DNA of 59,961 nt. Source: a virus. Each line of letters opens with the position of its first letter. The stretch's first letter is position 1. Below the pieces are notes generated by a model that worked only from the letters and a program-made list of their open reading frames with translations, searched no databases and was not told the DNA's origin. Shown one piece after another: positions 1 through 59,961 of this stretch. The DNA is taken from IMG/VR virus record IMGVR_UViG_3300008264_000012, positions 1 through 59,961 of that record; one strand, given 5' to 3'. Made by a program: the position numbers and the translations under genes.

Positions 1-315
1 TCTCCAAAGTTAGTTAACTTTATCAATAATGATAATTTTGAAGAAGAAAAAATGTATAAACTTGAAGATATAGATAACCCAAATGGCTGGAATTTTACAG
101 AAATAGATCTATTGGGTGAAATGGACTTTCGTATAGATGACGAGTACAGAATGTTCTCAGAAATAGAAATTCCTTCTTTGGATATGATCAACGAAAAGAG
201 AAAAACCTTCGTCTATAAAACAGACGAAGGTTATGTACTAGAAGCAAATAGAAAATATGTTTTTGAATCGTTTGATGAAATGATCAAATTTATTGATTCT
301 GTGCCGATGGATTGA
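1..315 (+). CDS. Hypothetical protein, probably 5'-truncated by the window edge
   Basis: I do not recognise this acidic protein. The first in-frame ATG is at 52, preceded by a GAAGAAGA-like purine stretch, and gives 87 residues. The frame is open all the way to base 1 with protein-like codons (SPKLVNFINNDNFEEEK), so the true start may lie outside the window. It runs against the minus-strand block, and its last 26 bases overlap the end of the convergent gene at 290-727. No membrane segment or known motif is visible. Existence as a gene is fairly likely; function is unknown. Confidence 0.6.
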   Translation, partial: SPKLVNFINNDNFEEEKMYKLEDIDNPNGWNFTEIDLLGEMDFRIDDEYRMFSEIEIPSLDMINEKRKTFVYKTDEGYVLEANRKYVFESFDEMIKFIDSVPMD

Positions 316-727
316 TAGTAACGTTACTTGTTTGTGACCGTGGAGCTTCAGTCATTGAGTCCGCAATTTCAAAATAACGTTCCAATCTCATACCAACTTG
401 TTCGTATAACATTTCAAGTTGTTTTTCAATTTCTTTCATCTTTTGAGCTTCTTCGTACATTTTAGAAGCATCTCTCTTGATTTCCTTCATATCACGTTCA
501 ACCATTTTGGCTTGCATCCAATCGCCACATTCTTTGATGGCATATCGTTCTGCTAAATTAACAGCCTCCATAATTTTTTGTGCGGTTTCATATACGCAAT
601 CAGCTTTTAATCCTTTGCGATATTCGTTGTAAGATTTAATAGCCCCAACCATTTTTGATTTTTCTTCTTTGGTAAGAGAGCTATAAGCTACTTCAGTAGA
701 GTTTTCTAGTAAATGTTTTAATTTCAT
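290..727 (-). CDS. Coiled-coil protein after the prohead protease; scaffold-like candidate
   Basis: This 145-residue protein is charged and helical. A heptad-like stretch rich in K, E, M and R covers roughly residues 75-120, and the tail is Ser/Thr/Asn-rich. It begins MKLKHLLEN, resembling the leader of several other proteins in the window. It lies 12 nt after the prohead protease, where T4 encodes the core scaffold gp22, so a head-core role is a positional inference only; T4 gp22 is larger. TATTTATA fills the gap before its ATG (732-739). It is the last minus-strand gene before a convergent one, and no major capsid gene follows inside the window. Confidence 0.65.
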   Translation of the reverse strand: MKLKHLLENSTEVAYSSLTKEEKSKMVGAIKSYNEYRKGLKADCVYETAQKIMEAVNLAERYAIKECGDWMQAKMVERDMKEIKRDASKMYEEAQKMKEIEKQLEMLYEQVGMRLERYFEIADSMTEAPRSQTSNVTINPSAQNQ

Positions 728-731
728 ACTT

Positions 732-739
732 TATAAATA
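732..739 (-). promoter_or_regulatory. TATTTATA motif before the 145-aa gene
   Basis: The minus strand reads TATTTATA, then four bases, then the ATG at 727. The motif begins immediately after the stop codon of the protease gene. It belongs to the recurrent start-proximal motif described in the findings; promoter function is inferred. Confidence 0.45.
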
Positions 740-1345
740 TTATAGTTCTGATAGAATGTTGTGGATAATTCTTTCAACATTATTATATGGGTTAATAATT
801 GTTCTGTGTTGATCAACGCCTTCGTTGATTTTACCTTGTGGATACATAAAAGCACCTTGGGTACTTGGATTGCTTACAAAATCAAACGCGATTAGATCAA
901 AGTCATCTTGTACAACATCTGCTCCTTCTCTCATATCTTTCTTTACACTACCCAATCCACGACTACTGATGCCCAAAAGAATGCCTGATTGCAACAAATC
1001 TTTTAATATGTTACCACTTGGTGTAGGTAGAATTTCGACTGTACCAACCAAATCTTTATTTTCCCATCCCATATCTACGATGTTGTGACTTACATTTTTT
1101 AAATTAACAACAGACGATTCTGGGTGATCCAATTCACCCATAGCACGACGTTGTTTAACGAAATTTTGCATATACGCTTCAGCTTCTCTCTTTAGTACAT
1201 CTTCTGGATATACACGGCCGTTTTGGTTTTTTGCATCAGCACGTTGTAATACGCCGGTTACGTATAATTTTCCATCTTTAAGAGATTCATTTAAAGATGT
1301 TTTTTTGAATTCAAATGGAAGAATATCTATCAGTACTTGTTTCAT
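740..1345 (-). CDS. 21: Prohead core protease, T4 gp21-like
   Basis: Serine protease that would degrade the scaffold and trim head proteins during capsid maturation (peptidase family S80 as known for T4). Conserved blocks are visible: GVLQRADAKNQNGRVYP near residues 31-47, GELDHP with the likely catalytic His at 74, and GISSRGLGSV with the catalytic Ser at about 127-128. At 201 residues it is close to T4 gp21. It lies in the portal-to-protease order expected of T4-like phages, 5 nt after the 343-aa gene. Its specificity matters here because many proteins in the window start with a leader ending in a possible cleavage site of the form hydrophobic-x-Glu. Confidence 0.93.
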   Translation of the reverse strand: MKQVLIDILPFEFKKTSLNESLKDGKLYVTGVLQRADAKNQNGRVYPEDVLKREAEAYMQNFVKQRRAMGELDHPESSVVNLKNVSHNIVDMGWENKDLVGTVEILPTPSGNILKDLLQSGILLGISSRGLGSVKKDMREGADVVQDDFDLIAFDFVSNPSTQGAFMYPQGKINEGVDQHRTIINPYNNVERIIHNILSEL

Positions 1346-1350
1346 ATATG

Positions 1351-2382
1351 TTAAGCTTTAGGTTGTGTTGTTCCTGGTTGTGTATTTTGAGCCTGATCGG
1401 GAGTAGTTACATCCTCCTTATCAGCGGTTATTTTGTTTGATGGAACAACATTTTGTTGACTTTCTGGTTCAACTAATGCTTTTGATTTAGCAACTTGATA
1501 TTGATCCTTTGGCTTCAAATTATCAGCATTACCTAAAATTTTAAGTTTAAATCCTGGTTTAATGAAGAATTTAGCTACCTTTTGTTTATTTTCTTCACGA
1601 CCAATAATTATGATGACGTATCTATCATAATAATAATCAATTGCAACACCTGTTACATTGATTGTATAATCTGTTTCAGGCTGTTTATATCCTTTGCTGG
1701 CTCTAACCACAATTTTCTTACCCAAGATTTTGTCTTGGATCGACTTTTGTAGATTGTTCTTCAATGCTTCAGTTGAACCTTTTAGTTTTGTATCAAATGC
1801 AGTGAAGTCAGGAAGAACGTCGTAGGATTTTAAATCTACAGAAGCGGGTTGCTTAGGTTGAGTTGGTTGTGCAGCTTGTGCAGCTTGTGCAGCTTGTGCA
1901 GCTTGTGCAGCTTGTGCAACTTGTGGTTGAGGAGCAACAGGTTTAGTTTCTTGTTCGTATTTAAGACCATTAAACCCCTCGGTCACAGGCAAAGAACCTT
2001 GTTTATACCCAATTAAATTGGGATCCATATCAGGATCATTGTGTTGAACCAAACCATTTTCATCAGTATACGTATTGCCTAATTCAATTGATTGTGCGGG
2101 TGTTGCGTAAGCTGGACCACTATACATTTGATTTTCCAACTTATAACCAGTACTTCTTTTGATAGGTTTAGCTAACGTATAACCTAATTGTGTTGCAGCT
2201 CTAACGTTTCCTGGTCCACGGCGACTAAATGCAAATGGTGTTCTAGCAGCATCACCGCCAACAGCAACAGGACCAGATGCAACTGGACCTGTGCCTGTTG
2301 TGCTAGCTTCATTTTTAGTCTTTAATTTGGCTAAAATTGATTTAATCTTTTCTTTAAGATTTTGTTTCATTTTTGACATCAA
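1351..2382 (-). CDS. Low-complexity virion protein between portal and protease
   Basis: A 343-residue protein of unknown function. Residues 1-25 are strongly basic (MMSKMKQNLKEKIKSI), followed by a Gly/Ala/Pro-rich stretch, a run of AQA triplets near residues 155-172 made by a 9-bp tandem repeat, and a folded-looking core at about 180-290 with beta-like segments such as YDRYVIIIIGREE. The last 50 residues are Gln/Pro/Thr-rich. It overlaps the preceding gene by 29 nt, so the two are translationally linked. T4 has small prohead core proteins (gp67, gp68) in this interval, and a core role is possible by position only. Confidence 0.75.
   Translation of the reverse strand: MMSKMKQNLKEKIKSILAKLKTKNEASTTGTGPVASGPVAVGGDAARTPFAFSRRGPGNVRAATQLGYTLAKPIKRSTGYKLENQMYSGPAYATPAQSIELGNTYTDENGLVQHNDPDMDPNLIGYKQGSLPVTEGFNGLKYEQETKPVAPQPQVAQAAQAAQAAQAAQAAQPTQPKQPASVDLKSYDVLPDFTAFDTKLKGSTEALKNNLQKSIQDKILGKKIVVRASKGYKQPETDYTINVTGVAIDYYYDRYVIIIIGREENKQKVAKFFIKPGFKLKILGNADNLKPKDQYQVAKSKALVEPESQQNVVPSNKITADKEDVTTPDQAQNTQPGTTQPKA
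1868..1918. repeat. 9-bp tandem repeat encoding (AQA)n
   Basis: About five and a half copies of GCAGCTTGT sit inside the 343-aa gene. The unit is a multiple of three, so changes in copy number would keep the frame and only alter linker length. Confidence 0.85.
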
Positions 2383-3232
2383 TCTTTTTAATTTCTTCTA
2401 CCAACTCATATGCATTCAATAAAGAAGTCAATTGATTTTCTTTAATTACACCAATACAAGACTTGGTAGAAAATTGACTAATAACTTCGTTTATTTTAAT
2501 CTTAACCACTTCGGATGTAACATTTTTAACTTGATCCTTCAATACTCCACTGATTCTTTTGTATTCTTCATTGACATACTTAGTAAATTTACTGGAATTA
2601 GAAACATTAGTAATATATTCCTTCAATAGTTTCTTTTGATCAGGCAATAGATTGTTGTATTTGGTATTGAAGTTCTCAATTAAAAACTTATATGCTAACA
2701 ATCTTACTTCTGCACTTTGATTTCCATAAACATCCATTGATTCTTGATCTGATTTCTTTTCTTTTGTCAAATTTTCTATGATATACTCTCTTGATTCTAA
2801 TAACTCAGAAACTTCAAACTTAGACTCACTTTTATCTTGATCTTCAAATAGTTTATAAATAGATGCGTATAACTTATAATTTGGAATCTTGTTCTTTAAA
2901 AATTCATCAATATTATACTTTTCTTTAATCTCTTTGATGATATTATACTTCTGTTTATTCAATTCACGTTCATCGATCTTGGATCGTGTTTGCAACACAA
3001 CATTCAAAAGTCTTTCACCTGATGATACGTCTTTACTTTTTTGTTGTAAAATAAAATTATAAAGCTGCACTTCTTTTCCAAGTTCTTTACTTTCGTGAAA
3101 GTACTTGAACATTAAATTTTTAGTAAATGATTCATCTCTTCCCGCTAGAATGTCGGCTGTTATTTGTCGAGTGAGTAGTTCAAACAATATTCCAGCATTC
3201 TTGAATTTCGAATGTTTTGCTTTCTTGTGCAT
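2354..3232 (-). CDS. Conserved T4-like structural-region protein, function unknown
   Basis: A 292-residue, mostly helical and highly charged protein that opens HKKAKHSKFKNAGILFELLTRQITADIL. From memory, a protein with this kind of KFKNTGILFELLTRQI opening sits beside the portal in many environmental T4-like phages; I know of no assigned function. It follows the portal gene by about 55 nt, and TATTTATA and TATAAATA overlap in the gap (3245-3256), so it may start its own transcript. Position suggests a head-core or portal-associated role, which is inference. Confidence 0.8.
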   Translation of the reverse strand: MHKKAKHSKFKNAGILFELLTRQITADILAGRDESFTKNLMFKYFHESKELGKEVQLYNFILQQKSKDVSSGERLLNVVLQTRSKIDERELNKQKYNIIKEIKEKYNIDEFLKNKIPNYKLYASIYKLFEDQDKSESKFEVSELLESREYIIENLTKEKKSDQESMDVYGNQSAEVRLLAYKFLIENFNTKYNNLLPDQKKLLKEYITNVSNSSKFTKYVNEEYKRISGVLKDQVKNVTSEVVKIKINEVISQFSTKSCIGVIKENQLTSLLNAYELVEEIKKIDVKNETKS

Positions 3233-3248
3233 ATTATTTATTATTATT

Positions 3249-3256
3249 TATAAATA
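3249..3256 (-). promoter_or_regulatory. TATTTATA motif upstream of the 292-aa gene
   Basis: The minus strand reads TATTTATA 16 nt before the ATG at 3232, in one of the few real gaps of the head module. An overlapping T4-style TATAAATA is also present on the minus strand at 3245-3252, so this site cannot tell the two possible motifs apart. Confidence 0.45.
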
Positions 3257-3288
3257 TAATCAATGTGGTTAAATATATAGGAATTATA

Positions 3289-5193
3289 CTATTCTTTTAT
3301 ATTTTGTTCATCCATAAAAGATTTTTCGTTTCCTTCTCTTAAAATTTCTTTTTCTTGATCCAATGTTTTCAACAAATCGGTCAATCCTTTAATAGACTCC
3401 AATGACAACGGAGATCCATTCTTATATTTGTGTGATACTGATAAATCACTACGTCTATTGTTTTCCAATGTGCCGAACGGATCTTCCCCAAATGGATATT
3501 TACTAGCATCTTTTCTGCCTGTTTGATCACGTTTTTCTGCTAATTTTGGCGGAGTTGATTTTTCAGCACCAGCTTTAGTTTCTGTATCACCCGCACCACC
3601 AGCTTCAGCTCCACTTTCTGGAGCAGAATTTGCTCCAGATTCAGCTCCTGGACCTGGCTCAGATCCACCACCTGCACCTTGGTCGCCTTTATCGTCCTTA
3701 TTTAAAAATGACAAAGCTGGATCGTTACCTTCTTCTTCAATTTGTTTAAATCTATAATTTCCTTTAGCGTCGTCAATTAGTTGCTTTTGCAAGGATATCA
3801 TATCTTGATCTGACAAACCGAAAATATTTTCATAAATCCACTTTTTAGAAAATACTTTTTGTTCTTGCATATCTTTGCAAAGTTCAACTTTACTCTTGTA
3901 TACATCTATTTTTTCTTTTTCAAAGATAGTGGATGGATTAGTCAACTCAAGAGTAAAATCTACCAGCGACTCATCTCTATATCCTTGACTATACAAATGA
4001 ATAACTGCAATTTTATTCAATTCGCTAACCATAATACGTTGTATACGTTGTACTGTTCTAGCAAATCTTATGTCTTCAGCTGCCAATGTAGCTTTACCAC
4101 TCAAGGATTCGTCGTACCCCAAAAATGCTTTGGGTATCTTAAGTGCTGCCATCATTTTATTACGAAGGTACTCAATATCATCTGTACCTGTCCACTCCAA
4201 TCCAGATAAATTTTCAATACTAGTGCCACTATCACTACCACGAACTGGTAAGAAAAAGTCCTCTACCATATTTTGTAGATTGAACCTTAAATTATAATCT
4301 CCAGTTTGTTGATCCAAATATGGAACCTTTTTCATTTGGTCCATAATGCGTTGCATATGATTATCAACTTCATTTGGTGGAATATTACCAATATCAACTT
4401 TAAAAATACGTTTTTCAGGAGCACGCATAATACGATGAATTAACATTGCGTCTTCCATCAAACTCAATTGTTTCCATACACGACGAGCGCCTTCTAAAGT
4501 ACTTTTTCCATATGGTAGAAAGTTACTGTCACTCAATAATCTAAAATGTGCAATTTGATAGTTTTCCAAATCTTCTAATTTGTTTCCGTATGGCAAATTG
4601 ACTTGAAATTTAACAAAGTTTTTATTGGTTAAATGTGCATTTTCTACGCGGGTTACATAATATGTACTCAATGGTTCTACCAAATAAACACCATATTCAG
4701 GACTAATATGAAGACGCAGGTAAAAATCACCATATTTAACCATACAACGTGCCCAACTCCACAGGTTAAATTCGATATTTAGAATATCATAGAACAAATT
4801 GTGTAGAATATTCTTAATTTCGTCGTTGGAAGATTTGATATGAATTACTTCACCCATTTCATTTCGGGTTGTACATTCATCCGCATAAATATCCAATGCA
4901 GATGCAAGAATTGGGTCCATATCCATCGTATCATAATCACGAAATAATTCGACACGGCTACTTTGATATGATAAATTGAAATCTCTGGTATATTGATTAT
5001 ACGAAGTTGTACGTAATCTATTAAAACGGTCTCTTAAACTATTACGATCTGTAGCATACTGAATTTCATCAGTGTCGATAACTTTTAATTTTTTACCACC
5101 AACGTTACGAACAATCACATCATTTGAAAACAAACGTTTCAAACGAGCAAACAAAGATCGACTTCTTAATTCTTGAAAAGATTTATCTGACAT
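3289..5193 (-). CDS. 20: Portal vertex protein, T4 gp20-like
   Basis: Forms the dodecameric ring through which DNA enters and leaves the head and to which the tail is joined. Recognised by the block DMDPILASALDIYADECTT (about residues 92-110), the wing and stem region with WSWARCMVKYGDFYLRL, and the middle motif RRVWKQLSLMEDAMLIHRI followed by a segment rich in charged helices. At 634 residues it is somewhat longer than T4 gp20. The excess is a Gly/Ser/Ala/Glu-rich linker near residues 500-550 (GAGGGSEPGPGAESGAN). It follows the terminase by 26 nt, matching the T4 order 17 then 20 except that sheath and tube genes are not between them. Confidence 0.95.
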   Translation of the reverse strand: MSDKSFQELRSRSLFARLKRLFSNDVIVRNVGGKKLKVIDTDEIQYATDRNSLRDRFNRLRTTSYNQYTRDFNLSYQSSRVELFRDYDTMDMDPILASALDIYADECTTRNEMGEVIHIKSSNDEIKNILHNLFYDILNIEFNLWSWARCMVKYGDFYLRLHISPEYGVYLVEPLSTYYVTRVENAHLTNKNFVKFQVNLPYGNKLEDLENYQIAHFRLLSDSNFLPYGKSTLEGARRVWKQLSLMEDAMLIHRIMRAPEKRIFKVDIGNIPPNEVDNHMQRIMDQMKKVPYLDQQTGDYNLRFNLQNMVEDFFLPVRGSDSGTSIENLSGLEWTGTDDIEYLRNKMMAALKIPKAFLGYDESLSGKATLAAEDIRFARTVQRIQRIMVSELNKIAVIHLYSQGYRDESLVDFTLELTNPSTIFEKEKIDVYKSKVELCKDMQEQKVFSKKWIYENIFGLSDQDMISLQKQLIDDAKGNYRFKQIEEEGNDPALSFLNKDDKGDQGAGGGSEPGPGAESGANSAPESGAEAGGAGDTETKAGAEKSTPPKLAEKRDQTGRKDASKYPFGEDPFGTLENNRRSDLSVSHKYKNGSPLSLESIKGLTDLLKTLDQEKEILREGNEKSFMDEQNIKE

Positions 5194-5210
5194 ATTATTT
5201 ATCTATAGTA

Positions 5211-5218
5211 TATAAGTA
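5211..5218 (-). promoter_or_regulatory. TACTTATA motif upstream of portal
   Basis: The minus strand reads TACTTATA 17 nt before the portal ATG, overlapping the end of the terminase gene. It is a one-base variant of the recurrent TATTTATA motif. Promoter function is inferred. Confidence 0.35.
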
Positions 5219-5219
5219 T

Positions 5220-6809
5220 TTACAACAACCAAGTTAAACTTTCTTTTTTGTCATTAACGGTGAAATCCATAGTTTTGTGGTGATCAGGTACAGCACTCAC
5301 TTGTTTTGGAATTGAAATTTGACTTGTTACTTTTGATATTTTTGAAACAATAGCCTTATTATAAGCTATTTGTTCGTTTCTAAGTTTCAAAGCAGTTTCA
5401 CGTACCCACAAACCAATTCCAATTGCCATAACCAAATCGTCATTGTATCCCTTCATAGCTTCTGCTTTTGGTCCGTTCCAAATGAATACATTCAGTTCCT
5501 CATATAGTCTTTTGGATTTCATTATAACTTGTTTTTGTCTAAAAAATAATTCCAAGTTACTTATAATTAAAGGTCTATTTTTACTGGTTGTAGCAAATCC
5601 AGGAATTAACTTTTTATCAGCTGTATTTAATTTATTGGAATATGTTTTTTCTACGTCAACCACGGTCAAATCTGACGCACTATAAAACGTATTTTGATAA
5701 TCCCTATCAATAATTTGTTGTAATGAAGCCCATCCTATATTGTTATTTTCCACCACCAACAAAGCATTGTTGTATTCTGTAGCAACACTGACCAATAAAT
5801 TGCCATAATCTTTTGTAGTTAATTGGCCTTTATATTCAGCCACTTGTTCCATTGTTTCTATATCTATAACGTGAAATGCACTAAAATCTCCACCATCTCC
5901 TCTAGCGCAGTCAGCTGTCAATATATAATTTTTACTATAATTGGGATAATCCCAAATCCATAGGTCTTGATTATTACCACGTTTTTCAACAGGATCTTTT
6001 AGATAGGTTTGTTTGTAAAACTCAAGAACATCTACACTTACAACTTGATTGCCAGATGTACTAAAGTCACAATCACATTCTTGTGCTGCCCCTTTTACTC
6101 CTGATAATTCTGTCTGTTTATCTCTCCAAGATTGATCACGTTCTGGGTGTAGATGCCACGGCAATCTAATTGTCTTAAAATTATTCTTACCTTCCTCTGC
6201 TTCAAGCCACGTTTTATGGAAAAAGTTACCAACGCCATTCGGGGTACTCAATATAATAGCTCGACCACCCGTAGACAGTGTATATTGAGAAGATAGCCAG
6301 ATTTCCTCAATACCATCAATAAATGCAGCTTCGTCAATGATTAGTAATGATAGTGCAGATGAACGGCCAGCGGTACCCGCAGATGATACTGCTTTGATTT
6401 GAGAACCATTCTTTAAACGTAATGATAATCTATTATCTTCTACACACGGAACTTTCAACCAACTCGGTAAATTGTCATTAGCAAATCTTACCTTAGTAAC
6501 AATTTCCTTTGCTGTTTCTTGTGTAATACTAATACAAAGAATATTCTTGTCGTTGTGAAATGTCATTAACCACAAACTATAAGCAGCTGTAAGAGTACTA
6601 ATACCCATCTGACGACTTTTAAGAACAATGTTTAATTGATTATCAACAAAGTTTTGTAAAGCTTCTTCTTGGAATGGATAAAGTTCAAATCCAACAGTAC
6701 CTCTAATAGGATGTTGTATCTTAACATACTTCTTCATGAAGTATATAGGATCCTCAATACACTTCTTATACTCCTGCTTTATTATTTCTCTTAAATTTAG
6801 CTGACTCAT
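5220..6809 (-). CDS. 17: Terminase large subunit, T4 gp17-like
   Basis: Packaging motor ATPase and headful nuclease. Visible motifs are SRQMGIST (residues 65-72, Walker A region), LLIIDEAAF (155-163, Walker B with D159 and E160), LSTPNG (coupling motif, about 188-193), and the RNase H-like nuclease start LTADCARGDGGDFSAF with acidic residues D300, D305 and D308. The Walker A loop has Ile where T4 gp17 has the GKT lysine; R66 in front may substitute, as in other terminases with a displaced basic residue. The start overlaps the end of the preceding gene by 44 nt, so coupled translation is likely. At 529 residues it is shorter than T4 gp17 (about 610). Confidence 0.96.
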   Translation of the reverse strand: MSQLNLREIIKQEYKKCIEDPIYFMKKYVKIQHPIRGTVGFELYPFQEEALQNFVDNQLNIVLKSRQMGISTLTAAYSLWLMTFHNDKNILCISITQETAKEIVTKVRFANDNLPSWLKVPCVEDNRLSLRLKNGSQIKAVSSAGTAGRSSALSLLIIDEAAFIDGIEEIWLSSQYTLSTGGRAIILSTPNGVGNFFHKTWLEAEEGKNNFKTIRLPWHLHPERDQSWRDKQTELSGVKGAAQECDCDFSTSGNQVVSVDVLEFYKQTYLKDPVEKRGNNQDLWIWDYPNYSKNYILTADCARGDGGDFSAFHVIDIETMEQVAEYKGQLTTKDYGNLLVSVATEYNNALLVVENNNIGWASLQQIIDRDYQNTFYSASDLTVVDVEKTYSNKLNTADKKLIPGFATTSKNRPLIISNLELFFRQKQVIMKSKRLYEELNVFIWNGPKAEAMKGYNDDLVMAIGIGLWVRETALKLRNEQIAYNKAIVSKISKVTSQISIPKQVSAVPDHHKTMDFTVNDKKESLTWLL

Positions 6810-7413
6810 ATTTCTCTTCGTACTCTTTTATTTTAAGATTCAATTCTTCCAATCGAACGTCAATGACACCTATATCCTTTGTCAAATCTTCAAATATTTT
6901 ATTGTAATCTATATTACCATCCCACTTTTCAAACGATCCATCTTCCTCAAGAAATGTAACATCTTTATCTTTATTTTCTTCGCAGAACTTTTTACTTTCT
7001 TCAAACTTTTTCTTGTAATCTTCTAAAATACTACGTTCGTTTTTAAGATCCTGTAGTTCGTTGTAAACTTCAAACATTCCCATCATTTTTAGTTCAGTTT
7101 GAAAATTGATAAAACAATCATAACAATATCCTGTTTTTGGCCATACTCGATCATCCAAATAGTTACCCCAACGAACATCCATATTACAACATTTACAACG
7201 CTGTTCATTAATAATAGTAGCACGTTTTGGTACTCTTCGTTTGCTTCCATTTTTCCAAACCCATTTACGACCTTGACTATCCTCCCATTCGTCACCTTCT
7301 TTGCGTTTATTGTTCTCCAAATTGGCATCATAGCCAACTTGTACGAATGGACGTTCGCCCGATAAATAATCTTTTACAATTGATAAATTGCTTTTACCTG
7401 ATGCTTTCTTCAT
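6766..7413 (-). CDS. Zinc-ribbon and coiled-coil protein before terminase; small-subunit candidate
   Basis: A 215-residue protein with no family I can name. Residues about 73-105 contain CKCC and CYDC separated by about 27 residues, a likely zinc ribbon. The rest, from about 110 on, is a long charged helical region. The N-terminus is basic and Trp-rich (EDSQGRKWVWKNGSKRRVPKR), suitable for nucleic-acid contact. It overlaps the large terminase start by 44 nt, the place where T4 has the small terminase gp16. A role in DNA recognition for packaging is therefore plausible, but T4 gp16 is not known as a zinc protein, so this remains positional inference. Confidence 0.75.
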   Translation of the reverse strand: MKKASGKSNLSIVKDYLSGERPFVQVGYDANLENNKRKEGDEWEDSQGRKWVWKNGSKRRVPKRATIINEQRCKCCNMDVRWGNYLDDRVWPKTGYCYDCFINFQTELKMMGMFEVYNELQDLKNERSILEDYKKKFEESKKFCEENKDKDVTFLEEDGSFEKWDGNIDYNKIFEDLTKDIGVIDVRLEELNLKIKEYEEKYESAKFKRNNKAGV

Positions 7414-7431
7414 AACAAATACGTATTTATT

Positions 7432-8469
7432 TTATTTCTTAAACTTACTGTCGAGACCGTTTATAATAAAACTTCCTGTAATTTTAAATGGATCTTTACT
7501 AATACTACTATCTCTTACAACTATACCTTCGTGTTTATCTAGATCTCCGATTTTACTGGTAGCATTTTTTAATATTTCATCTCCCAATTTAATTGTGGTT
7601 AAATAAACAATAGTATCATTAACTATTTTATTTACATCTTGATCTGGAAAATCTGGAAAATCTTGACTGATATTTTTACTATCTACCGCTTTCAAAAATT
7701 GTTTACGTGTAATAAGAGGAGTAGTAAACTTTAATTCTTTTAACCAATCCGTCAAAGACTGGGTTACAGCTTTACCCATAGGATACAATGTAACTTGTTG
7801 CGTCAAAACACTTGCTAGGTTTGGTTCCGATTTGAAAGTAGTGTCAATACTACCCAACACCTTAAAACCACTCTTCATAGCAACCTTATTTAATTTGTTT
7901 ATATAAGACTGCATTGCAGTTTTATCATATGGTATTTCAACAGCTACTCTGGATTTAACACTTCCATCTTTACCAAAAGTCTTTGGCTTAATTTCTTTTA
8001 ATCCGTGAATAGCTAAAAAGTTCCATTTATATCCAACTACATTCGTTTGACCCTCTACATATTCAATATTGAATAGTATATTAGGATTATCTAATAATCC
8101 AAGTGTTTTCAATTCGGATCTTGTGGATGGAATTGCAGCATCAAAAATATTAATTACCTTTGTACCAATACCAATAAATCCGTGGCCTGGTTCAAATCTA
8201 CTTGACAAATCTTCAGGTCTCATTCCTTTAATATCAAGTGGTTTTGCTGATCCACGATCCATTACGAACTGACCGTTTACCATACGAATACTAGCGTTTA
8301 CGCCGTCAATTTTAACACTACCACCACCTTGTTTTAAAGATTTAACCGATTTTGCAAATACATCTACCAATTTAGCTCCTGTATTTGCAAAATCAAATGG
8401 ATGTGCCATATGACCTCCGGCACCACCTTCACTAATTACTTCGTTCAAAATGTTATTTAGTCTTATCAT
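7432..8469 (-). CDS. Ligase-superfamily nucleotidyltransferase with a capsid-targeting-like leader
   Basis: The order of motifs fits the covalent nucleotidyltransferase fold of RNA and DNA ligases: SVKIDGVNAS with putative nucleotidyl-lysine K53 (KxDG), DRGSAKP (71-77), LFNIEYVEG with E136, EGIVVRD (314-320), and PFKIT with K329. I see no extra DNA-binding or OB domain, and the substrate cannot be told. Residues 1-14 (MIRLNNILNEVISE) match the leader of neighbouring proteins and look like a T4-type capsid-targeting peptide; the fold seems to start at GGHMAHPFDF. The ATG overlaps the end of the flavodoxin-like gene by 17 nt. It may seal nicks or ends on entering DNA if it is packaged; that is inference. 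Confidence 0.75.
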   Translation of the reverse strand: MIRLNNILNEVISEGGAGGHMAHPFDFANTGAKLVDVFAKSVKSLKQGGGSVKIDGVNASIRMVNGQFVMDRGSAKPLDIKGMRPEDLSSRFEPGHGFIGIGTKVINIFDAAIPSTRSELKTLGLLDNPNILFNIEYVEGQTNVVGYKWNFLAIHGLKEIKPKTFGKDGSVKSRVAVEIPYDKTAMQSYINKLNKVAMKSGFKVLGSIDTTFKSEPNLASVLTQQVTLYPMGKAVTQSLTDWLKELKFTTPLITRKQFLKAVDSKNISQDFPDFPDQDVNKIVNDTIVYLTTIKLGDEILKNATSKIGDLDKHEGIVVRDSSISKDPFKITGSFIINGLDSKFKK

Positions 8470-9226
8470 ATGGTTTTAAAAATGTTTTATCAAATACAGG
8501 AATTGCTTTTTTGTAAGAACTCTTAGTTTCGTCTAAACTATTATCAGTAAATTGCCAGTTCCAAAATAATTGGTCTGGTGTTTTGAATCCAAAAAACTGA
8601 AGTACTTCTTTTTGTGTTTGGGTAACATCTTTTCCATTCCAATTTTGACCAGTAGCAATAAATCCTGAATCTATATCTTTTACTATATTACTTTCACCCA
8701 AAGTAGAATGTCTGTTCTCAATCCAAGTCAATCTTTCAATCAATTTTTGATAAAAACCGTTGGCTTGTCCCCATCTCACACTAGCAAAAAAGACTACACA
8801 GTCACTTTCAAATAATTCTTTACTTATTTTCCATAATTCGTCGTTCTTATTATTAATACTAGCCCAACAACGATGTTCTCCTGTTGGGTTTTTTTCTTTA
8901 TCTTTTAAAACTGAATCTTTTGTACCACAATGATTTCCCCATTTTGACGATACATTGCCCTCACACGGAACTATATTTAATTTGGTAGTATCTATCAATG
9001 ATACTTTTTCTTTACCTAATAGTTCTTGTATTTTAATTGCTAATTGTGTACTCTTAGCAATATCGTCTTTGTGACCACTCCATCTATTACTGGTAGTTAA
9101 CAATAGTACTTTGTTCTTGGTACGTAAATAATCTATAGTCTTCTTGTATTTGCGGGCATAAAGATCCATATCTTGCTCGCTTTGAGGAAGTTTGGCTTCT
9201 AATAATAAATCGTTTAAACTGATCAT
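8453..9226 (-). CDS. Flavodoxin-like NAD(P)H-dependent oxidoreductase with leader peptide
   Basis: A 257-residue protein when started at 9226 (MISLNDLLLEAK). A longer frame from 9289 exists, but the 9226 start has the same context (AATTATCAAAATGAT) as the upstream gene at 9767 and restores the shared leader. The core begins KVLLLTTSNRWSGH (strand plus phosphate loop of a flavodoxin fold), has a Cys-containing insert PCEGN..WGNHCGTKD near residues 86-104, CVVFFASVRWGQANGFYQKLIERLTW (a typical second flavin-loop and helix), and FIATGQNWNG. This fits the NADPH-dependent FMN reductase and iron-sulfur flavoprotein superfamily; the electron acceptor is unknown. A redox enzyme carrying a head-targeting-like leader is unusual. 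Confidence 0.75.
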   Translation of the reverse strand: MISLNDLLLEAKLPQSEQDMDLYARKYKKTIDYLRTKNKVLLLTTSNRWSGHKDDIAKSTQLAIKIQELLGKEKVSLIDTTKLNIVPCEGNVSSKWGNHCGTKDSVLKDKEKNPTGEHRCWASINNKNDELWKISKELFESDCVVFFASVRWGQANGFYQKLIERLTWIENRHSTLGESNIVKDIDSGFIATGQNWNGKDVTQTQKEVLQFFGFKTPDQLFWNWQFTDNSLDETKSSYKKAIPVFDKTFLKPYDKTK

Positions 9227-9245
9227 TTTGATAATTGGTCTAAAA

Positions 9246-9767
9246 TTATTTGTTTGTTTTTTTAACGCAGTTGGGATATTTGTTACCAAACATTGTCTTC
9301 ATACCTTTTTGTGTATATCCCTTCCAACATTTTTCCTCTATATTATTTTCAGCTACCCCATATCCAGATCCATATGGAGACGATTTACCAGATTCTGGAT
9401 CAGATGTTTCTTTATTTAGTCTTATTGTTTTTGCTTTAGATGCTTCTTTACGATTTATAGCATAATCCAAAGCGCTTTTCAACCTACTTTTAACATTTGG
9501 ATCTTTTGCATTTTGATAAGCTGCTCTAACTCTCTGATGTATAAGATTTATAATTTGAGATTGTCTCTTGTGACTTTTTGATTTAAAACCACTGCTAGCT
9601 AGTGTATCTTTAATGTCTTGTGCGGTTCTAAATTTTACCCGAACTGTATCCTTTGGATTTTCATCGGTATATAATCTTCTATCAGATCCTTTTGGCTTTT
9701 TACCAGTTCCAACTTTTGGATCAGCCTCAGATAAAACTTCATTTAAAATGTTGTTTAAACTAATCAT
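9246..9767 (-). CDS. DUF5872-like protein with leader peptide and CW...PNCV tail
   Basis: A 173-residue basic protein. Residues 1-14 (MISLNNILNEVLSE) are nearly identical to the leader of the ligase-like protein. The core KPKGSDRRLYTDENPKDT and the helix QSQIINLIHQRVRAAYQNA match what I remember of DUF5872, a family of unknown function. The C-terminus has EKCWKGYTQKGMKTMFG followed by PNCV, a short paired-Cys motif that I associate with several proteins of environmental T4-like phages. Its ATG overlaps the TGA of the 54-aa gene (ATGA). Highly basic composition and leader suggest a DNA-associated internal head protein, by inference. Confidence 0.75.
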   Translation of the reverse strand: MISLNNILNEVLSEADPKVGTGKKPKGSDRRLYTDENPKDTVRVKFRTAQDIKDTLASSGFKSKSHKRQSQIINLIHQRVRAAYQNAKDPNVKSRLKSALDYAINRKEASKAKTIRLNKETSDPESGKSSPYGSGYGVAENNIEEKCWKGYTQKGMKTMFGNKYPNCVKKTNK

Positions 9768-9928
9768 TTTGATAATTCGTCTAATTTACTTTGCATTGTC
9801 ATACCACGAATTACTTCAGGCGTACCACCATTGTCTCTATTAAAATATAATTTTAATAAAGATGGGTCAACTGCTTCTTTAACCTGTGGTTTGGTTAAAT
9901 CTTCAATAATTTGAGTCAAACGTATCAT
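9764..9928 (-). CDS. 54-aa protein opening the leader-peptide cassette
   Basis: A short gene reading MIRLTQIIEDLTKPQ and ending KLDELSK, with the TGA overlapping the next ATG. It starts the four-gene cassette after the sheath terminator and has TATTTATA four bases before its ATG. The first ten residues have the same pattern as the neighbouring leaders (MIxLxxIxE). The remainder looks like a compact helical peptide. The function is unknown. The tight overlap, motif and matching leader support it as a real gene. Confidence 0.65.
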   Translation of the reverse strand: MIRLTQIIEDLTKPQVKEAVDPSLLKLYFNRDNGGTPEVIRGMTMQSKLDELSK

Positions 9929-9932
9929 AATA

Positions 9933-9940
9933 TATAAATA
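9933..9940 (-). promoter_or_regulatory. TATTTATA motif before the leader-peptide cassette
   Basis: The minus strand reads TATTTATA, four bases, then the ATG at 9928. It sits directly after the sheath terminator, exactly where a new transcription unit must begin. Confidence 0.55.
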
Positions 9941-9952
9941 TATCCAATAAAT

Positions 9953-9986
9953 AAAAAACCCCGCTTATTTCTAAGCGGGGTTTTTT
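9953..9986 (-). terminator. Rho-independent terminator after the sheath gene
   Basis: A perfect 15-bp stem (AAAAAACCCCGCTTA and its complement) surrounds a TTTC loop, with T runs on either side. It lies 18 nt past the sheath stop and could work in both directions. Confidence 0.9.
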
Positions 9987-10003
9987 ATTGCGTTTAACTC
10001 AAC

Positions 10004-13000
10004 TTATACGTTAAAAGCTGCGCCCGTTGGGAGTATGTTGAAATCGAGGATAATGAATTCAGCAGTACGGGTTGGTTGGATAAAGATCTGACCATATAGA
10101 ATATTTCTATCAATCAAGTCAGGAGTATTGTTTGTATCATCCATCTTGACTTGGAATGCGTAGATACCGTTACGTTGTTGTACTGATTCCAAATATGGAG
10201 TTACAATACTCAAGAAACGATTTCTTGTAGAAGCAACGTTTTGTTCGAATACCAAGTAGTTGCTTGAACTTGCGATAAACTTCTTCAAGTTGATCAACAA
10301 ACGACGTACATTGATACGATCCAAAGCACTTGGGGCGATTTGTAGAGTCTTTTGACCCCATACACAAATACCTTGACCAGGGAACGCTGCGATTGGATTT
10401 ACACGACCTTCATACAAGGTATCACGTTCACTGTGAGTTACACGATCAAGTACTTGTACTGCGGTTGGAATACCACCACGGTTTAGACCGGCTGGAGCGT
10501 ACCATTCAGCAGCGGAGTTATCGTTAGCAGCGTAAACTGCTGGCAATACTACTGAAGGAGGAACACTAATAATCTTGTTGGTATTAGTATCTAGAATCTT
10601 AACCCAAGGATAATAAGTACCTACATAGTTACTATCAATTGTAGCAACAGTATTAATTGCTGCATCAATCAATCCTACAGTTTGATTGCTTGCTGGGAAC
10701 ACTACGTTATCCATAATGTAGAAACAATCTTGACGAGTTTCACACATATCAATTACCAATTCGGTAACATAACTGTGTTGTTCACGGAAGATACCTGGAG
10801 TTACAATCAAGTTAATATCAAATTCATCAGGATTACCGATTGCAGCAATTGCTTGCTTATAAGCGATACTACCTGGGCTATTGATATTTGTACAATCTAA
10901 ACCTTGTGTATTACCAGCTGTAATATTACCACCTACATTGATTGGAATTGCTGGCCATTGACCTTCAAATCCACCTTGGAATCCAAGTACAAACTTACGT
11001 AGTTTGACATATGTAGATTCATTTACAGCGTCGTAAACACTTGGAATACTACCACTCAATGTTGGAGATAGTAGTGATCCAGTACTCACGTATGTGCCTT
11101 GAGCATAGAATTTACTATTTGTTGTACCCCATACCTTATCTTCTAAATCGAAGTCGATATTAGTACCATTGCTATCAGATGCACCGTAGTATGGTAGTGG
11201 TTTGAAGTATTGTTTGGTGTTATTGTCTACACCTACGCCAAATGAAGATGTTGGGTATAGAGCTTGAATTTCACTGTCAGTGCCTGGAACACTTCCAAAT
11301 ACTGTACCAGATGGATACTTACCAGGACCTAGACCATAGATACTTGCCTTACTGTATTGTATAGCAGGTACATAGTTACTTGCAGTACTATCAATTGGGG
11401 TACTATATGATTCGAATCCGTATGGTACGCAACTTACTGGGTAAGAAACGTCACTGGCTTCAATTCTGATATATTTGCTCAATGTGGTGAAATCACCAAA
11501 TTGAATCAATTTACCAGCATAAGTGATATATGCATATCTGTTACCAATTCTACGAGCAACATAATTTGCAGACTCTGGATCCAAATTCAAGTTTTGGTAG
11601 ATTTCCAAATACTTTGGCTTCTTATCAGTATCACTATAAGCACGTACTGCTAGTGTGAAACTACCCCAGTCACTGCCTGGAACAGTACCAGCCAACTTAA
11701 CGTTGCTAATTTCAATCTTAAACTTAGTGTTACTTAGTGTACCATCGCTCAAGGTGTGAACTTTGAACAACTTGAACTTAGTTGGTTGAGCGGCTACATC
11801 AGCACTACCTTTGAATGGAGCAATCTTTTGACTGTAGATCCAAGGGGTAGAAGCATTAGTAATGCTGAATTGACTATCGCCGTTATTCAAATCAGTACTA
11901 TATTGATCAACGAACTTTAGAGGTTCACCGACAATAGAACTTCCTGATAGATTACTTGTACCTACTTGTAGTCTCCATCCATAAGCACTTGTCTTTTCAG
12001 CTACGAACTTTTTGATACTATCTTCGAATAGAACGTAGTTATAAGCAGCTTCAACTTTTTGACCAGCAACTTGTTTGTTAGGATTACCAACGGTTGGATC
12101 TACACCGAATACTTCTTTGATATAGTTATTATCATTTTCATTCAAGCTAAAGTCATAGTAACCATATGTACCGGCACTGGTACCGCCAGCTGGATTTGTA
12201 TAGCTATACTTCAATGCCAAGTTGTAAACATTTTCATTAGGATTAATTACACCCTTATATGGGAATGTGCTACTTGTTAGTTGGCTTAATGTTGAGGTAT
12301 TGAAACCAAATACTTGATAATCACTGGTGAATTGTGATGAAGCATTTTGAGTATTTGCTAATACTGACAAGATCAACTTTTGACGACCTGTTAGTACTGG
12401 ATTACATTGATCTGCACTTGCATTATCTTGACTTGTAAATCCACCGGTATATTTACCGAAATCACCACTTACTACACCTCTTACTTGTAGACCAGCTACA
12501 CAAGTTCCAACACCACGTAGTGAATGGAAACTACCACTTTGAAGTGTTAGTGTTGTAGCTGCTTCCACATTGAAGTTTGTTAGATTGTAAGCGATATTAC
12601 CATTGAAGTAAGATGAACTTACTAGATCAACAGTTGTTGTGCTTTCATCGAAAGCGGTAGCAATTGCTGTTTCGGCATCAATATTTGAACCTTGTAGACT
12701 TGAAGTTAACAAGAAGAATTTAGTACCGACTGGTTTTGCATTACCATTGGCAAGAGTTGCAGTACTGAATTTACGTACCAATAATCCAGAAGAAACTGAA
12801 CCGATATCAACTGTTTTATTGGCGTACAAGATACTACCACTCAACTTACCTACACCATCAACGTCATCTGCGGTTACGCCACTTGTTAAAGTTGCGGATC
12901 CAAATTTAACATTCAATGACCCACTGATTGTCATTGTTGAAATATCAATACGTTGTGTCAACTGAATAGAAGAACTTAATCCTCCGCCAATGAAATCTTG

Positions 13001-13933
13001 GTTATTCAAACTTGCAGTTGCAAACGATGTATTTTGATTTGCGGCTTTAGCAAATACTAATCCGAATGTATTTGGAGCATTAAAAGAAGATGTCAAATAA
13101 CTATTGGAAGTACTGGTATCAAATGTTAATTTTAGCTTATTTGATGATGCGCCGCCAACTGTAACACTACCATTTATATTTGATTTTTCAAAATCAAATG
13201 CGGCCAATGAGTGGTCGATGGAACTACCTAGTTTTGCTACTTTACCACCTCTAGCTACTACTGAACTGCTAAACAATTCATAATGTCTTGTAGAAACTAC
13301 TTTAAATACTTTACCCAAACTGGATGAAGTTGACAAAGAAGCTGAAAGTGAATTAATTCCAACAACACTTCCAACTGTAGCTAAGAAAGAAGCAATTTCA
13401 GCGGTTGTTGCTCTTGTAAATGTAGCAGATCCTGTTATACCACTACCAACTGAACCTTTAATTGCAGCTGAACCGGTAATACTAATAGGAGTACTAGTTT
13501 GTTGATATATTACATTTGATGTATAATCTGTAGTATCAATATACATAAATGAAGCGGTTGTGATAGCTCCTTTATCAGCGTCTCTGTCCCAGATACCTGG
13601 TTGAGCATATACAATCAATGGATTCTTTTGCCAGTAACCAGTTAGACCACCTACACGAACAACGGTAACGATACCTTGTTGTAGTAGATATTCTTTGGCT
13701 GTGTATGGTCCATAATACACACCATCAGCGACACCGAATCTTGTTTCTAATTCAGCTACGTCGGTTATTGTATTTGGAAAAAACGCTGGTCCATCAGCGA
13801 ATGGAGCTATAATTGCTCCTCCAATGTTTGCTACTCCTTGAGCCAGACCGGAGAGGTCATTTTCACGTGTGAATACACCTGGGCTTACTATATTTTGTGT
13901 TGGGGCGAATCTACCGCCTTCTGTTATTGGCAT
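10004..13933 (-). CDS. 18: Tail sheath protein, T4 gp18-like, greatly enlarged
   Basis: Contractile tail sheath. The N-terminus (SPGVFTRENDLSGL, residues about 17-30, then GPAFFPNTITDVAELETRFG) and about 280 C-terminal residues (from NPDEFDINLIVTPG through IKLNK-type handshake elements to NILYGQIFIQPTRTAEFI) are typical sheath. At 1309 residues it is about twice T4 gp18 (659). The excess is a Ser/Thr/Gly/Ala-rich beta-like insertion between roughly residues 130 and 950, probably surface domains on the sheath lattice. A good Shine-Dalgarno (GAAAGGAT) precedes the ATG, with TATTTATA 33 nt upstream. A strong terminator follows. The glycosylation genes lie directly upstream, which suggests, but does not show, that the insertion is modified. 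Confidence 0.93.
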   Translation of the reverse strand: MPITEGGRFAPTQNIVSPGVFTRENDLSGLAQGVANIGGAIIAPFADGPAFFPNTITDVAELETRFGVADGVYYGPYTAKEYLLQQGIVTVVRVGGLTGYWQKNPLIVYAQPGIWDRDADKGAITTASFMYIDTTDYTSNVIYQQTSTPISITGSAAIKGSVGSGITGSATFTRATTAEIASFLATVGSVVGINSLSASLSTSSSLGKVFKVVSTRHYELFSSSVVARGGKVAKLGSSIDHSLAAFDFEKSNINGSVTVGGASSNKLKLTFDTSTSNSYLTSSFNAPNTFGLVFAKAANQNTSFATASLNNQDFIGGGLSSSIQLTQRIDISTMTISGSLNVKFGSATLTSGVTADDVDGVGKLSGSILYANKTVDIGSVSSGLLVRKFSTATLANGNAKPVGTKFFLLTSSLQGSNIDAETAIATAFDESTTTVDLVSSSYFNGNIAYNLTNFNVEAATTLTLQSGSFHSLRGVGTCVAGLQVRGVVSGDFGKYTGGFTSQDNASADQCNPVLTGRQKLILSVLANTQNASSQFTSDYQVFGFNTSTLSQLTSSTFPYKGVINPNENVYNLALKYSYTNPAGGTSAGTYGYYDFSLNENDNNYIKEVFGVDPTVGNPNKQVAGQKVEAAYNYVLFEDSIKKFVAEKTSAYGWRLQVGTSNLSGSSIVGEPLKFVDQYSTDLNNGDSQFSITNASTPWIYSQKIAPFKGSADVAAQPTKFKLFKVHTLSDGTLSNTKFKIEISNVKLAGTVPGSDWGSFTLAVRAYSDTDKKPKYLEIYQNLNLDPESANYVARRIGNRYAYITYAGKLIQFGDFTTLSKYIRIEASDVSYPVSCVPYGFESYSTPIDSTASNYVPAIQYSKASIYGLGPGKYPSGTVFGSVPGTDSEIQALYPTSSFGVGVDNNTKQYFKPLPYYGASDSNGTNIDFDLEDKVWGTTNSKFYAQGTYVSTGSLLSPTLSGSIPSVYDAVNESTYVKLRKFVLGFQGGFEGQWPAIPINVGGNITAGNTQGLDCTNINSPGSIAYKQAIAAIGNPDEFDINLIVTPGIFREQHSYVTELVIDMCETRQDCFYIMDNVVFPASNQTVGLIDAAINTVATIDSNYVGTYYPWVKILDTNTNKIISVPPSVVLPAVYAANDNSAAEWYAPAGLNRGGIPTAVQVLDRVTHSERDTLYEGRVNPIAAFPGQGICVWGQKTLQIAPSALDRINVRRLLINLKKFIASSSNYLVFEQNVASTRNRFLSIVTPYLESVQQRNGIYAFQVKMDDTNNTPDLIDRNILYGQIFIQPTRTAEFIILDFNILPTGAAFNV

Positions 13934-13966
13934 AATATTAATATCCTTTCAAAGTTATATTTAAAT

Positions 13967-13974
13967 TATAAATA
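13967..13974 (-). promoter_or_regulatory. TATTTATA motif with a proper leader and RBS for the sheath gene
   Basis: The minus strand reads TATTTATA 33 nt before the ATG, with GAAAGGAT at 13943-13950 as Shine-Dalgarno. Unlike the other sites it leaves room for a conventional leader, fitting a very highly expressed gene. Confidence 0.5.
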
Positions 13975-14013
13975 TAACTGAAAAAATCCAAGAACCAACT
14001 ATTTATTATATCT

Positions 14014-16158
14014 TTAAATATTTTGTTCTATTAATAATTGATCAATAACGTCAATAACCATTTTTGGAGTTATTTGTTTGGTACACTCAAATTCTTCTCT
14101 TTTATCTGATTTTGGACACCACTTCCAATTTCCCTTGTCAAATAACGAATCATTCCAACATCCTGTGCATACTGAATGATTTTGTACTCGATACGGAGTC
14201 TCAAACTCGGTATATGGATAAGAAAACCCACTAATTAATACCACTGGCTTTTTAACTGCCCAAGCTAACCAAGATAAACCAGATGGCAGTCCAATAAAAA
14301 ATTCACTGTGGTGTATTTGATTCATACGATCTTCAAGAGGTTTATCTCCTGTATAATCCAAAGCATTTGATGGCATATTGTTGACATAATCGTTTCCATT
14401 GCCAAATACTTTATGTTTATCAATACAAATTACTTCAAAGTCTTTCGACTTGAGATACTCTACTACTTTTTCCCACCCACCTTTATTGTTCCAATACTTT
14501 GCTTGACATGTACTTTGCGTTGCAATAGTAACATATCGTTTCTTTAGTGGACGTTCTTTTATTTTAAAGTCAATTAGAGGTAACTCTGGTTCGTATGGTA
14601 GTCCCAAATAATCGCTTGCTATTTTTTGCAGTGGTTGTTTTCTAGGATCAGATTTACATCTATCATTATTTGTTCCATTTTCATCAACATAATATCCCAG
14701 TTTGTAAGTAGCAAAAGCATCTGATACATATTTGTTGTGGTTAACAAACTTAATTTCAGGATATTTGCTTTCAAAAATATTTTTTAAAGGCAACTTTACA
14801 TAAAGATCACATTCGTGTTTCTTTCTGAATTGTTCAATGATAGGCATCCAAGCCAATTGATCCCCCAAAGAAAAACTTTCATATTCAACTAATACCTTCT
14901 TATTCTTCAAATTGAATTTATAAGTTTCTACCAATTCATTTGTCTTATTATCCTTGATATGAACTTCGTAAGGAATGTAATACGTAAAATTACAACTTCC
15001 CCACCAATTGTGTTTTAAATCTGTTTCGTATTTAATAGTATTATCATCACTATTATAGAATGTAACGTGAAAACTTTGTTCTGTGTCAATTGGGTTATCA
15101 ACTTCTATTTTTGCATTATCATTAAAAGAATACTTAAATACAGCATTTGTTTTAATACTCTTGTTATTCTTTTTTATATTTTCATAAACATTAATGTGTC
15201 GAATAGCAAATAATCTTTCAGTATACTGATCGTATAAATCGATTAGTTGATCTACACGATTAAAATAAGAATTTGCATTAGCAGTTTGAAGTGCTTTATT
15301 TTTATATGTGTCGTAGTCACTGACTATATTTTGTATAGCGGATTTTATTTGTTCTACATTACGTTCGACAACAATCATACCATCATATGACTTTTCTTCA
15401 AATGTTCCTACTACAGGCAAACCACAACTCATTGCTTCTAATAAAGTTAAATTGGGATGACCAGCTTCTAATTCAGATGGATGTAAGAATATAGAATGTT
15501 CGTTATATAAATTGATTAATTGTTCTTCTGTCAAATCAAATAACTTTGTTAATTTATCATATTGATTCAATTCAGAATCTAAACTATCAAAGAATTTTTT
15601 ATTGTTTGATGGCCCAGCGATTGTAATTGGATATCCCAATTCTTTAGCAGCTTTAATTGCATATACGAATCCCTTTCTATCATATGACTGATTGTTCGCA
15701 TAACCATTATTTGCAACGCACAACAATTTATTCACATCGTTTTTGTTATTCGTACATTTGAAAACGTTTGTATTAACAGCGTGAGAAAAATATCGTAATT
15801 TTTTACTGCCAAAATAATCAACTAAATATTTGGCTGGACAGGTTGATATTACACTGTTTTCAATAGCTTGTAGATTTTCCTTATATACAAATGAATCTTT
15901 GCCATACAAATAAGCGTGATGATCGTGTAAACTAAAGATATATGGTATACCACGTTTATGACATTCATTTGCAAGATTTGCTACGTGAACGTGTACGATT
16001 ATATCATCCGCATACTGAATTTCATTTAGATATTTTATTTGACATTCCAATCCTTTAGAATTTAAGAGTTGATAATAATCCCAAATAATTTTTTCAACAG
16101 CCCCCCATCCATTAGGCGGAATTGGCAATAAACCCAGATTAACTTGTATAATTTTCAT
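14014..16158 (-). CDS. Two-part glycosyltransferase: GT4-type plus autotransporter-heptosyltransferase-like
   Basis: A 714-residue fusion. Residues about 1-310 form a GT-B glycosyltransferase with the donor-site motif FLHPSELEAGHPNLTLLEAM (224-243) and CGLPVVGT. Residues about 340-420 are a beta-rich linker. Residues about 420-714 resemble GT9/AHH-type O-heptosyltransferases: SLGDQLAWMPIIEQF, FFIGLPSGLSWLAWAVKKPVVLISGF, then four cysteines C664, C667, C681 and C692 spaced like the iron-finger of the autotransporter heptosyltransferase family. Those enzymes add heptose to Ser on beta-helical or strand-loop-strand adhesins. Here the target may be a virion protein such as the sheath or a fibre. 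Overlaps the next gene by 4 nt. Confidence 0.82.
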   Translation of the reverse strand: MKIIQVNLGLLPIPPNGWGAVEKIIWDYYQLLNSKGLECQIKYLNEIQYADDIIVHVHVANLANECHKRGIPYIFSLHDHHAYLYGKDSFVYKENLQAIENSVISTCPAKYLVDYFGSKKLRYFSHAVNTNVFKCTNNKNDVNKLLCVANNGYANNQSYDRKGFVYAIKAAKELGYPITIAGPSNNKKFFDSLDSELNQYDKLTKLFDLTEEQLINLYNEHSIFLHPSELEAGHPNLTLLEAMSCGLPVVGTFEEKSYDGMIVVERNVEQIKSAIQNIVSDYDTYKNKALQTANANSYFNRVDQLIDLYDQYTERLFAIRHINVYENIKKNNKSIKTNAVFKYSFNDNAKIEVDNPIDTEQSFHVTFYNSDDNTIKYETDLKHNWWGSCNFTYYIPYEVHIKDNKTNELVETYKFNLKNKKVLVEYESFSLGDQLAWMPIIEQFRKKHECDLYVKLPLKNIFESKYPEIKFVNHNKYVSDAFATYKLGYYVDENGTNNDRCKSDPRKQPLQKIASDYLGLPYEPELPLIDFKIKERPLKKRYVTIATQSTCQAKYWNNKGGWEKVVEYLKSKDFEVICIDKHKVFGNGNDYVNNMPSNALDYTGDKPLEDRMNQIHHSEFFIGLPSGLSWLAWAVKKPVVLISGFSYPYTEFETPYRVQNHSVCTGCWNDSLFDKGNWKWCPKSDKREEFECTKQITPKMVIDVIDQLLIEQNI

Positions 16159-18167
16159 TGTGTAACTTCAATAGAACCGTTAATATCTATGTCTTCTAAT
16201 CGTCTGAAAGACTTTTTATAACTCCTCAACAAAATTTTATTTTGATCATATAGATTGTTTTCAATTTCGTAAAAGTTATCGTTTTCAAAATCATTTGCTA
16301 AATAAAAACAAACTTTGTCTGATACATCGTATGTATAGTTATTAACAATCACACCATTCTTTTTTATTATAATTTCATTTATTCTATCATCTACTTTATT
16401 ATTAATATAAGTCAATACGCCAAACTTATTTATATTTTTCATTCTCAATACAGATAGATATTCTACCATAGAGAATAAATTATTCTTACTATTACTTAAA
16501 TACGTTTCTTCGTTATTTGTATAATCTATGTACAAATCATTTTTATAACCGATCAGTTTGTTATAATAAAATTGTTCCAGTCCGTTTGAAATATTCTTTT
16601 GGGTAACAAAATCCATATACTCTGTAGACGTATAATACTTAAACTTTTCTAAAAAGAATTGAGTGTTAATACCGTGGAATACAGTCTTAAATGTATCTCC
16701 TTCTGATGCTTTATCATAAAAAAAGAATGCTTTTTTATTAATCAATATTTCATCAACATCGTACAATTTTGTAAAATCAGAATCTGAAATAACCATGTCA
16801 TAGTTAAAACAAATTGCATTTTTATATCCAATTTTATTGGCTAAGGATATACCATTATAATAATTTATTAATACAGCGAGACCGTGATAATTGTCACAAT
16901 CAGATGGTGGAAAATATAAATTAATTTTGGTATTATTTGAATCATATGTCCATCTATTATAGAAATTATGTTTTAGAATAGGATTGTTTGCGTCGTATAC
17001 ATAATGGTCAACTGCTTGTTGTAAGGTTACACTAGCTGGATAGTGTGATGTCAATAAAACTTTATAACCAGCTTTTTTAGCTTGGTTAATTGATTCTAAT
17101 GTTGTATCTTCTATAGCTTTAAAATTTGGATGTGTTGATATAACAACCACTGTATCTTTACTTGCAGTTTTATTTGAAACCAAATTGACAACCTCCAAAT
17201 CAGAGATTATTCCTAATTGATTTTTTATAAGTTTTACATTACGATTAAAATTGGTTTCGTCCAAATACTTGATAGTCTCAAATACCTTATATCGATTAAG
17301 ATAAACAGGTAAGTTATATAATAAAGATGGTATATTATAAGATATAGCTTCTTTAATTACGATTGGAGCTGTTTCTTTATCGGTAGCGTGTCCTCTACTG
17401 GTGAATAGAAACAGATCCATACAACTATAGAAGTTTTCTACATCTTTTCTTTCACCCCAAACTTTTACATTCTTTGGCAAATTTTCTAATAATGGTTGCC
17501 AATAGGTTTTAAAGTTATCAGCCATATTACCCAAACAATGAAATTGAACATTTTCTTTTTCCATTGCCCGAGCATATTCTATAAATTCTTTTTGATTTTT
17601 GCGTGGAGTAAATAATCCAACATGCAATACGTGTTTTTTGTTTTCATCCAATCCCAAAAACCTTAGTCCTTCAGTTCTATTTTTTCTACATTTAACCGCA
17701 ATTGGATACTCAATAACATCCGTACTTACATTAAGAGATTCCAGATTTTGTTTTTGATAATTACTGACAAAGGTAAATTGGTCTGGAAAAACTCTTTTTC
17801 TTTTGGGATCAAAACTACTATCGTGGGATGTCTCTACAATTAGATATTCTCTGTCTTTATTATAGAGTTTGGTTGCTAAATTAACATCCATAAAATACTC
17901 AGGCATTTCTTCAAGATGAATAATGTCTGGCTTTATGTCATCGATTAGTTTGAATAACTCAAACTTATTTGATGATAATGTATAAAATCTTTTACCGCAG
18001 ATTTTTTGAAGTTGTTTTCTTTGTACAACTAAAACTCCTCCTGTAATATCATCATATTCTACACAATATATTTCATAGTCACTTATTAATGACTGTATCT
18101 TCTTTAGTAGAAATTGAGGTAGTCCACCTGTAGAAAGATGTGGTGCTATAAACAATATTTTTTTCAT
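16155..18167 (-). CDS. Large glycosyltransferase, GT4-type first half
   Basis: A 670-residue protein. Residues about 1-310 form a GT-B glycosyltransferase: FIAPHLSTGGLPQFLLKK at the N-terminal glycine loop, HVGLFTPRKNQKEFIEYA (about 182-199), and MDLFLFTSRGHATDKETAPIVIKEAI as the donor-binding region. The second half (from about 340, DTVVVISTHPNF...ESINQAKKAGYKVLLTSHYP) looks like another sugar-metabolism or transferase-like alpha/beta domain that I cannot assign. It lies between an FkbM methyltransferase and another glycosyltransferase, with stop-start overlap on one side and a 3-nt gap on the other, so the three form one cassette. Confidence 0.8.
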   Translation of the reverse strand: MKKILFIAPHLSTGGLPQFLLKKIQSLISDYEIYCVEYDDITGGVLVVQRKQLQKICGKRFYTLSSNKFELFKLIDDIKPDIIHLEEMPEYFMDVNLATKLYNKDREYLIVETSHDSSFDPKRKRVFPDQFTFVSNYQKQNLESLNVSTDVIEYPIAVKCRKNRTEGLRFLGLDENKKHVLHVGLFTPRKNQKEFIEYARAMEKENVQFHCLGNMADNFKTYWQPLLENLPKNVKVWGERKDVENFYSCMDLFLFTSRGHATDKETAPIVIKEAISYNIPSLLYNLPVYLNRYKVFETIKYLDETNFNRNVKLIKNQLGIISDLEVVNLVSNKTASKDTVVVISTHPNFKAIEDTTLESINQAKKAGYKVLLTSHYPASVTLQQAVDHYVYDANNPILKHNFYNRWTYDSNNTKINLYFPPSDCDNYHGLAVLINYYNGISLANKIGYKNAICFNYDMVISDSDFTKLYDVDEILINKKAFFFYDKASEGDTFKTVFHGINTQFFLEKFKYYTSTEYMDFVTQKNISNGLEQFYYNKLIGYKNDLYIDYTNNEETYLSNSKNNLFSMVEYLSVLRMKNINKFGVLTYINNKVDDRINEIIIKKNGVIVNNYTYDVSDKVCFYLANDFENDNFYEIENNLYDQNKILLRSYKKSFRRLEDIDINGSIEVTQ

Positions 18168-18170
18168 AAT

Positions 18171-19130
18171 TTACTTATTGAGATAGATAGTATTCATATG
18201 GTCTATATTATGATCTAATGCATTTTCTTTGCAGCTTAATTTATATCCCATTTTTTCAAATCTATTGATTATCTTTAAAAGATTTGAACCATCATTACAG
18301 TGAAATTCAAAAAATATACTATGAACATTTTTAAAAAAATCATCACTGGTGTTTTCAAAAAAATCGTATTCGGATCCTTCAATGTCAATTTTGAGATAAG
18401 TTGGCAACTCCAAATTATTATCATATACAAACTTTTCTAAATTAATAGTATCAACTTCGAACGTCCCATTGACACTAATATTAGATGAAACTGTAGATTC
18501 TTTTGTGCCGAATTTTACTTTTGAAAATGTTCCAGCAATTGCATTATTAAATGTGGTTGCATTTTTTCCATACTTGTCCAAGTTATAATTCAGATATCCA
18601 AATATTTCTGGATGTGGCTCAAATGCATATATTTTTTTAACATTATAATTAGAGCATACAATTGAAAATGCGCCTATGTTTGCTCCTAAATCATAAACAA
18701 CATCGTCATCTTTTATTTTAAAATTATCTAAGAAATAATCATCGTAAAAAAACGTATGATACGACGGGTATGTAATATCACCTTTCTTAGATTTTAAATC
18801 TAAACATCTAAACCTTTTAACACCGTGATAATTTTTATTAAATAAAAGATTATTGTTTACATCGTGAATTTCAATAGAAAAACCAGGATGAGTTTTATTA
18901 AAAACTTCTTTTATAAAAGATAAACGATGATTATACGTCCACAAATCGTATCCAATTGTGCAGTGATGATACATCACATTTGAAATTAGATTGGAATCTA
19001 AACTTCTTAGTGTTATTAAGAATTCACAATTAATAGAACTGTCATTTATAGTTTGAAATAATCCGTCGTCGGAAATATTGATAGTTAATTTGCCAAATTT
19101 TTCTAAATAAATTGTATCTGTTAAAGACAT
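18171..19130 (-). CDS. FkbM-family SAM-dependent methyltransferase
   Basis: A class I methyltransferase. The SAM motif VVYDLGANIGAFSIV lies near residues 141-155, IYAFEPHPEIFGYL follows as motif II, and TYLKIDIEGSEYDFFE is the FkbM signature. FkbM enzymes methylate hydroxyl groups, often on sugars. The first 130 residues form an extra beta-rich domain of unknown role. It starts the three-gene glycosylation cassette, so methylation of a virion glycan is the simplest guess. Confidence 0.88.
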   Translation of the reverse strand: MSLTDTIYLEKFGKLTINISDDGLFQTINDSSINCEFLITLRSLDSNLISNVMYHHCTIGYDLWTYNHRLSFIKEVFNKTHPGFSIEIHDVNNNLLFNKNYHGVKRFRCLDLKSKKGDITYPSYHTFFYDDYFLDNFKIKDDDVVYDLGANIGAFSIVCSNYNVKKIYAFEPHPEIFGYLNYNLDKYGKNATTFNNAIAGTFSKVKFGTKESTVSSNISVNGTFEVDTINLEKFVYDNNLELPTYLKIDIEGSEYDFFENTSDDFFKNVHSIFFEFHCNDGSNLLKIINRFEKMGYKLSCKENALDHNIDHMNTIYLNK

Positions 19131-19131
19131 A

Positions 19132-22100
19132 TTAAATATATACTACCTTACTAAATCCATTTTCTTTTTTTATTTCGATTTGTTCATCTACCATATCTCG
19201 CATTTGATCCAAATGACTAATCACCCAAATAAAATCAAATTGATGTTTTAAATAACTAAATAAAGCTCCCATTTGTCCCAAATGATCACTATCAGCACAA
19301 CCAAATCCTTCATCAATACAAATAATATTTGGTCTTGGTAAATTGCTAATATTAATTAATGATACTCTGATAGCCAAACCACTGACAAACTTCTCCATAC
19401 CACTAGCCATTTCTAATGGCCAACGTTTATCATCGTAAACAATGTTAGTCATAATGTTCTTGCCGTCTGTCTGAAGAGTGATTGTAAATTCAACAAGTTG
19501 TTGTAGAATATTATTTACCTCTTTTTCAATTTCAGGCAATGTTTTGGTGATGATTTCATATGGAATACCGTCTCGACTAATAATATTAGTATACAACTTA
19601 TAAGCCTCGTATGAAGCTTCAAGTTCTTTAACTTTATTTAGTTGTTCTGTAGTATTTTTATATTGTAATTCCAACTTGCCCTTTTCAGTGGAAGAGTTAA
19701 ACAATTTATTATTGACCGATTTAATCTCCGATTCAATATTTTTAACAATAGTTTTCACTTCATTAACACTAACGAGTAGTTTGGAATTGTTTTCAATAAT
19801 ATCCTTGTTCTTATAAAAAGTTTCAATATTTTGAATTACCCCATTCAAATCATTTTGTAATCGGATCTTGAAATTTTCATCACGTAATATTGCCGTAGAT
19901 AAAACTTCCTTGGTCTTTTCTAATTTAACTTTTTCGGCATCTACACGTTGACATTCCTTATAACGAGATTCAATATCTCCAAATGAATCCAACTTAGATT
20001 TGATGACATTAAATTCTTCTACTAAGATTTTGCCCTTGTTTTTATCAAGTTCAAGTTCTTCCTTAGTTTTAATAGCATCTTTTACGAATACGTTATTTAC
20101 GCAGTACGTGCAATTAGGATCATACTTGTGTTCCTCTAACTTTTTCAACTTATCAATTTTATTCTTAACTACTACCTTAAGTTTTTCTATTTCAGAAGAC
20201 TTTTTAGACTCGTTATCTTTACAGATTTTATATTGATCATAATCACTTTCTATATTTTCACAACTCTTCAAAGAAGAAGATAAATCTGAAAGTTGAGTTT
20301 CAATTGATGAAAACTTAGTTTTTTTCTGGTTTATATCAGTTTCAAATGTATTGATCTTAGATTCTAACTGGGTCTTTTCAGATTCTAATTTGGTTATATC
20401 AAAATCAAAATTAGCTGTTTTAATAATATTATTAGACAACTCCAAAAGTTTATTATTTTGATCTTCTTTCTTGACCTCTAGATCTTTTATATCACAATTA
20501 TACTGTGATATATTTTTATTATTTAGATCAATGCTACCAGAAACATTTTGTAAATCCTCAATTAAACTATCTTTGCTGATGTTCTTAAGTAGTGTATTAG
20601 TCTCCTTAAACTTATCATTTGCAATAGTGTATAACTGATCAAATACGGTTAGACCCATAAATTGACACAATAAGTCTTTACGTTCGGTCTGACCCAAATC
20701 AATAAATGATCCAGTTTTACTATTTTGAATGCTTAATACTGTAAGAATAAAGTCTTCATATGTACCAACATAATCTCTGATAATATCGTTGGTACTACGA
20801 CGAGCTTCACCATTCAATGGTACTTCATTGCCATTTTCAATTTTATAAAACTTGACATCTACTTTGACATTTCCTTTTTTATCAGCCTTGCCGTCTCGTT
20901 CAATGAAATAATCGACTCCATTTACTTCAAAGTTGAACTTACAACGAAAACTCATTTTCTGAGTATTCAATACGTGTACAGCTTTGTATCCTTTGCTAAA
21001 CTTATCGAATACACAAAATGCCAATGCGTCCATAATACTAGACTTACCACTAGCATTAGGTGCAAATAGTCCAATTGTACCTTTCAATTTGGTAAAGTCA
21101 ATTAAGTTTCCTTCGCCATAACTAAACATATTATCAAATTCAAAAATCTTTGGCTTCCAACGAATATTCTTTGGAGCTTTATCTTTTGGTATTTCCAAAT
21201 TAATAGTTTTATTCAACTCTTTGACTTTATAAATCAAATCAGTTGAAACACTCTTTGATAAAAGATTTTCTTCAATCAGTTTATTTTGATAGTCTACATC
21301 AAAGATATTATGGATATCAAATATTTGACCGGATTTTAAAGTCAAATCTGTTGTGGGTTCATCAATTCGATTAAATGTGGTCTCAATGATATCACACTTA
21401 TTCTTAACTTCATTGATGATTTCTTTTACCTGAGATGGAATAGATTCACAACAAAGTGTACGAATGCGAACTTTTGATGGAATATTGCTGATGTCCGTGA
21501 CTAATTTACCTTTATTGATTTCAATTGTATAAAAACCATAATCATTCTTTAGTTCATAATGTTTATAAACTTTTCTCTTTAGATCCCACATCAAAAATCC
21601 GTGTCCTTTAAGATCTTCGCCGTGGTTCTGTTGAATCATAGATCCAGCGTATACAATTACAGGCTTACTTTCAGTTTCATCATATTCTTGTAGAATTTGA
21701 TGTTTATGAATATCGCCCAACATTGCAATGTGATGACCATCAAATAGTTCATTTGTAATAGCACGATTACTTACAGTATATCCAACATCCGTAACAGCGT
21801 GATTTACTGGACCGTGGAATAATGCAATATGATGATCTGTTTCTACACGATGTTTAGATGGAATATCCTTATATCGAATATACTTATCAGGATCATCAAA
21901 TACACTGAAATTATTAAATAAGATGTTTTGATAACGATATACTTCGGTATCTTTTAGATAATAAAGGTTTGGATGATTTAATGCCTGTACAATTGGAGTT
22001 AAACAATCCAATCTTGACTTGTTTGCTAACGTAGCATCGTGGTTACCAGCTGTTAAAATTACGGGTACACGATCAGCACAACTTTTTAGAAAGTCGCTTC

Positions 22101-22317
22101 CAATTTTAACACACTCGGGACTTAAATCTGATTTGTTGTGAAAAACATCGCCAGCAATAACTAAGATTGCATTTAATGATTTAGCTTTATCTAAAGCATT
22201 ATAAAAACGATCAAATACAGATGTATATTCGTCGTGTCGTTTTGTTAGACGAATGTGAATATCTGCAACATGCATCACGCAGTTGATTTTATCGTCGGTA
22301 TTTTTTAGTATAATCAT
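19132..22317 (-). CDS. Mre11-Rad50-type nuclease-ATPase as one polypeptide (gp47 plus gp46)
   Basis: A single 1061-residue frame carries both halves of the SbcCD/Mre11-Rad50 machine, separate genes 47 and 46 in T4. Residues 1-370 are the phosphoesterase: HVADIH (16-21), AGDVFH (55-60), GNHD (91-94), FHGPVNH (167-173), GDIHKH (201-206). Residues 385-1061 are the SMC-type ATPase: Walker A APNASGKSS (419-427), a coiled coil with zinc hook CTYC (736-739), signature SGMEKFVSGLA (972-982), Walker B IICIDEGFG (998-1006), H-loop ISHLDQ. It would resect DNA ends for recombination. Its start overlaps the primase stop by 4 nt. No stop or frame change separates the halves. Confidence 0.93.
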   Translation of the reverse strand: MIILKNTDDKINCVMHVADIHIRLTKRHDEYTSVFDRFYNALDKAKSLNAILVIAGDVFHNKSDLSPECVKIGSDFLKSCADRVPVILTAGNHDATLANKSRLDCLTPIVQALNHPNLYYLKDTEVYRYQNILFNNFSVFDDPDKYIRYKDIPSKHRVETDHHIALFHGPVNHAVTDVGYTVSNRAITNELFDGHHIAMLGDIHKHQILQEYDETESKPVIVYAGSMIQQNHGEDLKGHGFLMWDLKRKVYKHYELKNDYGFYTIEINKGKLVTDISNIPSKVRIRTLCCESIPSQVKEIINEVKNKCDIIETTFNRIDEPTTDLTLKSGQIFDIHNIFDVDYQNKLIEENLLSKSVSTDLIYKVKELNKTINLEIPKDKAPKNIRWKPKIFEFDNMFSYGEGNLIDFTKLKGTIGLFAPNASGKSSIMDALAFCVFDKFSKGYKAVHVLNTQKMSFRCKFNFEVNGVDYFIERDGKADKKGNVKVDVKFYKIENGNEVPLNGEARRSTNDIIRDYVGTYEDFILTVLSIQNSKTGSFIDLGQTERKDLLCQFMGLTVFDQLYTIANDKFKETNTLLKNISKDSLIEDLQNVSGSIDLNNKNISQYNCDIKDLEVKKEDQNNKLLELSNNIIKTANFDFDITKLESEKTQLESKINTFETDINQKKTKFSSIETQLSDLSSSLKSCENIESDYDQYKICKDNESKKSSEIEKLKVVVKNKIDKLKKLEEHKYDPNCTYCVNNVFVKDAIKTKEELELDKNKGKILVEEFNVIKSKLDSFGDIESRYKECQRVDAEKVKLEKTKEVLSTAILRDENFKIRLQNDLNGVIQNIETFYKNKDIIENNSKLLVSVNEVKTIVKNIESEIKSVNNKLFNSSTEKGKLELQYKNTTEQLNKVKELEASYEAYKLYTNIISRDGIPYEIITKTLPEIEKEVNNILQQLVEFTITLQTDGKNIMTNIVYDDKRWPLEMASGMEKFVSGLAIRVSLINISNLPRPNIICIDEGFGCADSDHLGQMGALFSYLKHQFDFIWVISHLDQMRDMVDEQIEIKKENGFSKVVYI

Positions 22318-23225
22318 AATTTAACCGTTAATTTAAACTTGTACAGTAGACTCTCATTCATTCTAACACTGTTGTGTATGGTTTGCCAAGTCTTTTCGTG
22401 ACCCAATTCATTTGGATCTTTACCATCAAGTCGTACCAAATAAGTTTCTATATTGTTGGCAAGTAAAAAATCACAAATTTTTAGACTTGATGATAATGCA
22501 TCGTTATCCAAAAGCACATTTACTCTAGGTGGTTTATTATCCATCAACTTCATTCTGAGTGTTTTGGATAAGGTTTTCCCAAAAAGAGGTATTGCGTTAT
22601 ATTTCACAGACATAGCATCAAATACACCTTCAACCAAAGTAATCGGTTGATTAAAATCTGTAAACAACTCAAACCCTACGATGTCCTTGCTACCATCACA
22701 CAATCTATATTTGAGATATCCATCATAAAATGATCTACCACAATAAAAGTTAAGTTTTCCTGTGGAGTCATATGATGGCACAATTACTCTATTTATAAAT
22801 GCACCACTATTGCAATAACCAATATTGTATCTAACTATATCAATCGTAGTTATATTTCTATTTAAACAATAACTCAAAGCACGTTTATATTCAATATCAC
22901 TATTTGGTTTACACAACGGTTTAAACTCCTCAGGCAAACTTAATATCTTTTTTTCTTCTTTTACTTCGACGTTATTTCGTTTTGGTACATCTTTACATAA
23001 AACGTCATAATATTCTTTGGGCGCTTTTACTTTTTTAAGAAGACTATGAAAACTTTTTCCGCTAAAGTTACACACCCAACATTGGTAAAAACCAGTTTTG
23101 GTGTTTATGTTTAACTTTCGTTTATGATGTTTGCAATTGGGACAAAAAACAAGAATTTCTTCACCGCCTTTTTGGATGTGAACCTTTTGTTTAAATAATC
23201 TTGATAGAATGTCAACCACAGTCAT
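22314..23225 (-). CDS. 61: DNA primase, DnaG/T4 gp61-type
   Basis: Makes RNA primers for lagging-strand synthesis. The N-terminal zinc-binding domain is clear: CPNC at about 29-32 and CWVC at about 49-52, with the typical K-L-N-I-N and GFYQCWVCN spacing. A Toprim core follows: ITLVEGVFDAMSV (about 195-207) with the catalytic Glu, and VNVLLDNDA with the metal-binding Asp residues, then GKDPNELG. At 303 residues it is close to T4 gp61 (342). It lies between the RuvC-like gene and the Mre11-Rad50 gene, in a small replication and recombination unit embedded in virion genes. Confidence 0.92.
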   Translation of the reverse strand: MTVVDILSRLFKQKVHIQKGGEEILVFCPNCKHHKRKLNINTKTGFYQCWVCNFSGKSFHSLLKKVKAPKEYYDVLCKDVPKRNNVEVKEEKKILSLPEEFKPLCKPNSDIEYKRALSYCLNRNITTIDIVRYNIGYCNSGAFINRVIVPSYDSTGKLNFYCGRSFYDGYLKYRLCDGSKDIVGFELFTDFNQPITLVEGVFDAMSVKYNAIPLFGKTLSKTLRMKLMDNKPPRVNVLLDNDALSSSLKICDFLLANNIETYLVRLDGKDPNELGHEKTWQTIHNSVRMNESLLYKFKLTVKL

Positions 23226-23254
23226 TTTAAACAGTATAACACAAATTTTGTAGT

Positions 23255-23767
23255 TTACAACTTTTTATATAGAGAACAGACTATTCCATCGTACATATCG
23301 CCGTTTCGTTCATCCCAATTGCCTTTTTTATTTAATACTGTGAACTTGGTGACTTCGGGTAATATCTTTTCAAGTTCAATTCTCACAAAGTCTTTTGATT
23401 TAACACCTTTAATTCTACACTTACCAAACAACTGTTTGCGCATAGTATTAACTGATAATAGATTTACCTTGACTTTAAAATGTTCTTCAATAATATAAGC
23501 AAATACCGCATTGTGTCTGGCTAATGTGATTATAACTTGTTGTGATGTGAATCCGCCAGCAAATCCACTAAGAGCAGCTTCTAAATTGATGACTGTAACA
23601 TCTTTAATTAACGGATTCTTTTCCAATTCAGATATAACAAAATAAGTTTTTTCTTTTGTTGTTTCAAACTTTTTTGTATCAATATAACCGGCATCCAAGA
23701 CCTTTCCGTCTTTACTAAATGCCCAACCTGTAACTGATGTGGATGAATCCAAACCTAATATAACCAT
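23255..23767 (-). CDS. RuvC-like Holliday junction resolvase
   Basis: A 170-residue RNase H-fold endonuclease. The first strand MVILGLDSSTSVTGWAF carries the first acidic residue (D7), INLEAALSGFAGG carries the second Glu (about 65), and the C-terminal helix DMYDGIVCSLY supplies the last Asp residues. This is the RuvC layout. T4 uses endonuclease VII (gp49) for the same job, so this phage has a different resolvase family. It ends 30 nt before the primase. It would resolve branched DNA before packaging. Confidence 0.9.
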   Translation of the reverse strand: MVILGLDSSTSVTGWAFSKDGKVLDAGYIDTKKFETTKEKTYFVISELEKNPLIKDVTVINLEAALSGFAGGFTSQQVIITLARHNAVFAYIIEEHFKVKVNLLSVNTMRKQLFGKCRIKGVKSKDFVRIELEKILPEVTKFTVLNKKGNWDERNGDMYDGIVCSLYKKL

Positions 23768-23779
23768 TTAAAATACATA

Positions 23780-24088
23780 TCAACGAAAATATCGTTTCGT
23801 ATTAAATCCAGGCTGAGAGTCGATATAATTCAACGCTTTTTCATTGAAATTATCTTGTTGAGTATCGATGGATGTAGTAAATCCTGGCTCAATTGTATAT
23901 TCACGAGATTTTTGTGAATATCCCATGTCTCCTTGTAATCCATCCAACATAGTACCGCCGGGTATAAATCTGGTAGCTTTATATGCATTAAACGCACCGC
24001 CGGCTTTTTGTTTGGCTAGAAATCTAGCTTCCAAACTGGTCTTTAATGATTCACGGTCAATTACTTTTGCGTCTGGTGATGTTGCCAT
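23780..24088 (-). CDS. Hypothetical 102-aa protein
   Basis: I do not recognise it. It is hydrophilic, with no membrane segment, and its C-terminal half is rich in Gly, Asn, Gln and aromatic residues (for example DMGYSQKSREYTIEPGF). It lies between the FG-GAP tail protein and the RuvC-like gene. A TATTTATT variant of the recurrent motif lies in the gap before it (24110-24117), with more than 20 nt to the ATG. A small virion or assembly protein is possible from position only. Confidence 0.7.
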   Translation of the reverse strand: MATSPDAKVIDRESLKTSLEARFLAKQKAGGAFNAYKATRFIPGGTMLDGLQGDMGYSQKSREYTIEPGFTTSIDTQQDNFNEKALNYIDSQPGFNTKRYFR

Positions 24089-24117
24089 ATATTTGTTTTA
24101 TTATATAATAAATATAA

Positions 24118-26694
24118 TTAAGTGTCCCATTTAACAGAAATATTTATTGGAATTTCGCCCGTATTTTTTATTGGCTGTGCTAATTTAGCCACCGCAACCA
24201 AGTCACATCCACTATACAATCCAACAGTAGTTATATAAGGCGCTAAATAAGATCCAGTTGGATCAATTGATGAACTATATTGATAATTGAAAAATGGTTG
24301 TTTGACGTAATTCTTAATTGATTTACCCGTTTGGTTATCCAAGAATCTAATAATGTCATCGTAGTTATTTCGATTGCTTAAAGTATTCAAATAAGATTTA
24401 TAATTGGTGAAGTTTAATTTTTCAATAAAATACTTCCACATCATTTTACCGTCGTAAATATCTACTTTACCATCGTTATCCACATCCAAATTCTTTTCTG
24501 CCAATATATTTTTCAAATCAGGTGTTAGTAAATTGGTGTTATAGTCCAAATAAGATGAGGTGTAGAATCCAAAGATGTTTTGTTCTACGTCATTGGATAT
24601 CATATTCAAATACCATTTTTCAGAACCAGGAACAACGTTCTTATAATTTATATATCTTAAAATGATATCTAAATTTTCAAAGTTAAATGTGCTTTTGTTA
24701 AATACACAATAATTTATGAGCGACGAAGTTACAGCTGTTGGATTGGTTGATATATTAAACTCTCCGGGCATTATGGTGCAAATATACTGTTTTTCATAAG
24801 TTGTTATGTTCGTTTTATAATCCATATACAACGATGGTTGATCAGGATTTACAGGATCTCTTGTCAACAAATTCAGTACACTACCTGTGTTATTCAAAAC
24901 CAAACTATTGTTGTTATAAAAAATATTACCAACTGGATAATTTGTTTTTAAATCCAAGTTGTCATAAATATAAGCTTTACCAACTATATCAGTGTATGTC
25001 TCCGACTCCATTTGTAACGCAATTTTTGATTCAACGCTGCCACTTCCATAAACAGTATCTTCTATTTGAAAATATACTACATCAGCAGACTCAGTGCAGT
25101 TTTCAGGATTAAACGATGAGGTTTTTACATAATTAGGGTCACTGTAACTGCCTGATTCTGTTATAAGTGGTATACTCAAGTACAAATCGTCGTTTAATGG
25201 AATAGGAGACCCAACAACCAAATTTGGTTCAGATAAAGCTACTGAATATCCAAAAGCACTAAATGGTTTATTATACTCTTTTCTTTTAGCAATAGGATCT
25301 GTAGTAATCTGTGTTACAATTGACTTACTAACATTATAGTATAAACACTGACCACAGTAACTTGATTCACCGTAATCATTTACGTCGTAAAATTTATCGT
25401 AGTATTTAACTGAACTGGAAATGTAAAGTGAGCTAAATGGAAAATATGGTTTGGGTGACCCGATTAGTACTTTATTATTATAAGTCGAAACCGAATATCC
25501 CATCATATTATCTTTAAAAGTTATATCATCACCATAAAGTTTTTTGATAAACAAATATTGATTGGATCCTGTGGGACACAATCCATTTTCATAAATATAA
25601 GTCGCGCCTCTTTGTCTCAAAACGTTTGAACCTGAATATTCATAATACAAAAGATCATTGGGCGAACCTATTGCTAGAACGTTTTTATGTAAAGACACAG
25701 AATAACCAAATCTATTATTTCTTTGAGCAGCTGATAAACTACCTGATGGATACAAATCAAATTCAAAACCCTCCAATTTCAAATATTCAGATCCAGTTAT
25801 ATTTTGGAATCTCTGAGACAGTCTCCATCCACCTGAACCAGATGTAAATAAAAACACTTTGCTAGCGGACACTTGGTTACATCCGACCACCAACTTATTT
25901 TCAGAATATTTGTCTATACAAACACTGAATCCGAATGAGGATTGATATGGATCTAAAGTAACACTGCTACTTAATTTTTGTACAAAATTGTAGTTATTGT
26001 TTACATTCTTAAAAACATAAACACACCCTCGACCATTATTAAAACCAGGAGCACCCACCGCTAAATAATTGTTTGAAATGCTAACAGCTTTACCAAATTG
26101 GGAATTTATTGACGATGTTAAATAAGCAATAGGAGTCGAACTTATTTGATAAGTACTTACAGTTTCCTTGGTAAAATCAGTGGATTTAGCTCTGATACTT
26201 CCACTTTCATATACGTAATTTGGATCAATTTCATATATGTTTACTTGATTTTGTGTGAAGAAGTTTCTATTATCGACACTTTGAGTTAGTGAAATGTCGC
26301 TGGCTACGAGGAAATAATCACTAACGTCCAATGATTCTCCATACTTGCTCTGATAAACAAATTTGGTGTAATTTTCAATTGTTAAATAACTACATGACGC
26401 ATTTACATTTGGTAAACTGCCACTATTAGCAATTAAAGAACTTGTGTTTACCATACTACTACTTTGTTCTGTATAATATGGAGTTAACAAGTTTTCATTT
26501 TCATTCAATAAAGTTTTAATCACTTCATAATTTGATCCAAATTGATTTTTACGAACTAAAAATATTTGACCTTTACGAGAAAATCCTTCTGAATAATCCC
26601 AATTTTTGGTTGGTGGATTTCCTATTGCTATTATATTACCATTAGTAGCAACGGCGGTACCATATCGTTCGTTATATATGTTAATTAAACTCAT
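24118..26694 (-). CDS. Seven-repeat FG-GAP beta-propeller tail protein with EF-hand loop
   Basis: An 858-residue virion protein. Seven repeats of the type (F/Y/M)GxSVxxxxxxLxxGSP start at about residues 11, 118, 200, 254, 329, 398 and 481, the number expected for a closed integrin-alpha-like seven-bladed propeller. Residues 737-748 (DVDNDGKVDIYD) form a complete 12-residue EF-hand/dockerin-type calcium loop. The C-terminus (YITTVGLYSGCDLVAVAKLAQP, about 820-841) resembles that of the 372-aa protein two genes upstream. Location at the end of the baseplate module suggests a tail-tip or receptor-binding part; calcium-dependent adhesion is inference. Confidence 0.82.
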   Translation of the reverse strand: MSLINIYNERYGTAVATNGNIIAIGNPPTKNWDYSEGFSRKGQIFLVRKNQFGSNYEVIKTLLNENENLLTPYYTEQSSSMVNTSSLIANSGSLPNVNASCSYLTIENYTKFVYQSKYGESLDVSDYFLVASDISLTQSVDNRNFFTQNQVNIYEIDPNYVYESGSIRAKSTDFTKETVSTYQISSTPIAYLTSSINSQFGKAVSISNNYLAVGAPGFNNGRGCVYVFKNVNNNYNFVQKLSSSVTLDPYQSSFGFSVCIDKYSENKLVVGCNQVSASKVFLFTSGSGGWRLSQRFQNITGSEYLKLEGFEFDLYPSGSLSAAQRNNRFGYSVSLHKNVLAIGSPNDLLYYEYSGSNVLRQRGATYIYENGLCPTGSNQYLFIKKLYGDDITFKDNMMGYSVSTYNNKVLIGSPKPYFPFSSLYISSSVKYYDKFYDVNDYGESSYCGQCLYYNVSKSIVTQITTDPIAKRKEYNKPFSAFGYSVALSEPNLVVGSPIPLNDDLYLSIPLITESGSYSDPNYVKTSSFNPENCTESADVVYFQIEDTVYGSGSVESKIALQMESETYTDIVGKAYIYDNLDLKTNYPVGNIFYNNNSLVLNNTGSVLNLLTRDPVNPDQPSLYMDYKTNITTYEKQYICTIMPGEFNISTNPTAVTSSLINYCVFNKSTFNFENLDIILRYINYKNVVPGSEKWYLNMISNDVEQNIFGFYTSSYLDYNTNLLTPDLKNILAEKNLDVDNDGKVDIYDGKMMWKYFIEKLNFTNYKSYLNTLSNRNNYDDIIRFLDNQTGKSIKNYVKQPFFNYQYSSSIDPTGSYLAPYITTVGLYSGCDLVAVAKLAQPIKNTGEIPINISVKWDT

Positions 26695-26695
26695 A

Positions 26696-27394
26696 CTATG
26701 TATTCAATAAATAATAACCCAGACCATAAGTACCACGGTTTTCTACAGTATCTTTACTTCCAGTTGTAAATTCGTAACTATTAATGAAATAAGTTCCACC
26801 CAATATCAAGTTGTGATTACCATCATCTTCTATATTAGAAACAATATCTCCTGATTGATTATATATTACTACGGAATTCCTTTTGATTCCATCTCCAGTC
26901 TGACCAACGGATAATCGATACAAAGAAAAATCATTGGTAAGATCCAGTTTAGTTCGTTGATTATCATAATCATCAAAGCCAAATATGTTGTAACTATTAT
27001 TGTAGTTATTATAATACATTTTATTTATGGTATTATAAATTTGACCTTTATATGTTCCGTCTATGTTTACCGGATTAACTGTTGGATTCCATTTAACACT
27101 CGACGATGGATAAAAAATAGAACTAGAATTTACATATTTACCCACAGAAAAATCAATTTGAGACAATTGTTCAAATTGAGTTATTGCTAAATATGACCCA
27201 TCAAAAGTAACTCCTTCGCAACTTCCAGATTTATTATTATCGCAAGAAATATAAGATAATTGTATCGGAAATGTACTATCATCAGTTCCATCTGTGCCAA
27301 CGAGAAGATTATTTAAAACGTTATTAAACGTCTTTTCTTTGGAAACAGTAAATCTGGTAACCAGTACGTCTTGTGTTTTAAAAAATTTGATCAT
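26696..27394 (-). CDS. Baseplate-region structural protein, unknown
   Basis: A 232-residue beta-rich protein full of Asn, Tyr, Ser and Asp, with no recognisable enzyme motif. It opens MIKFFKTQDVLVTRFTVSKE and ends in a Gly/Tyr-rich stretch. It is wedged between the 372-aa protein and the FG-GAP protein (1-nt gap), all on one strand, and is most likely a virion component. TATTTATA lies five bases before its ATG, so it may begin a transcript shared with the FG-GAP gene. Confidence 0.75.
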   Translation of the reverse strand: MIKFFKTQDVLVTRFTVSKEKTFNNVLNNLLVGTDGTDDSTFPIQLSYISCDNNKSGSCEGVTFDGSYLAITQFEQLSQIDFSVGKYVNSSSIFYPSSSVKWNPTVNPVNIDGTYKGQIYNTINKMYYNNYNNSYNIFGFDDYDNQRTKLDLTNDFSLYRLSVGQTGDGIKRNSVVIYNQSGDIVSNIEDDGNHNLILGGTYFINSYEFTTGSKDTVENRGTYGLGYYLLNT

Positions 27395-27399
27395 TCTAT

Positions 27400-27407
27400 T
27401 ATAAATA
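27400..27407 (-). promoter_or_regulatory. TATTTATA motif before the 232-aa gene
   Basis: The minus strand reads TATTTATA, five bases, then the ATG at 27394, within a 36-nt gap between structural genes. Part of the recurrent motif set. Confidence 0.5.
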
Positions 27408-27430
27408 GAATAAAAACAAACTATTCTATA

Positions 27431-28549
27431 TTAGAAATCAATCCGTACCTTAATCAATAATTCGTTATCAAAAGATTTCATTGTAGGTTGACTAATTTTA
27501 CCAATTGCCAATAGTTCGTTATTATCATTATATAAACCAACCGAGGTAATATAGGTTCTTGGATTATTAATCAAATCTTGATAAATAATAGTTCCTTTAG
27601 TCAAACCATCATTTCCATCAGAAACAAAAGTTGGATTGTTGCTATAGTTAAATTCTTTATTTTTAACACGGACGAAGTAATTTGTAGAAGGTACAAATTC
27701 AGACTTTCTAACACCCATAGTTGATTTGGATCTTCTTAAAGAATTGTAAAAATCTCTTGTCCAAACTTTCCAGTATCCACTTCGATTTGTGGTAGTTACA
27801 CTATTAGAATAATTTTTTCGATTTAAAATTTGTTGACCGGCTGTAATTCCTACGAATTTATCTAAATTTATAGCATTAAATACAATAACGCCGTTTGATG
27901 GGTATACCAATCCTATACCTGCATAAACTGGAGATCCATTTTTCAAATAAGGTGTGGCAATTCCATTTACAATAGAACCTGAAATTAAGTTATATGAATT
28001 TTGTTGTTTATTTACAACTTGTGAATCATCGATAAATGTAAACTTTTTTGGTGCGACAGATCCGCTAAAAGAAATTTGTATTTGTCCAGCATCTATCTGA
28101 TCCTTAAATTTATCGGCTGCGTAGTTAATTACATAAATAGCTTCACTCTCAACAGTAGCGTCTACGCTTCCAGATGCAAAACTAAATAAAGTATCGCCTG
28201 GTTGTAAGAGCGTATTTTTGTATTGAGAATAAATGACTTTCGTTTCATTTGTTAATACTGGAGTTGTATAAGTAGTGACATCAAAAAGTGAACTACCACT
28301 ATTTGCATAATCGCCATATGCTACATCAAAATATAAGTCCCCACCAGAGTAAATATCAATATAATATTGACCGTTTCTTACATCGTATGGACTGGATCCA
28401 GTAAGTTGATTAGCTTGACCAGTAACACCCGATTGTGTTATAAACGTAGATTGACTGACAAATAAACTACCAGTTCCAAATAAACCGGATGATACTTGAT
28501 TTATTCTACCAACTACGATGTCGTCATTATTAAATTTACTAAATATCAT
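27431..28549 (-). CDS. Tail/baseplate protein with shared C-terminal domain
   Basis: A 372-residue Ser/Gly/Thr/Tyr-rich beta protein with no enzymatic motif. Its C-terminus, RTYITSVGLYNDNNELLAIG followed by KISQPTMKSF, is clearly related to the C-terminus of the FG-GAP protein (YITTVGLY...LVAVAKLAQP), so both probably end in the same attachment or folding domain. The gene starts 2 nt after the 214-aa gene. A virion role in the baseplate periphery is inferred from position and composition. Confidence 0.78.
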   Translation of the reverse strand: MIFSKFNNDDIVVGRINQVSSGLFGTGSLFVSQSTFITQSGVTGQANQLTGSSPYDVRNGQYYIDIYSGGDLYFDVAYGDYANSGSSLFDVTTYTTPVLTNETKVIYSQYKNTLLQPGDTLFSFASGSVDATVESEAIYVINYAADKFKDQIDAGQIQISFSGSVAPKKFTFIDDSQVVNKQQNSYNLISGSIVNGIATPYLKNGSPVYAGIGLVYPSNGVIVFNAINLDKFVGITAGQQILNRKNYSNSVTTTNRSGYWKVWTRDFYNSLRRSKSTMGVRKSEFVPSTNYFVRVKNKEFNYSNNPTFVSDGNDGLTKGTIIYQDLINNPRTYITSVGLYNDNNELLAIGKISQPTMKSFDNELLIKVRIDF

Positions 28550-28551
28550 AA

Positions 28552-29196
28552 TTATGTTGTTGTTGGAACTTTAACTGTCACTGTAATGGATGTATTACCG
28601 CCACTTTCATTACCAATAATTGTAATATTAGTGGTTGTTGTTTTAGACAAGCCAGCATTTGGTACGAATCTGAATTTATTACCAACTACCACTTGCGAGG
28701 TTTGTGAAGTTAAATCTCCCGAGAAAGTAGGAATCGTAGCACTTGTTGAATTTAAACTGTTTGTTTCGGTCACAACCAATGTACCAACATTTTTATTTGC
28801 CAAAATTGCTGTGTATCCAAGAGTAACGTTGTAAGTAGGATTTGTACTAGGACTAATTAAAATTTCTCCGGTATAATCTCTATCAAAAGGACCAAGTTCA
28901 CTTTGTGCTACACTTATAGTTGGTACAGAAGTTACTCCGTCATTTAGTGTTACTAATTTATACTTCATTGACTGTGATTCATCTGTAATCGGCTCCATAA
29001 TAGGAGTATTACGAATAGCTATGTCGTAATATGCACTACCTAGTGGATGATTTGGATTAAACTGTGTATAATCAATTTCATCGTCAGCCAATGCAAAGGC
29101 TGTAATGTTTAATCCACCCGTTTTTGCAAGGATTTCTCTTCCCTTTTTAGTCAATACAGCATTCACTGTAAGAATGTTGTTATTTAAATATGCCAT
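28552..29196 (-). CDS. Conserved baseplate-region protein, 214 aa
   Basis: Residues 1-60 (LTVNAVLTKKGREILAKTGG, then ITAFALADDEIDYTQFNPNHP) match my memory of a conserved protein near the baseplate genes of environmental T4-like phages, with no assigned function. The rest is a Thr/Ser/Val-rich beta sandwich-like domain (about 115-214) that could be Ig-like. It lies between the 1522-aa protein and the 372-aa protein in one co-oriented block. Predicted virion protein. Confidence 0.8.
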   Translation of the reverse strand: MAYLNNNILTVNAVLTKKGREILAKTGGLNITAFALADDEIDYTQFNPNHPLGSAYYDIAIRNTPIMEPITDESQSMKYKLVTLNDGVTSVPTISVAQSELGPFDRDYTGEILISPSTNPTYNVTLGYTAILANKNVGTLVVTETNSLNSTSATIPTFSGDLTSQTSQVVVGNKFRFVPNAGLSKTTTTNITIIGNESGGNTSITVTVKVPTTT

Positions 29197-29242
29197 ATAT
29201 AATAATTATTGATAAGTTTTAATTTCTACTCAAAAATGTGAA

Positions 29243-32200
29243 TTATAAATTCATTATGTATCTTTCTAAACTTGCACTGGTTAGTAAAGAAGCGGTTAAT
29301 GGTAATTGTATGAATAGTGAATCTGGATTGCCAATTGATCCAGTTGTATCGCCATATATAGGAGCATTATTAGTTTCGATATTCAAACTTAAAAATCCAG
29401 GTATAGTAATAACAGGCGCACTTCCATTTGTAACACCATCTCTATTTACAGTACTATTTTGATCATTTTTACCCTTGATATAAGTATAATATGTAATATC
29501 ACCTTTTGAACGCAATTTCAATCCGTTCACAAGTTGTGTTTTAGAACCACTTATTGCTTGATATTTTGCTCTACTTCCAACAAATGAAAACTTACTTAAA
29601 TGTCTATTAGAATATCCTGTATTAAACACACCTTTATAGTAGTTTTTCAAATACTTACTTCCAGTAACTTGTACATTGAATCCTATATAGTTTGACGTAC
29701 CAGAAGTGCCTGATGTGCCAGATGAACCTGCAGTTCCAGATGTGCCAGATGAACCTGCTGTACCTGCTGTACCAGATGTGCTCAATGAATATCCCGATCC
29801 AGAACCAATAACTTGAACTTCGTCAAATGAAGAAGTAAATGTTACCACAATCCCATTGTTGTTAACAGATTGATAATAATCGTTTCTGGCCACATTAACG
29901 GTATCTCGTACATTGTATCCATTTGGATCGACGTATACATATTTACCATACTTTGCATAAATGAAATCACGATCATCGATTGTATCTTTAATTTCGAGAC
30001 GAGAATAGTTGTATGTATTTTCATCCTTTGTAATATTATTAATATACGAACTGGTTATTATAGTAAAGCTTGAAGTATTGTTTGTATTTATTAATGATGA
30101 CGTAAATGTAACTTTATTATTAAAATATAAATTAAATTCATTATTGGTTACAAACTCCACATCTCTGTAATTAAACTTTTTACGTTCAAACAAGCTTGGT
30201 TCTAATAAAATTCCGGTCAATAAATTAGATCTAGCGGGTTTTAAATTTTGTACAACGTTTATTTTGCCAAAATCACGTTGTAAAGTAGTTAACCCTGCAT
30301 AATTTTGCTTATTTAGATTTTCAGGTTCACCAATAATATCTGCTATACCATCTAAACCTATAAAATTCTCTATTTTATGATTCAAATAGTTATATGGACT
30401 TATAAAAAATCCAGATAAAATGGAATCATCACCCAAACTATCCTGAATGCGAGTTGAATAATCATACGGTGTTAAATTAGACAACGCGGTTTCTGTTATT
30501 TTGTTTATCTTACTATTAATCTTATAATTTGGCCCAAAATTATTTGTGTTTATAGTTTGTTTTACATTGATTTTATCAAATTGATATGGAAATTGATTTA
30601 TCAATACATTAGAACAAGTTGGATAGCTAAAATATTTTTCTTTTTGGCCGAAATTATAAGCAAAGAATTGTGTTTGATAATAGATATTTTGATTGTCTAC
30701 AGTTGTACTAATAGATGTAGGTGAATACAAATCTACAGGCGTATCAAAACTCCATAAATAAAACAAATTGGAATAAACATCTTCTTTATTTGGTATTGAT
30801 ATTGAATCTAAATTATAAGAATGTTCATCGAAATATTCATTATCAAGTGGTTCTTTTAATATTTTAATTTTGTCTAAATTTCCTATAAATGATACGGAAG
30901 ATGAATAATTGCCTATATAATAACTACCAGAGGAAAAGTTTTTATTTACGGTATTATTTATAATTTTACGTTTAGTGGATGAAAAGTTTTTAACGCTTCC
31001 ATCGTATTGATTAATAGATAAACTATAAACATATGGAATATACTCTTTTGCTGAATTGAGGTAGTTGGACGATGTTAAAGTAGTTTTTTGAGACGCTAGT
31101 GTTACAAAATCACTGTCGTCTTCAATTATGAAATCTCCGTCATCTTCTATGATAAATGGTGTAATTTGGTTTGTGACTTTACTTGAACTTATATTAAATT
31201 TTTCAAAATTGCCAGCGACAGGTTCACGTTTTAACATCACTGTGAAAATGTTTCCATTTAACAAAGGCATTTCATCCAGTACTAAACTAGACGTTGTGTT
31301 GCCCAATTCATATGGATGAATTTCAAATATTAACTGACCTGACTCAGACTGTTTTGATTTTTTAACAAATAAATTCCAATCGGATTTTTCATTTCTATGT
31401 TTTGACAATAATTGTATTTTATCACCAAAGTTATAATTCGTAGATTTAAATCTTAAAGAAAATTCTATTGTAGATATACCATTAAATCGAGAAGAATACT
31501 CGGTACTACTAGTGAATGTGTTAATGTTAGATCCAGATGCATAATAACTACTAGTAGTATAAATGAAATCGCTACTAGTGTGTTCAAAATTCAAGAAATT
31601 ATTTTCCTTGAAATCTGTCATATAAATGATATCATCGTATACAAAGTAATTATCACGGTTAGAAAACGAATCTGCACTTCCATATTCTCTAGTAGATATT
31701 ATCCCAGCTGGGATACCAAACATAGTACGTATCATTTCAAATGAACTGACTGTACCTTTGGATTTATATACTGATGAAATATTATTCGCAAATCTATTTA
31801 AAATTGATTTTGTATAATCGAAATAAGACGCGGAATTATAACCCGCAATTTCTTGATTATTGAAATATAACTGATTTAAATCGCTCTGAGAAAATTTATC
31901 AATATCAATATTCCAGCTAAAGCTATTCAATAATTCATCTATATAATTCTTTGGATAATAGTTTGAATCATCGTTGGAAATAGGATATGCTTTTGGAAAT
32001 TTCTTGATGAAGACTAGTATGTTATCAAAAAAATGACCAACCATTGCTGTAAATTTTATATAATCAGCTGAATCGGAATCATCCTTTACATATTCTGGAA
32101 GTTGATACACCAAACTATTATAGTTATTCGAATCATATGTAATGGCTTCGTCAATTTTGTCGTCTATACTGGACGAATTAAAAAACAAATAAGATTCATA

Positions 32201-33811
32201 TTCATCGAATGTATCCAACAACGTAATTTGCTGAACTGTTTTTTGATTTACTAATTGACTGTACGAAGATGAAATTAAATCGTTTGTATTCAACGAAGAT
32301 GTAATCGTTGATTTTTTAACTGATTCAAGTTGATTATAGTCTTTTATCTTATTCTTAGCAATTTTAGTACGCAATTCAGCTGATGAATAATTAATAAAAT
32401 TGTTAAAATCTGTATAATCAATATACAGATCATTGTACTTTTCCTTCAATCTTATTTTTGATTCATCCAATGTAAATACATCGTTACTATCGAACTTCTG
32501 CGTCGATGGATTTACCGTATTAACTTGAACATCAAAGTTTATATCATTCAAAAATACTTTTCTTGATATTTTTGATGTAAACAAGTTAGCTTTGAAATAA
32601 ATTGGCGCAATTGATATATTTGATATCCAACAAGTTGTTTTTACATTATACTGCAAAGGTAACGGTGCATCTAATTTTACTTGGATATTAAAAGTATCAT
32701 CCGTTGGATTCAAATAGTTTGTATGATCCAGAATTTTTATCAAATTTCCATTGTCAAAATTTAAAGCATTCTTGTAATAACCGTAATATTTTGTTTTATA
32801 ATTTTCAAGTAAATTAGTTACCTGTGGTAATATCCAATCGGTATAAATTGTTTGTTCAAATAACCCCAATATATTTTGTAGATCAATGTCATTTACAGAG
32901 CTTTTTTGCAACACTCTATCTTGAGACACCTTTAGTGTGATTATTCTAAAAGACTCCAATATGTCTTCACTAGTAAATTCTACATTGTTGTATGTGTAAA
33001 TGAAATTATTAATTTGTTCTTGTATACCTGAAAATTTACTTGTCTGTAGAATCGTATTATCCGTATCATTATTTAATTTTATAATTGTATTATACCCAAC
33101 GTAAGTTGATGTTATAAACTCTTGCAATTCGGCTTCGCTTTTAAGTCCCAACTTTAAACAAATGTCCACATAATTATACTTGTCTTTATTTAATAAAAAG
33201 TCTTGTTCAATTGGATTATTTTTAATAATAGCGATTAAATCTTGATAGATTCTTAATAGCAAATATTTTTTATCCGCGAAAGATGTTATCTTAACAGTAT
33301 CTAATCTAGATGATTCATTTTTAGTTGTGTCAAATGCGTAAGATAATCGTATTTCAGTTCTACTAGGAGAAATCTCTTTTATAACTAATCTGTTCGTTGG
33401 ATTACCAGCTATATTTCTAACTGGGTTATACAACAAATAATATAAACCAGGACCCACTCCACTTGCATTTAAATCAAATTGTGGATGTAATAAAATATCA
33501 TTCTTATAAGATACAATATTTGTAAATGGGTTTGCAAATCTGTATGATCGCAATACGTTATTAATATCTCTATAGCTTCCTTGTAATACAGAATACGTAA
33601 CTGAAGGAACTACTCTGTTAAAACTTACTAGTTGTTGATTGTTATTATAAAGAGTAAACTCAAACAAGTCATCGTCAGATTCTCCATAAAATATATCCTC
33701 ATTGACCAATTTTTGTTCGTATAAAGACTGTAAATTAGCATTCAAATAAGATGCACTTGTAATGCCCTTATTTAAATCATTATCGTTTATTGTCAAATAG
33801 TCGTAAGGCAT
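29243..33811 (-). CDS. Very large baseplate/tail protein, gp7-position candidate
   Basis: A 1522-residue protein, the largest in the window. The middle has a conserved-looking segment IDELLNSFSWNIDIDKFSQ and YKSKGTVSSFEMIRTMFGIPAG (about residues 645-740). A LamG/concanavalin-like beta segment seems to follow (about 790-1050: STIEFSLRF, NLFVKKS). Near the C-terminus is a collagen-like or linker run of GTSGTAGSSGTSG repeats (about residues 1343-1372) before a small terminal domain. T4 order places gp7 (1032 aa) and gp8 after gp6; here it is three genes after gp6. Baseplate wedge or tail-fibre-anchor role is inferred; exact T4 equivalence is not shown. Confidence 0.75.
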   Translation of the reverse strand: MPYDYLTINDNDLNKGITSASYLNANLQSLYEQKLVNEDIFYGESDDDLFEFTLYNNNQQLVSFNRVVPSVTYSVLQGSYRDINNVLRSYRFANPFTNIVSYKNDILLHPQFDLNASGVGPGLYYLLYNPVRNIAGNPTNRLVIKEISPSRTEIRLSYAFDTTKNESSRLDTVKITSFADKKYLLLRIYQDLIAIIKNNPIEQDFLLNKDKYNYVDICLKLGLKSEAELQEFITSTYVGYNTIIKLNNDTDNTILQTSKFSGIQEQINNFIYTYNNVEFTSEDILESFRIITLKVSQDRVLQKSSVNDIDLQNILGLFEQTIYTDWILPQVTNLLENYKTKYYGYYKNALNFDNGNLIKILDHTNYLNPTDDTFNIQVKLDAPLPLQYNVKTTCWISNISIAPIYFKANLFTSKISRKVFLNDINFDVQVNTVNPSTQKFDSNDVFTLDESKIRLKEKYNDLYIDYTDFNNFINYSSAELRTKIAKNKIKDYNQLESVKKSTITSSLNTNDLISSSYSQLVNQKTVQQITLLDTFDEYESYLFFNSSSIDDKIDEAITYDSNNYNSLVYQLPEYVKDDSDSADYIKFTAMVGHFFDNILVFIKKFPKAYPISNDDSNYYPKNYIDELLNSFSWNIDIDKFSQSDLNQLYFNNQEIAGYNSASYFDYTKSILNRFANNISSVYKSKGTVSSFEMIRTMFGIPAGIISTREYGSADSFSNRDNYFVYDDIIYMTDFKENNFLNFEHTSSDFIYTTSSYYASGSNINTFTSSTEYSSRFNGISTIEFSLRFKSTNYNFGDKIQLLSKHRNEKSDWNLFVKKSKQSESGQLIFEIHPYELGNTTSSLVLDEMPLLNGNIFTVMLKREPVAGNFEKFNISSSKVTNQITPFIIEDDGDFIIEDDSDFVTLASQKTTLTSSNYLNSAKEYIPYVYSLSINQYDGSVKNFSSTKRKIINNTVNKNFSSGSYYIGNYSSSVSFIGNLDKIKILKEPLDNEYFDEHSYNLDSISIPNKEDVYSNLFYLWSFDTPVDLYSPTSISTTVDNQNIYYQTQFFAYNFGQKEKYFSYPTCSNVLINQFPYQFDKINVKQTINTNNFGPNYKINSKINKITETALSNLTPYDYSTRIQDSLGDDSILSGFFISPYNYLNHKIENFIGLDGIADIIGEPENLNKQNYAGLTTLQRDFGKINVVQNLKPARSNLLTGILLEPSLFERKKFNYRDVEFVTNNEFNLYFNNKVTFTSSLINTNNTSSFTIITSSYINNITKDENTYNYSRLEIKDTIDDRDFIYAKYGKYVYVDPNGYNVRDTVNVARNDYYQSVNNNGIVVTFTSSFDEVQVIGSGSGYSLSTSGTAGTAGSSGTSGTAGSSGTSGTSGTSNYIGFNVQVTGSKYLKNYYKGVFNTGYSNRHLSKFSFVGSRAKYQAISGSKTQLVNGLKLRSKGDITYYTYIKGKNDQNSTVNRDGVTNGSAPVITIPGFLSLNIETNNAPIYGDTTGSIGNPDSLFIQLPLTASLLTSASLERYIMNL
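29694..29783. repeat. Gly/Thr/Ser/Ala tandem repeat in the 1522-aa protein
   Basis: In-frame repeats of short units encode GTSGTAGSSGTSG-type sequence. Similar runs (TGT, TAG, TDT triplets) recur in the 522-aa plus-strand gene at 56.6 and 57.3 kb. Confidence 0.8.
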
Positions 33812-33812
33812 A

Positions 33813-34289
33813 TTAAGAAGTTAATGGTAAAAATGGATAGTCGTCACCAAAATCCGAAGGAACTTTTCCTTGACCTAGTTTGATTCGCAAACCAATAATT
33901 TCGTTTTTCATAGCGGCGATAACTTGTTTGTCATCGTTGTTTTCATATTTCTCCACCAAGCTATTTACTGTTTGATTTAAGATTCTATTTTCCTCAATCA
34001 AATTATTATACTGAATTATAACATCTGTCAAATTTCTTTTTTCTTCAACCGCAGACGTTTGTAATTCGGTGAATTCTACAGTAGATGTATCAGCAATTTT
34101 GTTTTCGTTATATAAAAAACTTTTAATTGGTAATTTAATATAATTGAATTTGCCATCAAATGATTGTGATATATTGTAAACCAATTGGTCATTTCCAAAA
34201 TCATCAAAGTTATTTTGAAATGTACCAAAGTCTTTAAATGTTTGTATATCACTTAATGATACGTTATATACTAATGGTATATTTGCCAT
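33813..34289 (-). CDS. Small baseplate-region protein with coiled coil
   Basis: A 158-residue protein. The first 60 residues are beta-like and aromatic (FKDFGTFQNNFDDFGNDQLV). Residues about 75-140 form a coiled coil with heptad Leu, Ile and Val (VIIQYNNLIEENRILNQTV and following). The C-terminus is DFGDDYPFLPLTS. It lies with 1-nt gaps between the DNRLRE-like protein and the 1522-aa protein. A trimeric or dimeric connector in the baseplate is plausible; no family recognised. Confidence 0.75.
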   Translation of the reverse strand: MANIPLVYNVSLSDIQTFKDFGTFQNNFDDFGNDQLVYNISQSFDGKFNYIKLPIKSFLYNENKIADTSTVEFTELQTSAVEEKRNLTDVIIQYNNLIEENRILNQTVNSLVEKYENNDDKQVIAAMKNEIIGLRIKLGQGKVPSDFGDDYPFLPLTS

Positions 34290-34290
34290 A

Positions 34291-36183
34291 CTAACGAGTT
34301 ATTTTAAATATTTTTCCAGTATCAACGATGTCAATTGTACCATCCTTGTACTCTACCTTAATAAATACTGTCAAATAACGTTCTTGAGGTAATCCATTAG
34401 TATTTAATTTAAAATAATTACCATACAAAGCATCACAACTTAACTTAGTATATTCGTCGAAGTTAACCAAGACCTCCTCAGACTCAGCATCTTTTACCAT
34501 ATAATAAGAAGAAGTTGGCAAATACTTAGGAGTGACCATTGCTGGTTGTTGATATGCTTTATTAAATGTCTTTAGAGGATATTTGTCTCTCGCAAAAACA
34601 AATATTTTAGCAACACTGCCAGCTTTATATGCACTATTTAATGACTGTAAAGTAATTAGATTTTGTATAGAAGATGACACAGGCTTTAAACTACCTGTAC
34701 TAAATACAGTGTCATTCCACCCTACATCAATATATGGACTATAAATGGTATTGGTATCTTTACTAAAAAACTGTAACAATCCATTGGTTGGTTGAAGAGG
34801 AGGTGTACTTATTTCAAATGAACTCAATAACATAAGTCCTTGATTTGGAATACATCCACATAACCAAGAACGGACAATTTGCGTGATGTCCATTGATATG
34901 TCACTTTGTTTACCATAAGTAAATGACTGACTGCAAATTAATCCACTGTTGACTAATGATGGAAACGGAGTGGAGTTGCAAATCCATTTTGGCTTGTTTG
35001 TATAAGAAGCTGGAACTTTATAATACCAAGTACCGCCTTGATTTTGAAAACTAGCGCTTGAATATGAAGCTGTTAATAAATAATTTACTTGTTGATAACT
35101 ATTTGTGATTTTATTACCATACCACAAATTACTACCCGAATAACTTCTATTGTTCCAAGTAGCTCCTAATTGAGAACCATCATCTGCATATCTACCATTT
35201 CCATTTTCCCAACTTTGACTTATTGGATAAGCATATATGGAATAATTGAGAGGAAGATTTCTCATACCGCATGCTTTTAAATTTAGTGTAAATTTTAATT
35301 TTGAACTACTAATTTCGTTCTTGGAAATAGACTGACTCAATGTGGTTAAATCAAACTTAATTAATGTTCTACTAAACTCAGGTTTAACTAAATAATTAGC
35401 TGTTGATGGTTGTGTAAATGAACCTGTATATTTTCCTTTAAAATACCCAGTAAAATTAATTACATCAGTAAAATATAATTTACTAGATGTTAGTGTTTCT
35501 ATATATAACCTAGAGTTTGAACCACTAAAACTTCCCGTAAATGATCCTGAATTAAAAGCTCTTACTGGAGAATAAAAACTGGAGCTACACGGTATGCCGG
35601 TATTTGATTTACCCAGTATTCGTCCTCTTAAATTTTTAAAGCTTCCTGTGCCTGTCAAAGATGACGTTAATGGACTAGTTGTGTATGTACGTTTGTTTAC
35701 TTTTAAATTTGTGAAAAAACTACCAACTCTTACAGAACCAGAAAAACTACCTGTACTCCAACTTCCCGTAAAAAATGAATAACTGGTTACATTCATACTA
35801 CCTGAAAACGATCCTGATGCATAATTAGCAGATCCAGAAATATAAAGTGGTCGTTTTGGATTAGTAGTTACATTGGACAATCTACCTGTAAAATTAGCAA
35901 TAAATGATGTATTTGGTATTACAGAAGATGTAAGATTAAAAGCATACCACTTACTGCCAGAATAAATGAACAATGAAGAGGTGGTGTATGCCAACCATCC
36001 ATTATTACCGTATGAAGAGGCGGTAAGAGGTGGAGTGTGCCAATTTGGATCTGTATAAACAGTTTTTTTGCCTACGTTTGACGCATATATTTCTAATATT
36101 TCGTCTATTCCAAAATTTTTGTTTTGGAATTTGTCGGAATTGTTAATATAAGTGTCTTGAGATGGATAAATGAAAATATGCAT
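34291..36183 (-). CDS. DNRLRE-like virion protein with TGSF repeats
   Basis: A 630-residue virion protein. It opens FIYPSQDTYINNSDKFQNKNFG, and after an insertion continues SRTLIKFDLTTLSQSI...LPLNYSIYAYPISQSWENGNG..ATWNN. This looks like the beta-sandwich DNRLRE-type domain found in large surface proteins, interrupted by a stretch (about residues 90-260) of TGSFSG-type repeats. The C-terminal part has VKDAESEEVLVNFDEYTKLS and an Ig-like ending. The TGSF repeats also occur in the 496-aa tail fibre. It follows gp6 by 1 nt. A baseplate-fibre or receptor-contact role is inferred. Confidence 0.75.
   Translation of the reverse strand: MHIFIYPSQDTYINNSDKFQNKNFGIDEILEIYASNVGKKTVYTDPNWHTPPLTASSYGNNGWLAYTTSSLFIYSGSKWYAFNLTSSVIPNTSFIANFTGRLSNVTTNPKRPLYISGSANYASGSFSGSMNVTSYSFFTGSWSTGSFSGSVRVGSFFTNLKVNKRTYTTSPLTSSLTGTGSFKNLRGRILGKSNTGIPCSSSFYSPVRAFNSGSFTGSFSGSNSRLYIETLTSSKLYFTDVINFTGYFKGKYTGSFTQPSTANYLVKPEFSRTLIKFDLTTLSQSISKNEISSSKLKFTLNLKACGMRNLPLNYSIYAYPISQSWENGNGRYADDGSQLGATWNNRSYSGSNLWYGNKITNSYQQVNYLLTASYSSASFQNQGGTWYYKVPASYTNKPKWICNSTPFPSLVNSGLICSQSFTYGKQSDISMDITQIVRSWLCGCIPNQGLMLLSSFEISTPPLQPTNGLLQFFSKDTNTIYSPYIDVGWNDTVFSTGSLKPVSSSIQNLITLQSLNSAYKAGSVAKIFVFARDKYPLKTFNKAYQQPAMVTPKYLPTSSYYMVKDAESEEVLVNFDEYTKLSCDALYGNYFKLNTNGLPQERYLTVFIKVEYKDGTIDIVDTGKIFKITR
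35418..35898. repeat. Degenerate TGSF/SGSF coding repeats
   Basis: Many in-frame repeats of TGSF, SGSF and related tetrapeptides on the minus strand, spaced irregularly. Each probably forms one short beta turn in a fibre-like stalk. Confidence 0.7.
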
Positions 36184-36184
36184 A

Positions 36185-38170
36185 TTATACTACCAATCCT
36201 TTTATATCGTTATCAGGATATTTAATTTCAAATACTGATGGGTCTTTTGATGGATAGAGAATATTATTTTGTGTAGCAATACTTACGTTATATGCTATAG
36301 GTGAATAATCTCCATCATCAATTGTCAAATTCTTAATCTTCAACTCAATTACAGATTGAACTCCTTCGTTTTTCATTATTTCGAAATTGAGCTGACTGAG
36401 ATTTATTGGTTGGTTAAAACTCATATTATCAATATTCAAATAGTTTTTTACAGACTGAATACAGTTGTTTAATACGTCTCGTTTATTGAAGCCGGTAAAT
36501 ACTGTAATTTTAAAGTCCAATCCTAAATTAATAATATAACCATCAATGATATTGATCTTATCTGTGAGTATCTTGAAGTTATTAAGATAACTTATTAAAT
36601 TTTGTAATGTGGCAGGATTCAACTTTGTTAAATTTTTATTGACATCGTACCCCAACAAATAAAGATTGTTAGTAAATGGATTACTTGCTTCCAAAAACTT
36701 TCTTCTATCCAATGGATTTAATGGATTTAGATCCAAAGCTTCATTGCCACCTTCAGTTACCACACCTTGTATTAATTGGTTGTATTGAATGCGTCTATTA
36801 GAATTACTTTCAACATATGCCTTTGAAATGTTACCCAAGTAAGTTGGTAATGAGTATACTCTTAGTAGAATATCTTCGGAAGTAACCATTCTGTTTTGAG
36901 CAGAAAAGTTTAATATAGCATTTTGACGAATTTCTTCATCTGTTTCCGCATCATTGCCACCAGTTGATGAAAGTGGATTGTTTACTCTTAGTGAATTTTT
37001 AATGTTGTTTAATAAAATAACTTCACTGTCAGTTAAACTGGTTACGTCATTTAAATAATCGGTACTAGCAATCTTATTTATTTCTTCAGAATTTACATTC
37101 GAATCCAAACCACCGCCAACAACATAATTAACGGTCAATGTTGTATTTGATGGAGATACACCATATGAATTGGCTTTCAATACGTTTGTACCATCCAAAG
37201 ATATATTTAAATTCTTTAGATTGGATAATGCAACGCCAACATTAGTTGGATTTGGTATAATAACAGTGTTTTCATAGTTTTCCGTATTTGCACCAAATTG
37301 AATATAAGTGAAATTATTTTGATCTACTGTTGTGATGAATCTGCGTTCAGTTCGTAGATACTTTAAAATCTTAGGAGTTTCATTTCTATATGGTGATAAT
37401 GTTTGATTATTAAGAGGTACATTATCGATTAATAGTGGAATTGTATCTTGTGCTAGATACTGAGTTTCATAGTAATTATTACCATTAGAATCTACCACAC
37501 TGATTATCTTAACTACATCGGTTTCATCTAACTTTATTTTTAAAAATGCTTGTGGGTCGCCAACACTAAATGTTTTTGAAGTTATTCGACCAGAGTAACA
37601 TTGTGCAGTTTTCTTCACCAAGTAAAATAAAGGAGCACCTGTGTTGTCACGATTATAAACACTTATTTGTCTTGGGGAGAATAAGGTATCTTGACTAAAA
37701 TCTACACTTTCTTCAACTATAAATGATACACCTGATACACTGGATAGTTGTGTATATGGTTTTAAAATCAAACAATATCTTTCATCTGGTATATATTCAC
37801 CATTAACACCCGAAGTACGAGTTGCGGGCAACAATTGAAACAACTCTACATATGTGGATGATACTGAAGATACCTTTGGCTTATATCCCAAAAACTGAGC
37901 TTGGTTTATAATATTTTTACGTTCACCTGCAAATTGAATAAAACTTTCTTTGAATTGATAATCAGTATAGTATGATAATACATCCCCAACGAAAGAAGCT
38001 TGTTCAATAAAGATTTGGCCTGGTGAACTTTCACTAAAATCTTTATAACTTTGTGGATAATACTGTTTGGTAAAATCAATGAGTTGTTGTTTTAAAGAAG
38101 TGAAATCACGATTTAAATACAAAACGTCTTTTGTATTAGCTTTAAATGTTTTGTTAATTAATTGTTGCAT
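36185..38170 (-). CDS. 6: Baseplate wedge protein, T4 gp6-like (baseplate J family)
   Basis: Forms the inner ring of the baseplate wedges. Recognised by the N-terminal segment FTSLKQQLIDFTKQYYP..YKDFSESSPGQIFIEQASFVGDVLSYYTDYQFKESF (about residues 23-80) and the later LTDSEVILLNNIKNSLRV...GGNDAETDEEIRQNAILNFSAQNRMVTSEDIL block typical of baseplate J proteins. At 661 residues it is nearly the same length as T4 gp6 (660). It overlaps gp25 by one base, and the gp25-gp6 pairing is a hallmark of contractile baseplates. Confidence 0.94.
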   Translation of the reverse strand: MQQLINKTFKANTKDVLYLNRDFTSLKQQLIDFTKQYYPQSYKDFSESSPGQIFIEQASFVGDVLSYYTDYQFKESFIQFAGERKNIINQAQFLGYKPKVSSVSSTYVELFQLLPATRTSGVNGEYIPDERYCLILKPYTQLSSVSGVSFIVEESVDFSQDTLFSPRQISVYNRDNTGAPLFYLVKKTAQCYSGRITSKTFSVGDPQAFLKIKLDETDVVKIISVVDSNGNNYYETQYLAQDTIPLLIDNVPLNNQTLSPYRNETPKILKYLRTERRFITTVDQNNFTYIQFGANTENYENTVIIPNPTNVGVALSNLKNLNISLDGTNVLKANSYGVSPSNTTLTVNYVVGGGLDSNVNSEEINKIASTDYLNDVTSLTDSEVILLNNIKNSLRVNNPLSSTGGNDAETDEEIRQNAILNFSAQNRMVTSEDILLRVYSLPTYLGNISKAYVESNSNRRIQYNQLIQGVVTEGGNEALDLNPLNPLDRRKFLEASNPFTNNLYLLGYDVNKNLTKLNPATLQNLISYLNNFKILTDKINIIDGYIINLGLDFKITVFTGFNKRDVLNNCIQSVKNYLNIDNMSFNQPINLSQLNFEIMKNEGVQSVIELKIKNLTIDDGDYSPIAYNVSIATQNNILYPSKDPSVFEIKYPDNDIKGLVV

Positions 38171-38571
38171 TATATATTGTTGTTTGTGATAATCACTTCA
38201 GTGGTTGACTTTAATTCTTTGTAACTAAAGGCTACTTTTATAAATATTTTATTATAATCATTATTTACAACATCATTTTCCAATAATTGAACTTTAACAT
38301 CTTCAACTATTACACCGTTCATAAATCTATTTACATCATTTTGAATGAGATTTACTAACATAGGTAACATTTCACCCAATTCATTTTGATCGAACAAAAC
38401 TTTATATAATGAAGAACCAAACGCATTATTAAATCTGCGTTCTCCTGGTTTAGTTAATAAAAGATTCTTTATATTACTAGAAACTTGTGAAATAGTATCA
38501 ACATTTGTTTCAAAATAACCATCTTGACCCAATCTAAACGGTATTTTAAGTCCTAGTGCTTTTTTAGCCAT
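38170..38571 (-). CDS. 25: Baseplate wedge protein gp25
   Basis: A 133-residue member of the gp25/lysozyme-like baseplate family, which starts sheath assembly. The core signature QVSSNIKNLLLTKPGERRFN (about residues 27-46) followed by FGSSLYKVLFDQ matches the family well. Its stop codon shares a base with the gp6 start. It lies 2 nt after the 155-aa gene. Size is like T4 gp25 (132). Confidence 0.95.
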   Translation of the reverse strand: MAKKALGLKIPFRLGQDGYFETNVDTISQVSSNIKNLLLTKPGERRFNNAFGSSLYKVLFDQNELGEMLPMLVNLIQNDVNRFMNGVIVEDVKVQLLENDVVNNDYNKIFIKVAFSYKELKSTTEVIITNNNI

Positions 38572-38573
38572 AA

Positions 38574-39041
38574 TTAAACTTTGGATTTTTTACTATCTAC
38601 TGCTTTCATTAAAGATCTATAATCTCTGTTCATTGCTGAATACACAGATTTTACCGGTGCAGGAGCATTTTCTGGAACTTTGGTCTCATTTATTGTAGTT
38701 TGAGTTGCACCACCAAATCCACCCATCATATTAACCATACCGCCTTCTTGTGGTATTCCACCGGTAGTTTGATTCAAAATATCATTTAACATTGGGTTAC
38801 TTGTATATTTGACAAACTTCTTTACGGGTTTAACTGGCTCTTCAACAACAGATTCATTCATAGTTTCCAATTCTTTTAGAATCTGTTGTTCCAAATCAGA
38901 ATCAGATGATTTTTTCTTGGCTTGAAGAACTTCTTTAGAAAATATTTCTGCCAATTGAAGCTTAAGTTCAGCTTGTACTACACTTCGTACCTCTTGTTGT
39001 ACTGTTTTCTTGATAAATTCTTTTAATACGTCTATTTTCAT
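38574..39041 (-). CDS. Helical baseplate-region protein, unknown
   Basis: A 155-residue protein. The N-terminal 70 residues are an amphipathic coiled coil (LKEFIKKTVQQEVRSVVQAEL), the middle holds a Gly/Met-rich stretch (GGMVNMMGGFGG), and the end (YSAMNRDYRSLMKAVDSKK) is basic. From memory, proteins ending with a similar RDYRSLMKAVDKK motif lie before gp25 in environmental T4-like phages; no function is known to me. Probably a virion or assembly component of the baseplate hub. Confidence 0.72.
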   Translation of the reverse strand: MKIDVLKEFIKKTVQQEVRSVVQAELKLQLAEIFSKEVLQAKKKSSDSDLEQQILKELETMNESVVEEPVKPVKKFVKYTSNPMLNDILNQTTGGIPQEGGMVNMMGGFGGATQTTINETKVPENAPAPVKSVYSAMNRDYRSLMKAVDSKKSKV

Positions 39042-39058
39042 ATTATTATATATAATTA

Positions 39059-39775
39059 TTAACCCAAACGAGATTTAGGTAAATTTAATAATGCTTGTGC
39101 TCCTTTTGTGTCAGATGGTCTTGGTATCTTGACTGTCTTAATACGAGGTGTACTAGGTGGTTTGGGTATATTTGGTTTAGGCATATCCTTCTGTATACTG
39201 GCTAATTTAGCCGCAGCTGCACCAATTGCACCTCCAGAAACAGCACCAATTACAGCTCCTTTTCCACCCCCAACTATTCCACCTATACCAGCACCCAACC
39301 CACCTCCAGCCAAGGCTCCGCCTGTTACTCCGCCAACAGATAAACCAGCGCCGAGTGCAGTACCGCTTAAACCACCTATTAAAGCTCCTTTTCCTCCCCC
39401 AGCCAATGCGCCTACTCCAGCACCTAGAGCGCCACCTAATACTCCACCTTTTAATCCAGCTGCTAATTTAGAGGTTGAACTAATTGTTCCAGTTTTTGCA
39501 TTAACAATTGTATCATTTCCAGCTATAGATTCAGGACTAAACTTATCAGGCGACCAATCCTTACCCAAACCATCTGGTGTTATACCTTTTGGATTGAATT
39601 TATCAAATACCTTACCGGCTACACCACCTGCTACCAATCCAGCACCAGCACCAATCAATGCGCCTTTTCCTCCACCTGCCAATGCTCCAATACCAGCCCC
39701 TAAAGCACCTCCGCCAATTGCACCTTTAACTCCAGATGAAAGATTACTAAGTATTCCACCTGCGGATTCTTCCAG
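39059..39775 (-). CDS. Glycine-zipper protein, probably the frameshifted second half of the upstream gene
   Basis: The frame encodes many glycine-zipper repeats (GALIGAGAGLVAGG, GAVIGAVSGGAIGAAAA). It has no good start: the first in-frame start codon is TTG at 39682, in the middle of a repeat. The frame is open back to a TAA at 39776, where it reads ESAGGILSNLSSGVKGAIGG. That sequence continues smoothly from the end of the upstream 241-aa protein if one base is skipped near the GGAAGAA stretch at 39767-39773. I therefore read it as the downstream part of one protein of about 475 residues. Membrane insertion or a tail-tip role is suggested by the zippers, only as inference. Confidence 0.65.
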   Translation of the reverse strand: MEESAGGILSNLSSGVKGAIGGGALGAGIGALAGGGKGALIGAGAGLVAGGVAGKVFDKFNPKGITPDGLGKDWSPDKFSPESIAGNDTIVNAKTGTISSTSKLAAGLKGGVLGGALGAGVGALAGGGKGALIGGLSGTALGAGLSVGGVTGGALAGGGLGAGIGGIVGGGKGAVIGAVSGGAIGAAAAKLASIQKDMPKPNIPKPPSTPRIKTVKIPRPSDTKGAQALLNLPKSRLG

Positions 39776-40472
39776 TTACACTTTTAACTTGAGATGTAGC
39801 ACTACTCGCTGCGTCCTGGGCTTTTGAGGCTGCTTGTTGTGCTGCATTTGCATCTAACCCCTTTACTTCTTGTGTTGGAAGTTTTATGTTAGGATTGTCT
39901 ACCACAGGAGCTTTATTTGTAACTCCTGATATCGTTTGTGTAGGTGGTCCTACTAAAGCAGGATCTGGATCGGTAAATGGGTCTTGTCGTTCCACTTTAA
40001 TTCCCTTACCAGAACCACCAACTTGATCAGCTAAAGTTTGTAGCAAAGATTCTCTTAGTTCTTTAAAAGCATTATTGAAGGCTTCACCTGGAGTCTTTCC
40101 AACAGCACGTGTAGTCTTAAAAGAAGATGCTATAATAACTTTCAGTGTTTTTCCACTAGATGTTTGTCTTGGAACCTTAACGTCTCCACTTAAAGTAACA
40201 TTTGCTAAGTAATTTCCGGTTAATTCATCACGTTTTGATGTTGAAAATTTTCCACTTAAACTAAAATTCAATTCGTTGGGAAAATTTGCATCTGGAGATA
40301 AATTTTTTACAGAAATATTTGGGGTTGGAGCACCATCCTCCACTATTACATTTGGTTGTACAAGATCAACTTTTGAATAGAATGAGTTTATAGCTCTTCT
40401 ATATTCGTTAGCATTAAAAACGCTACCATTCCAAGGTACAGTTTCTTCATAGGCTATATAATAATCACTCAT
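39747..40472 (-). CDS. Spike-region protein, upstream part of frameshifted pair
   Basis: A 241-residue protein: N-terminal region with WNGSVFNANEYRRAINSFYSK, a beta-rich middle (NFSLSGKFSTSKR), a helical stretch GEAFNNAFKELRESLLQTLADQ, a Pro-rich linker and an Ala/Gln helix (NAAQQAASKAQDAASSATSQ). In the zero frame it ends VTGRIRRWNT at a TAG. In the next frame the sequence continues into the glycine-zipper region. Overlap between frames is 39747-39775. It lies between the His-rich spike protein and the glycine-zipper part. Function unknown. Confidence 0.7.
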   Translation of the reverse strand: MSDYYIAYEETVPWNGSVFNANEYRRAINSFYSKVDLVQPNVIVEDGAPTPNISVKNLSPDANFPNELNFSLSGKFSTSKRDELTGNYLANVTLSGDVKVPRQTSSGKTLKVIIASSFKTTRAVGKTPGEAFNNAFKELRESLLQTLADQVGGSGKGIKVERQDPFTDPDPALVGPPTQTISGVTNKAPVVDNPNIKLPTQEVKGLDANAAQQAASKAQDAASSATSQVKSVTGRIRRWNT

Positions 40473-40474
40473 AA

Positions 40475-42172
40475 TTAATTCTCAAATTCAAATTCAACTT
40501 GTACTGGACCTTCACGACGATTTCTACCTTTGAAATCACCGACAACTCCAGCTCCTGTAACTGTATTAATTACTACTGGATCTTTACACTCTCCGCCACT
40601 TCCAGTTGGTTTAACTCCGTTACTGCCAGGAGCATAACCGCCTCCAGTAACGAATACTCGTCTACTTAGTGTCTTGTGTAAATTATCTCTTAATAATTGT
40701 AGTTTAATTTGTTGTACTGGTATTTGCGTTTGATCCGGATTAGCATCCTTTGTATTTTCTGGAGTTGTTGTCCTTCCTTGCTGATCTAGTCTAGGATGTG
40801 TATGTGGATGTGGGTGTACGTGATGATGCCAGTGAACGTGATCCAATAACCAATTACAAAGATCATACATCCAATCTACAGTTGTTTGACCCAATAATGC
40901 TGGTTCATTAGTTTCACCATATTGACCCAAAAATATTTGTGGAGCATTTATAGTAGCAGTGTTATTTGTAGTTATAACTACATTATCATTAGCGTCTACT
41001 GTGTATTCGCTATCAGTAGTTACGGCATAACGTTTTTTACTAAAATGTAGTGTTTCTGCAAACCTACTGCTCAACACCAATCTATCAGTATTTATTACAA
41101 TTTGATCGCCGTTTAAAGTTGGAAATACAAATGGAGTGGAATTTTTTGGATTGAATCTTACTTGTTCTTCAGTTGGTTCTCCATTTGATGTTTTGCCAAA
41201 TGTATTTTTATAAACTGTAGTTTTCCAATCGCTCGATGTTCTGCCACTTGTTAACTGAATAGTGGATCCATCGTTATTAATATCTTCTGGTATTTGCCCA
41301 CCGAAATTCTTTTCAATAGGTGTAATTTTAGGAATAGGTGGTAACTTAGGGTGTAATTGTTGCGGTTCATCCAAAGCAATATTTCTCTGTCTATTTCTAA
41401 TAGTAACTTTAGGATTACCATATCCACCGCCGCTTGAGTCTTTCAATAAATTGCCATTTAAATCGTAAGATGGATATACACCTTTATCATTTTGTCTGTT
41501 ATCATCATATGCACTAAATCGAATTGATTGACCAAATCTACTTTCTATTACAGTGTCACCTTCATTTTTCTTAACCAATCTTATAAATGGATTTGAAATA
41601 AAATATTGTCCCACGTATCCTATATTATTATACTTTGAATAAATTGGAGCGGATGTATAAGTGGCTCTATTACCATCAAAATAAAAAGGTACAGCCGGCT
41701 TTCCATCTTCGCTATATACTGTTTCAACTGTATAATCAATATTATTGGGGAAGTTGAATTTGTTTAATGGTTTGCTATAGTAATAATTGTTTCCAACCTT
41801 TTGCACCAATACCAATTCATTAACCAATGGATATTGTGTGATGGTTTGTTCAAGTGGTATAGCCCAAGGCAATTTTTCAACTGATGACTTTTTTTCTTGA
41901 GACAATATTCTTACTTTAGCTCGACCTATATAAGAAAAATCCACATCATTTTCATTTGCGGCTTCATTTTTATAATTAAGCGGAACGGTTTGTGGATTTA
42001 TTTTTTGTTTATAAGCATCTTGTAATTTTATATGAGTTTCATCAAAAATTACATCGACCACTACAGCAAGTTGTATAGGTGAACGAACATCAACCAAATC
42101 TTTTATTTGTTGATCATTTAGTTGAGGAGATTTATTTGATTTAGATATGTCCGTGCTTACCATATTATTCAC
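40475..42172 (-). CDS. Baseplate spike/hub protein with His-rich tip motif, gp5 region
   Basis: A 565-residue protein. The first 130 residues (IQLAVVVDVIFDETHI, GRAKVRIL, LPWAIPLEQTITQYPLVNELVLV) look like the OB-fold that opens phage hub and spike proteins. The middle has INNDGSTIQLTSGRTSSDW and repeated short beta strands such as NNVVITTNNTATINAPQIFLG, as in spike beta-helices. Near residues 437-455 it has the His-rich segment HVHWHHHVHPHPHTHP, reminiscent of HxH metal sites at the tips of spike proteins. It precedes gp25 and gp6, as gp5 does in T4. I see no lysozyme domain, so it is spike-like rather than a full gp5. Confidence 0.72.
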   Translation of the reverse strand: MNNMVSTDISKSNKSPQLNDQQIKDLVDVRSPIQLAVVVDVIFDETHIKLQDAYKQKINPQTVPLNYKNEAANENDVDFSYIGRAKVRILSQEKKSSVEKLPWAIPLEQTITQYPLVNELVLVQKVGNNYYYSKPLNKFNFPNNIDYTVETVYSEDGKPAVPFYFDGNRATYTSAPIYSKYNNIGYVGQYFISNPFIRLVKKNEGDTVIESRFGQSIRFSAYDDNRQNDKGVYPSYDLNGNLLKDSSGGGYGNPKVTIRNRQRNIALDEPQQLHPKLPPIPKITPIEKNFGGQIPEDINNDGSTIQLTSGRTSSDWKTTVYKNTFGKTSNGEPTEEQVRFNPKNSTPFVFPTLNGDQIVINTDRLVLSSRFAETLHFSKKRYAVTTDSEYTVDANDNVVITTNNTATINAPQIFLGQYGETNEPALLGQTTVDWMYDLCNWLLDHVHWHHHVHPHPHTHPRLDQQGRTTTPENTKDANPDQTQIPVQQIKLQLLRDNLHKTLSRRVFVTGGGYAPGSNGVKPTGSGGECKDPVVINTVTGAGVVGDFKGRNRREGPVQVEFEFEN

Positions 42173-42506
42173 CTTTACTGATTGTTATAACTTCATCCAT
42201 CAATTGTTTACGTTCGTCTTCACTTAAAACCATAGAAGTTCCTTCACCACTAGCTTCGCCTTTAGCTACTAAACGTTGTACAACAGCGGCTAATTTAACC
42301 AATTGTTCATCGTTTTTAATGCCTACATCATAATAATCTTTGATCATAGGAACAATGATCGTAGCATCATTGATGGTTTTTATCAAGCTTCGTAACTCTG
42401 ATATCAGAATATCAATCTGATCCTTTTTGCTCTCGGAATTTTTCACTATATCCTTACAAAGACCCGAAAAATTCTTTCCTTTGTAAATTTCAAAATTTAA
42501 GTCCAT
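42165..42506 (-). CDS. Conserved hypothetical, 113 aa, helical
   Basis: A helical acidic/basic protein: FEIYKGKNFSGLCKDIVKNSE, then IISELRS-type helices, IVPMIKDYYDVGIKNDEQLVKLAAVVQRLV and a charged tail. I remember this kind of sequence beside baseplate genes in environmental T4-like phages but know no function. It overlaps the spike gene by 8 nt. TATTTATA is five bases before its ATG, directly after the terminator of the sigma gene, so it begins the baseplate transcript. Confidence 0.8.
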   Translation of the reverse strand: MDLNFEIYKGKNFSGLCKDIVKNSESKKDQIDILISELRSLIKTINDATIIVPMIKDYYDVGIKNDEQLVKLAAVVQRLVAKGEASGEGTSMVLSEDERKQLMDEVITISKGE

Positions 42507-42511
42507 ATATC

Positions 42512-42519
42512 TATAAATA
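42512..42519 (-). promoter_or_regulatory. TATTTATA motif opening the spike/baseplate unit
   Basis: The minus strand reads TATTTATA, GATAT, then the ATG at 42506. It lies just after a terminator, so a new transcript has to start here or nearby. Confidence 0.6.
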
Positions 42520-42522
42520 GAA

Positions 42523-42546
42523 AAACCACTCCAAACGGAGTGGTTT
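42523..42546 (-). terminator. Terminator after the gp55-like gene
   Basis: A 10-bp stem (AAACCACTCC and its complement) with a 4-base loop, followed on the minus strand by a T-rich run. It separates the sigma-like gene from the baseplate unit. Confidence 0.85.
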
Positions 42547-42563
42547 ATTTGTTTTGTTTTGTA

Positions 42564-43574
42564 TTATACTTTACCACTGTCTATATAATTTTTCATAACT
42601 ACATTTTGATATGATTTCATCTTATTAATGATTTTAGTAATTTGTTGTGTTTTGCAATTACTCAATTCTCTGATATAAAGATACAGTGTTTTTTTATTAA
42701 AATTCTCTATTCTATCGCTACTACGAAATAATTCGATTACCGCATATGCTATATTAAGATCTTTTTGTTTGGTGAATATCTTTGTTATATTTTTTTCCCA
42801 GTAATTAATTAACAATTTCATAAACTCTTGGGTTTGAATAGTCTTATGATGAGCGTCTTCTGTTTGTAAACAGACACTATCTTCTCCTGGAGTGTCACTA
42901 ATGTCTACGTGTTGATTGAATCGTTTATAATTGTTATTATTATGAAATATCAAATAGTTTTTGGCTACAATACTGAAATAACTAAAAGCTTTACCTTTAC
43001 CAGCTTCAAATTTATGCATATTCGAAACCAAATGCGCTACAGTTTCTTTTTGAATTTCTAATGGACTATTATCAAAATAAGTGAATTTGAATGTATTGAA
43101 TATGTTCTCAACTAATTTGTCAAAACTGTACTTTATACGATTTTCATATATTTCATTTCTCTTTGCAATATCTGATTCTAAATTATATTCAACAATTGCT
43201 TCTTCCGTTTTTTTAGAAAAATAAATCTTTTCTTTCTTGTTTCTACCACGACGTTTTTTTCTTACATCTGTTAACTCTTCTACTTCTTTATTAATAGCAT
43301 TTAAATCATTGATTACTATTATATCTTTATCTGTAATATTTCTTGGAACTGTTATCTCAGATATCTTCTTAGATTCATATGTAATATCTAATTTTATTTT
43401 TTTATTTTTTTTAGGTGGTTCATTTTTAATTATCTTTTTAAAAGATGTTATCTTAGTTGGTTTTTTTATTTTTTTATCAAGACTTTTTACCATAGAAGTA
43501 ATTTTACGTTTTTTAACTTTTACTACTTTAGTCGTTTTTTTATTTGCGACTTTACTTTTTTTTGTTTGTTTCAT
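42564..43574 (-). CDS. 55: Probable late RNA polymerase sigma factor, T4 gp55-like
   Basis: A 336-residue protein. The C-terminal two thirds show a sigma-70-like region 2: IFNTFKFTYFDNSPLEIQKE followed by HKFEAGKGKAFSYFSIVAKNYLIFHNN, the FSYFxxxAxNYLI pattern that marks gp55-like and related sigma proteins, and a later helical region that may bind the promoter or the sliding clamp partner. The first 110 residues are an extremely Lys-rich extension (KKSKVANKKTTKVVKVKKRK) not found in T4 gp55 (185 aa). It would direct late transcription. The recurrent TATTTATA motif in this window may be its target. Confidence 0.75.
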   Translation of the reverse strand: MKQTKKSKVANKKTTKVVKVKKRKITSMVKSLDKKIKKPTKITSFKKIIKNEPPKKNKKIKLDITYESKKISEITVPRNITDKDIIVINDLNAINKEVEELTDVRKKRRGRNKKEKIYFSKKTEEAIVEYNLESDIAKRNEIYENRIKYSFDKLVENIFNTFKFTYFDNSPLEIQKETVAHLVSNMHKFEAGKGKAFSYFSIVAKNYLIFHNNNNYKRFNQHVDISDTPGEDSVCLQTEDAHHKTIQTQEFMKLLINYWEKNITKIFTKQKDLNIAYAVIELFRSSDRIENFNKKTLYLYIRELSNCKTQQITKIINKMKSYQNVVMKNYIDSGKV

Positions 43575-43587
43575 TCAAGTAATAATA

Positions 43588-43869
43588 TCAAACGTTATCG
43601 GTTTCTTCTTCTTTTACCTTTTTATTTAAAGATTCGATTATTTGTTTTAAATCAGAAAAAAGAAAACCAACGTCGTCATCTTTTTCAAAGATACCACGGT
43701 TATCAACGTCTTTCAATTTATTAAAAGTATTTTCTACAGATTTTTTAAAGTTTATTATCCAGTCTTCTAAGATATCAACCTGGCTAAATAACTTTTTTAG
43801 TGTGATTAATAAAAACACATTAACCGATACTGATGCAAACAGTAATATTAATAACAAAATTTCAATCAT
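43588..43869 (-). CDS. Small membrane protein, 93 aa
   Basis: From the ATG at 43869 the protein starts with one hydrophobic segment (about residues 2-24, EILLLILLFASVSVNVFLLI) and continues with a charged helical tail. The start overlaps the stop of the 47-aa gene (ATGATTGA), which I prefer to an upstream ATG at 43902 lying inside that gene. It lies 13 nt before the sigma gene. A spanin- or holin-like size is noted, but no lysis motif is visible, so I assign no function. Confidence 0.65.
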   Translation of the reverse strand: MIEILLLILLFASVSVNVFLLITLKKLFSQVDILEDWIINFKKSVENTFNKLKDVDNRGIFEKDDDVGFLFSDLKQIIESLNKKVKEEETDNV

Positions 43870-44005
43870 TGTCTGTAGGTAGTTCTTCGTCCACTTCCAC
43901 AAATTCCGAAATATAATCTAAAGCGTCATTCAAGGTTTTCCAACACGATTCGTCGTATGATCTTTTGATCAATTTATACAATTCTTTAAGTTCAGTTTCA
44001 TCCAT
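43862..44005 (-). CDS. 47-aa acidic protein
   Basis: Reads MDETELKELYKLIKRSYDES, then CWKTLNDALDYISEFVEVDE and ends in TDND. It is small, acidic and helical. It is coupled to the membrane-protein gene by stop-start overlap and preceded by TACTTATA three bases before the ATG. Function unknown; the overlap and motif support it as a real gene. Confidence 0.6.
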   Translation of the reverse strand: MDETELKELYKLIKRSYDESCWKTLNDALDYISEFVEVDEELPTDND

Positions 44006-44008
44006 ACT

Positions 44009-44016
44009 TATAAGTA
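44009..44016 (-). promoter_or_regulatory. TACTTATA motif before the 47-aa gene
   Basis: The minus strand reads TACTTATA three bases before the ATG at 44005. One-base variant of the recurrent motif; it would drive the unit leading to the sigma-like gene. Confidence 0.4.
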
Positions 44017-44073
44017 CATATATATGAACCGACTACAAAATTATAAAAGATTATAAAAGAATTATTTTAATTG

Positions 44074-45117
44074 TTAAAAACTAAACATTCCTCTTACTCC
44101 CGTTTTGCCTTTTCGCTCGACTATTTTCTCCACTATCTTTTCAACCTCAACAGGCTTCTCAACAATTTTCTCAACTTCAACTGGTTTTTCAATAATTTTC
44201 TCCACTATCTTTTCAACCTCAACAGGCTTCTCAACAATTTTTTCTACTATGGTTTGAGTTGGTGGAATTGGATCAACGTTAGATTCATCAGTAGGCTTTT
44301 CTTGTTTTTTATACAATTCGTAATTTTTGTCATCTTCTGAATAAATTTTATTCGTGCTTATATTATATGCCAATAATAGTACAACGGCGAGTGGATCAAA
44401 TACTGTAATAAGTACCACAATAAACCATTTCACTACGTTTTGAATAGTTGTACTAAATTGATCCGCTACGAATTTAAAGGTTGTAATGTCTTTTTTCTGA
44501 CTATTATCCACTTTCAACTTGAAAATATCATCGTCTATAGATGTAGATTTAGCACTATAGGTTTTAATTTTGTCATTTTCGTTTTCTAACTGTTTGTTAA
44601 GATCTGTGATTTGATCGTTAATTTGATTTTGAATATTTTGTAGTTGAATTGGATTACGAGCGATTAATGCGTTTGTAAGTACTTCATTCAATCTATTTTC
44701 TTGACTATTTCTTAACACATAGAGTTTTTCTATAGATTTTTTTGTAGATTCAATTTTATTAATCTCTTCTTTTTTTTGAGACTCTAATGTAGAAATTTTA
44801 TTCAATGATAATTCGGTTTCCAACGATGATTTTTGAAAAGCAGCAGTTAAAAATCCAAATACACCCAATGATGTTATAGCCATCAATGCGAATACTGCGA
44901 TTATCATATATGTCTTCATTAGAAAATTGACTTTATTCCAGTATCTAAATAACCAACTAGTTGTTACCAACTTGCCGAGTTCTAAAGATCCAGCCATAAT
45001 CATAGCTGCGATGGTTGCACCTGAAAATAACAATCCAATACCATATACACTGAAATACGCAGCGCATCCTGCAATTAAAAAAGATGTTGCTATTACCAAA
45101 TGATGAAATTTTATCAT
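44074..45117 (-). CDS. Membrane protein with coiled coil and VEK repeat tail
   Basis: A 347-residue integral membrane protein. Three hydrophobic segments fill residues about 5-92 (LVIATSFLIAGCAAYFSVYG, GATIAAMIMAGSLELGK, TYMIIAVFALMAITSLGVFG). A long coiled coil covers about 100-205, and a fourth membrane segment lies at about 226-248 (FIVVLITVFDPLAVVLLLAY). The last 60 residues are VEKIVEKPVEVEK-type repeats, probably an extended rod. It sits between Hsp20 and the small membrane protein. Role unknown; a host membrane or DNA-delivery function are both open. Confidence 0.75.
   Translation of the reverse strand: MIKFHHLVIATSFLIAGCAAYFSVYGIGLLFSGATIAAMIMAGSLELGKLVTTSWLFRYWNKVNFLMKTYMIIAVFALMAITSLGVFGFLTAAFQKSSLETELSLNKISTLESQKKEEINKIESTKKSIEKLYVLRNSQENRLNEVLTNALIARNPIQLQNIQNQINDQITDLNKQLENENDKIKTYSAKSTSIDDDIFKLKVDNSQKKDITTFKFVADQFSTTIQNVVKWFIVVLITVFDPLAVVLLLAYNISTNKIYSEDDKNYELYKKQEKPTDESNVDPIPPTQTIVEKIVEKPVEVEKIVEKIIEKPVEVEKIVEKPVEVEKIVEKIVERKGKTGVRGMFSF
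44110..44253. repeat. VEK/VEV coding tandem repeat
   Basis: Imperfect repeats encoding VEKIVEKPVEVEK at the C-terminus of the 347-aa membrane protein. The larger nucleotide unit recurs nearly exactly, which suggests recent duplication or slippage. Confidence 0.85.
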
Positions 45118-45120
45118 ATC

Positions 45121-45128
45121 TATAAATA
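45121..45128 (-). promoter_or_regulatory. TATTTATA motif before the membrane protein gene
   Basis: The minus strand reads TATTTATA, three bases, then the ATG at 45117, immediately after the Hsp20 terminator. Strong case for a transcription start. Confidence 0.6.
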
Positions 45129-45140
45129 GATAGAAATAAA

Positions 45141-45168
45141 AAACCCCGCCAATTTAATGGCGGGGTTT
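45141..45168 (-). terminator. Terminator after hsp20
   Basis: An 11-bp GC-rich stem (AAACCCCGCCA and its complement) with a short AT loop and T-rich flank, 20 nt after the Hsp20 stop. Confidence 0.9.
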
Positions 45169-45188
45169 AATATAACCTTGATTGAATA

Positions 45189-45671
45189 TTAATCAATCTT
45201 TACCTTCTTGGTTTCAGGAATTGTTGGTTTGACCTTTGATAAAGTCACCCTCAACAACCCATTTTCAAACTTTGCACTGGGATTATTTCTATCTATTTGA
45301 TCTCCCAAAGTAAAACTTCGTTTAAAGCTACTATGTTTCAATTCCCTACGAATATACTTTCCAGTTGATTCTCTACCATCAACATTTTTAATCTTTTGAC
45401 CACTAATGGTAAGCACGTTCTCTTGTACATCCACAGATACTTCATCTTTGGATAGACCAGGAATTTCAGCTAGAATTTCTACACGGTCATTGTAATCAAC
45501 AACATCTACACGGGGATAACTTTGTTTTTCAAAAAAACCAACACCTAACTCTTTATTTAGTTCTGGGAAATGTGCCGCAAATACTTCATCGAATACGCGG
45601 TCAAATGGTGTTAAAAACTCATCACGATCAATGTGTCGCAATGCAAACGGACTATATTTAATTACTGACAT
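45189..45671 (-). CDS. Small heat shock protein, Hsp20 family
   Basis: A 160-residue holdase chaperone. The alpha-crystallin domain (about residues 50-140) is clear: PRVDVVDYNDRVEILAEIPG, LSKDEVSVDVQENVLTISGQ, and the closing AKFENGLLRVTLSK. Phage Hsp20 is known in cyanophage-type T4-like viruses and probably helps fold structural proteins. It has its own terminator and a long leader with a Shine-Dalgarno (AAAGAAAGG) plus two palindromic elements, so it is regulated as a separate unit. Confidence 0.95.
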   Translation of the reverse strand: MSVIKYSPFALRHIDRDEFLTPFDRVFDEVFAAHFPELNKELGVGFFEKQSYPRVDVVDYNDRVEILAEIPGLSKDEVSVDVQENVLTISGQKIKNVDGRESTGKYIRRELKHSSFKRSFTLGDQIDRNNPSAKFENGLLRVTLSKVKPTIPETKKVKID

Positions 45672-45730
45672 ATATTTACCTTTCTTTTAATAATTCTATT
45701 GAACTTATTAACCTAATAGCCTCACTCGAG

Positions 45731-45761
45731 CACTATAGTGAATAACACATCTGTGTCATTC
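45731..45761. promoter_or_regulatory. Two inverted repeats upstream of hsp20
   Basis: CACTATAGTG (45731-45740) is a perfect 10-bp palindrome. Directly next to it is a 10-bp inverted repeat with a 2-nt centre and one mismatch (arms 45740-45749 and 45752-45761, GAATAACACA and TGTGTCATTC). They lie 60-90 nt before the Hsp20 ATG. An operator or a leader hairpin is possible. Confidence 0.45.
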
Positions 45762-45803
45762 AAGAATATATATAACATAAATTCGGAAAAACGTCAATAT
45801 TTT

Positions 45804-48692
45804 TTATCCAACCGACGAAACTCCGCCTGTTTGACACAAATTAATGTAACTTTCAGCGTCTATATTATTATTGTTTTTTCTTAAGAACAATATATAAAAA
45901 TTTGCACTTCCTAATATGGAATTGGTTGTTACAACTGTATAAGTGCCTGAAAATTGACCTGATGTGCCTGGTGTACACACATATTCTTGTCCACCTGCAG
46001 TATCCAAAATCCAATTTATACTAACTGAATAACCGTCTTGTGTTATACTTGTTGGTAATGTACATCCTGAATTTGGCAAAGCATTAACAACTGCTTTGGC
46101 AAAAGTTTTATCAGCGGATGTACCAGTTTTATATGCAATTGTTACCACCGTTCTAAGTTTTATTTGCGTCCAACTTTCAAACATACTAGAATTATAACTT
46201 ATACATCCTAAATTACTTGTTACAGGCGTAACTACAGGAGGTATTACAGTAGTAACAACTTCTTTTTTACATTTATTTTTATCTGATAAAAATCTAATTG
46301 TAATATTTTTAGATGTCTCGGTATATTCTGGTGGAAGAGTAGCTACAGCTTGATTTTTTATATCAATACTTGATGGTTGGTTTGAATTTGAATAATTTAT
46401 AATTCCAACTCCTATACTTATTTTTTTAGATTTATATGGTTCGATAGAAATGGGAGATTGAGGATCAATTGTAACAGGCGATAACAAAGAATTTAATACA
46501 CTACCATCGTTATTGGTCCAATTTTGATTCAAAGTAATTGTCATTGAATCGGGATTGTTATTTATAATTATAAAACTTCCCGTGTGTTTTATCTGTGTCA
46601 AAAGTGTAGGATCACATATTTGTGGAGATGTAGATGTTCCACAATTACAATTTATAGAATTTTCCCCACCAGAAATACCGATATCTTGTGGCCAATTTGG
46701 ATTTTTTAGTGTAGTAACAACACAGCTGTTTTTATCGGATGAAAAATAAAACGTATTTTGAGAAATCGGATTAATATAATAATCTGAATCTGTAGTTGCT
46801 GTAACTGGACAAGTTAAATATATACTAGCCGGTTGAGATGGATTATTATAATTGTTTTTTCCAAATGACACTGATATTTTCTTGCTTTCGTTTGGTTGTA
46901 GTACGATAGGCGAATCAGGATTCATTTCTACAGGAGTAAGTAAAGAATCTATAGCAGTTCCATTTTGATTTTTCCAATTATTTTTATCAAATGTAAATGT
47001 AATTGGTTTGATGGAAGAATTATTTGTTATTGTAAAACTACCACTGTGTCTCACTTGAATTGTAGAAGAGGGATTTGATATAATCTGAGCAGAATTTGGA
47101 TTTGAATTGCAAGATAACTGATCTATTCCCACAGCTTGCCAAAAATTTGGAGTACTCCATGTTTGTTTAATAGGCAAACTTATATTACATGAATTTTTAT
47201 CAAAATTAGCTATAATTTCACAATTTTGCGATTGTGGAGAATATCCCAGTGGTAAGGTTAGATTAACCGAACCTTTAGCCGTAAAAGTTTTTGGTTGAAG
47301 TGTATTTTCATAGTTAGACAGCCCAAAGCCAATGCTAATTTTACGTATACTGTTAGCTGAAATGGAAAACATGCCAGTTGGAGTAAAATCAACTGTACTA
47401 ATTAATGAATTTAAAGGTGTTCCATCTAAGTTAGTCCAAGTTGGACTAATGGTAGCTAACATTTCCGCATTGTTATTATTCGTGATTATGAAGCTACCAC
47501 TATGTTTTATTTGCGTGGTAGAAGTTGGATTACATACTGGTTGAGTATAACCATCGCCGCAATCTAAATAACCGCATCTTGGGCCTGTAAATGAAATATT
47601 TGTTGGAAAATTTCCAACTGTTGTCGGCGTTGGCGGTGGTGTACAAGATGATGCGTTTGAATCTTGAGTGCCTAAAATATAAAGTGTAATTTGACCAAAT
47701 GTAGATGTATTTTCAAAAGAATATGCATGTATAGGATTTGTTCCGCCCGAACTAGTAGCGGTTACCAACCCAGTATAAAAATATCCAAGTGGACCATCCG
47801 GTGTGGTTGATTTTTGTAAAATCAACCCGTCAAAAGTCAACGTTCTACTGTATCCCAAATTATCTTTATAAGATATAACTGGCAAAAGTTGTCCACTCGA
47901 TTTATAAGTTGTAATATTTGGATTTTGTAGTAAGCTATTTAGGTTATTCAATATATTAGACAAATCTGTTATTTTCGTATTTGTATAACCATTTGATGTT
48001 TTATCACTGTTGATTTTTTGGAACAATAAAGAAGATGCGGTTGGTAAATCTGCGGCAGACAATGTGTATGTATATGTTGTATTATCAACAACTGTACTTG
48101 TACAAGTGCCTATAAACATACTAGATGAAAATGCATTTGACAAACAATCTTTAGAAACTAATTTATATGCTTTTGTATTAATTAAATTATAAAATAATTC
48201 AACATTGTCACCGGATTTAGCATAAGAAAACATCTTATTCCATCCAGAATCTACAATAGGCGTGGTAACATCTGACTTAGAGTATAATGTGTATTGATAA
48301 ATTTTATCCTGTATATTATTGGTCAAAAAGTTATTATTTTGTACTACACTTGGAGAATAAATTTTAACAGTAGCAACACCAGTAGACGCAGCTACATTGA
48401 ACGAACTACTTATATAAGAAGCTCCATAAAATTCACTAAACTTTATTGGTCGTCTATTGTCTTTATTTATGAATCCAACACCTAAAGCTTTTGTGATATT
48501 AATTGTTCGTGAATCGGAGTTTGAATTACCAATCCTATTTTCCAATTGATAATAACTTTGTGATATAGAAAAGTTATTTGAACCTGGATTATAAAAGTTA
48601 TTTAATAAACTATTAATCGAAAGATTTTCGCTGTTATTGGTTTCGCTTTTGAAACTCAACGGGCCGGATCTGTTTAATATATTGACAGGCAT
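45804..48692 (-). CDS. Tail fibre/adhesin with three tandem Ig-like repeats
   Basis: A 962-residue fibre protein. The N-terminus (residues about 1-92: ILNRSGPLSFKSE, INITKALGVGF, PIKFSEFYGA) resembles the attachment domain of phage adhesins. Three tandem domains of about 150 residues follow (about 355-502, 503-657, 658-808). Each has a Cys-containing start, I(K/R)HxGSFxIxNN, (S/N)LL(S/T)PV-type strands, a KKISxxxG segment and an ending SDKNxC or FDKNSC. The C-terminal 130 residues are a different beta domain. Repeats of this kind are common in tail appendages that touch the host surface. No S74-type chaperone end is seen. Confidence 0.8.
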   Translation of the reverse strand: MPVNILNRSGPLSFKSETNNSENLSINSLLNNFYNPGSNNFSISQSYYQLENRIGNSNSDSRTINITKALGVGFINKDNRRPIKFSEFYGASYISSSFNVAASTGVATVKIYSPSVVQNNNFLTNNIQDKIYQYTLYSKSDVTTPIVDSGWNKMFSYAKSGDNVELFYNLINTKAYKLVSKDCLSNAFSSSMFIGTCTSTVVDNTTYTYTLSAADLPTASSLLFQKINSDKTSNGYTNTKITDLSNILNNLNSLLQNPNITTYKSSGQLLPVISYKDNLGYSRTLTFDGLILQKSTTPDGPLGYFYTGLVTATSSGGTNPIHAYSFENTSTFGQITLYILGTQDSNASSCTPPPTPTTVGNFPTNISFTGPRCGYLDCGDGYTQPVCNPTSTTQIKHSGSFIITNNNNAEMLATISPTWTNLDGTPLNSLISTVDFTPTGMFSISANSIRKISIGFGLSNYENTLQPKTFTAKGSVNLTLPLGYSPQSQNCEIIANFDKNSCNISLPIKQTWSTPNFWQAVGIDQLSCNSNPNSAQIISNPSSTIQVRHSGSFTITNNSSIKPITFTFDKNNWKNQNGTAIDSLLTPVEMNPDSPIVLQPNESKKISVSFGKNNYNNPSQPASIYLTCPVTATTDSDYYINPISQNTFYFSSDKNSCVVTTLKNPNWPQDIGISGGENSINCNCGTSTSPQICDPTLLTQIKHTGSFIIINNNPDSMTITLNQNWTNNDGSVLNSLLSPVTIDPQSPISIEPYKSKKISIGVGIINYSNSNQPSSIDIKNQAVATLPPEYTETSKNITIRFLSDKNKCKKEVVTTVIPPVVTPVTSNLGCISYNSSMFESWTQIKLRTVVTIAYKTGTSADKTFAKAVVNALPNSGCTLPTSITQDGYSVSINWILDTAGGQEYVCTPGTSGQFSGTYTVVTTNSILGSANFYILFLRKNNNNIDAESYINLCQTGGVSSVG

Positions 48693-48706
48693 ATATCCTA
48701 TATATA

Positions 48707-50197
48707 TTAAAATTTGATCTTATTTTTTAGTTCTTGAACTTCTTTGTGTAGTTCTTGAATAGATTTTAGTAACAATGCGATAAGTGGATTATACTTTACA
48801 ACTTTATACCCCTCGATATTTTCAGTTACCAAGTCAGGATACAGTTCTTCGATTTGTTGAGCACTAACACCAAAATCTTGTTTTCCATTTGATTTCCAAT
48901 TAAATTCAATTGGATTTATCTGATTAACTTTGGATAAAGCATTTTCTATAGGTTTAATGTTATTTTTGAGTCTTATATCTGATGAAGCGAATGTGGATAG
49001 TGCAACTATATCACCTCTTACATCCAACTGACCACTACCACTCACACGTAATAATTTGGTTTGACTACTTCCTGATGTGATCAAAAATACATTTGAATTT
49101 GGATTGTATCCTGTTGGCCAACCAGTAGATCCGCTTAAATGTAAGTGCAATTGAGCATTTACATTATCAGAACTTACTATATTGCCTATACTTAATAGTC
49201 TTTGTCTTACACCCAATACTCCCCATCCAGATTTACCTGATTGCCAAATTACATCTCTGCCTGATAAAGCCGATGTATTTACATGAGATCCCGAATAATA
49301 AATTGCAAAATTAGCAGCGGCTCTTAAATAATTATTAGAAGTTTGCAATCCTAATCCAGATATAGATTGTCCCGATGAAGAGTTTTGAATAATCTGTTCG
49401 CCTACAGCGGAAAATTGTAAAGGATTATTAACTGTAATTCTACCCGCAGGCATACTACCTAAATTATTAATAGTACTATTTCTTACAATATAATTGGTAG
49501 ATCCCAACGCACTTGTACCAGACCAATAAGTAAATTGATTTGAAGTACCCGTTCCAGATACTAATCCCCCTAAATTCAAAGCATAAGATGCTGTTTTAGC
49601 ACAACTAGCCGTACCATAAAATGCTACTTTTCTATTAGCGTTATAATGATTTGAAGCACTAATATAACCTTTTATACTAGCCGAAACACTTCCTGAAAAA
49701 CGACCTCTTGAAGTTCCATTGAAACTACCAGTCAATTTAGAGTTTTTACTAATTATAGTTCCATACAAACTTCCACTGAAACTTCCACTAGCATTTGCTT
49801 TTTTGGTCAATACATACCCACTAAAACTGCCACTCAATGATCCAGATGTGTTGGATCTGCCTGTGGTCAATCCTTTAAAACTTCCTGTAAAACTACCTGT
49901 ATTACTGCCATTAAAATTACCACTAAAACTACCTGAATGTTTTCCTTTGAAACTGCCTGTGAAACTACCTGTAAATGTGCCTCTTAATGTTTTTGCGGAT
50001 CCTGAAAAACTTCCTGTGTATGAACCTGTTACCGATTTTAAAAACGTCACAATATCGCCAAATGTACTCTTTCGAGAATATAAATCATTTGACGAACCAG
50101 ATTCAATTGTTAATATTAAATCTTTAGCTGTTAGTGTATTATATCTTAATAAATCACTAATTTTTACTTGTTGTATTAAATTGCAGGTGGTTGACAT
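48707..50197 (-). CDS. Tail fibre with TGSF stalk and S74 intramolecular chaperone
   Basis: A 496-residue fibre. Residues 1-50 (TCNLIQQVKISDLLRYNTLTAKD..YSRKSTFGDI) form an attachment domain shared with the next gene. Residues about 55-180 are TGSF/SGSF repeats. The C-terminus (about 405-496) begins SDIRLKNNIKPIENALSKV and contains FGVSAQQIEELYPDLV, the peptidase S74 signature of self-cleaving fibre chaperones; S-D at the start (S406-D407 region) would be the cleavage site. Trimeric folding and autoproteolysis are known for the family. Confidence 0.9.
   Translation of the reverse strand: MSTTCNLIQQVKISDLLRYNTLTAKDLILTIESGSSNDLYSRKSTFGDIVTFLKSVTGSYTGSFSGSAKTLRGTFTGSFTGSFKGKHSGSFSGNFNGSNTGSFTGSFKGLTTGRSNTSGSLSGSFSGYVLTKKANASGSFSGSLYGTIISKNSKLTGSFNGTSRGRFSGSVSASIKGYISASNHYNANRKVAFYGTASCAKTASYALNLGGLVSGTGTSNQFTYWSGTSALGSTNYIVRNSTINNLGSMPAGRITVNNPLQFSAVGEQIIQNSSSGQSISGLGLQTSNNYLRAAANFAIYYSGSHVNTSALSGRDVIWQSGKSGWGVLGVRQRLLSIGNIVSSDNVNAQLHLHLSGSTGWPTGYNPNSNVFLITSGSSQTKLLRVSGSGQLDVRGDIVALSTFASSDIRLKNNIKPIENALSKVNQINPIEFNWKSNGKQDFGVSAQQIEELYPDLVTENIEGYKVVKYNPLIALLLKSIQELHKEVQELKNKIKF
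49657..50032. repeat. TGSF/SGSF coding repeats in tail fibre
   Basis: About 20 short in-frame repeats of the GSFTGSFKG kind on the minus strand, the same repeat family as in the DNRLRE-like protein at 35.4-35.9 kb. Confidence 0.8.
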
Positions 50198-50199
50198 AA

Positions 50200-50739
50200 T
50201 TACTTCCAGGCGTATATTTTAATGTACCATTTGGTTGGATCAATGCTATATTCACTTACAATACTAGTACTACTATTATAATCATATGTTTTAATACTAG
50301 TATATGTAGGAACTATTACCAATATATTGTTGGAACTTGAAGCAATACTACAAATTGGTTTAGTTTGATTATTAAAAAATGAAGATATATCAACTTCTTG
50401 ATTAATAACAAATCGTCCATCATTTGATTGACATTGTAAAACCACTCTGGTTATAGATGGTACTGATGAAAATCCATGAGAAAAAGAAAATATATTTGAA
50501 TTACGTGTATAAAAACTATTTGAATCAGTTGTAGTATTAAATAAAGAGGTTGTATAACCAGATATACCATCTGAATTAACGTAATTCTTCAAATCTGAAA
50601 GAGTAGATTTTCTAGAATATTTTGAACCAGCTGTATTTTCTATAAGCATCAGTTGATCTGCAGCTTTTATATTATTATAGCTAGCAAGATCGCTGACTTT
50701 TATTAATTGGACATTTAAACTATTACACGGAGTTGCCAT
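50200..50739 (-). CDS. Short fibre protein sharing the attachment domain
   Basis: A 179-residue protein. Residues about 3-50 (CNSLNVQLIKVSDLASYNNI, YSRKSTLSDLKNYV) are clearly related to the N-terminus of the 496-aa fibre, including the YSRKST motif. The rest is a beta-rich domain without stalk repeats that ends in TKWYIKIYAWK. It may be a short fibre or a cap binding the same baseplate site. TATTTATA is four bases before the ATG. It overlaps nothing and ends 3 nt before the long fibre gene. Confidence 0.82.
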   Translation of the reverse strand: MATPCNSLNVQLIKVSDLASYNNIKAADQLMLIENTAGSKYSRKSTLSDLKNYVNSDGISGYTTSLFNTTTDSNSFYTRNSNIFSFSHGFSSVPSITRVVLQCQSNDGRFVINQEVDISSFFNNQTKPICSIASSSNNILVIVPTYTSIKTYDYNSSTSIVSEYSIDPTKWYIKIYAWK

Positions 50740-50743
50740 ATTT

Positions 50744-50751
50744 TATAAATA
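50744..50751 (-). promoter_or_regulatory. TATTTATA motif before the short fibre gene
   Basis: The minus strand reads TATTTATA, AAAT, then the ATG at 50739 in a 19-nt gap between fibre genes. Part of the recurrent motif set. Confidence 0.55.
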
Positions 50752-50758
50752 TAAAGTA

Positions 50759-53020
50759 TTAAGAATAAGAAGCTGCGATTCTATTAATGAGAATTTCACT
50801 TCCCATTAATACTATAGAATATAGATCTCTAGATCCATTTGATGGATTGGTCGCCGATCCACCTGGCCATTTTAATGAATTAGGTGTACTTGTAGTCCAA
50901 GTAAATGATGTTCCGCCACTATTATTATAGAAATATAGATAACATACTTTTTTCTGTGTAAGATTTACATTAAATGTTTGAGCAGCTGTAGCAGTTAGAT
51001 AAATCATATCATAATCATCAAAACTCAAATTGGTTGTTGCAGCTGCAACAGTAGCACTTACAGTTGTTTGATCTTTTTGATAATTGCCTTTAAAAGATCC
51101 AGTTATAATAGCACTATCTGTTTTGGAAATATATGAACCATTATCAACTTTGATACTTCCATATGAATATATCTTGCTACCACTGATGGATCCATACGCA
51201 CGCATATCACCGCTACTGGATACATAAAATGTATTTGCGAAACTACTAGATCCATATTGAACCAATATTGCGGTTTGTTTGTTTTCTACACCAACAGGCG
51301 CTCCGCCTACAAAGTTGCCGGCCAACACAGATCCTTTAACGTTAGCAGCTTGGTTGCTTCCACTAAACATTCTGATTTGTAACTTAGCTCGTAAATATTT
51401 ATCTATAGAACCAGTTGGTTCAGCCGGAGGAGTTACACCTATACCAACAGATCCATCTCTTGCAGCTGAATCCGTATTAATGTATGGCCAGAAATAAAAT
51501 CCATTACGAATTTGTTTCATCGCTGCCATTGTACCTGCCAGATTTGTAGTTCTAGATGTAATTGTACTATTTTTAAGGTGATATGAACCTGTAGTAATAC
51601 TCAATGTCAAACTACCACTGGTAACAGATGATATAAACCACTGATCTTGATTTGGATATCCAGTAGATCTATTTTTATTATGTAATACTAATCCCGATGA
51701 ATTTGATGTACCTGATCCTCTATTAACCACTACAAAATTGGATTGTGCATATTTAGCGGAAGCTGATATATACAAATTAATTTGTCCAAATTCATTTTTG
51801 TAAAATAATGGAGCAGTTGTTAATCTGTTATTGTCAAAGTATGGTATTGCACTTGAACTATTTAAAGATCCTTTTAATAAATAAGAGGATGTCAATGAAG
51901 TAGTAGATGAATCAGCTGTTATGGCGTTCAAAGCATTATCAACTGTACCAAGTACAGTTGAAGCTCTTAATGCGTATGAAGCACTTGTAGTTCTTGTAGA
52001 ATAACTACTGCTTATAGCTTTACTCGAAGTAAGTGCGTAACTGCTTGAGAAAGAGGAATACTTTCCACTTCCATTGTAAGAATAACTAGCGGTACCATTT
52101 ATTGTTAGATTAGACCAATTCAAATATGAAGCTGTGTCAGCAGTAGTTGACATACACATACTTGATGTTTGTGCGTAGCTACTGGATAGAGAAGACAATT
52201 CGCCAACTCCATTGTAAGAGTAACTAGATGTACCTACAAATGATGGTGATTCAATATAAACACTAGAATATATACTAGCAGCAGAAATATTATTGAATGT
52301 ACTGATACCCGAATTAGCTGTTACATTGCCTGTTAGCTTTCCTTTTAAACTACCAGTCATTGAAATATTGCCACTACCAGAAAATACTCCTGAGAATCCA
52401 TTTTGAGAATAGATTTTTGAACCAGATATAATTGAAGGTGTAGTTGTTCCAATTGGCGAATTATCTATAGTTACACTGCCGATAGACCCATCGTTTATAG
52501 CGACTAAATCTATTTCAGCATATGCAGCGTATAAATCATTATTTACGTCTACATTGTTAAATGAACTTTTACCTGTGCCAACTGTTACATTACCCAATAA
52601 ACGACCTTTTAAACTGCCTGATATACCAATACTAGCTGTGATTTGTTCAATCTTAAAAGGCGTGTTTTCAAGATTCAATCCATTTGGATAATCTAAAATT
52701 GTTATTTGACTACTTAAACTATTTCCAGTAAAGGTAATATTACCGCCACCGCCAACTGATTGATTAACATCTATTGTCTTTGCGTAGATTCCCAAAAACG
52801 TTGGTGCGGATGGATTGTATCCAATAGTAAGATAATCGCTTACTATGGCTCTTTTAAATAGATTTGGTACTTTTTGACTTATGACAGAATAGTTGTCACT
52901 TTCAAAGCTTCTAAAAGAACCTGTATAAGTGTTGTTTGGCCCTACAAAATTTAAGCTATTGAATGTGGTTAAAAGATCGCCGGTCTTTTGTACAAAATTA
53001 TTTACAGTAGATTTAATCAC
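50759..53020 (-). CDS. Large tail fibre protein with SSSYA repeats
   Basis: A 753-residue fibre. Two modules (about 134-165 and 218-250) contain SGSLKGRLLGNVT or GSLKGKLTGNVT followed by VGTGKSSFNNV-type strands. Residues about 270-375 are SSSYAxTSS repeats. The rest is a long Ser/Thr/Gly beta region, and the C-terminal about 100 residues (TVSATVAAATTNLSFDDYDM...SLKWPGGSATNPS) look like a knob or carbohydrate-contact domain. No S74 end. It lies right after phoH (4-nt overlap). Confidence 0.83.
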   Translation of the reverse strand: MIKSTVNNFVQKTGDLLTTFNSLNFVGPNNTYTGSFRSFESDNYSVISQKVPNLFKRAIVSDYLTIGYNPSAPTFLGIYAKTIDVNQSVGGGGNITFTGNSLSSQITILDYPNGLNLENTPFKIEQITASIGISGSLKGRLLGNVTVGTGKSSFNNVDVNNDLYAAYAEIDLVAINDGSIGSVTIDNSPIGTTTPSIISGSKIYSQNGFSGVFSGSGNISMTGSLKGKLTGNVTANSGISTFNNISAASIYSSVYIESPSFVGTSSYSYNGVGELSSLSSSYAQTSSMCMSTTADTASYLNWSNLTINGTASYSYNGSGKYSSFSSSYALTSSKAISSSYSTRTTSASYALRASTVLGTVDNALNAITADSSTTSLTSSYLLKGSLNSSSAIPYFDNNRLTTAPLFYKNEFGQINLYISASAKYAQSNFVVVNRGSGTSNSSGLVLHNKNRSTGYPNQDQWFISSVTSGSLTLSITTGSYHLKNSTITSRTTNLAGTMAAMKQIRNGFYFWPYINTDSAARDGSVGIGVTPPAEPTGSIDKYLRAKLQIRMFSGSNQAANVKGSVLAGNFVGGAPVGVENKQTAILVQYGSSSFANTFYVSSSGDMRAYGSISGSKIYSYGSIKVDNGSYISKTDSAIITGSFKGNYQKDQTTVSATVAAATTNLSFDDYDMIYLTATAAQTFNVNLTQKKVCYLYFYNNSGGTSFTWTTSTPNSLKWPGGSATNPSNGSRDLYSIVLMGSEILINRIAASYS
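51895..52210. repeat. SSSYA coding repeats
   Basis: In-frame repeats of SSSYAxTSS and SSYALTSS on the minus strand. Such repeats are typical of fibre shafts. Confidence 0.7.
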
Positions 53021-53727
53021 CCAACATTTTTTAGTTTTTTTAATATAAATTTTACTAAACCGCTTCGAACAATGTCTTCTTCGTCGAATTTAAACACATA
53101 AATGCCATTATTTCTACTTTCTTCGTCGTCAAAAATGTTCATCATCGGTACAAATCCACTTTTACCATTGATATCACTTTGATCAGGATCGCCACAGATA
53201 AATAACTTACTAAATTCGCCAACACGTGTGATCAATGTGGTTAATTCTTTTTTAGTCATATTTTGAGCTTCATCTGCTACGATACATTTAGCATTCCAAC
53301 TTAAACCGCGTAAGAAATTGATTGGAAATCCATGAATGCGTTCTTCTTTTTTCAACTTATCAATGTCGTGTTTTGGCAATAATTCTTCTAACTTATCGAT
53401 CAATGGTTGAATGTATGGACTCATTTTTTCATCCATTTCACCTGGTAAAAATCCTAATTTGCTATCACTACTTTCTACTATGCTTCGTACATAAACTATT
53501 TCACTCACTCTTTTTTGATTCAATAAGTTTAAACCGGCTAATATTGATGTATATGTTTTGGAAGTTCCAGCTGGGCCAGATATAAAGACTAGTTTGGTTG
53601 TTTTATTTTGTAGTAAATTTAATAATTCAATTTGTTTTGGGGTAAGAGATCGTTCATCTATTCTAACTGATTCTCTAATTTTTTCGTTTTGGTGAACCTT
53701 TGGACTTGTGTCTTTTTTCTTGCTCAT
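53017..53727 (-). CDS. phoH: PhoH-like ATPase
   Basis: A 236-residue P-loop ATPase. LTPKQIELLNLL opens the domain, then Walker A ISGPAGTSKTYTS (about 54-66), VYVRSIVESSDSKLGFLPG (PhoH signature), Walker B CIVADEAQNMT (about 150-160) and ICGDPDQSD. PhoH is common in T4-like phages; its role may be RNA handling, and this remains unclear. It overlaps the upstream gene by 53 nt and the fibre gene by 4 nt. Confidence 0.95.
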   Translation of the reverse strand: MSKKKDTSPKVHQNEKIRESVRIDERSLTPKQIELLNLLQNKTTKLVFISGPAGTSKTYTSILAGLNLLNQKRVSEIVYVRSIVESSDSKLGFLPGEMDEKMSPYIQPLIDKLEELLPKHDIDKLKKEERIHGFPINFLRGLSWNAKCIVADEAQNMTKKELTTLITRVGEFSKLFICGDPDQSDINGKSGFVPMMNIFDDEESRNNGIYVFKFDEEDIVRSGLVKFILKKLKNVG

Positions 53728-54025
53728 TTTTTTGGTTTAGTTGTTGTTTGATATTTAAAACACGACCGCAATGTTCATATACCTCAGATGAGATGTAGTA
53801 ATTATAAATAGTATTTAAATTACTTTCGAAAGAATTGCGGTCTAATACTACTATGAAATCGGAGTCTTTAAAATTAAAGACCTCTATCGCATTCAAATTG
53901 TTCTCCACCGCATAACATATTGACGAAACAACCTGTTCCATCAATTTAATTTTATTGATTTTAATCAAACTCTCCATCTGACCATAATCAGATGGCAAAG
54001 TTAATGAAGAGTATTTATCTGTCAT
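53675..54025 (-). CDS. Hypothetical 116-aa protein overlapping phoH
   Basis: Reads MTDKYSSLTLPSDYGQMESL, then LMEQVVSSICYAVENNLNAI and a very basic C-terminus (NEQEKRHKSKGSPKRK). Two ATGs sit side by side (54028 and 54025). The second is four bases after TACTTATA, which fits the spacing at other genes, so I prefer it. The 53-nt overlap with phoH implies translational coupling. Function unknown. Confidence 0.72.
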   Translation of the reverse strand: MTDKYSSLTLPSDYGQMESLIKINKIKLMEQVVSSICYAVENNLNAIEVFNFKDSDFIVVLDRNSFESNLNTIYNYYISSEVYEHCGRVLNIKQQLNQKNEQEKRHKSKGSPKRKN

Positions 54026-54029
54026 CATA

Positions 54030-54037
54030 TATAAGTA
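54030..54037 (-). promoter_or_regulatory. TACTTATA motif before the phoH unit
   Basis: The minus strand reads TACTTATA, four bases, then the ATG at 54025, just after a terminator. Confidence 0.45.
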
Positions 54038-54050
54038 TATAGGAAAAAAT

Positions 54051-54074
54051 AAAGACGTTACCGAAGTAACGTCT
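54051..54074 (-). terminator. Terminator before the phoH unit
   Basis: A 10-bp stem (AAGACGTTAC and its complement) with a short CGAA loop and a T-rich run on the minus strand. It ends the transcript of the two small genes at 54.1-54.5 kb. Confidence 0.88.
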
Positions 54075-54098
54075 TTTCAGAACCAATTTGGTTAAATC

Positions 54099-54332
54099 TT
54101 ACTTTTTCTTTTTCTTTTTTACTGGTTTATCACTATCATTTTCAACCTTTTCTACTGACGAAATAGTCGAATTTAACTGTTGTAACTTTTTCGCAGAAGC
54201 ATTTTTCCAAGAACGAATTGTTTCTGGAGATGCATCTACGTATGTTTTGCTTATCTGCAACAAATCTAGTACTTCTTTTTCTGTACTAGCTGCGTTAATC
54301 TTCTGTTTCAGACCAAATATATTACCACTCAT
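54099..54332 (-). CDS. Hypothetical 77-aa protein with Lys tail
   Basis: Helical protein (NIFGLKQKINAASTEKEVLD) with a run of Lys at the C-terminus. Its ATG overlaps the stop of the 63-aa gene by one base. No family recognised. It may bind nucleic acid from the basic tail, as a weak guess. Confidence 0.68.
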   Translation of the reverse strand: MSGNIFGLKQKINAASTEKEVLDLLQISKTYVDASPETIRSWKNASAKKLQQLNSTISSVEKVENDSDKPVKKKKKK

Positions 54333-54523
54333 TATTTACCTTTCACTTCTACAATTTCAATTTTAGAACCATCTGGCCATCGTTTAAGAATTGAAGACCA
54401 ATGATCATATTCAGTTTTAGCTTCATCCTTGGATGGATATTCCAAATCTGAAACTCGTCTGCCATCACGTAGGATTACGTACTTAATATTGTTATCCATA
54501 ACACTATCACTTTTAACTGTCAT
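54332..54523 (-). CDS. Hypothetical 63-aa protein
   Basis: Small protein reading VILRDGRRVSDLEYPSKDEA followed by a Trp-containing helix and IEIVEVKGK. A small alpha/beta fold is likely. Coupled to the 77-aa gene by overlap. It faces the plus-strand block across a 150-nt divergent region. Confidence 0.68.
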   Translation of the reverse strand: MTVKSDSVMDNNIKYVILRDGRRVSDLEYPSKDEAKTEYDHWSSILKRWPDGSKIEIVEVKGK

Positions 54524-54675
54524 ACTAATTTATAATTTAATATTTAAATGTGGTAATATATTTTCGAGTTCTAAGATTACCAGCCTTAGAACATAATCTA
54601 ATAATACATACAAATAGCGATTACGTCAACTTTATTTTAATCAACTTTTATTTACACCGAGATATTTATATAGAT
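54524..54675. other. Divergent intergenic region
   Basis: A 152-nt AT-rich gap between the leftward 63-aa gene and the rightward 54676 gene. It contains TATTTATA for the rightward gene at its right edge and no clear terminator. An open stretch (54550-54675) in frame with the downstream gene looks non-coding. Confidence 0.6.
54663..54670 (+). promoter_or_regulatory. TATTTATA motif before the plus-strand block
   Basis: Reads TATTTATA, TAGAT, ATG at 54676. This is the key plus-strand example: the motif again has the same orientation relative to its gene, as in the minus-strand cases. Confidence 0.6.
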
Positions 54676-56333
54676 ATGATAGCTTTATTGGAAGAAAATC
54701 AATTGTTAAATCCGAATTTATCTAAACAAGAAATTGATAATTTAAAAAAATCCGAATTTACATTCAACCGAATGTTAAAAGAATTAGCTATTCTACACGA
54801 ATGTATAGAAAATAACACTCTACATTTAGCAGAATTTAAACTAAGTGTTGGTACTCGTAAAACATTAAGAGAAATATACAAACGCAATCAACAAATTTCA
54901 GACATATCACTGTTAGTAGAAGCCGCTACAGATCCAGTATCAACGGCTGATACTTCAAAAAATATATTATCACTGATCAATAAATTTCACGGTGATAATA
55001 AACAATATCTAGATAATGTTGGATCTGATGTGAGACTAAAAGACACATCCATACCAAAAAATATTGGAGCCGAACCAAGCATCATTCAAAAGGCTGCATT
55101 AAAAACAAAAGAATTAGGTGGTAAAGCCGGTCAGATTGCAATGAACCTATTTCAATCGATTGTAGTAAATGCATTAAATAGATTTGTAAATTGGTCATCT
55201 TCATTAAAATCAGATATTTTGGATGCAAAAAAACAAGGATCCGCTTGGCAAATGATAATGTCCAAATTGGGTCCAAGTATGAAAATTGCAAAAAGAGCAC
55301 CCGATGGATCCATAACATATGAGAACGATTCTTCTGGAACATCGTTGCTCAATAAATTACAAGATTTTACAAAGTTGAATCCAAAATGGACCAATACAAT
55401 AATTGGTCTGTTAATCAACATTACAAAAATGTTATCAGTATCATTCGCAGGTGCTAGTGTAGGTACATCATTGGTAATCGGCGTTTTAGTTGGTTTATTA
55501 ATAAGAACAATTGCTGGTCATTATCTCAAAAAAGAATCCTGGGGAGATGCGTTTAAAAAGGCATTAACAGTCACAGGTTTATCATTGGTTGGTGGATCAC
55601 TTACAAAAGGATTATTTAGTTACTTCAAAGGCGGAGGATTCATTGATGGCGCTAAATCTTACTTTGTAGGCGCACCAGGAACAGATCAGGTCTCAGATGC
55701 ATCTATATTGAGCGGAAATGTCAAAGTATCTGAAGTTGATGTATCAAAATTAATGGTGAGCGCAAGACGAGGCGGAGACACAACGTTGCTTACTATTATC
55801 AGAAAGACAACGAAGAAATTGCCGATGTTATAAATAGCGCGGGTGGATTACCTAAAAATTTATTAAATGTAGCTGCAGCAGATGCAACTAATGCAACAAT
55901 TGTTGGAAAGTCTATAAAAGAACTTGGAAAACTCGCACTGGGCGGAGATGCAAACGCAGCAGATGCCTATATGCAAAAGTTTTTGGTATCGGGTAAAGGA
56001 GGCGAAACTCAATATAGAATCTTGAAGACTGCATTGGCCGCTGGCATCATCGACAAAGAAAAGTTTTTCTCAGGTGTTGGACCACAGACACTTAATTTGA
56101 GTGCTCAATTAAGAGGATACGTACCTGTGAGTATCAACGGCAAGAGTGTTATTGATTATTTAACACCCAAAGAAGCATCAAATGCATATGCAGCTATGAG
56201 CCTGGCTCAGTCTATGGGAAATCCTGTCAATGCAGATGAGTTAGCCAAATTGGCTGCAAAAGCAGGCGCAGAAGATGCTCAATCAGTAAAAGAATCAGTA
56301 TACAAGACGTTGATTAAAAAACTATATATATAA
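54676..56333 (+). CDS. Possible internal virion protein, about 552 aa, with a frame break near 55.79 kb
   Basis: The first frame (54676-55833) starts MIALLEENQLLNPNLSKQE. It has a helical N-terminal part, then about residues 235-315 with hydrophobic helices (WTNTIIGLLINITKMLSVSF, GTSLVIGVLVGLLIRTIAGH) and a Gly-rich region. It then stops at TAA 55831-55833. The -1 frame is open from 55740 to 56333 and reads naturally as YYYQKDNEEIADVINSAGG up to a stop after KLYI. Adding one base near 55787 (TTLAYYYQ) joins them. The ATG at 55971 would leave a coding-like gap. Membrane-like helices and leader-like start suggest an internal or delivery protein; unproven. Confidence 0.7.
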
Positions 56334-56334
56334 T

Positions 56335-57903
56335 ATGAATGAAATAAATTACACCGAAGAGTTGTATAAAGAATTTTTAAATGAAGCTGGTTTTTTAGAT
56401 AAATTAAAAGGATCAGTGGGTTTAGGTGGAAAAAAAGAATTGTCACCTAACGATCTTGAAGTTTTGGATAAAAATGTAGATGCTCTTTTAACTAGTATTG
56501 CAAGTGAAATAGGATCAACCAAAGAAAATCTTATTAATGATCTCACAAATGGGCCAAGTAAAGATTTAATTACCCCCGAAATAATTCAATATGCAACACA
56601 ATTGATAGATTTATCAAATAAGATTAAATCGGTAAGAAGTACAACAGGCACTGCTGGCACAACAGACACTGCTGGCACAACAGACACTGCTGGCACAACA
56701 GGCACAACAGGCACAACAGGCACAACAGACACAACAGACACTGCTGGCACAACAGGCACAACAGGCACAACAGACACAACAGGCACACAAGGAAGATCTG
56801 GATATCAAAGTAAAAAGATTGATGATTTAAATTTTGGCGATGATATTGGTAATGGTACTATTTTAAAACAAATAAATGTAAGTAAAATAAAACAAGATTT
56901 TGATAATTTATATAACAATTTGCCAGTAGATGCCAAGAATGTTTTAAATAATATAACAAATGATACTAAAATAATACCTAAAAATATAGAATTGCCTATT
57001 AGACCGCCTGTTATAAGAACTCCTCCTGTTATAACAGAAATAGATGAATTATCTTATTGGGATGATAGTCGTAGAAAAAATGAATTTATAAATAATTTCG
57101 AAACGATAATTAAATCAATTACACCTTCATTAGGTATTGAACCATACGAACTTAAAAAACTTTATATCATTTTACATAAAAATGGCATAGGTGATATTTT
57201 CAATAAATTATATGCAACATATACTGTATTAAAAGCTGGCAAATCTATAAAAGATGCTTTTTCAAATGTATCATCGCCAAGTGATCCAGGCACTGCTGGT
57301 ACAACAGGCACTGCTGGTACAACAGGCACAACAGGTGTAGAAGAAGATAAATTGACACCTGATGAAATAAATAAATTTGGGGCTTATTATTCACAATTAA
57401 TAAGACTTCAATCCGAACTCAAAAAAGGATTAGGCAAAGATTTACAAATGAATAAAAGTGTAAGCAGATATTTTTCCACTTTAAAAAATTCATTAGAATC
57501 AACAAGACTTCTTGATTTTATTTCGGTTGAAAATAAACCTATAGCCAAAAAATTAAAGAAAAAATTTATCAAAAGATTTTTATGGGAATTAAACAACACT
57601 CCGTCAATTTCTCAGGTCAAAGATTTAATTGGTAAAATAAATGAACAAGAATCGGTGGGATCTGGAAACACATCGACCAATTTATTAGCACAATCCACAT
57701 CTATAATTGAAGCTATAAATAAAAGTTTGCCTGCAATGGTAATGTTATTAAAAGAACTTTCTAAAAGTAAGTTGTCTTCAGATGAAGATAAAATGTTGAT
57801 GGGTGTTTTAAAGAAATTCTTAAAAGCGATAGTTAATAAAAATACACAAGATTTGGTAGTAGATCCCAAAGTAAAAAATGCAATCACCTCTTTATCAAAA
57901 TAA
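56335..57903 (+). CDS. Putative internal head protein with capsid-targeting-like leader and TGT repeats
   Basis: A 522-residue protein. The N-terminus MNEINYTEELYKEFLNEAG has EFLNE-A, very like T4 internal-protein leaders MKTYQEFIAE-A, which are removed by gp21. Residues about 102-152 and 319-337 are TGT/TAG/TDT repeats. Between and after them are charged helices (for example LSYWDDSRRKNEFINNFETI and ELKKLYIILHKNGIGDIF). It begins one nt after the previous gene's stop. An internal protein processed by the prohead protease is the best guess from the leader. Confidence 0.72.
   Translation: MNEINYTEELYKEFLNEAGFLDKLKGSVGLGGKKELSPNDLEVLDKNVDALLTSIASEIGSTKENLINDLTNGPSKDLITPEIIQYATQLIDLSNKIKSVRSTTGTAGTTDTAGTTDTAGTTGTTGTTGTTDTTDTAGTTGTTGTTDTTGTQGRSGYQSKKIDDLNFGDDIGNGTILKQINVSKIKQDFDNLYNNLPVDAKNVLNNITNDTKIIPKNIELPIRPPVIRTPPVITEIDELSYWDDSRRKNEFINNFETIIKSITPSLGIEPYELKKLYIILHKNGIGDIFNKLYATYTVLKAGKSIKDAFSNVSSPSDPGTAGTTGTAGTTGTTGVEEDKLTPDEINKFGAYYSQLIRLQSELKKGLGKDLQMNKSVSRYFSTLKNSLESTRLLDFISVENKPIAKKLKKKFIKRFLWELNNTPSISQVKDLIGKINEQESVGSGNTSTNLLAQSTSIIEAINKSLPAMVMLLKELSKSKLSSDEDKMLMGVLKKFLKAIVNKNTQDLVVDPKVKNAITSLSK
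56641..56790. repeat. Tandem repeat encoding TGT, TAG, TDT triplets
   Basis: In-frame short repeats (ACAGGCACAACAGACACAAC-type units of 9-24 bp). All units are multiples of three, so copy number can vary without breaking the frame. Confidence 0.88.
57287..57337. repeat. Second tract of the same TGT/TAG repeat
   Basis: A shorter copy of the 56.64 kb tract in the same gene, separated by about 500 nt of non-repetitive sequence. Confidence 0.85.
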
Positions 57904-57955
57904 CACAATATAATAATTTACAAAATAGATTATTAGATATGTATATGAAAATATT

Positions 57956-58240
57956 ATGAGTGATGTTACTAAATTTACAGAACAAGAAATGCAAGAAATC
58001 GCAATAGTTCAATCCAAATATCAACAGAAAATATTTGAACTTGGTCAATTGCAATTAGAAGAAATCGAATTGGAACAAACCAAAACAGAACTAACTGATA
58101 GAAGAACCGCAATTCTCGCTGAATGGAAAGATATTCAAAAATTAGAAGAAGGTTTATTGAATAATTTAGCTACAAAATACGGTGATGGCAGCCTCAATTT
58201 AAAAGACGGTACGTTTAAACCCGCTCCTAAACAACAGTAA
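57956..58240 (+). CDS. Small coiled-coil protein, 94 aa
   Basis: Starts MSDVTKFTEQEMQEIAIVQ and continues as a single long helix (FELGQLQLEEIELEQTKTEL) ending in a short Gly/Asn-rich tail. I remember similar helical proteins in environmental T4-like phages without a function. It closes the plus-strand block before a bidirectional terminator. Confidence 0.75.
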   Translation: MSDVTKFTEQEMQEIAIVQSKYQQKIFELGQLQLEEIELEQTKTELTDRRTAILAEWKDIQKLEEGLLNNLATKYGDGSLNLKDGTFKPAPKQQ

Positions 58241-58241
58241 T

Positions 58242-58269
58242 AAAAAACCCGGTCGAAAGACCGGGTTTT
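58242..58269. terminator. Bidirectional terminator between convergent genes
   Basis: A stem formed by AAACCCGGTC and GACCGGGTTT with a GAAA tetraloop, flanked by A and T runs. It serves both the 94-aa gene and the opposing 61-aa gene. Confidence 0.92.
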
Positions 58270-58272
58270 GTT

Positions 58273-58458
58273 TTATTTAGTTGGATCTCCAATTGAAGCT
58301 TCTTCTACAATCGCTTTAATTTCAGATTCAATTTCTTTCATGCGATCTTTGTAGCCAGCAGCTACATCCTTGAAGTCTTTCTTAACGTGTAAGAGATCTT
58401 CGGTTAGTTGATATACTTTCTTTTCGGCTTCAGCCTTTGTTAGTTTAATATTACTCAT
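58273..58458 (-). CDS. Hypothetical 61-aa helical protein
   Basis: A charged helix (LTKAEAEKKVYQLTEDLLHV) with no membrane segment. Its ATG overlaps the stop of the ADP-ribosyltransferase-like gene by 4 nt. It may be a partner of that protein, but function is unknown. Confidence 0.7.
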   Translation of the reverse strand: MSNIKLTKAEAEKKVYQLTEDLLHVKKDFKDVAAGYKDRMKEIESEIKAIVEEASIGDPTK

Positions 58459-58865
58459 AACTGTTTTAAGTCTATAATTTTGGTTACTGCTTCTATCGGT
58501 ATATAACTAGTAACATAATTGCCTGGATCTACATTTTTTAAATCGGGTAACTTACTTTTATCTATTACTACTACTATACCTTCTCCTTTGTCTCTGTAAT
58601 TGACCAAGGCAAATCTAGCTGCCAATTTAAAATCACTCGCTAGATAACTACCCACAATGTTTCGGGTATTTCCCCTACCTTTTGAAGTAACTTTACCAGT
58701 ACTCTTCAAAATATTATATTCTTTCTCAGACATTCCTCTATAAAGTTTAGTACTGTCTGTAGGAATTTTATCTAACTCATCGGCGATATACTGTAATTTT
58801 CCAGTTGGTTCCCATACTAGATAATCATATATGCTAGATTCGTATAATAAACTATATCTTTTCAT
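58455..58865 (-). CDS. Probable ADP-ribosyltransferase-fold protein
   Basis: A 136-residue protein. KLYRGMSEKEYNILKSTG (about 40-57) carries the conserved Arg of the R-S-E class; GSYLASDFKLAARFAL (about 72-87) fits the Ser strand and NAD-binding helix; GIVVVIDKSKLPDL and NYVTSYIPIEAVTKI supply the ending with a possible Glu (about 128). This layout fits small phage ADP-ribosyltransferases such as T4 ModA and Alt, but the exact catalytic Glu (usually ExE) is not clear. TATTTATA lies five bases before its ATG. Host polymerase or another protein may be the target; inference only. Confidence 0.62.
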   Translation of the reverse strand: MKRYSLLYESSIYDYLVWEPTGKLQYIADELDKIPTDSTKLYRGMSEKEYNILKSTGKVTSKGRGNTRNIVGSYLASDFKLAARFALVNYRDKGEGIVVVIDKSKLPDLKNVDPGNYVTSYIPIEAVTKIIDLKQL

Positions 58866-58870
58866 TGCTG

Positions 58871-58878
58871 TATAAATA
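58871..58878 (-). promoter_or_regulatory. TATTTATA motif before the ADP-ribosyltransferase-like gene
   Basis: The minus strand reads TATTTATA, five bases, then the ATG at 58865. The adjacent plus-strand gene has TACTTATA four bases before its own ATG, so the 25-nt space holds two diverging motifs. Confidence 0.6.
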
Positions 58879-58886
58879 TACTTATA
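58879..58886 (+). promoter_or_regulatory. TACTTATA motif before the 71-aa gene
   Basis: Reads TACTTATA, GTTA, ATG at 58891 on the plus strand; directly abuts the oppositely oriented TATTTATA. Confidence 0.45.
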
Positions 58887-58890
58887 GTTA

Positions 58891-59106
58891 ATGGAAGAGA
58901 TTAATTTTCACCAAGTTAGTATAAACAATCACGATATAACAGTTTGGGCTAACAGATTTGTTGTACTAAGACATCCAGAAAAATGTGATCTATACGAGGA
59001 TGATTGTTGTAGAGAACGAATCACGAAGTATTTAATTGAAGAAGGTTACATCAATGATAGTGGAGTGTTGATTATTGATAGCTACATTGATTTTGAACCT
59101 GAATAA
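58891..59106 (+). CDS. Hypothetical 71-aa protein
   Basis: Reads EEINFHQVSINNHDITVWAN with a central Cys-rich segment (ECCxxD-type: LYEDDCCRERITKYLIEE) and ends with acidic residues. It lies alone between a divergent motif pair and the 3' end of the tmRNA on the other strand. No family recognised. Confidence 0.68.
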   Translation: MEEINFHQVSINNHDITVWANRFVVLRHPEKCDLYEDDCCRERITKYLIEEGYINDSGVLIIDSYIDFEPE

Positions 59107-59108
59107 AA

Positions 59109-59494
59109 TGGTGGAGATGGCGGGGAGTCGCACCCCGCGTCCATAAAAAATTATTATTACCAGACTACACGTTTATATATTTTAAATTGTTAGGGGTATA
59201 TAATGAAAAATATCTAAAAATATTACCCTTAAGATTTACTAATTTCTCGACCATTTTGCGCAAATCAAACATTTGGTCCAGTCCAATAATTTACACCCAA
59301 CACAAATATCAGACTTCATCGTGTCAGATGGTGCGACAACTTAGGCCGCAACGGCTACGTCATCATAAGAGAAGTCGTAGCTGATTACATTATCTTCAGC
59401 AGTTAATGTTGTAATAGATGTATTAAAGAGGCCAACTATTATCCTCTACGTGCCTAACAATAGATATTTATCTATGTCGAAACTACGCATCCCC
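59109..59494 (-). ncRNA. ssrA: tmRNA (ssrA), phage-encoded
   Basis: Rescues stalled ribosomes and tags the incomplete protein. The 5' end GGGGATGCGTAGTTTCGAC pairs with the 3' end CATCTCC-A-CCA as a 7-bp acceptor stem with G3-U70, the alanine identity pair. The T arm GCGGG...CCCGC and loop TGCGACT are present, and CCA is encoded. The tag frame reads AEDNVISYDFSYDDVAVAA then TAA (59341-59400), ending in the AA degron used by ClpXP-type proteases. Length 386 nt. Confidence 0.95.
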
Positions 59495-59518
59495 ATAAAA
59501 TTTTAAAAGAACTGAAAT

Positions 59519-59592
59519 TGGAGCGGGTAGCCGGAATCGAACCGGCACATCGACCTTGGCAAGGTTGCAGGCTACCACTACATCATACCCGC
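59519..59592 (-). tRNA. tRNA-Gly (GCC)
   Basis: Acceptor GCGGGTA pairs with TACCCGC, the discriminator is T and CCA is encoded. D arm and T arm (GCCGG TTCGATT CCGGC) are complete. Anticodon GCC lies at 59558-59560 in the loop TTGCCAA. The anticodon stem has one A-C mismatch. It lies 24 nt upstream of the tmRNA on the same strand. Confidence 0.95.
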
Positions 59593-59602
59593 GCTCTCAA
59601 CA

Positions 59603-59961
59603 TTAATATATAGTTGATTTTTTAGAAATACAATTTTTTAATTCACAAATTACATTTTCTTCAAGACCATATATCAATTTTATATTATTTTCAGAAATAA
59701 CTCTTGATATTTTCTCTCTGTCTTTTTCAAGTTTATATTTGTTTTTTGGATCTAAATACAAATTGTGTTCAGGTAAATAAAAATCGGGATAATATCTTCT
59801 TTTTCTTCCATCAACATCAGTCCATATAAAATTAATTTTTCTATCTCGTATCCATTTAATATTATTAATATCTAACCATTTTGCAATATTAACTTCCCAG
59901 CTTGAATCCATCCAAATATTATTATATTTATATTTTTTAAAGTTAGTCTCACCACCACAAT
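59603..59961 (-). CDS. Homing-type nuclease C-terminal part, 5'-truncated by the window edge
   Basis: The frame is open to the last base of the window. The visible part begins CGGETNFKKYKYNNIWMDSSW, with a Cys-Gly-Gly zinc-finger-like start. It continues WMDSSWEVNIAKWLD and KRRYYPDFYLPEHNLYLDPKN, the strand-loop-strand of a PD-(D/E)xK-type or Vsr-like nuclease that commonly ends phage homing endonucleases. The D/E-x-K catalytic core would be PDF plus LDPK. The rest of the gene lies outside. It neighbours tRNA-Gly and tmRNA on the same strand. Confidence 0.72.
   Translation of the reverse strand, partial: CGGETNFKKYKYNNIWMDSSWEVNIAKWLDINNIKWIRDRKINFIWTDVDGRKRRYYPDFYLPEHNLYLDPKNKYKLEKDREKISRVISENNIKLIYGLEENVICELKNCISKKSTIY

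Follow-up and report, generated by a model that had tools for sequence, protein, structure and literature searches.

The window analysed here, a linear virus record of 59,961 bases, belongs to a freshwater or marine phage related to Flavobacterium phages. It carries T4-like terminase, portal, head protease and baseplate genes, and its closest isolates are Flavobacterium phage immuto (terminase 52%, portal 53%) and Microcystis phage Mel-JY01 (56% for both). Close to one contig end, on the minus strand, lies a one-piece tmRNA gene (ssrA) of 386 nt (59109..59494), which matches the full length of the Rfam model RF00023 (model positions 1-374, 109.7 bits, E 5.5e-42 with cmscan; cut-off 47 bits), the tmRNA helices being present in the alignment. 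The gene starts 24 nt after the end of a tRNA-Gly(GCC) gene (59519..59592, minus strand; RF00005 and ARAGORN), at 59494 as against 59519. This is the last tRNA of an array that is flanked by the C-terminal part of an endonuclease- or homing-endonuclease-like gene (59603..59959, minus strand; PHROG endonuclease 8e-9, homing endonuclease 5e-4), itself cut by the contig end.

Direct reading of the minus strand gives an acceptor stem in which GGGGAUG (59488..59494) pairs with CAUCUCC, including the alanine identity pair G3-U70, and the latter strand is followed by discriminator A and an encoded CCA (59109..59119, also placed by the RF00023 cmscan alignment). The tag reading frame (59341..59400, minus strand) runs from GCU to GCC over 19 codons (59400..59344) and ends with UAA (59343..59341), encoding the 19-aa peptide AEDNVISYDFSYDDVAVAA. 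The original prediction of a complete tmRNA with alanine identity pair, encoded CCA and a 19-residue tag, next to a tRNA-Gly, is therefore confirmed, and the gene is supported as a genuine, complete tmRNA owned by the phage.

Two parts of the tRNA-like domain (TLD), on which the original prediction is silent, depart from the usual form. The D loop CGUAGUUUCGAC (59476..59487, minus strand) has UAG in place of the UGG found in canonical relatives and in the Rfam consensus. The T arm (59120..59138, minus strand) has a 6-bp stem, GCGGGG/CCCCGC, and the loop UGCGACU, and appears in the cmscan alignment as a 2-nt insertion, i.e. an arm 2 nt longer than the tmRNA family consensus. The TLD is thus 7/6 rather than the canonical 7/5, and the gene lacks the 5-bp T stem, the UUCRA-type T loop and the D-loop GG of the canonical subtype. 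A 7/5 TLD is usual yet not obligatory for tmRNA, since alpha tmRNA departs from it too. ARAGORN, when run on the window, called the tRNA-Gly(GCC) but missed the tmRNA because of this unusual T arm.

The leader contains a boxA-like element, GUUCUUUUAA (59503..59512, minus strand), just before the mature 5' end. Its function as a boxA is presumptive; the boxA-like pattern occurs upstream of 31 of 56 phage tmRNAs, compared with 17 of 8600 random windows. The form GTTCTTTTAA, directly before the mature tmRNA 5' end, is frequent in the phage clade and was found with 7 of 113 Bacteroidota tmRNAs.

Tag family, locus and host

A scan of IMG/VR with the start of the tag retrieved 85 viral stretches, more than 60 of which contain a phage tmRNA with the same tag family. 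Typical tags of relatives are AEDNVVSYDFSYDDVVALAA and AEDNVISYNFTSRDAVALAA, and a more distant phage encodes ATKKSKVISYNFTSRKEVALAA. The gene order tRNA-Gly, tmRNA, orf71, orf136, orf61, PhoH is common, in whole or in part, to more than 60 relatives; in these the tmRNA terminates an array of up to 18 tRNAs, whereas the window contig is cut inside the array. Recurrence of the tag family in so many viral contigs, with one gene order, shows that it did not arise by chance. Its pN/pS of 0.25 (16 distinct tag sequences of 20 aa) indicates selection on the tag as a peptide.

Long tmRNA tags are also known elsewhere, and neither phage tmRNAs nor tags of this length are new. The statement that the tag is longer than the common ones holds, the commonest length being 10 aa (PMC11915505), although length as such is not a novel feature. 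Nothing indicates that the tag redirects degradation, as had been suggested, for it ends in the usual (V/L)AA. The tmRNA may conceivably help when host tmRNA is limiting, as was also suggested. It had also been proposed that the host be predicted by tag comparison. This proved fruitless, as a degenerate tag pattern found no match among 84,980 GTDB species genomes. The tags of 120 extracted Bacteroidota tmRNAs are 9-aa peptides of GENNYALAA type, but these were selected by that pattern and are uninformative on other Bacteroidota tags.

The tmRNA is less than 900 bases away from the contig end, as might be expected of host contamination or a prophage edge, and a host genome with the same tmRNA had been named as the observation that would expose such an origin. 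No such genome was found with the tag pattern among the GTDB species. With one syntenic locus in more than 60 viral contigs, and T4-like genes on the window contig, host contamination is excluded and the likelihood of a prophage edge is negligible.

The balance tips slightly towards a host in the Bacteroidota. A cyanobacterial host was considered and rejected: in terminase and portal, Mel-JY01 is roughly as near to the window as the Flavobacterium phages are, and the window tag may resemble cyanobacterial tags, but psbA is absent from every relative, from immuto and from Mel-JY01 itself. The gene for bS21 is present in Mel-JY01 only and not in the relatives. No tmRNA was found in Mel-JY01 or immuto; a 17-bit match in the former was rejected as part of a tRNA. 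A search of 18 relatives, all of them contig fragments, revealed no SmpB gene, and use of the host SmpB is therefore presumed.

Other features of the window include a 136-aa ORF (orf136; 58455-58865, minus strand) that by eye resembles an ADP-ribosyltransferase (RGMSEKEY motif) and has no Pfam or PHROG match, a 522-aa protein with collagen-like GTT/GTA/TDT repeats (56335-57903, plus strand), and a phage HSP20 small heat-shock gene near the tail genes (45189-45671, minus strand; Pfam 6.7e-19). Amongst the genomes drawn with the Bacteroidota, one titled as a Limnohabitans MAG (L244) carries a Bacteroidota tmRNA, which points to a mislabelled or mixed bin.

Two types of TLD in sister phages

The relatives split into two types according to the TLD. 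Type A, that of the window, has a (C/U)GUAG D loop, a 6-bp T stem GCGGGG/CC(C/U)CGC and the T loop UGCGACU. Type B is canonical, with a GGGCRYR acceptor strand, the D loop ACUGGU, a 5-bp T stem and the loop UUC(G/A)ACU; ARAGORN calls type B tmRNAs, but not those of type A. Within type B the acceptor stem shows compensatory pairs (AUG/CAU, GCG/CGC, GUG/CAC, ACA/UGU, GUA/UAC) with G3-U70 kept, and compensatory changes are found in the T stem too. In type A the model fold of the P2 helix (-28.4 kcal/mol) is less stable than competing hairpins (-35.0 kcal/mol).

Pairs of closely related phages differ in type almost exclusively at the two ends of the gene. When L150 (type A) is compared with L131, L158 and L100 (type B), the two types share 97% identity in the downstream flank and mostly 92-100% in the tmRNA body, whereas the first ~37 nt are only 42% and the last ~52 nt 66-75% identical. 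Similarly, L118 (A) and L099 (B) share 99.7% identity over 633 bp upstream and 98.0% over the body, but identity falls to 46% and 61.5% in the terminal blocks, and the genes downstream are not the same. Although distant in the DNA, the two exchanged blocks are pairing partners (acceptor, outer P2, T arm), and both end at one and the same level of the inner P2 helix. An acceptor stem forms within each type, whereas a type B 5' end does not pair with a type A 3' end. In a PhoH tree the A/B label switches at least 4 times on branches with good support, and both types are found with identical PhoH genes. The 7/6 TLD of the window gene was, in all likelihood, obtained by such a domain exchange. Type B spans the whole clade, including a deep branch, while type A is confined to one part of it, so type A is probably the derived form.

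A mosaic of this kind could also be produced by the assembly of mixed phage populations. In two contigs, L103 and L108, the 5' end is of type B and the 3' end of type A, and the two ends do not pair; these contigs may be either real broken recombinants or chimeric assemblies. As an explanation of the A/B pattern as a whole, an assembly artefact is nevertheless very improbable, because the many complete cases with matched ends, of both types, come from separate metagenomes, and each type builds its own acceptor stem where mixed ends do not.

The route of exchange might involve endonucleases. In L090 (2706-3681), which is closely related to the window phage, an element of ~650 bp that carries a gene for an endonuclease (PHROG 8e-19) lies within the tmRNA 3' end; it rebuilds a complete T arm with a different stem sequence and leaves a remnant of the old 3' end downstream. 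The gap between tRNA-Gly and tmRNA (window 59495-59518) is a cargo site, with the same cargo beside both A and B types. In relatives it holds 9-28 nt, an 84-aa ORF, or 750-2160 nt with ORFs that by eye are methyltransferase- or glycosyltransferase-like. Together with the endonuclease-like gene flanking the tRNA array, these observations make it plausible that endonuclease-driven conversion replaces the TLD ends.

The 7/6 TLD in other phages

A scan with the pattern GGTGCGACTCC-N(8-12)-TCCACCA retrieved 77 contigs, 70 of which have the spacing 8 that corresponds to a 6-bp T stem. When C70 replaced U70, the same T arm at the same spacing was found in no contig (versus 70 with U70), indicating that the alanine wobble pair is required and that the matches are not due to chance. 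With spacing 7 (5-bp stem), the same T loop occurs mainly in permuted tmRNAs of alphaproteobacterial type. The 7/6 pattern was absent from 395 Bacteroidota genomes. Two groups of candidates were rejected, namely the T arm of cyanophage 9515-10a, which has an ordinary TTCAACT loop, and the GOLLD-associated matches L320 and L338, in which a tRNA near the GOLLD RNA has the T loop GGTGCGACTCC.

The 7/6 TLD is found in three gene architectures. One-piece tmRNAs occur in unrelated phages (the L331 group, L346, L356, L348, L330 and L354; RF00023 61-104 bits), with tags such as ANFDSFDYALAA (L331 group), ANFDANAYSLAA (L346) and ANFNDSAYALAA (L356). Two tmRNAs, L336 and L355, are permuted. TLD-only RNAs of 81-85 nt are present in ~32 contigs (28 of one group, L169, L167/L168 and L321), of which the L167/L168 case is the least certain, being located inside a possible reading frame. 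Those of 85 nt (7/6, G3-U70, CCA) lie directly upstream of a protein gene in GC-rich phages and have covarying helices; they are carried by L322-L327, L329, L333, L334, L337, L339, L340, L342-L345, L349-L351, L353, L357, L362-L366, L368, L370 and L169. In L383 and L392 the same elbow occurs in an 81-nt TLD-only RNA whose T stem has 5 bp, and a run of T follows the RNA. Rfam and ARAGORN made no call on any TLD-only RNA tested, and none of the complete 7/6 genes tested was called by ARAGORN, so surveys based on this program may undercount phage tmRNAs.

Across 11 distinct sequences of the 7/6 TLD, all 143 cells are paired and 7 pairs have changed on both sides; covariation is 0.583, compared with 0.152 in shuffled alignments and ~0.10 or less in slid controls. 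The 12 distinct sequences of the TLD-only group have 96.7% of cells paired and 8 two-sided pairs. Conservation of U70, of the T loop and of its two closing pairs is partly built into the search pattern, which fixed them, and conservation of the acceptor into the choice of cases, for which full acceptor pairing was required; no such effect attaches to the first four T-stem pairs. The D loop has two nucleotides before UAG (or CAG) in 12 of 13 distinct 7/6 cases and three in most 5-bp cases, so that a shorter D loop accompanies the longer T stem. We are confident that the 7/6 TLD of the window gene is real.

A tmRNA TLD is normally held to a 7+5 stack and an elbow of G18-U55 and G19-C56. In the alpha-type elbow the G18-U55 of the canonical form (PMC7912444) is replaced by A-G. 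In the Rfam alpha consensus the D loop contains UAG and the second T-loop position is G (uAGG/GGC, against UAG/UGC in the window), and the elbow of the window gene is therefore of alpha type; the new element is the extra T-stem pair. An earlier reading of the UGC/UAG elbow as unique to phages was dropped for this reason. The alpha and permuted tmRNAs (RF01849, RF04321) share D-loop UAG and a T-loop xGC elbow with the window gene, but are circularly permuted with a consensus T stem of 5 bp in Rfam, whereas the window gene is in one piece, its 5' half before its 3' half, with a stem of 6 bp.

Possible roles of the exchanged TLD

Phage-encoded tmRNAs are well documented, with 402 phages listed (PMC9004378). 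Like those of mycobacteriophages Bxz1 and Wildcat, Bacillus phage G, Streptomyces and Stenotrophomonas phages and the OM43 phage Melnitz (PMC4131195, PMC9004378), the window gene is a complete ssrA gene of a tRNA-rich phage, with no SmpB gene found in its relatives. The window tmRNA differs from them in its tag family, in the 7/6 TLD and in the exchange of this TLD between sisters. When the T-arm region was searched for in the isolate collection, the best matches were shorter by 2 nt, though a different stem with the same loop would escape such a search. Neither the 7/6 class, nor its exchange between sister phages, nor the spread of TLD-only relatives is described in the limited open-access sample of the literature.

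The window gene is probably a phage tmRNA that uses the host SmpB and has an alpha-type elongated TLD acquired by exchange; as judged from its sequence, it very likely encodes a working molecule. Produced together with the tRNAs of the phage array, the tmRNA would receive alanine from the host AlaRS via G3-U70 and be carried into stalled ribosomes by the host SmpB. There it would add a phage-specific tag of 19-20 aa ending in (V/L)AA, which host ClpXP-type proteases should read. The TLD is a distinct phage-borne form in which an alphaproteobacterial-type elbow (D-loop UAG, T-loop UGC) is combined with an extra T-stem pair in a 13-bp acceptor-T stack. It was most likely placed, by exchange of the two mutually pairing terminal blocks, on a tmRNA body that in sister phages keeps the canonical 7/5 domain.

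Alternatively, the gene might be a phage tmRNA of the ordinary sort whose tag is on the long side, with an additional T-stem pair that arose by neutral drift without consequence. The abundance of phage tmRNAs and the presence of the alpha-type elbow in alphaproteobacterial tmRNA are consistent with this, but it is rather unlikely given that covarying 7/6 forms turn up repeatedly in unrelated phages and in three architectures, that the D loop is one nucleotide shorter in nearly all distinct cases, and that the A/B exchange has been repeated. Type A genes might instead be antagonists, whose TLD binds SmpB or AlaRS and dampens host trans-translation, the tag being a relic. The same 7/6 TLD does form the covarying TLD-only RNAs, and strong inhibition of tmRNA, perhaps through titration of SmpB, is described for a molecule resembling the TLD-only tmRNA of mycobacteriophage DS6A (PMC4131195). 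The phage TLD-only RNAs described above seem to be molecules of that kind, which have no tag frame, unlike the window gene. In A and B alike, tag frame, stop codon and body are kept under peptide-level selection, which makes an antagonist improbable.

The reason for the exchange might lie in escape from TLD-recognising nucleases, a suggestion we offer only tentatively. A match to another AlaRS, SmpB or EF-Tu partner is possible, as is antagonism of host tmRNA by analogy with the proposal for the TLD-only RNA (PMC4131195). Bacterial tRNA-Sec, with its 8/5 fold, also has an AT-stem of 13 bp (PMC5330540), and a stack of this length could hinder EF-Tu. The likeness is an analogy only, as the window TLD is 7/6 rather than 8/5, lacks an anticodon arm and has alanine identity.

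Conceivably, though this is somewhat doubtful, the 7/6 TLD defines a phage-specific class of trans-translation RNA, a movable domain in one-piece, permuted and stand-alone forms that is kept because it alters contact with host SmpB, EF-Tu or TLD-cutting nucleases. If so, phages would steer or block host ribosome rescue. Through its recurrence and its repeated exchange between near-identical phages, the 7/6 form offers a natural test of which TLD features SmpB, EF-Tu, AlaRS and nucleases require, and the TLD-only RNAs suggest that phage interference with ribosome rescue may be far commoner than the single example of DS6A implies.
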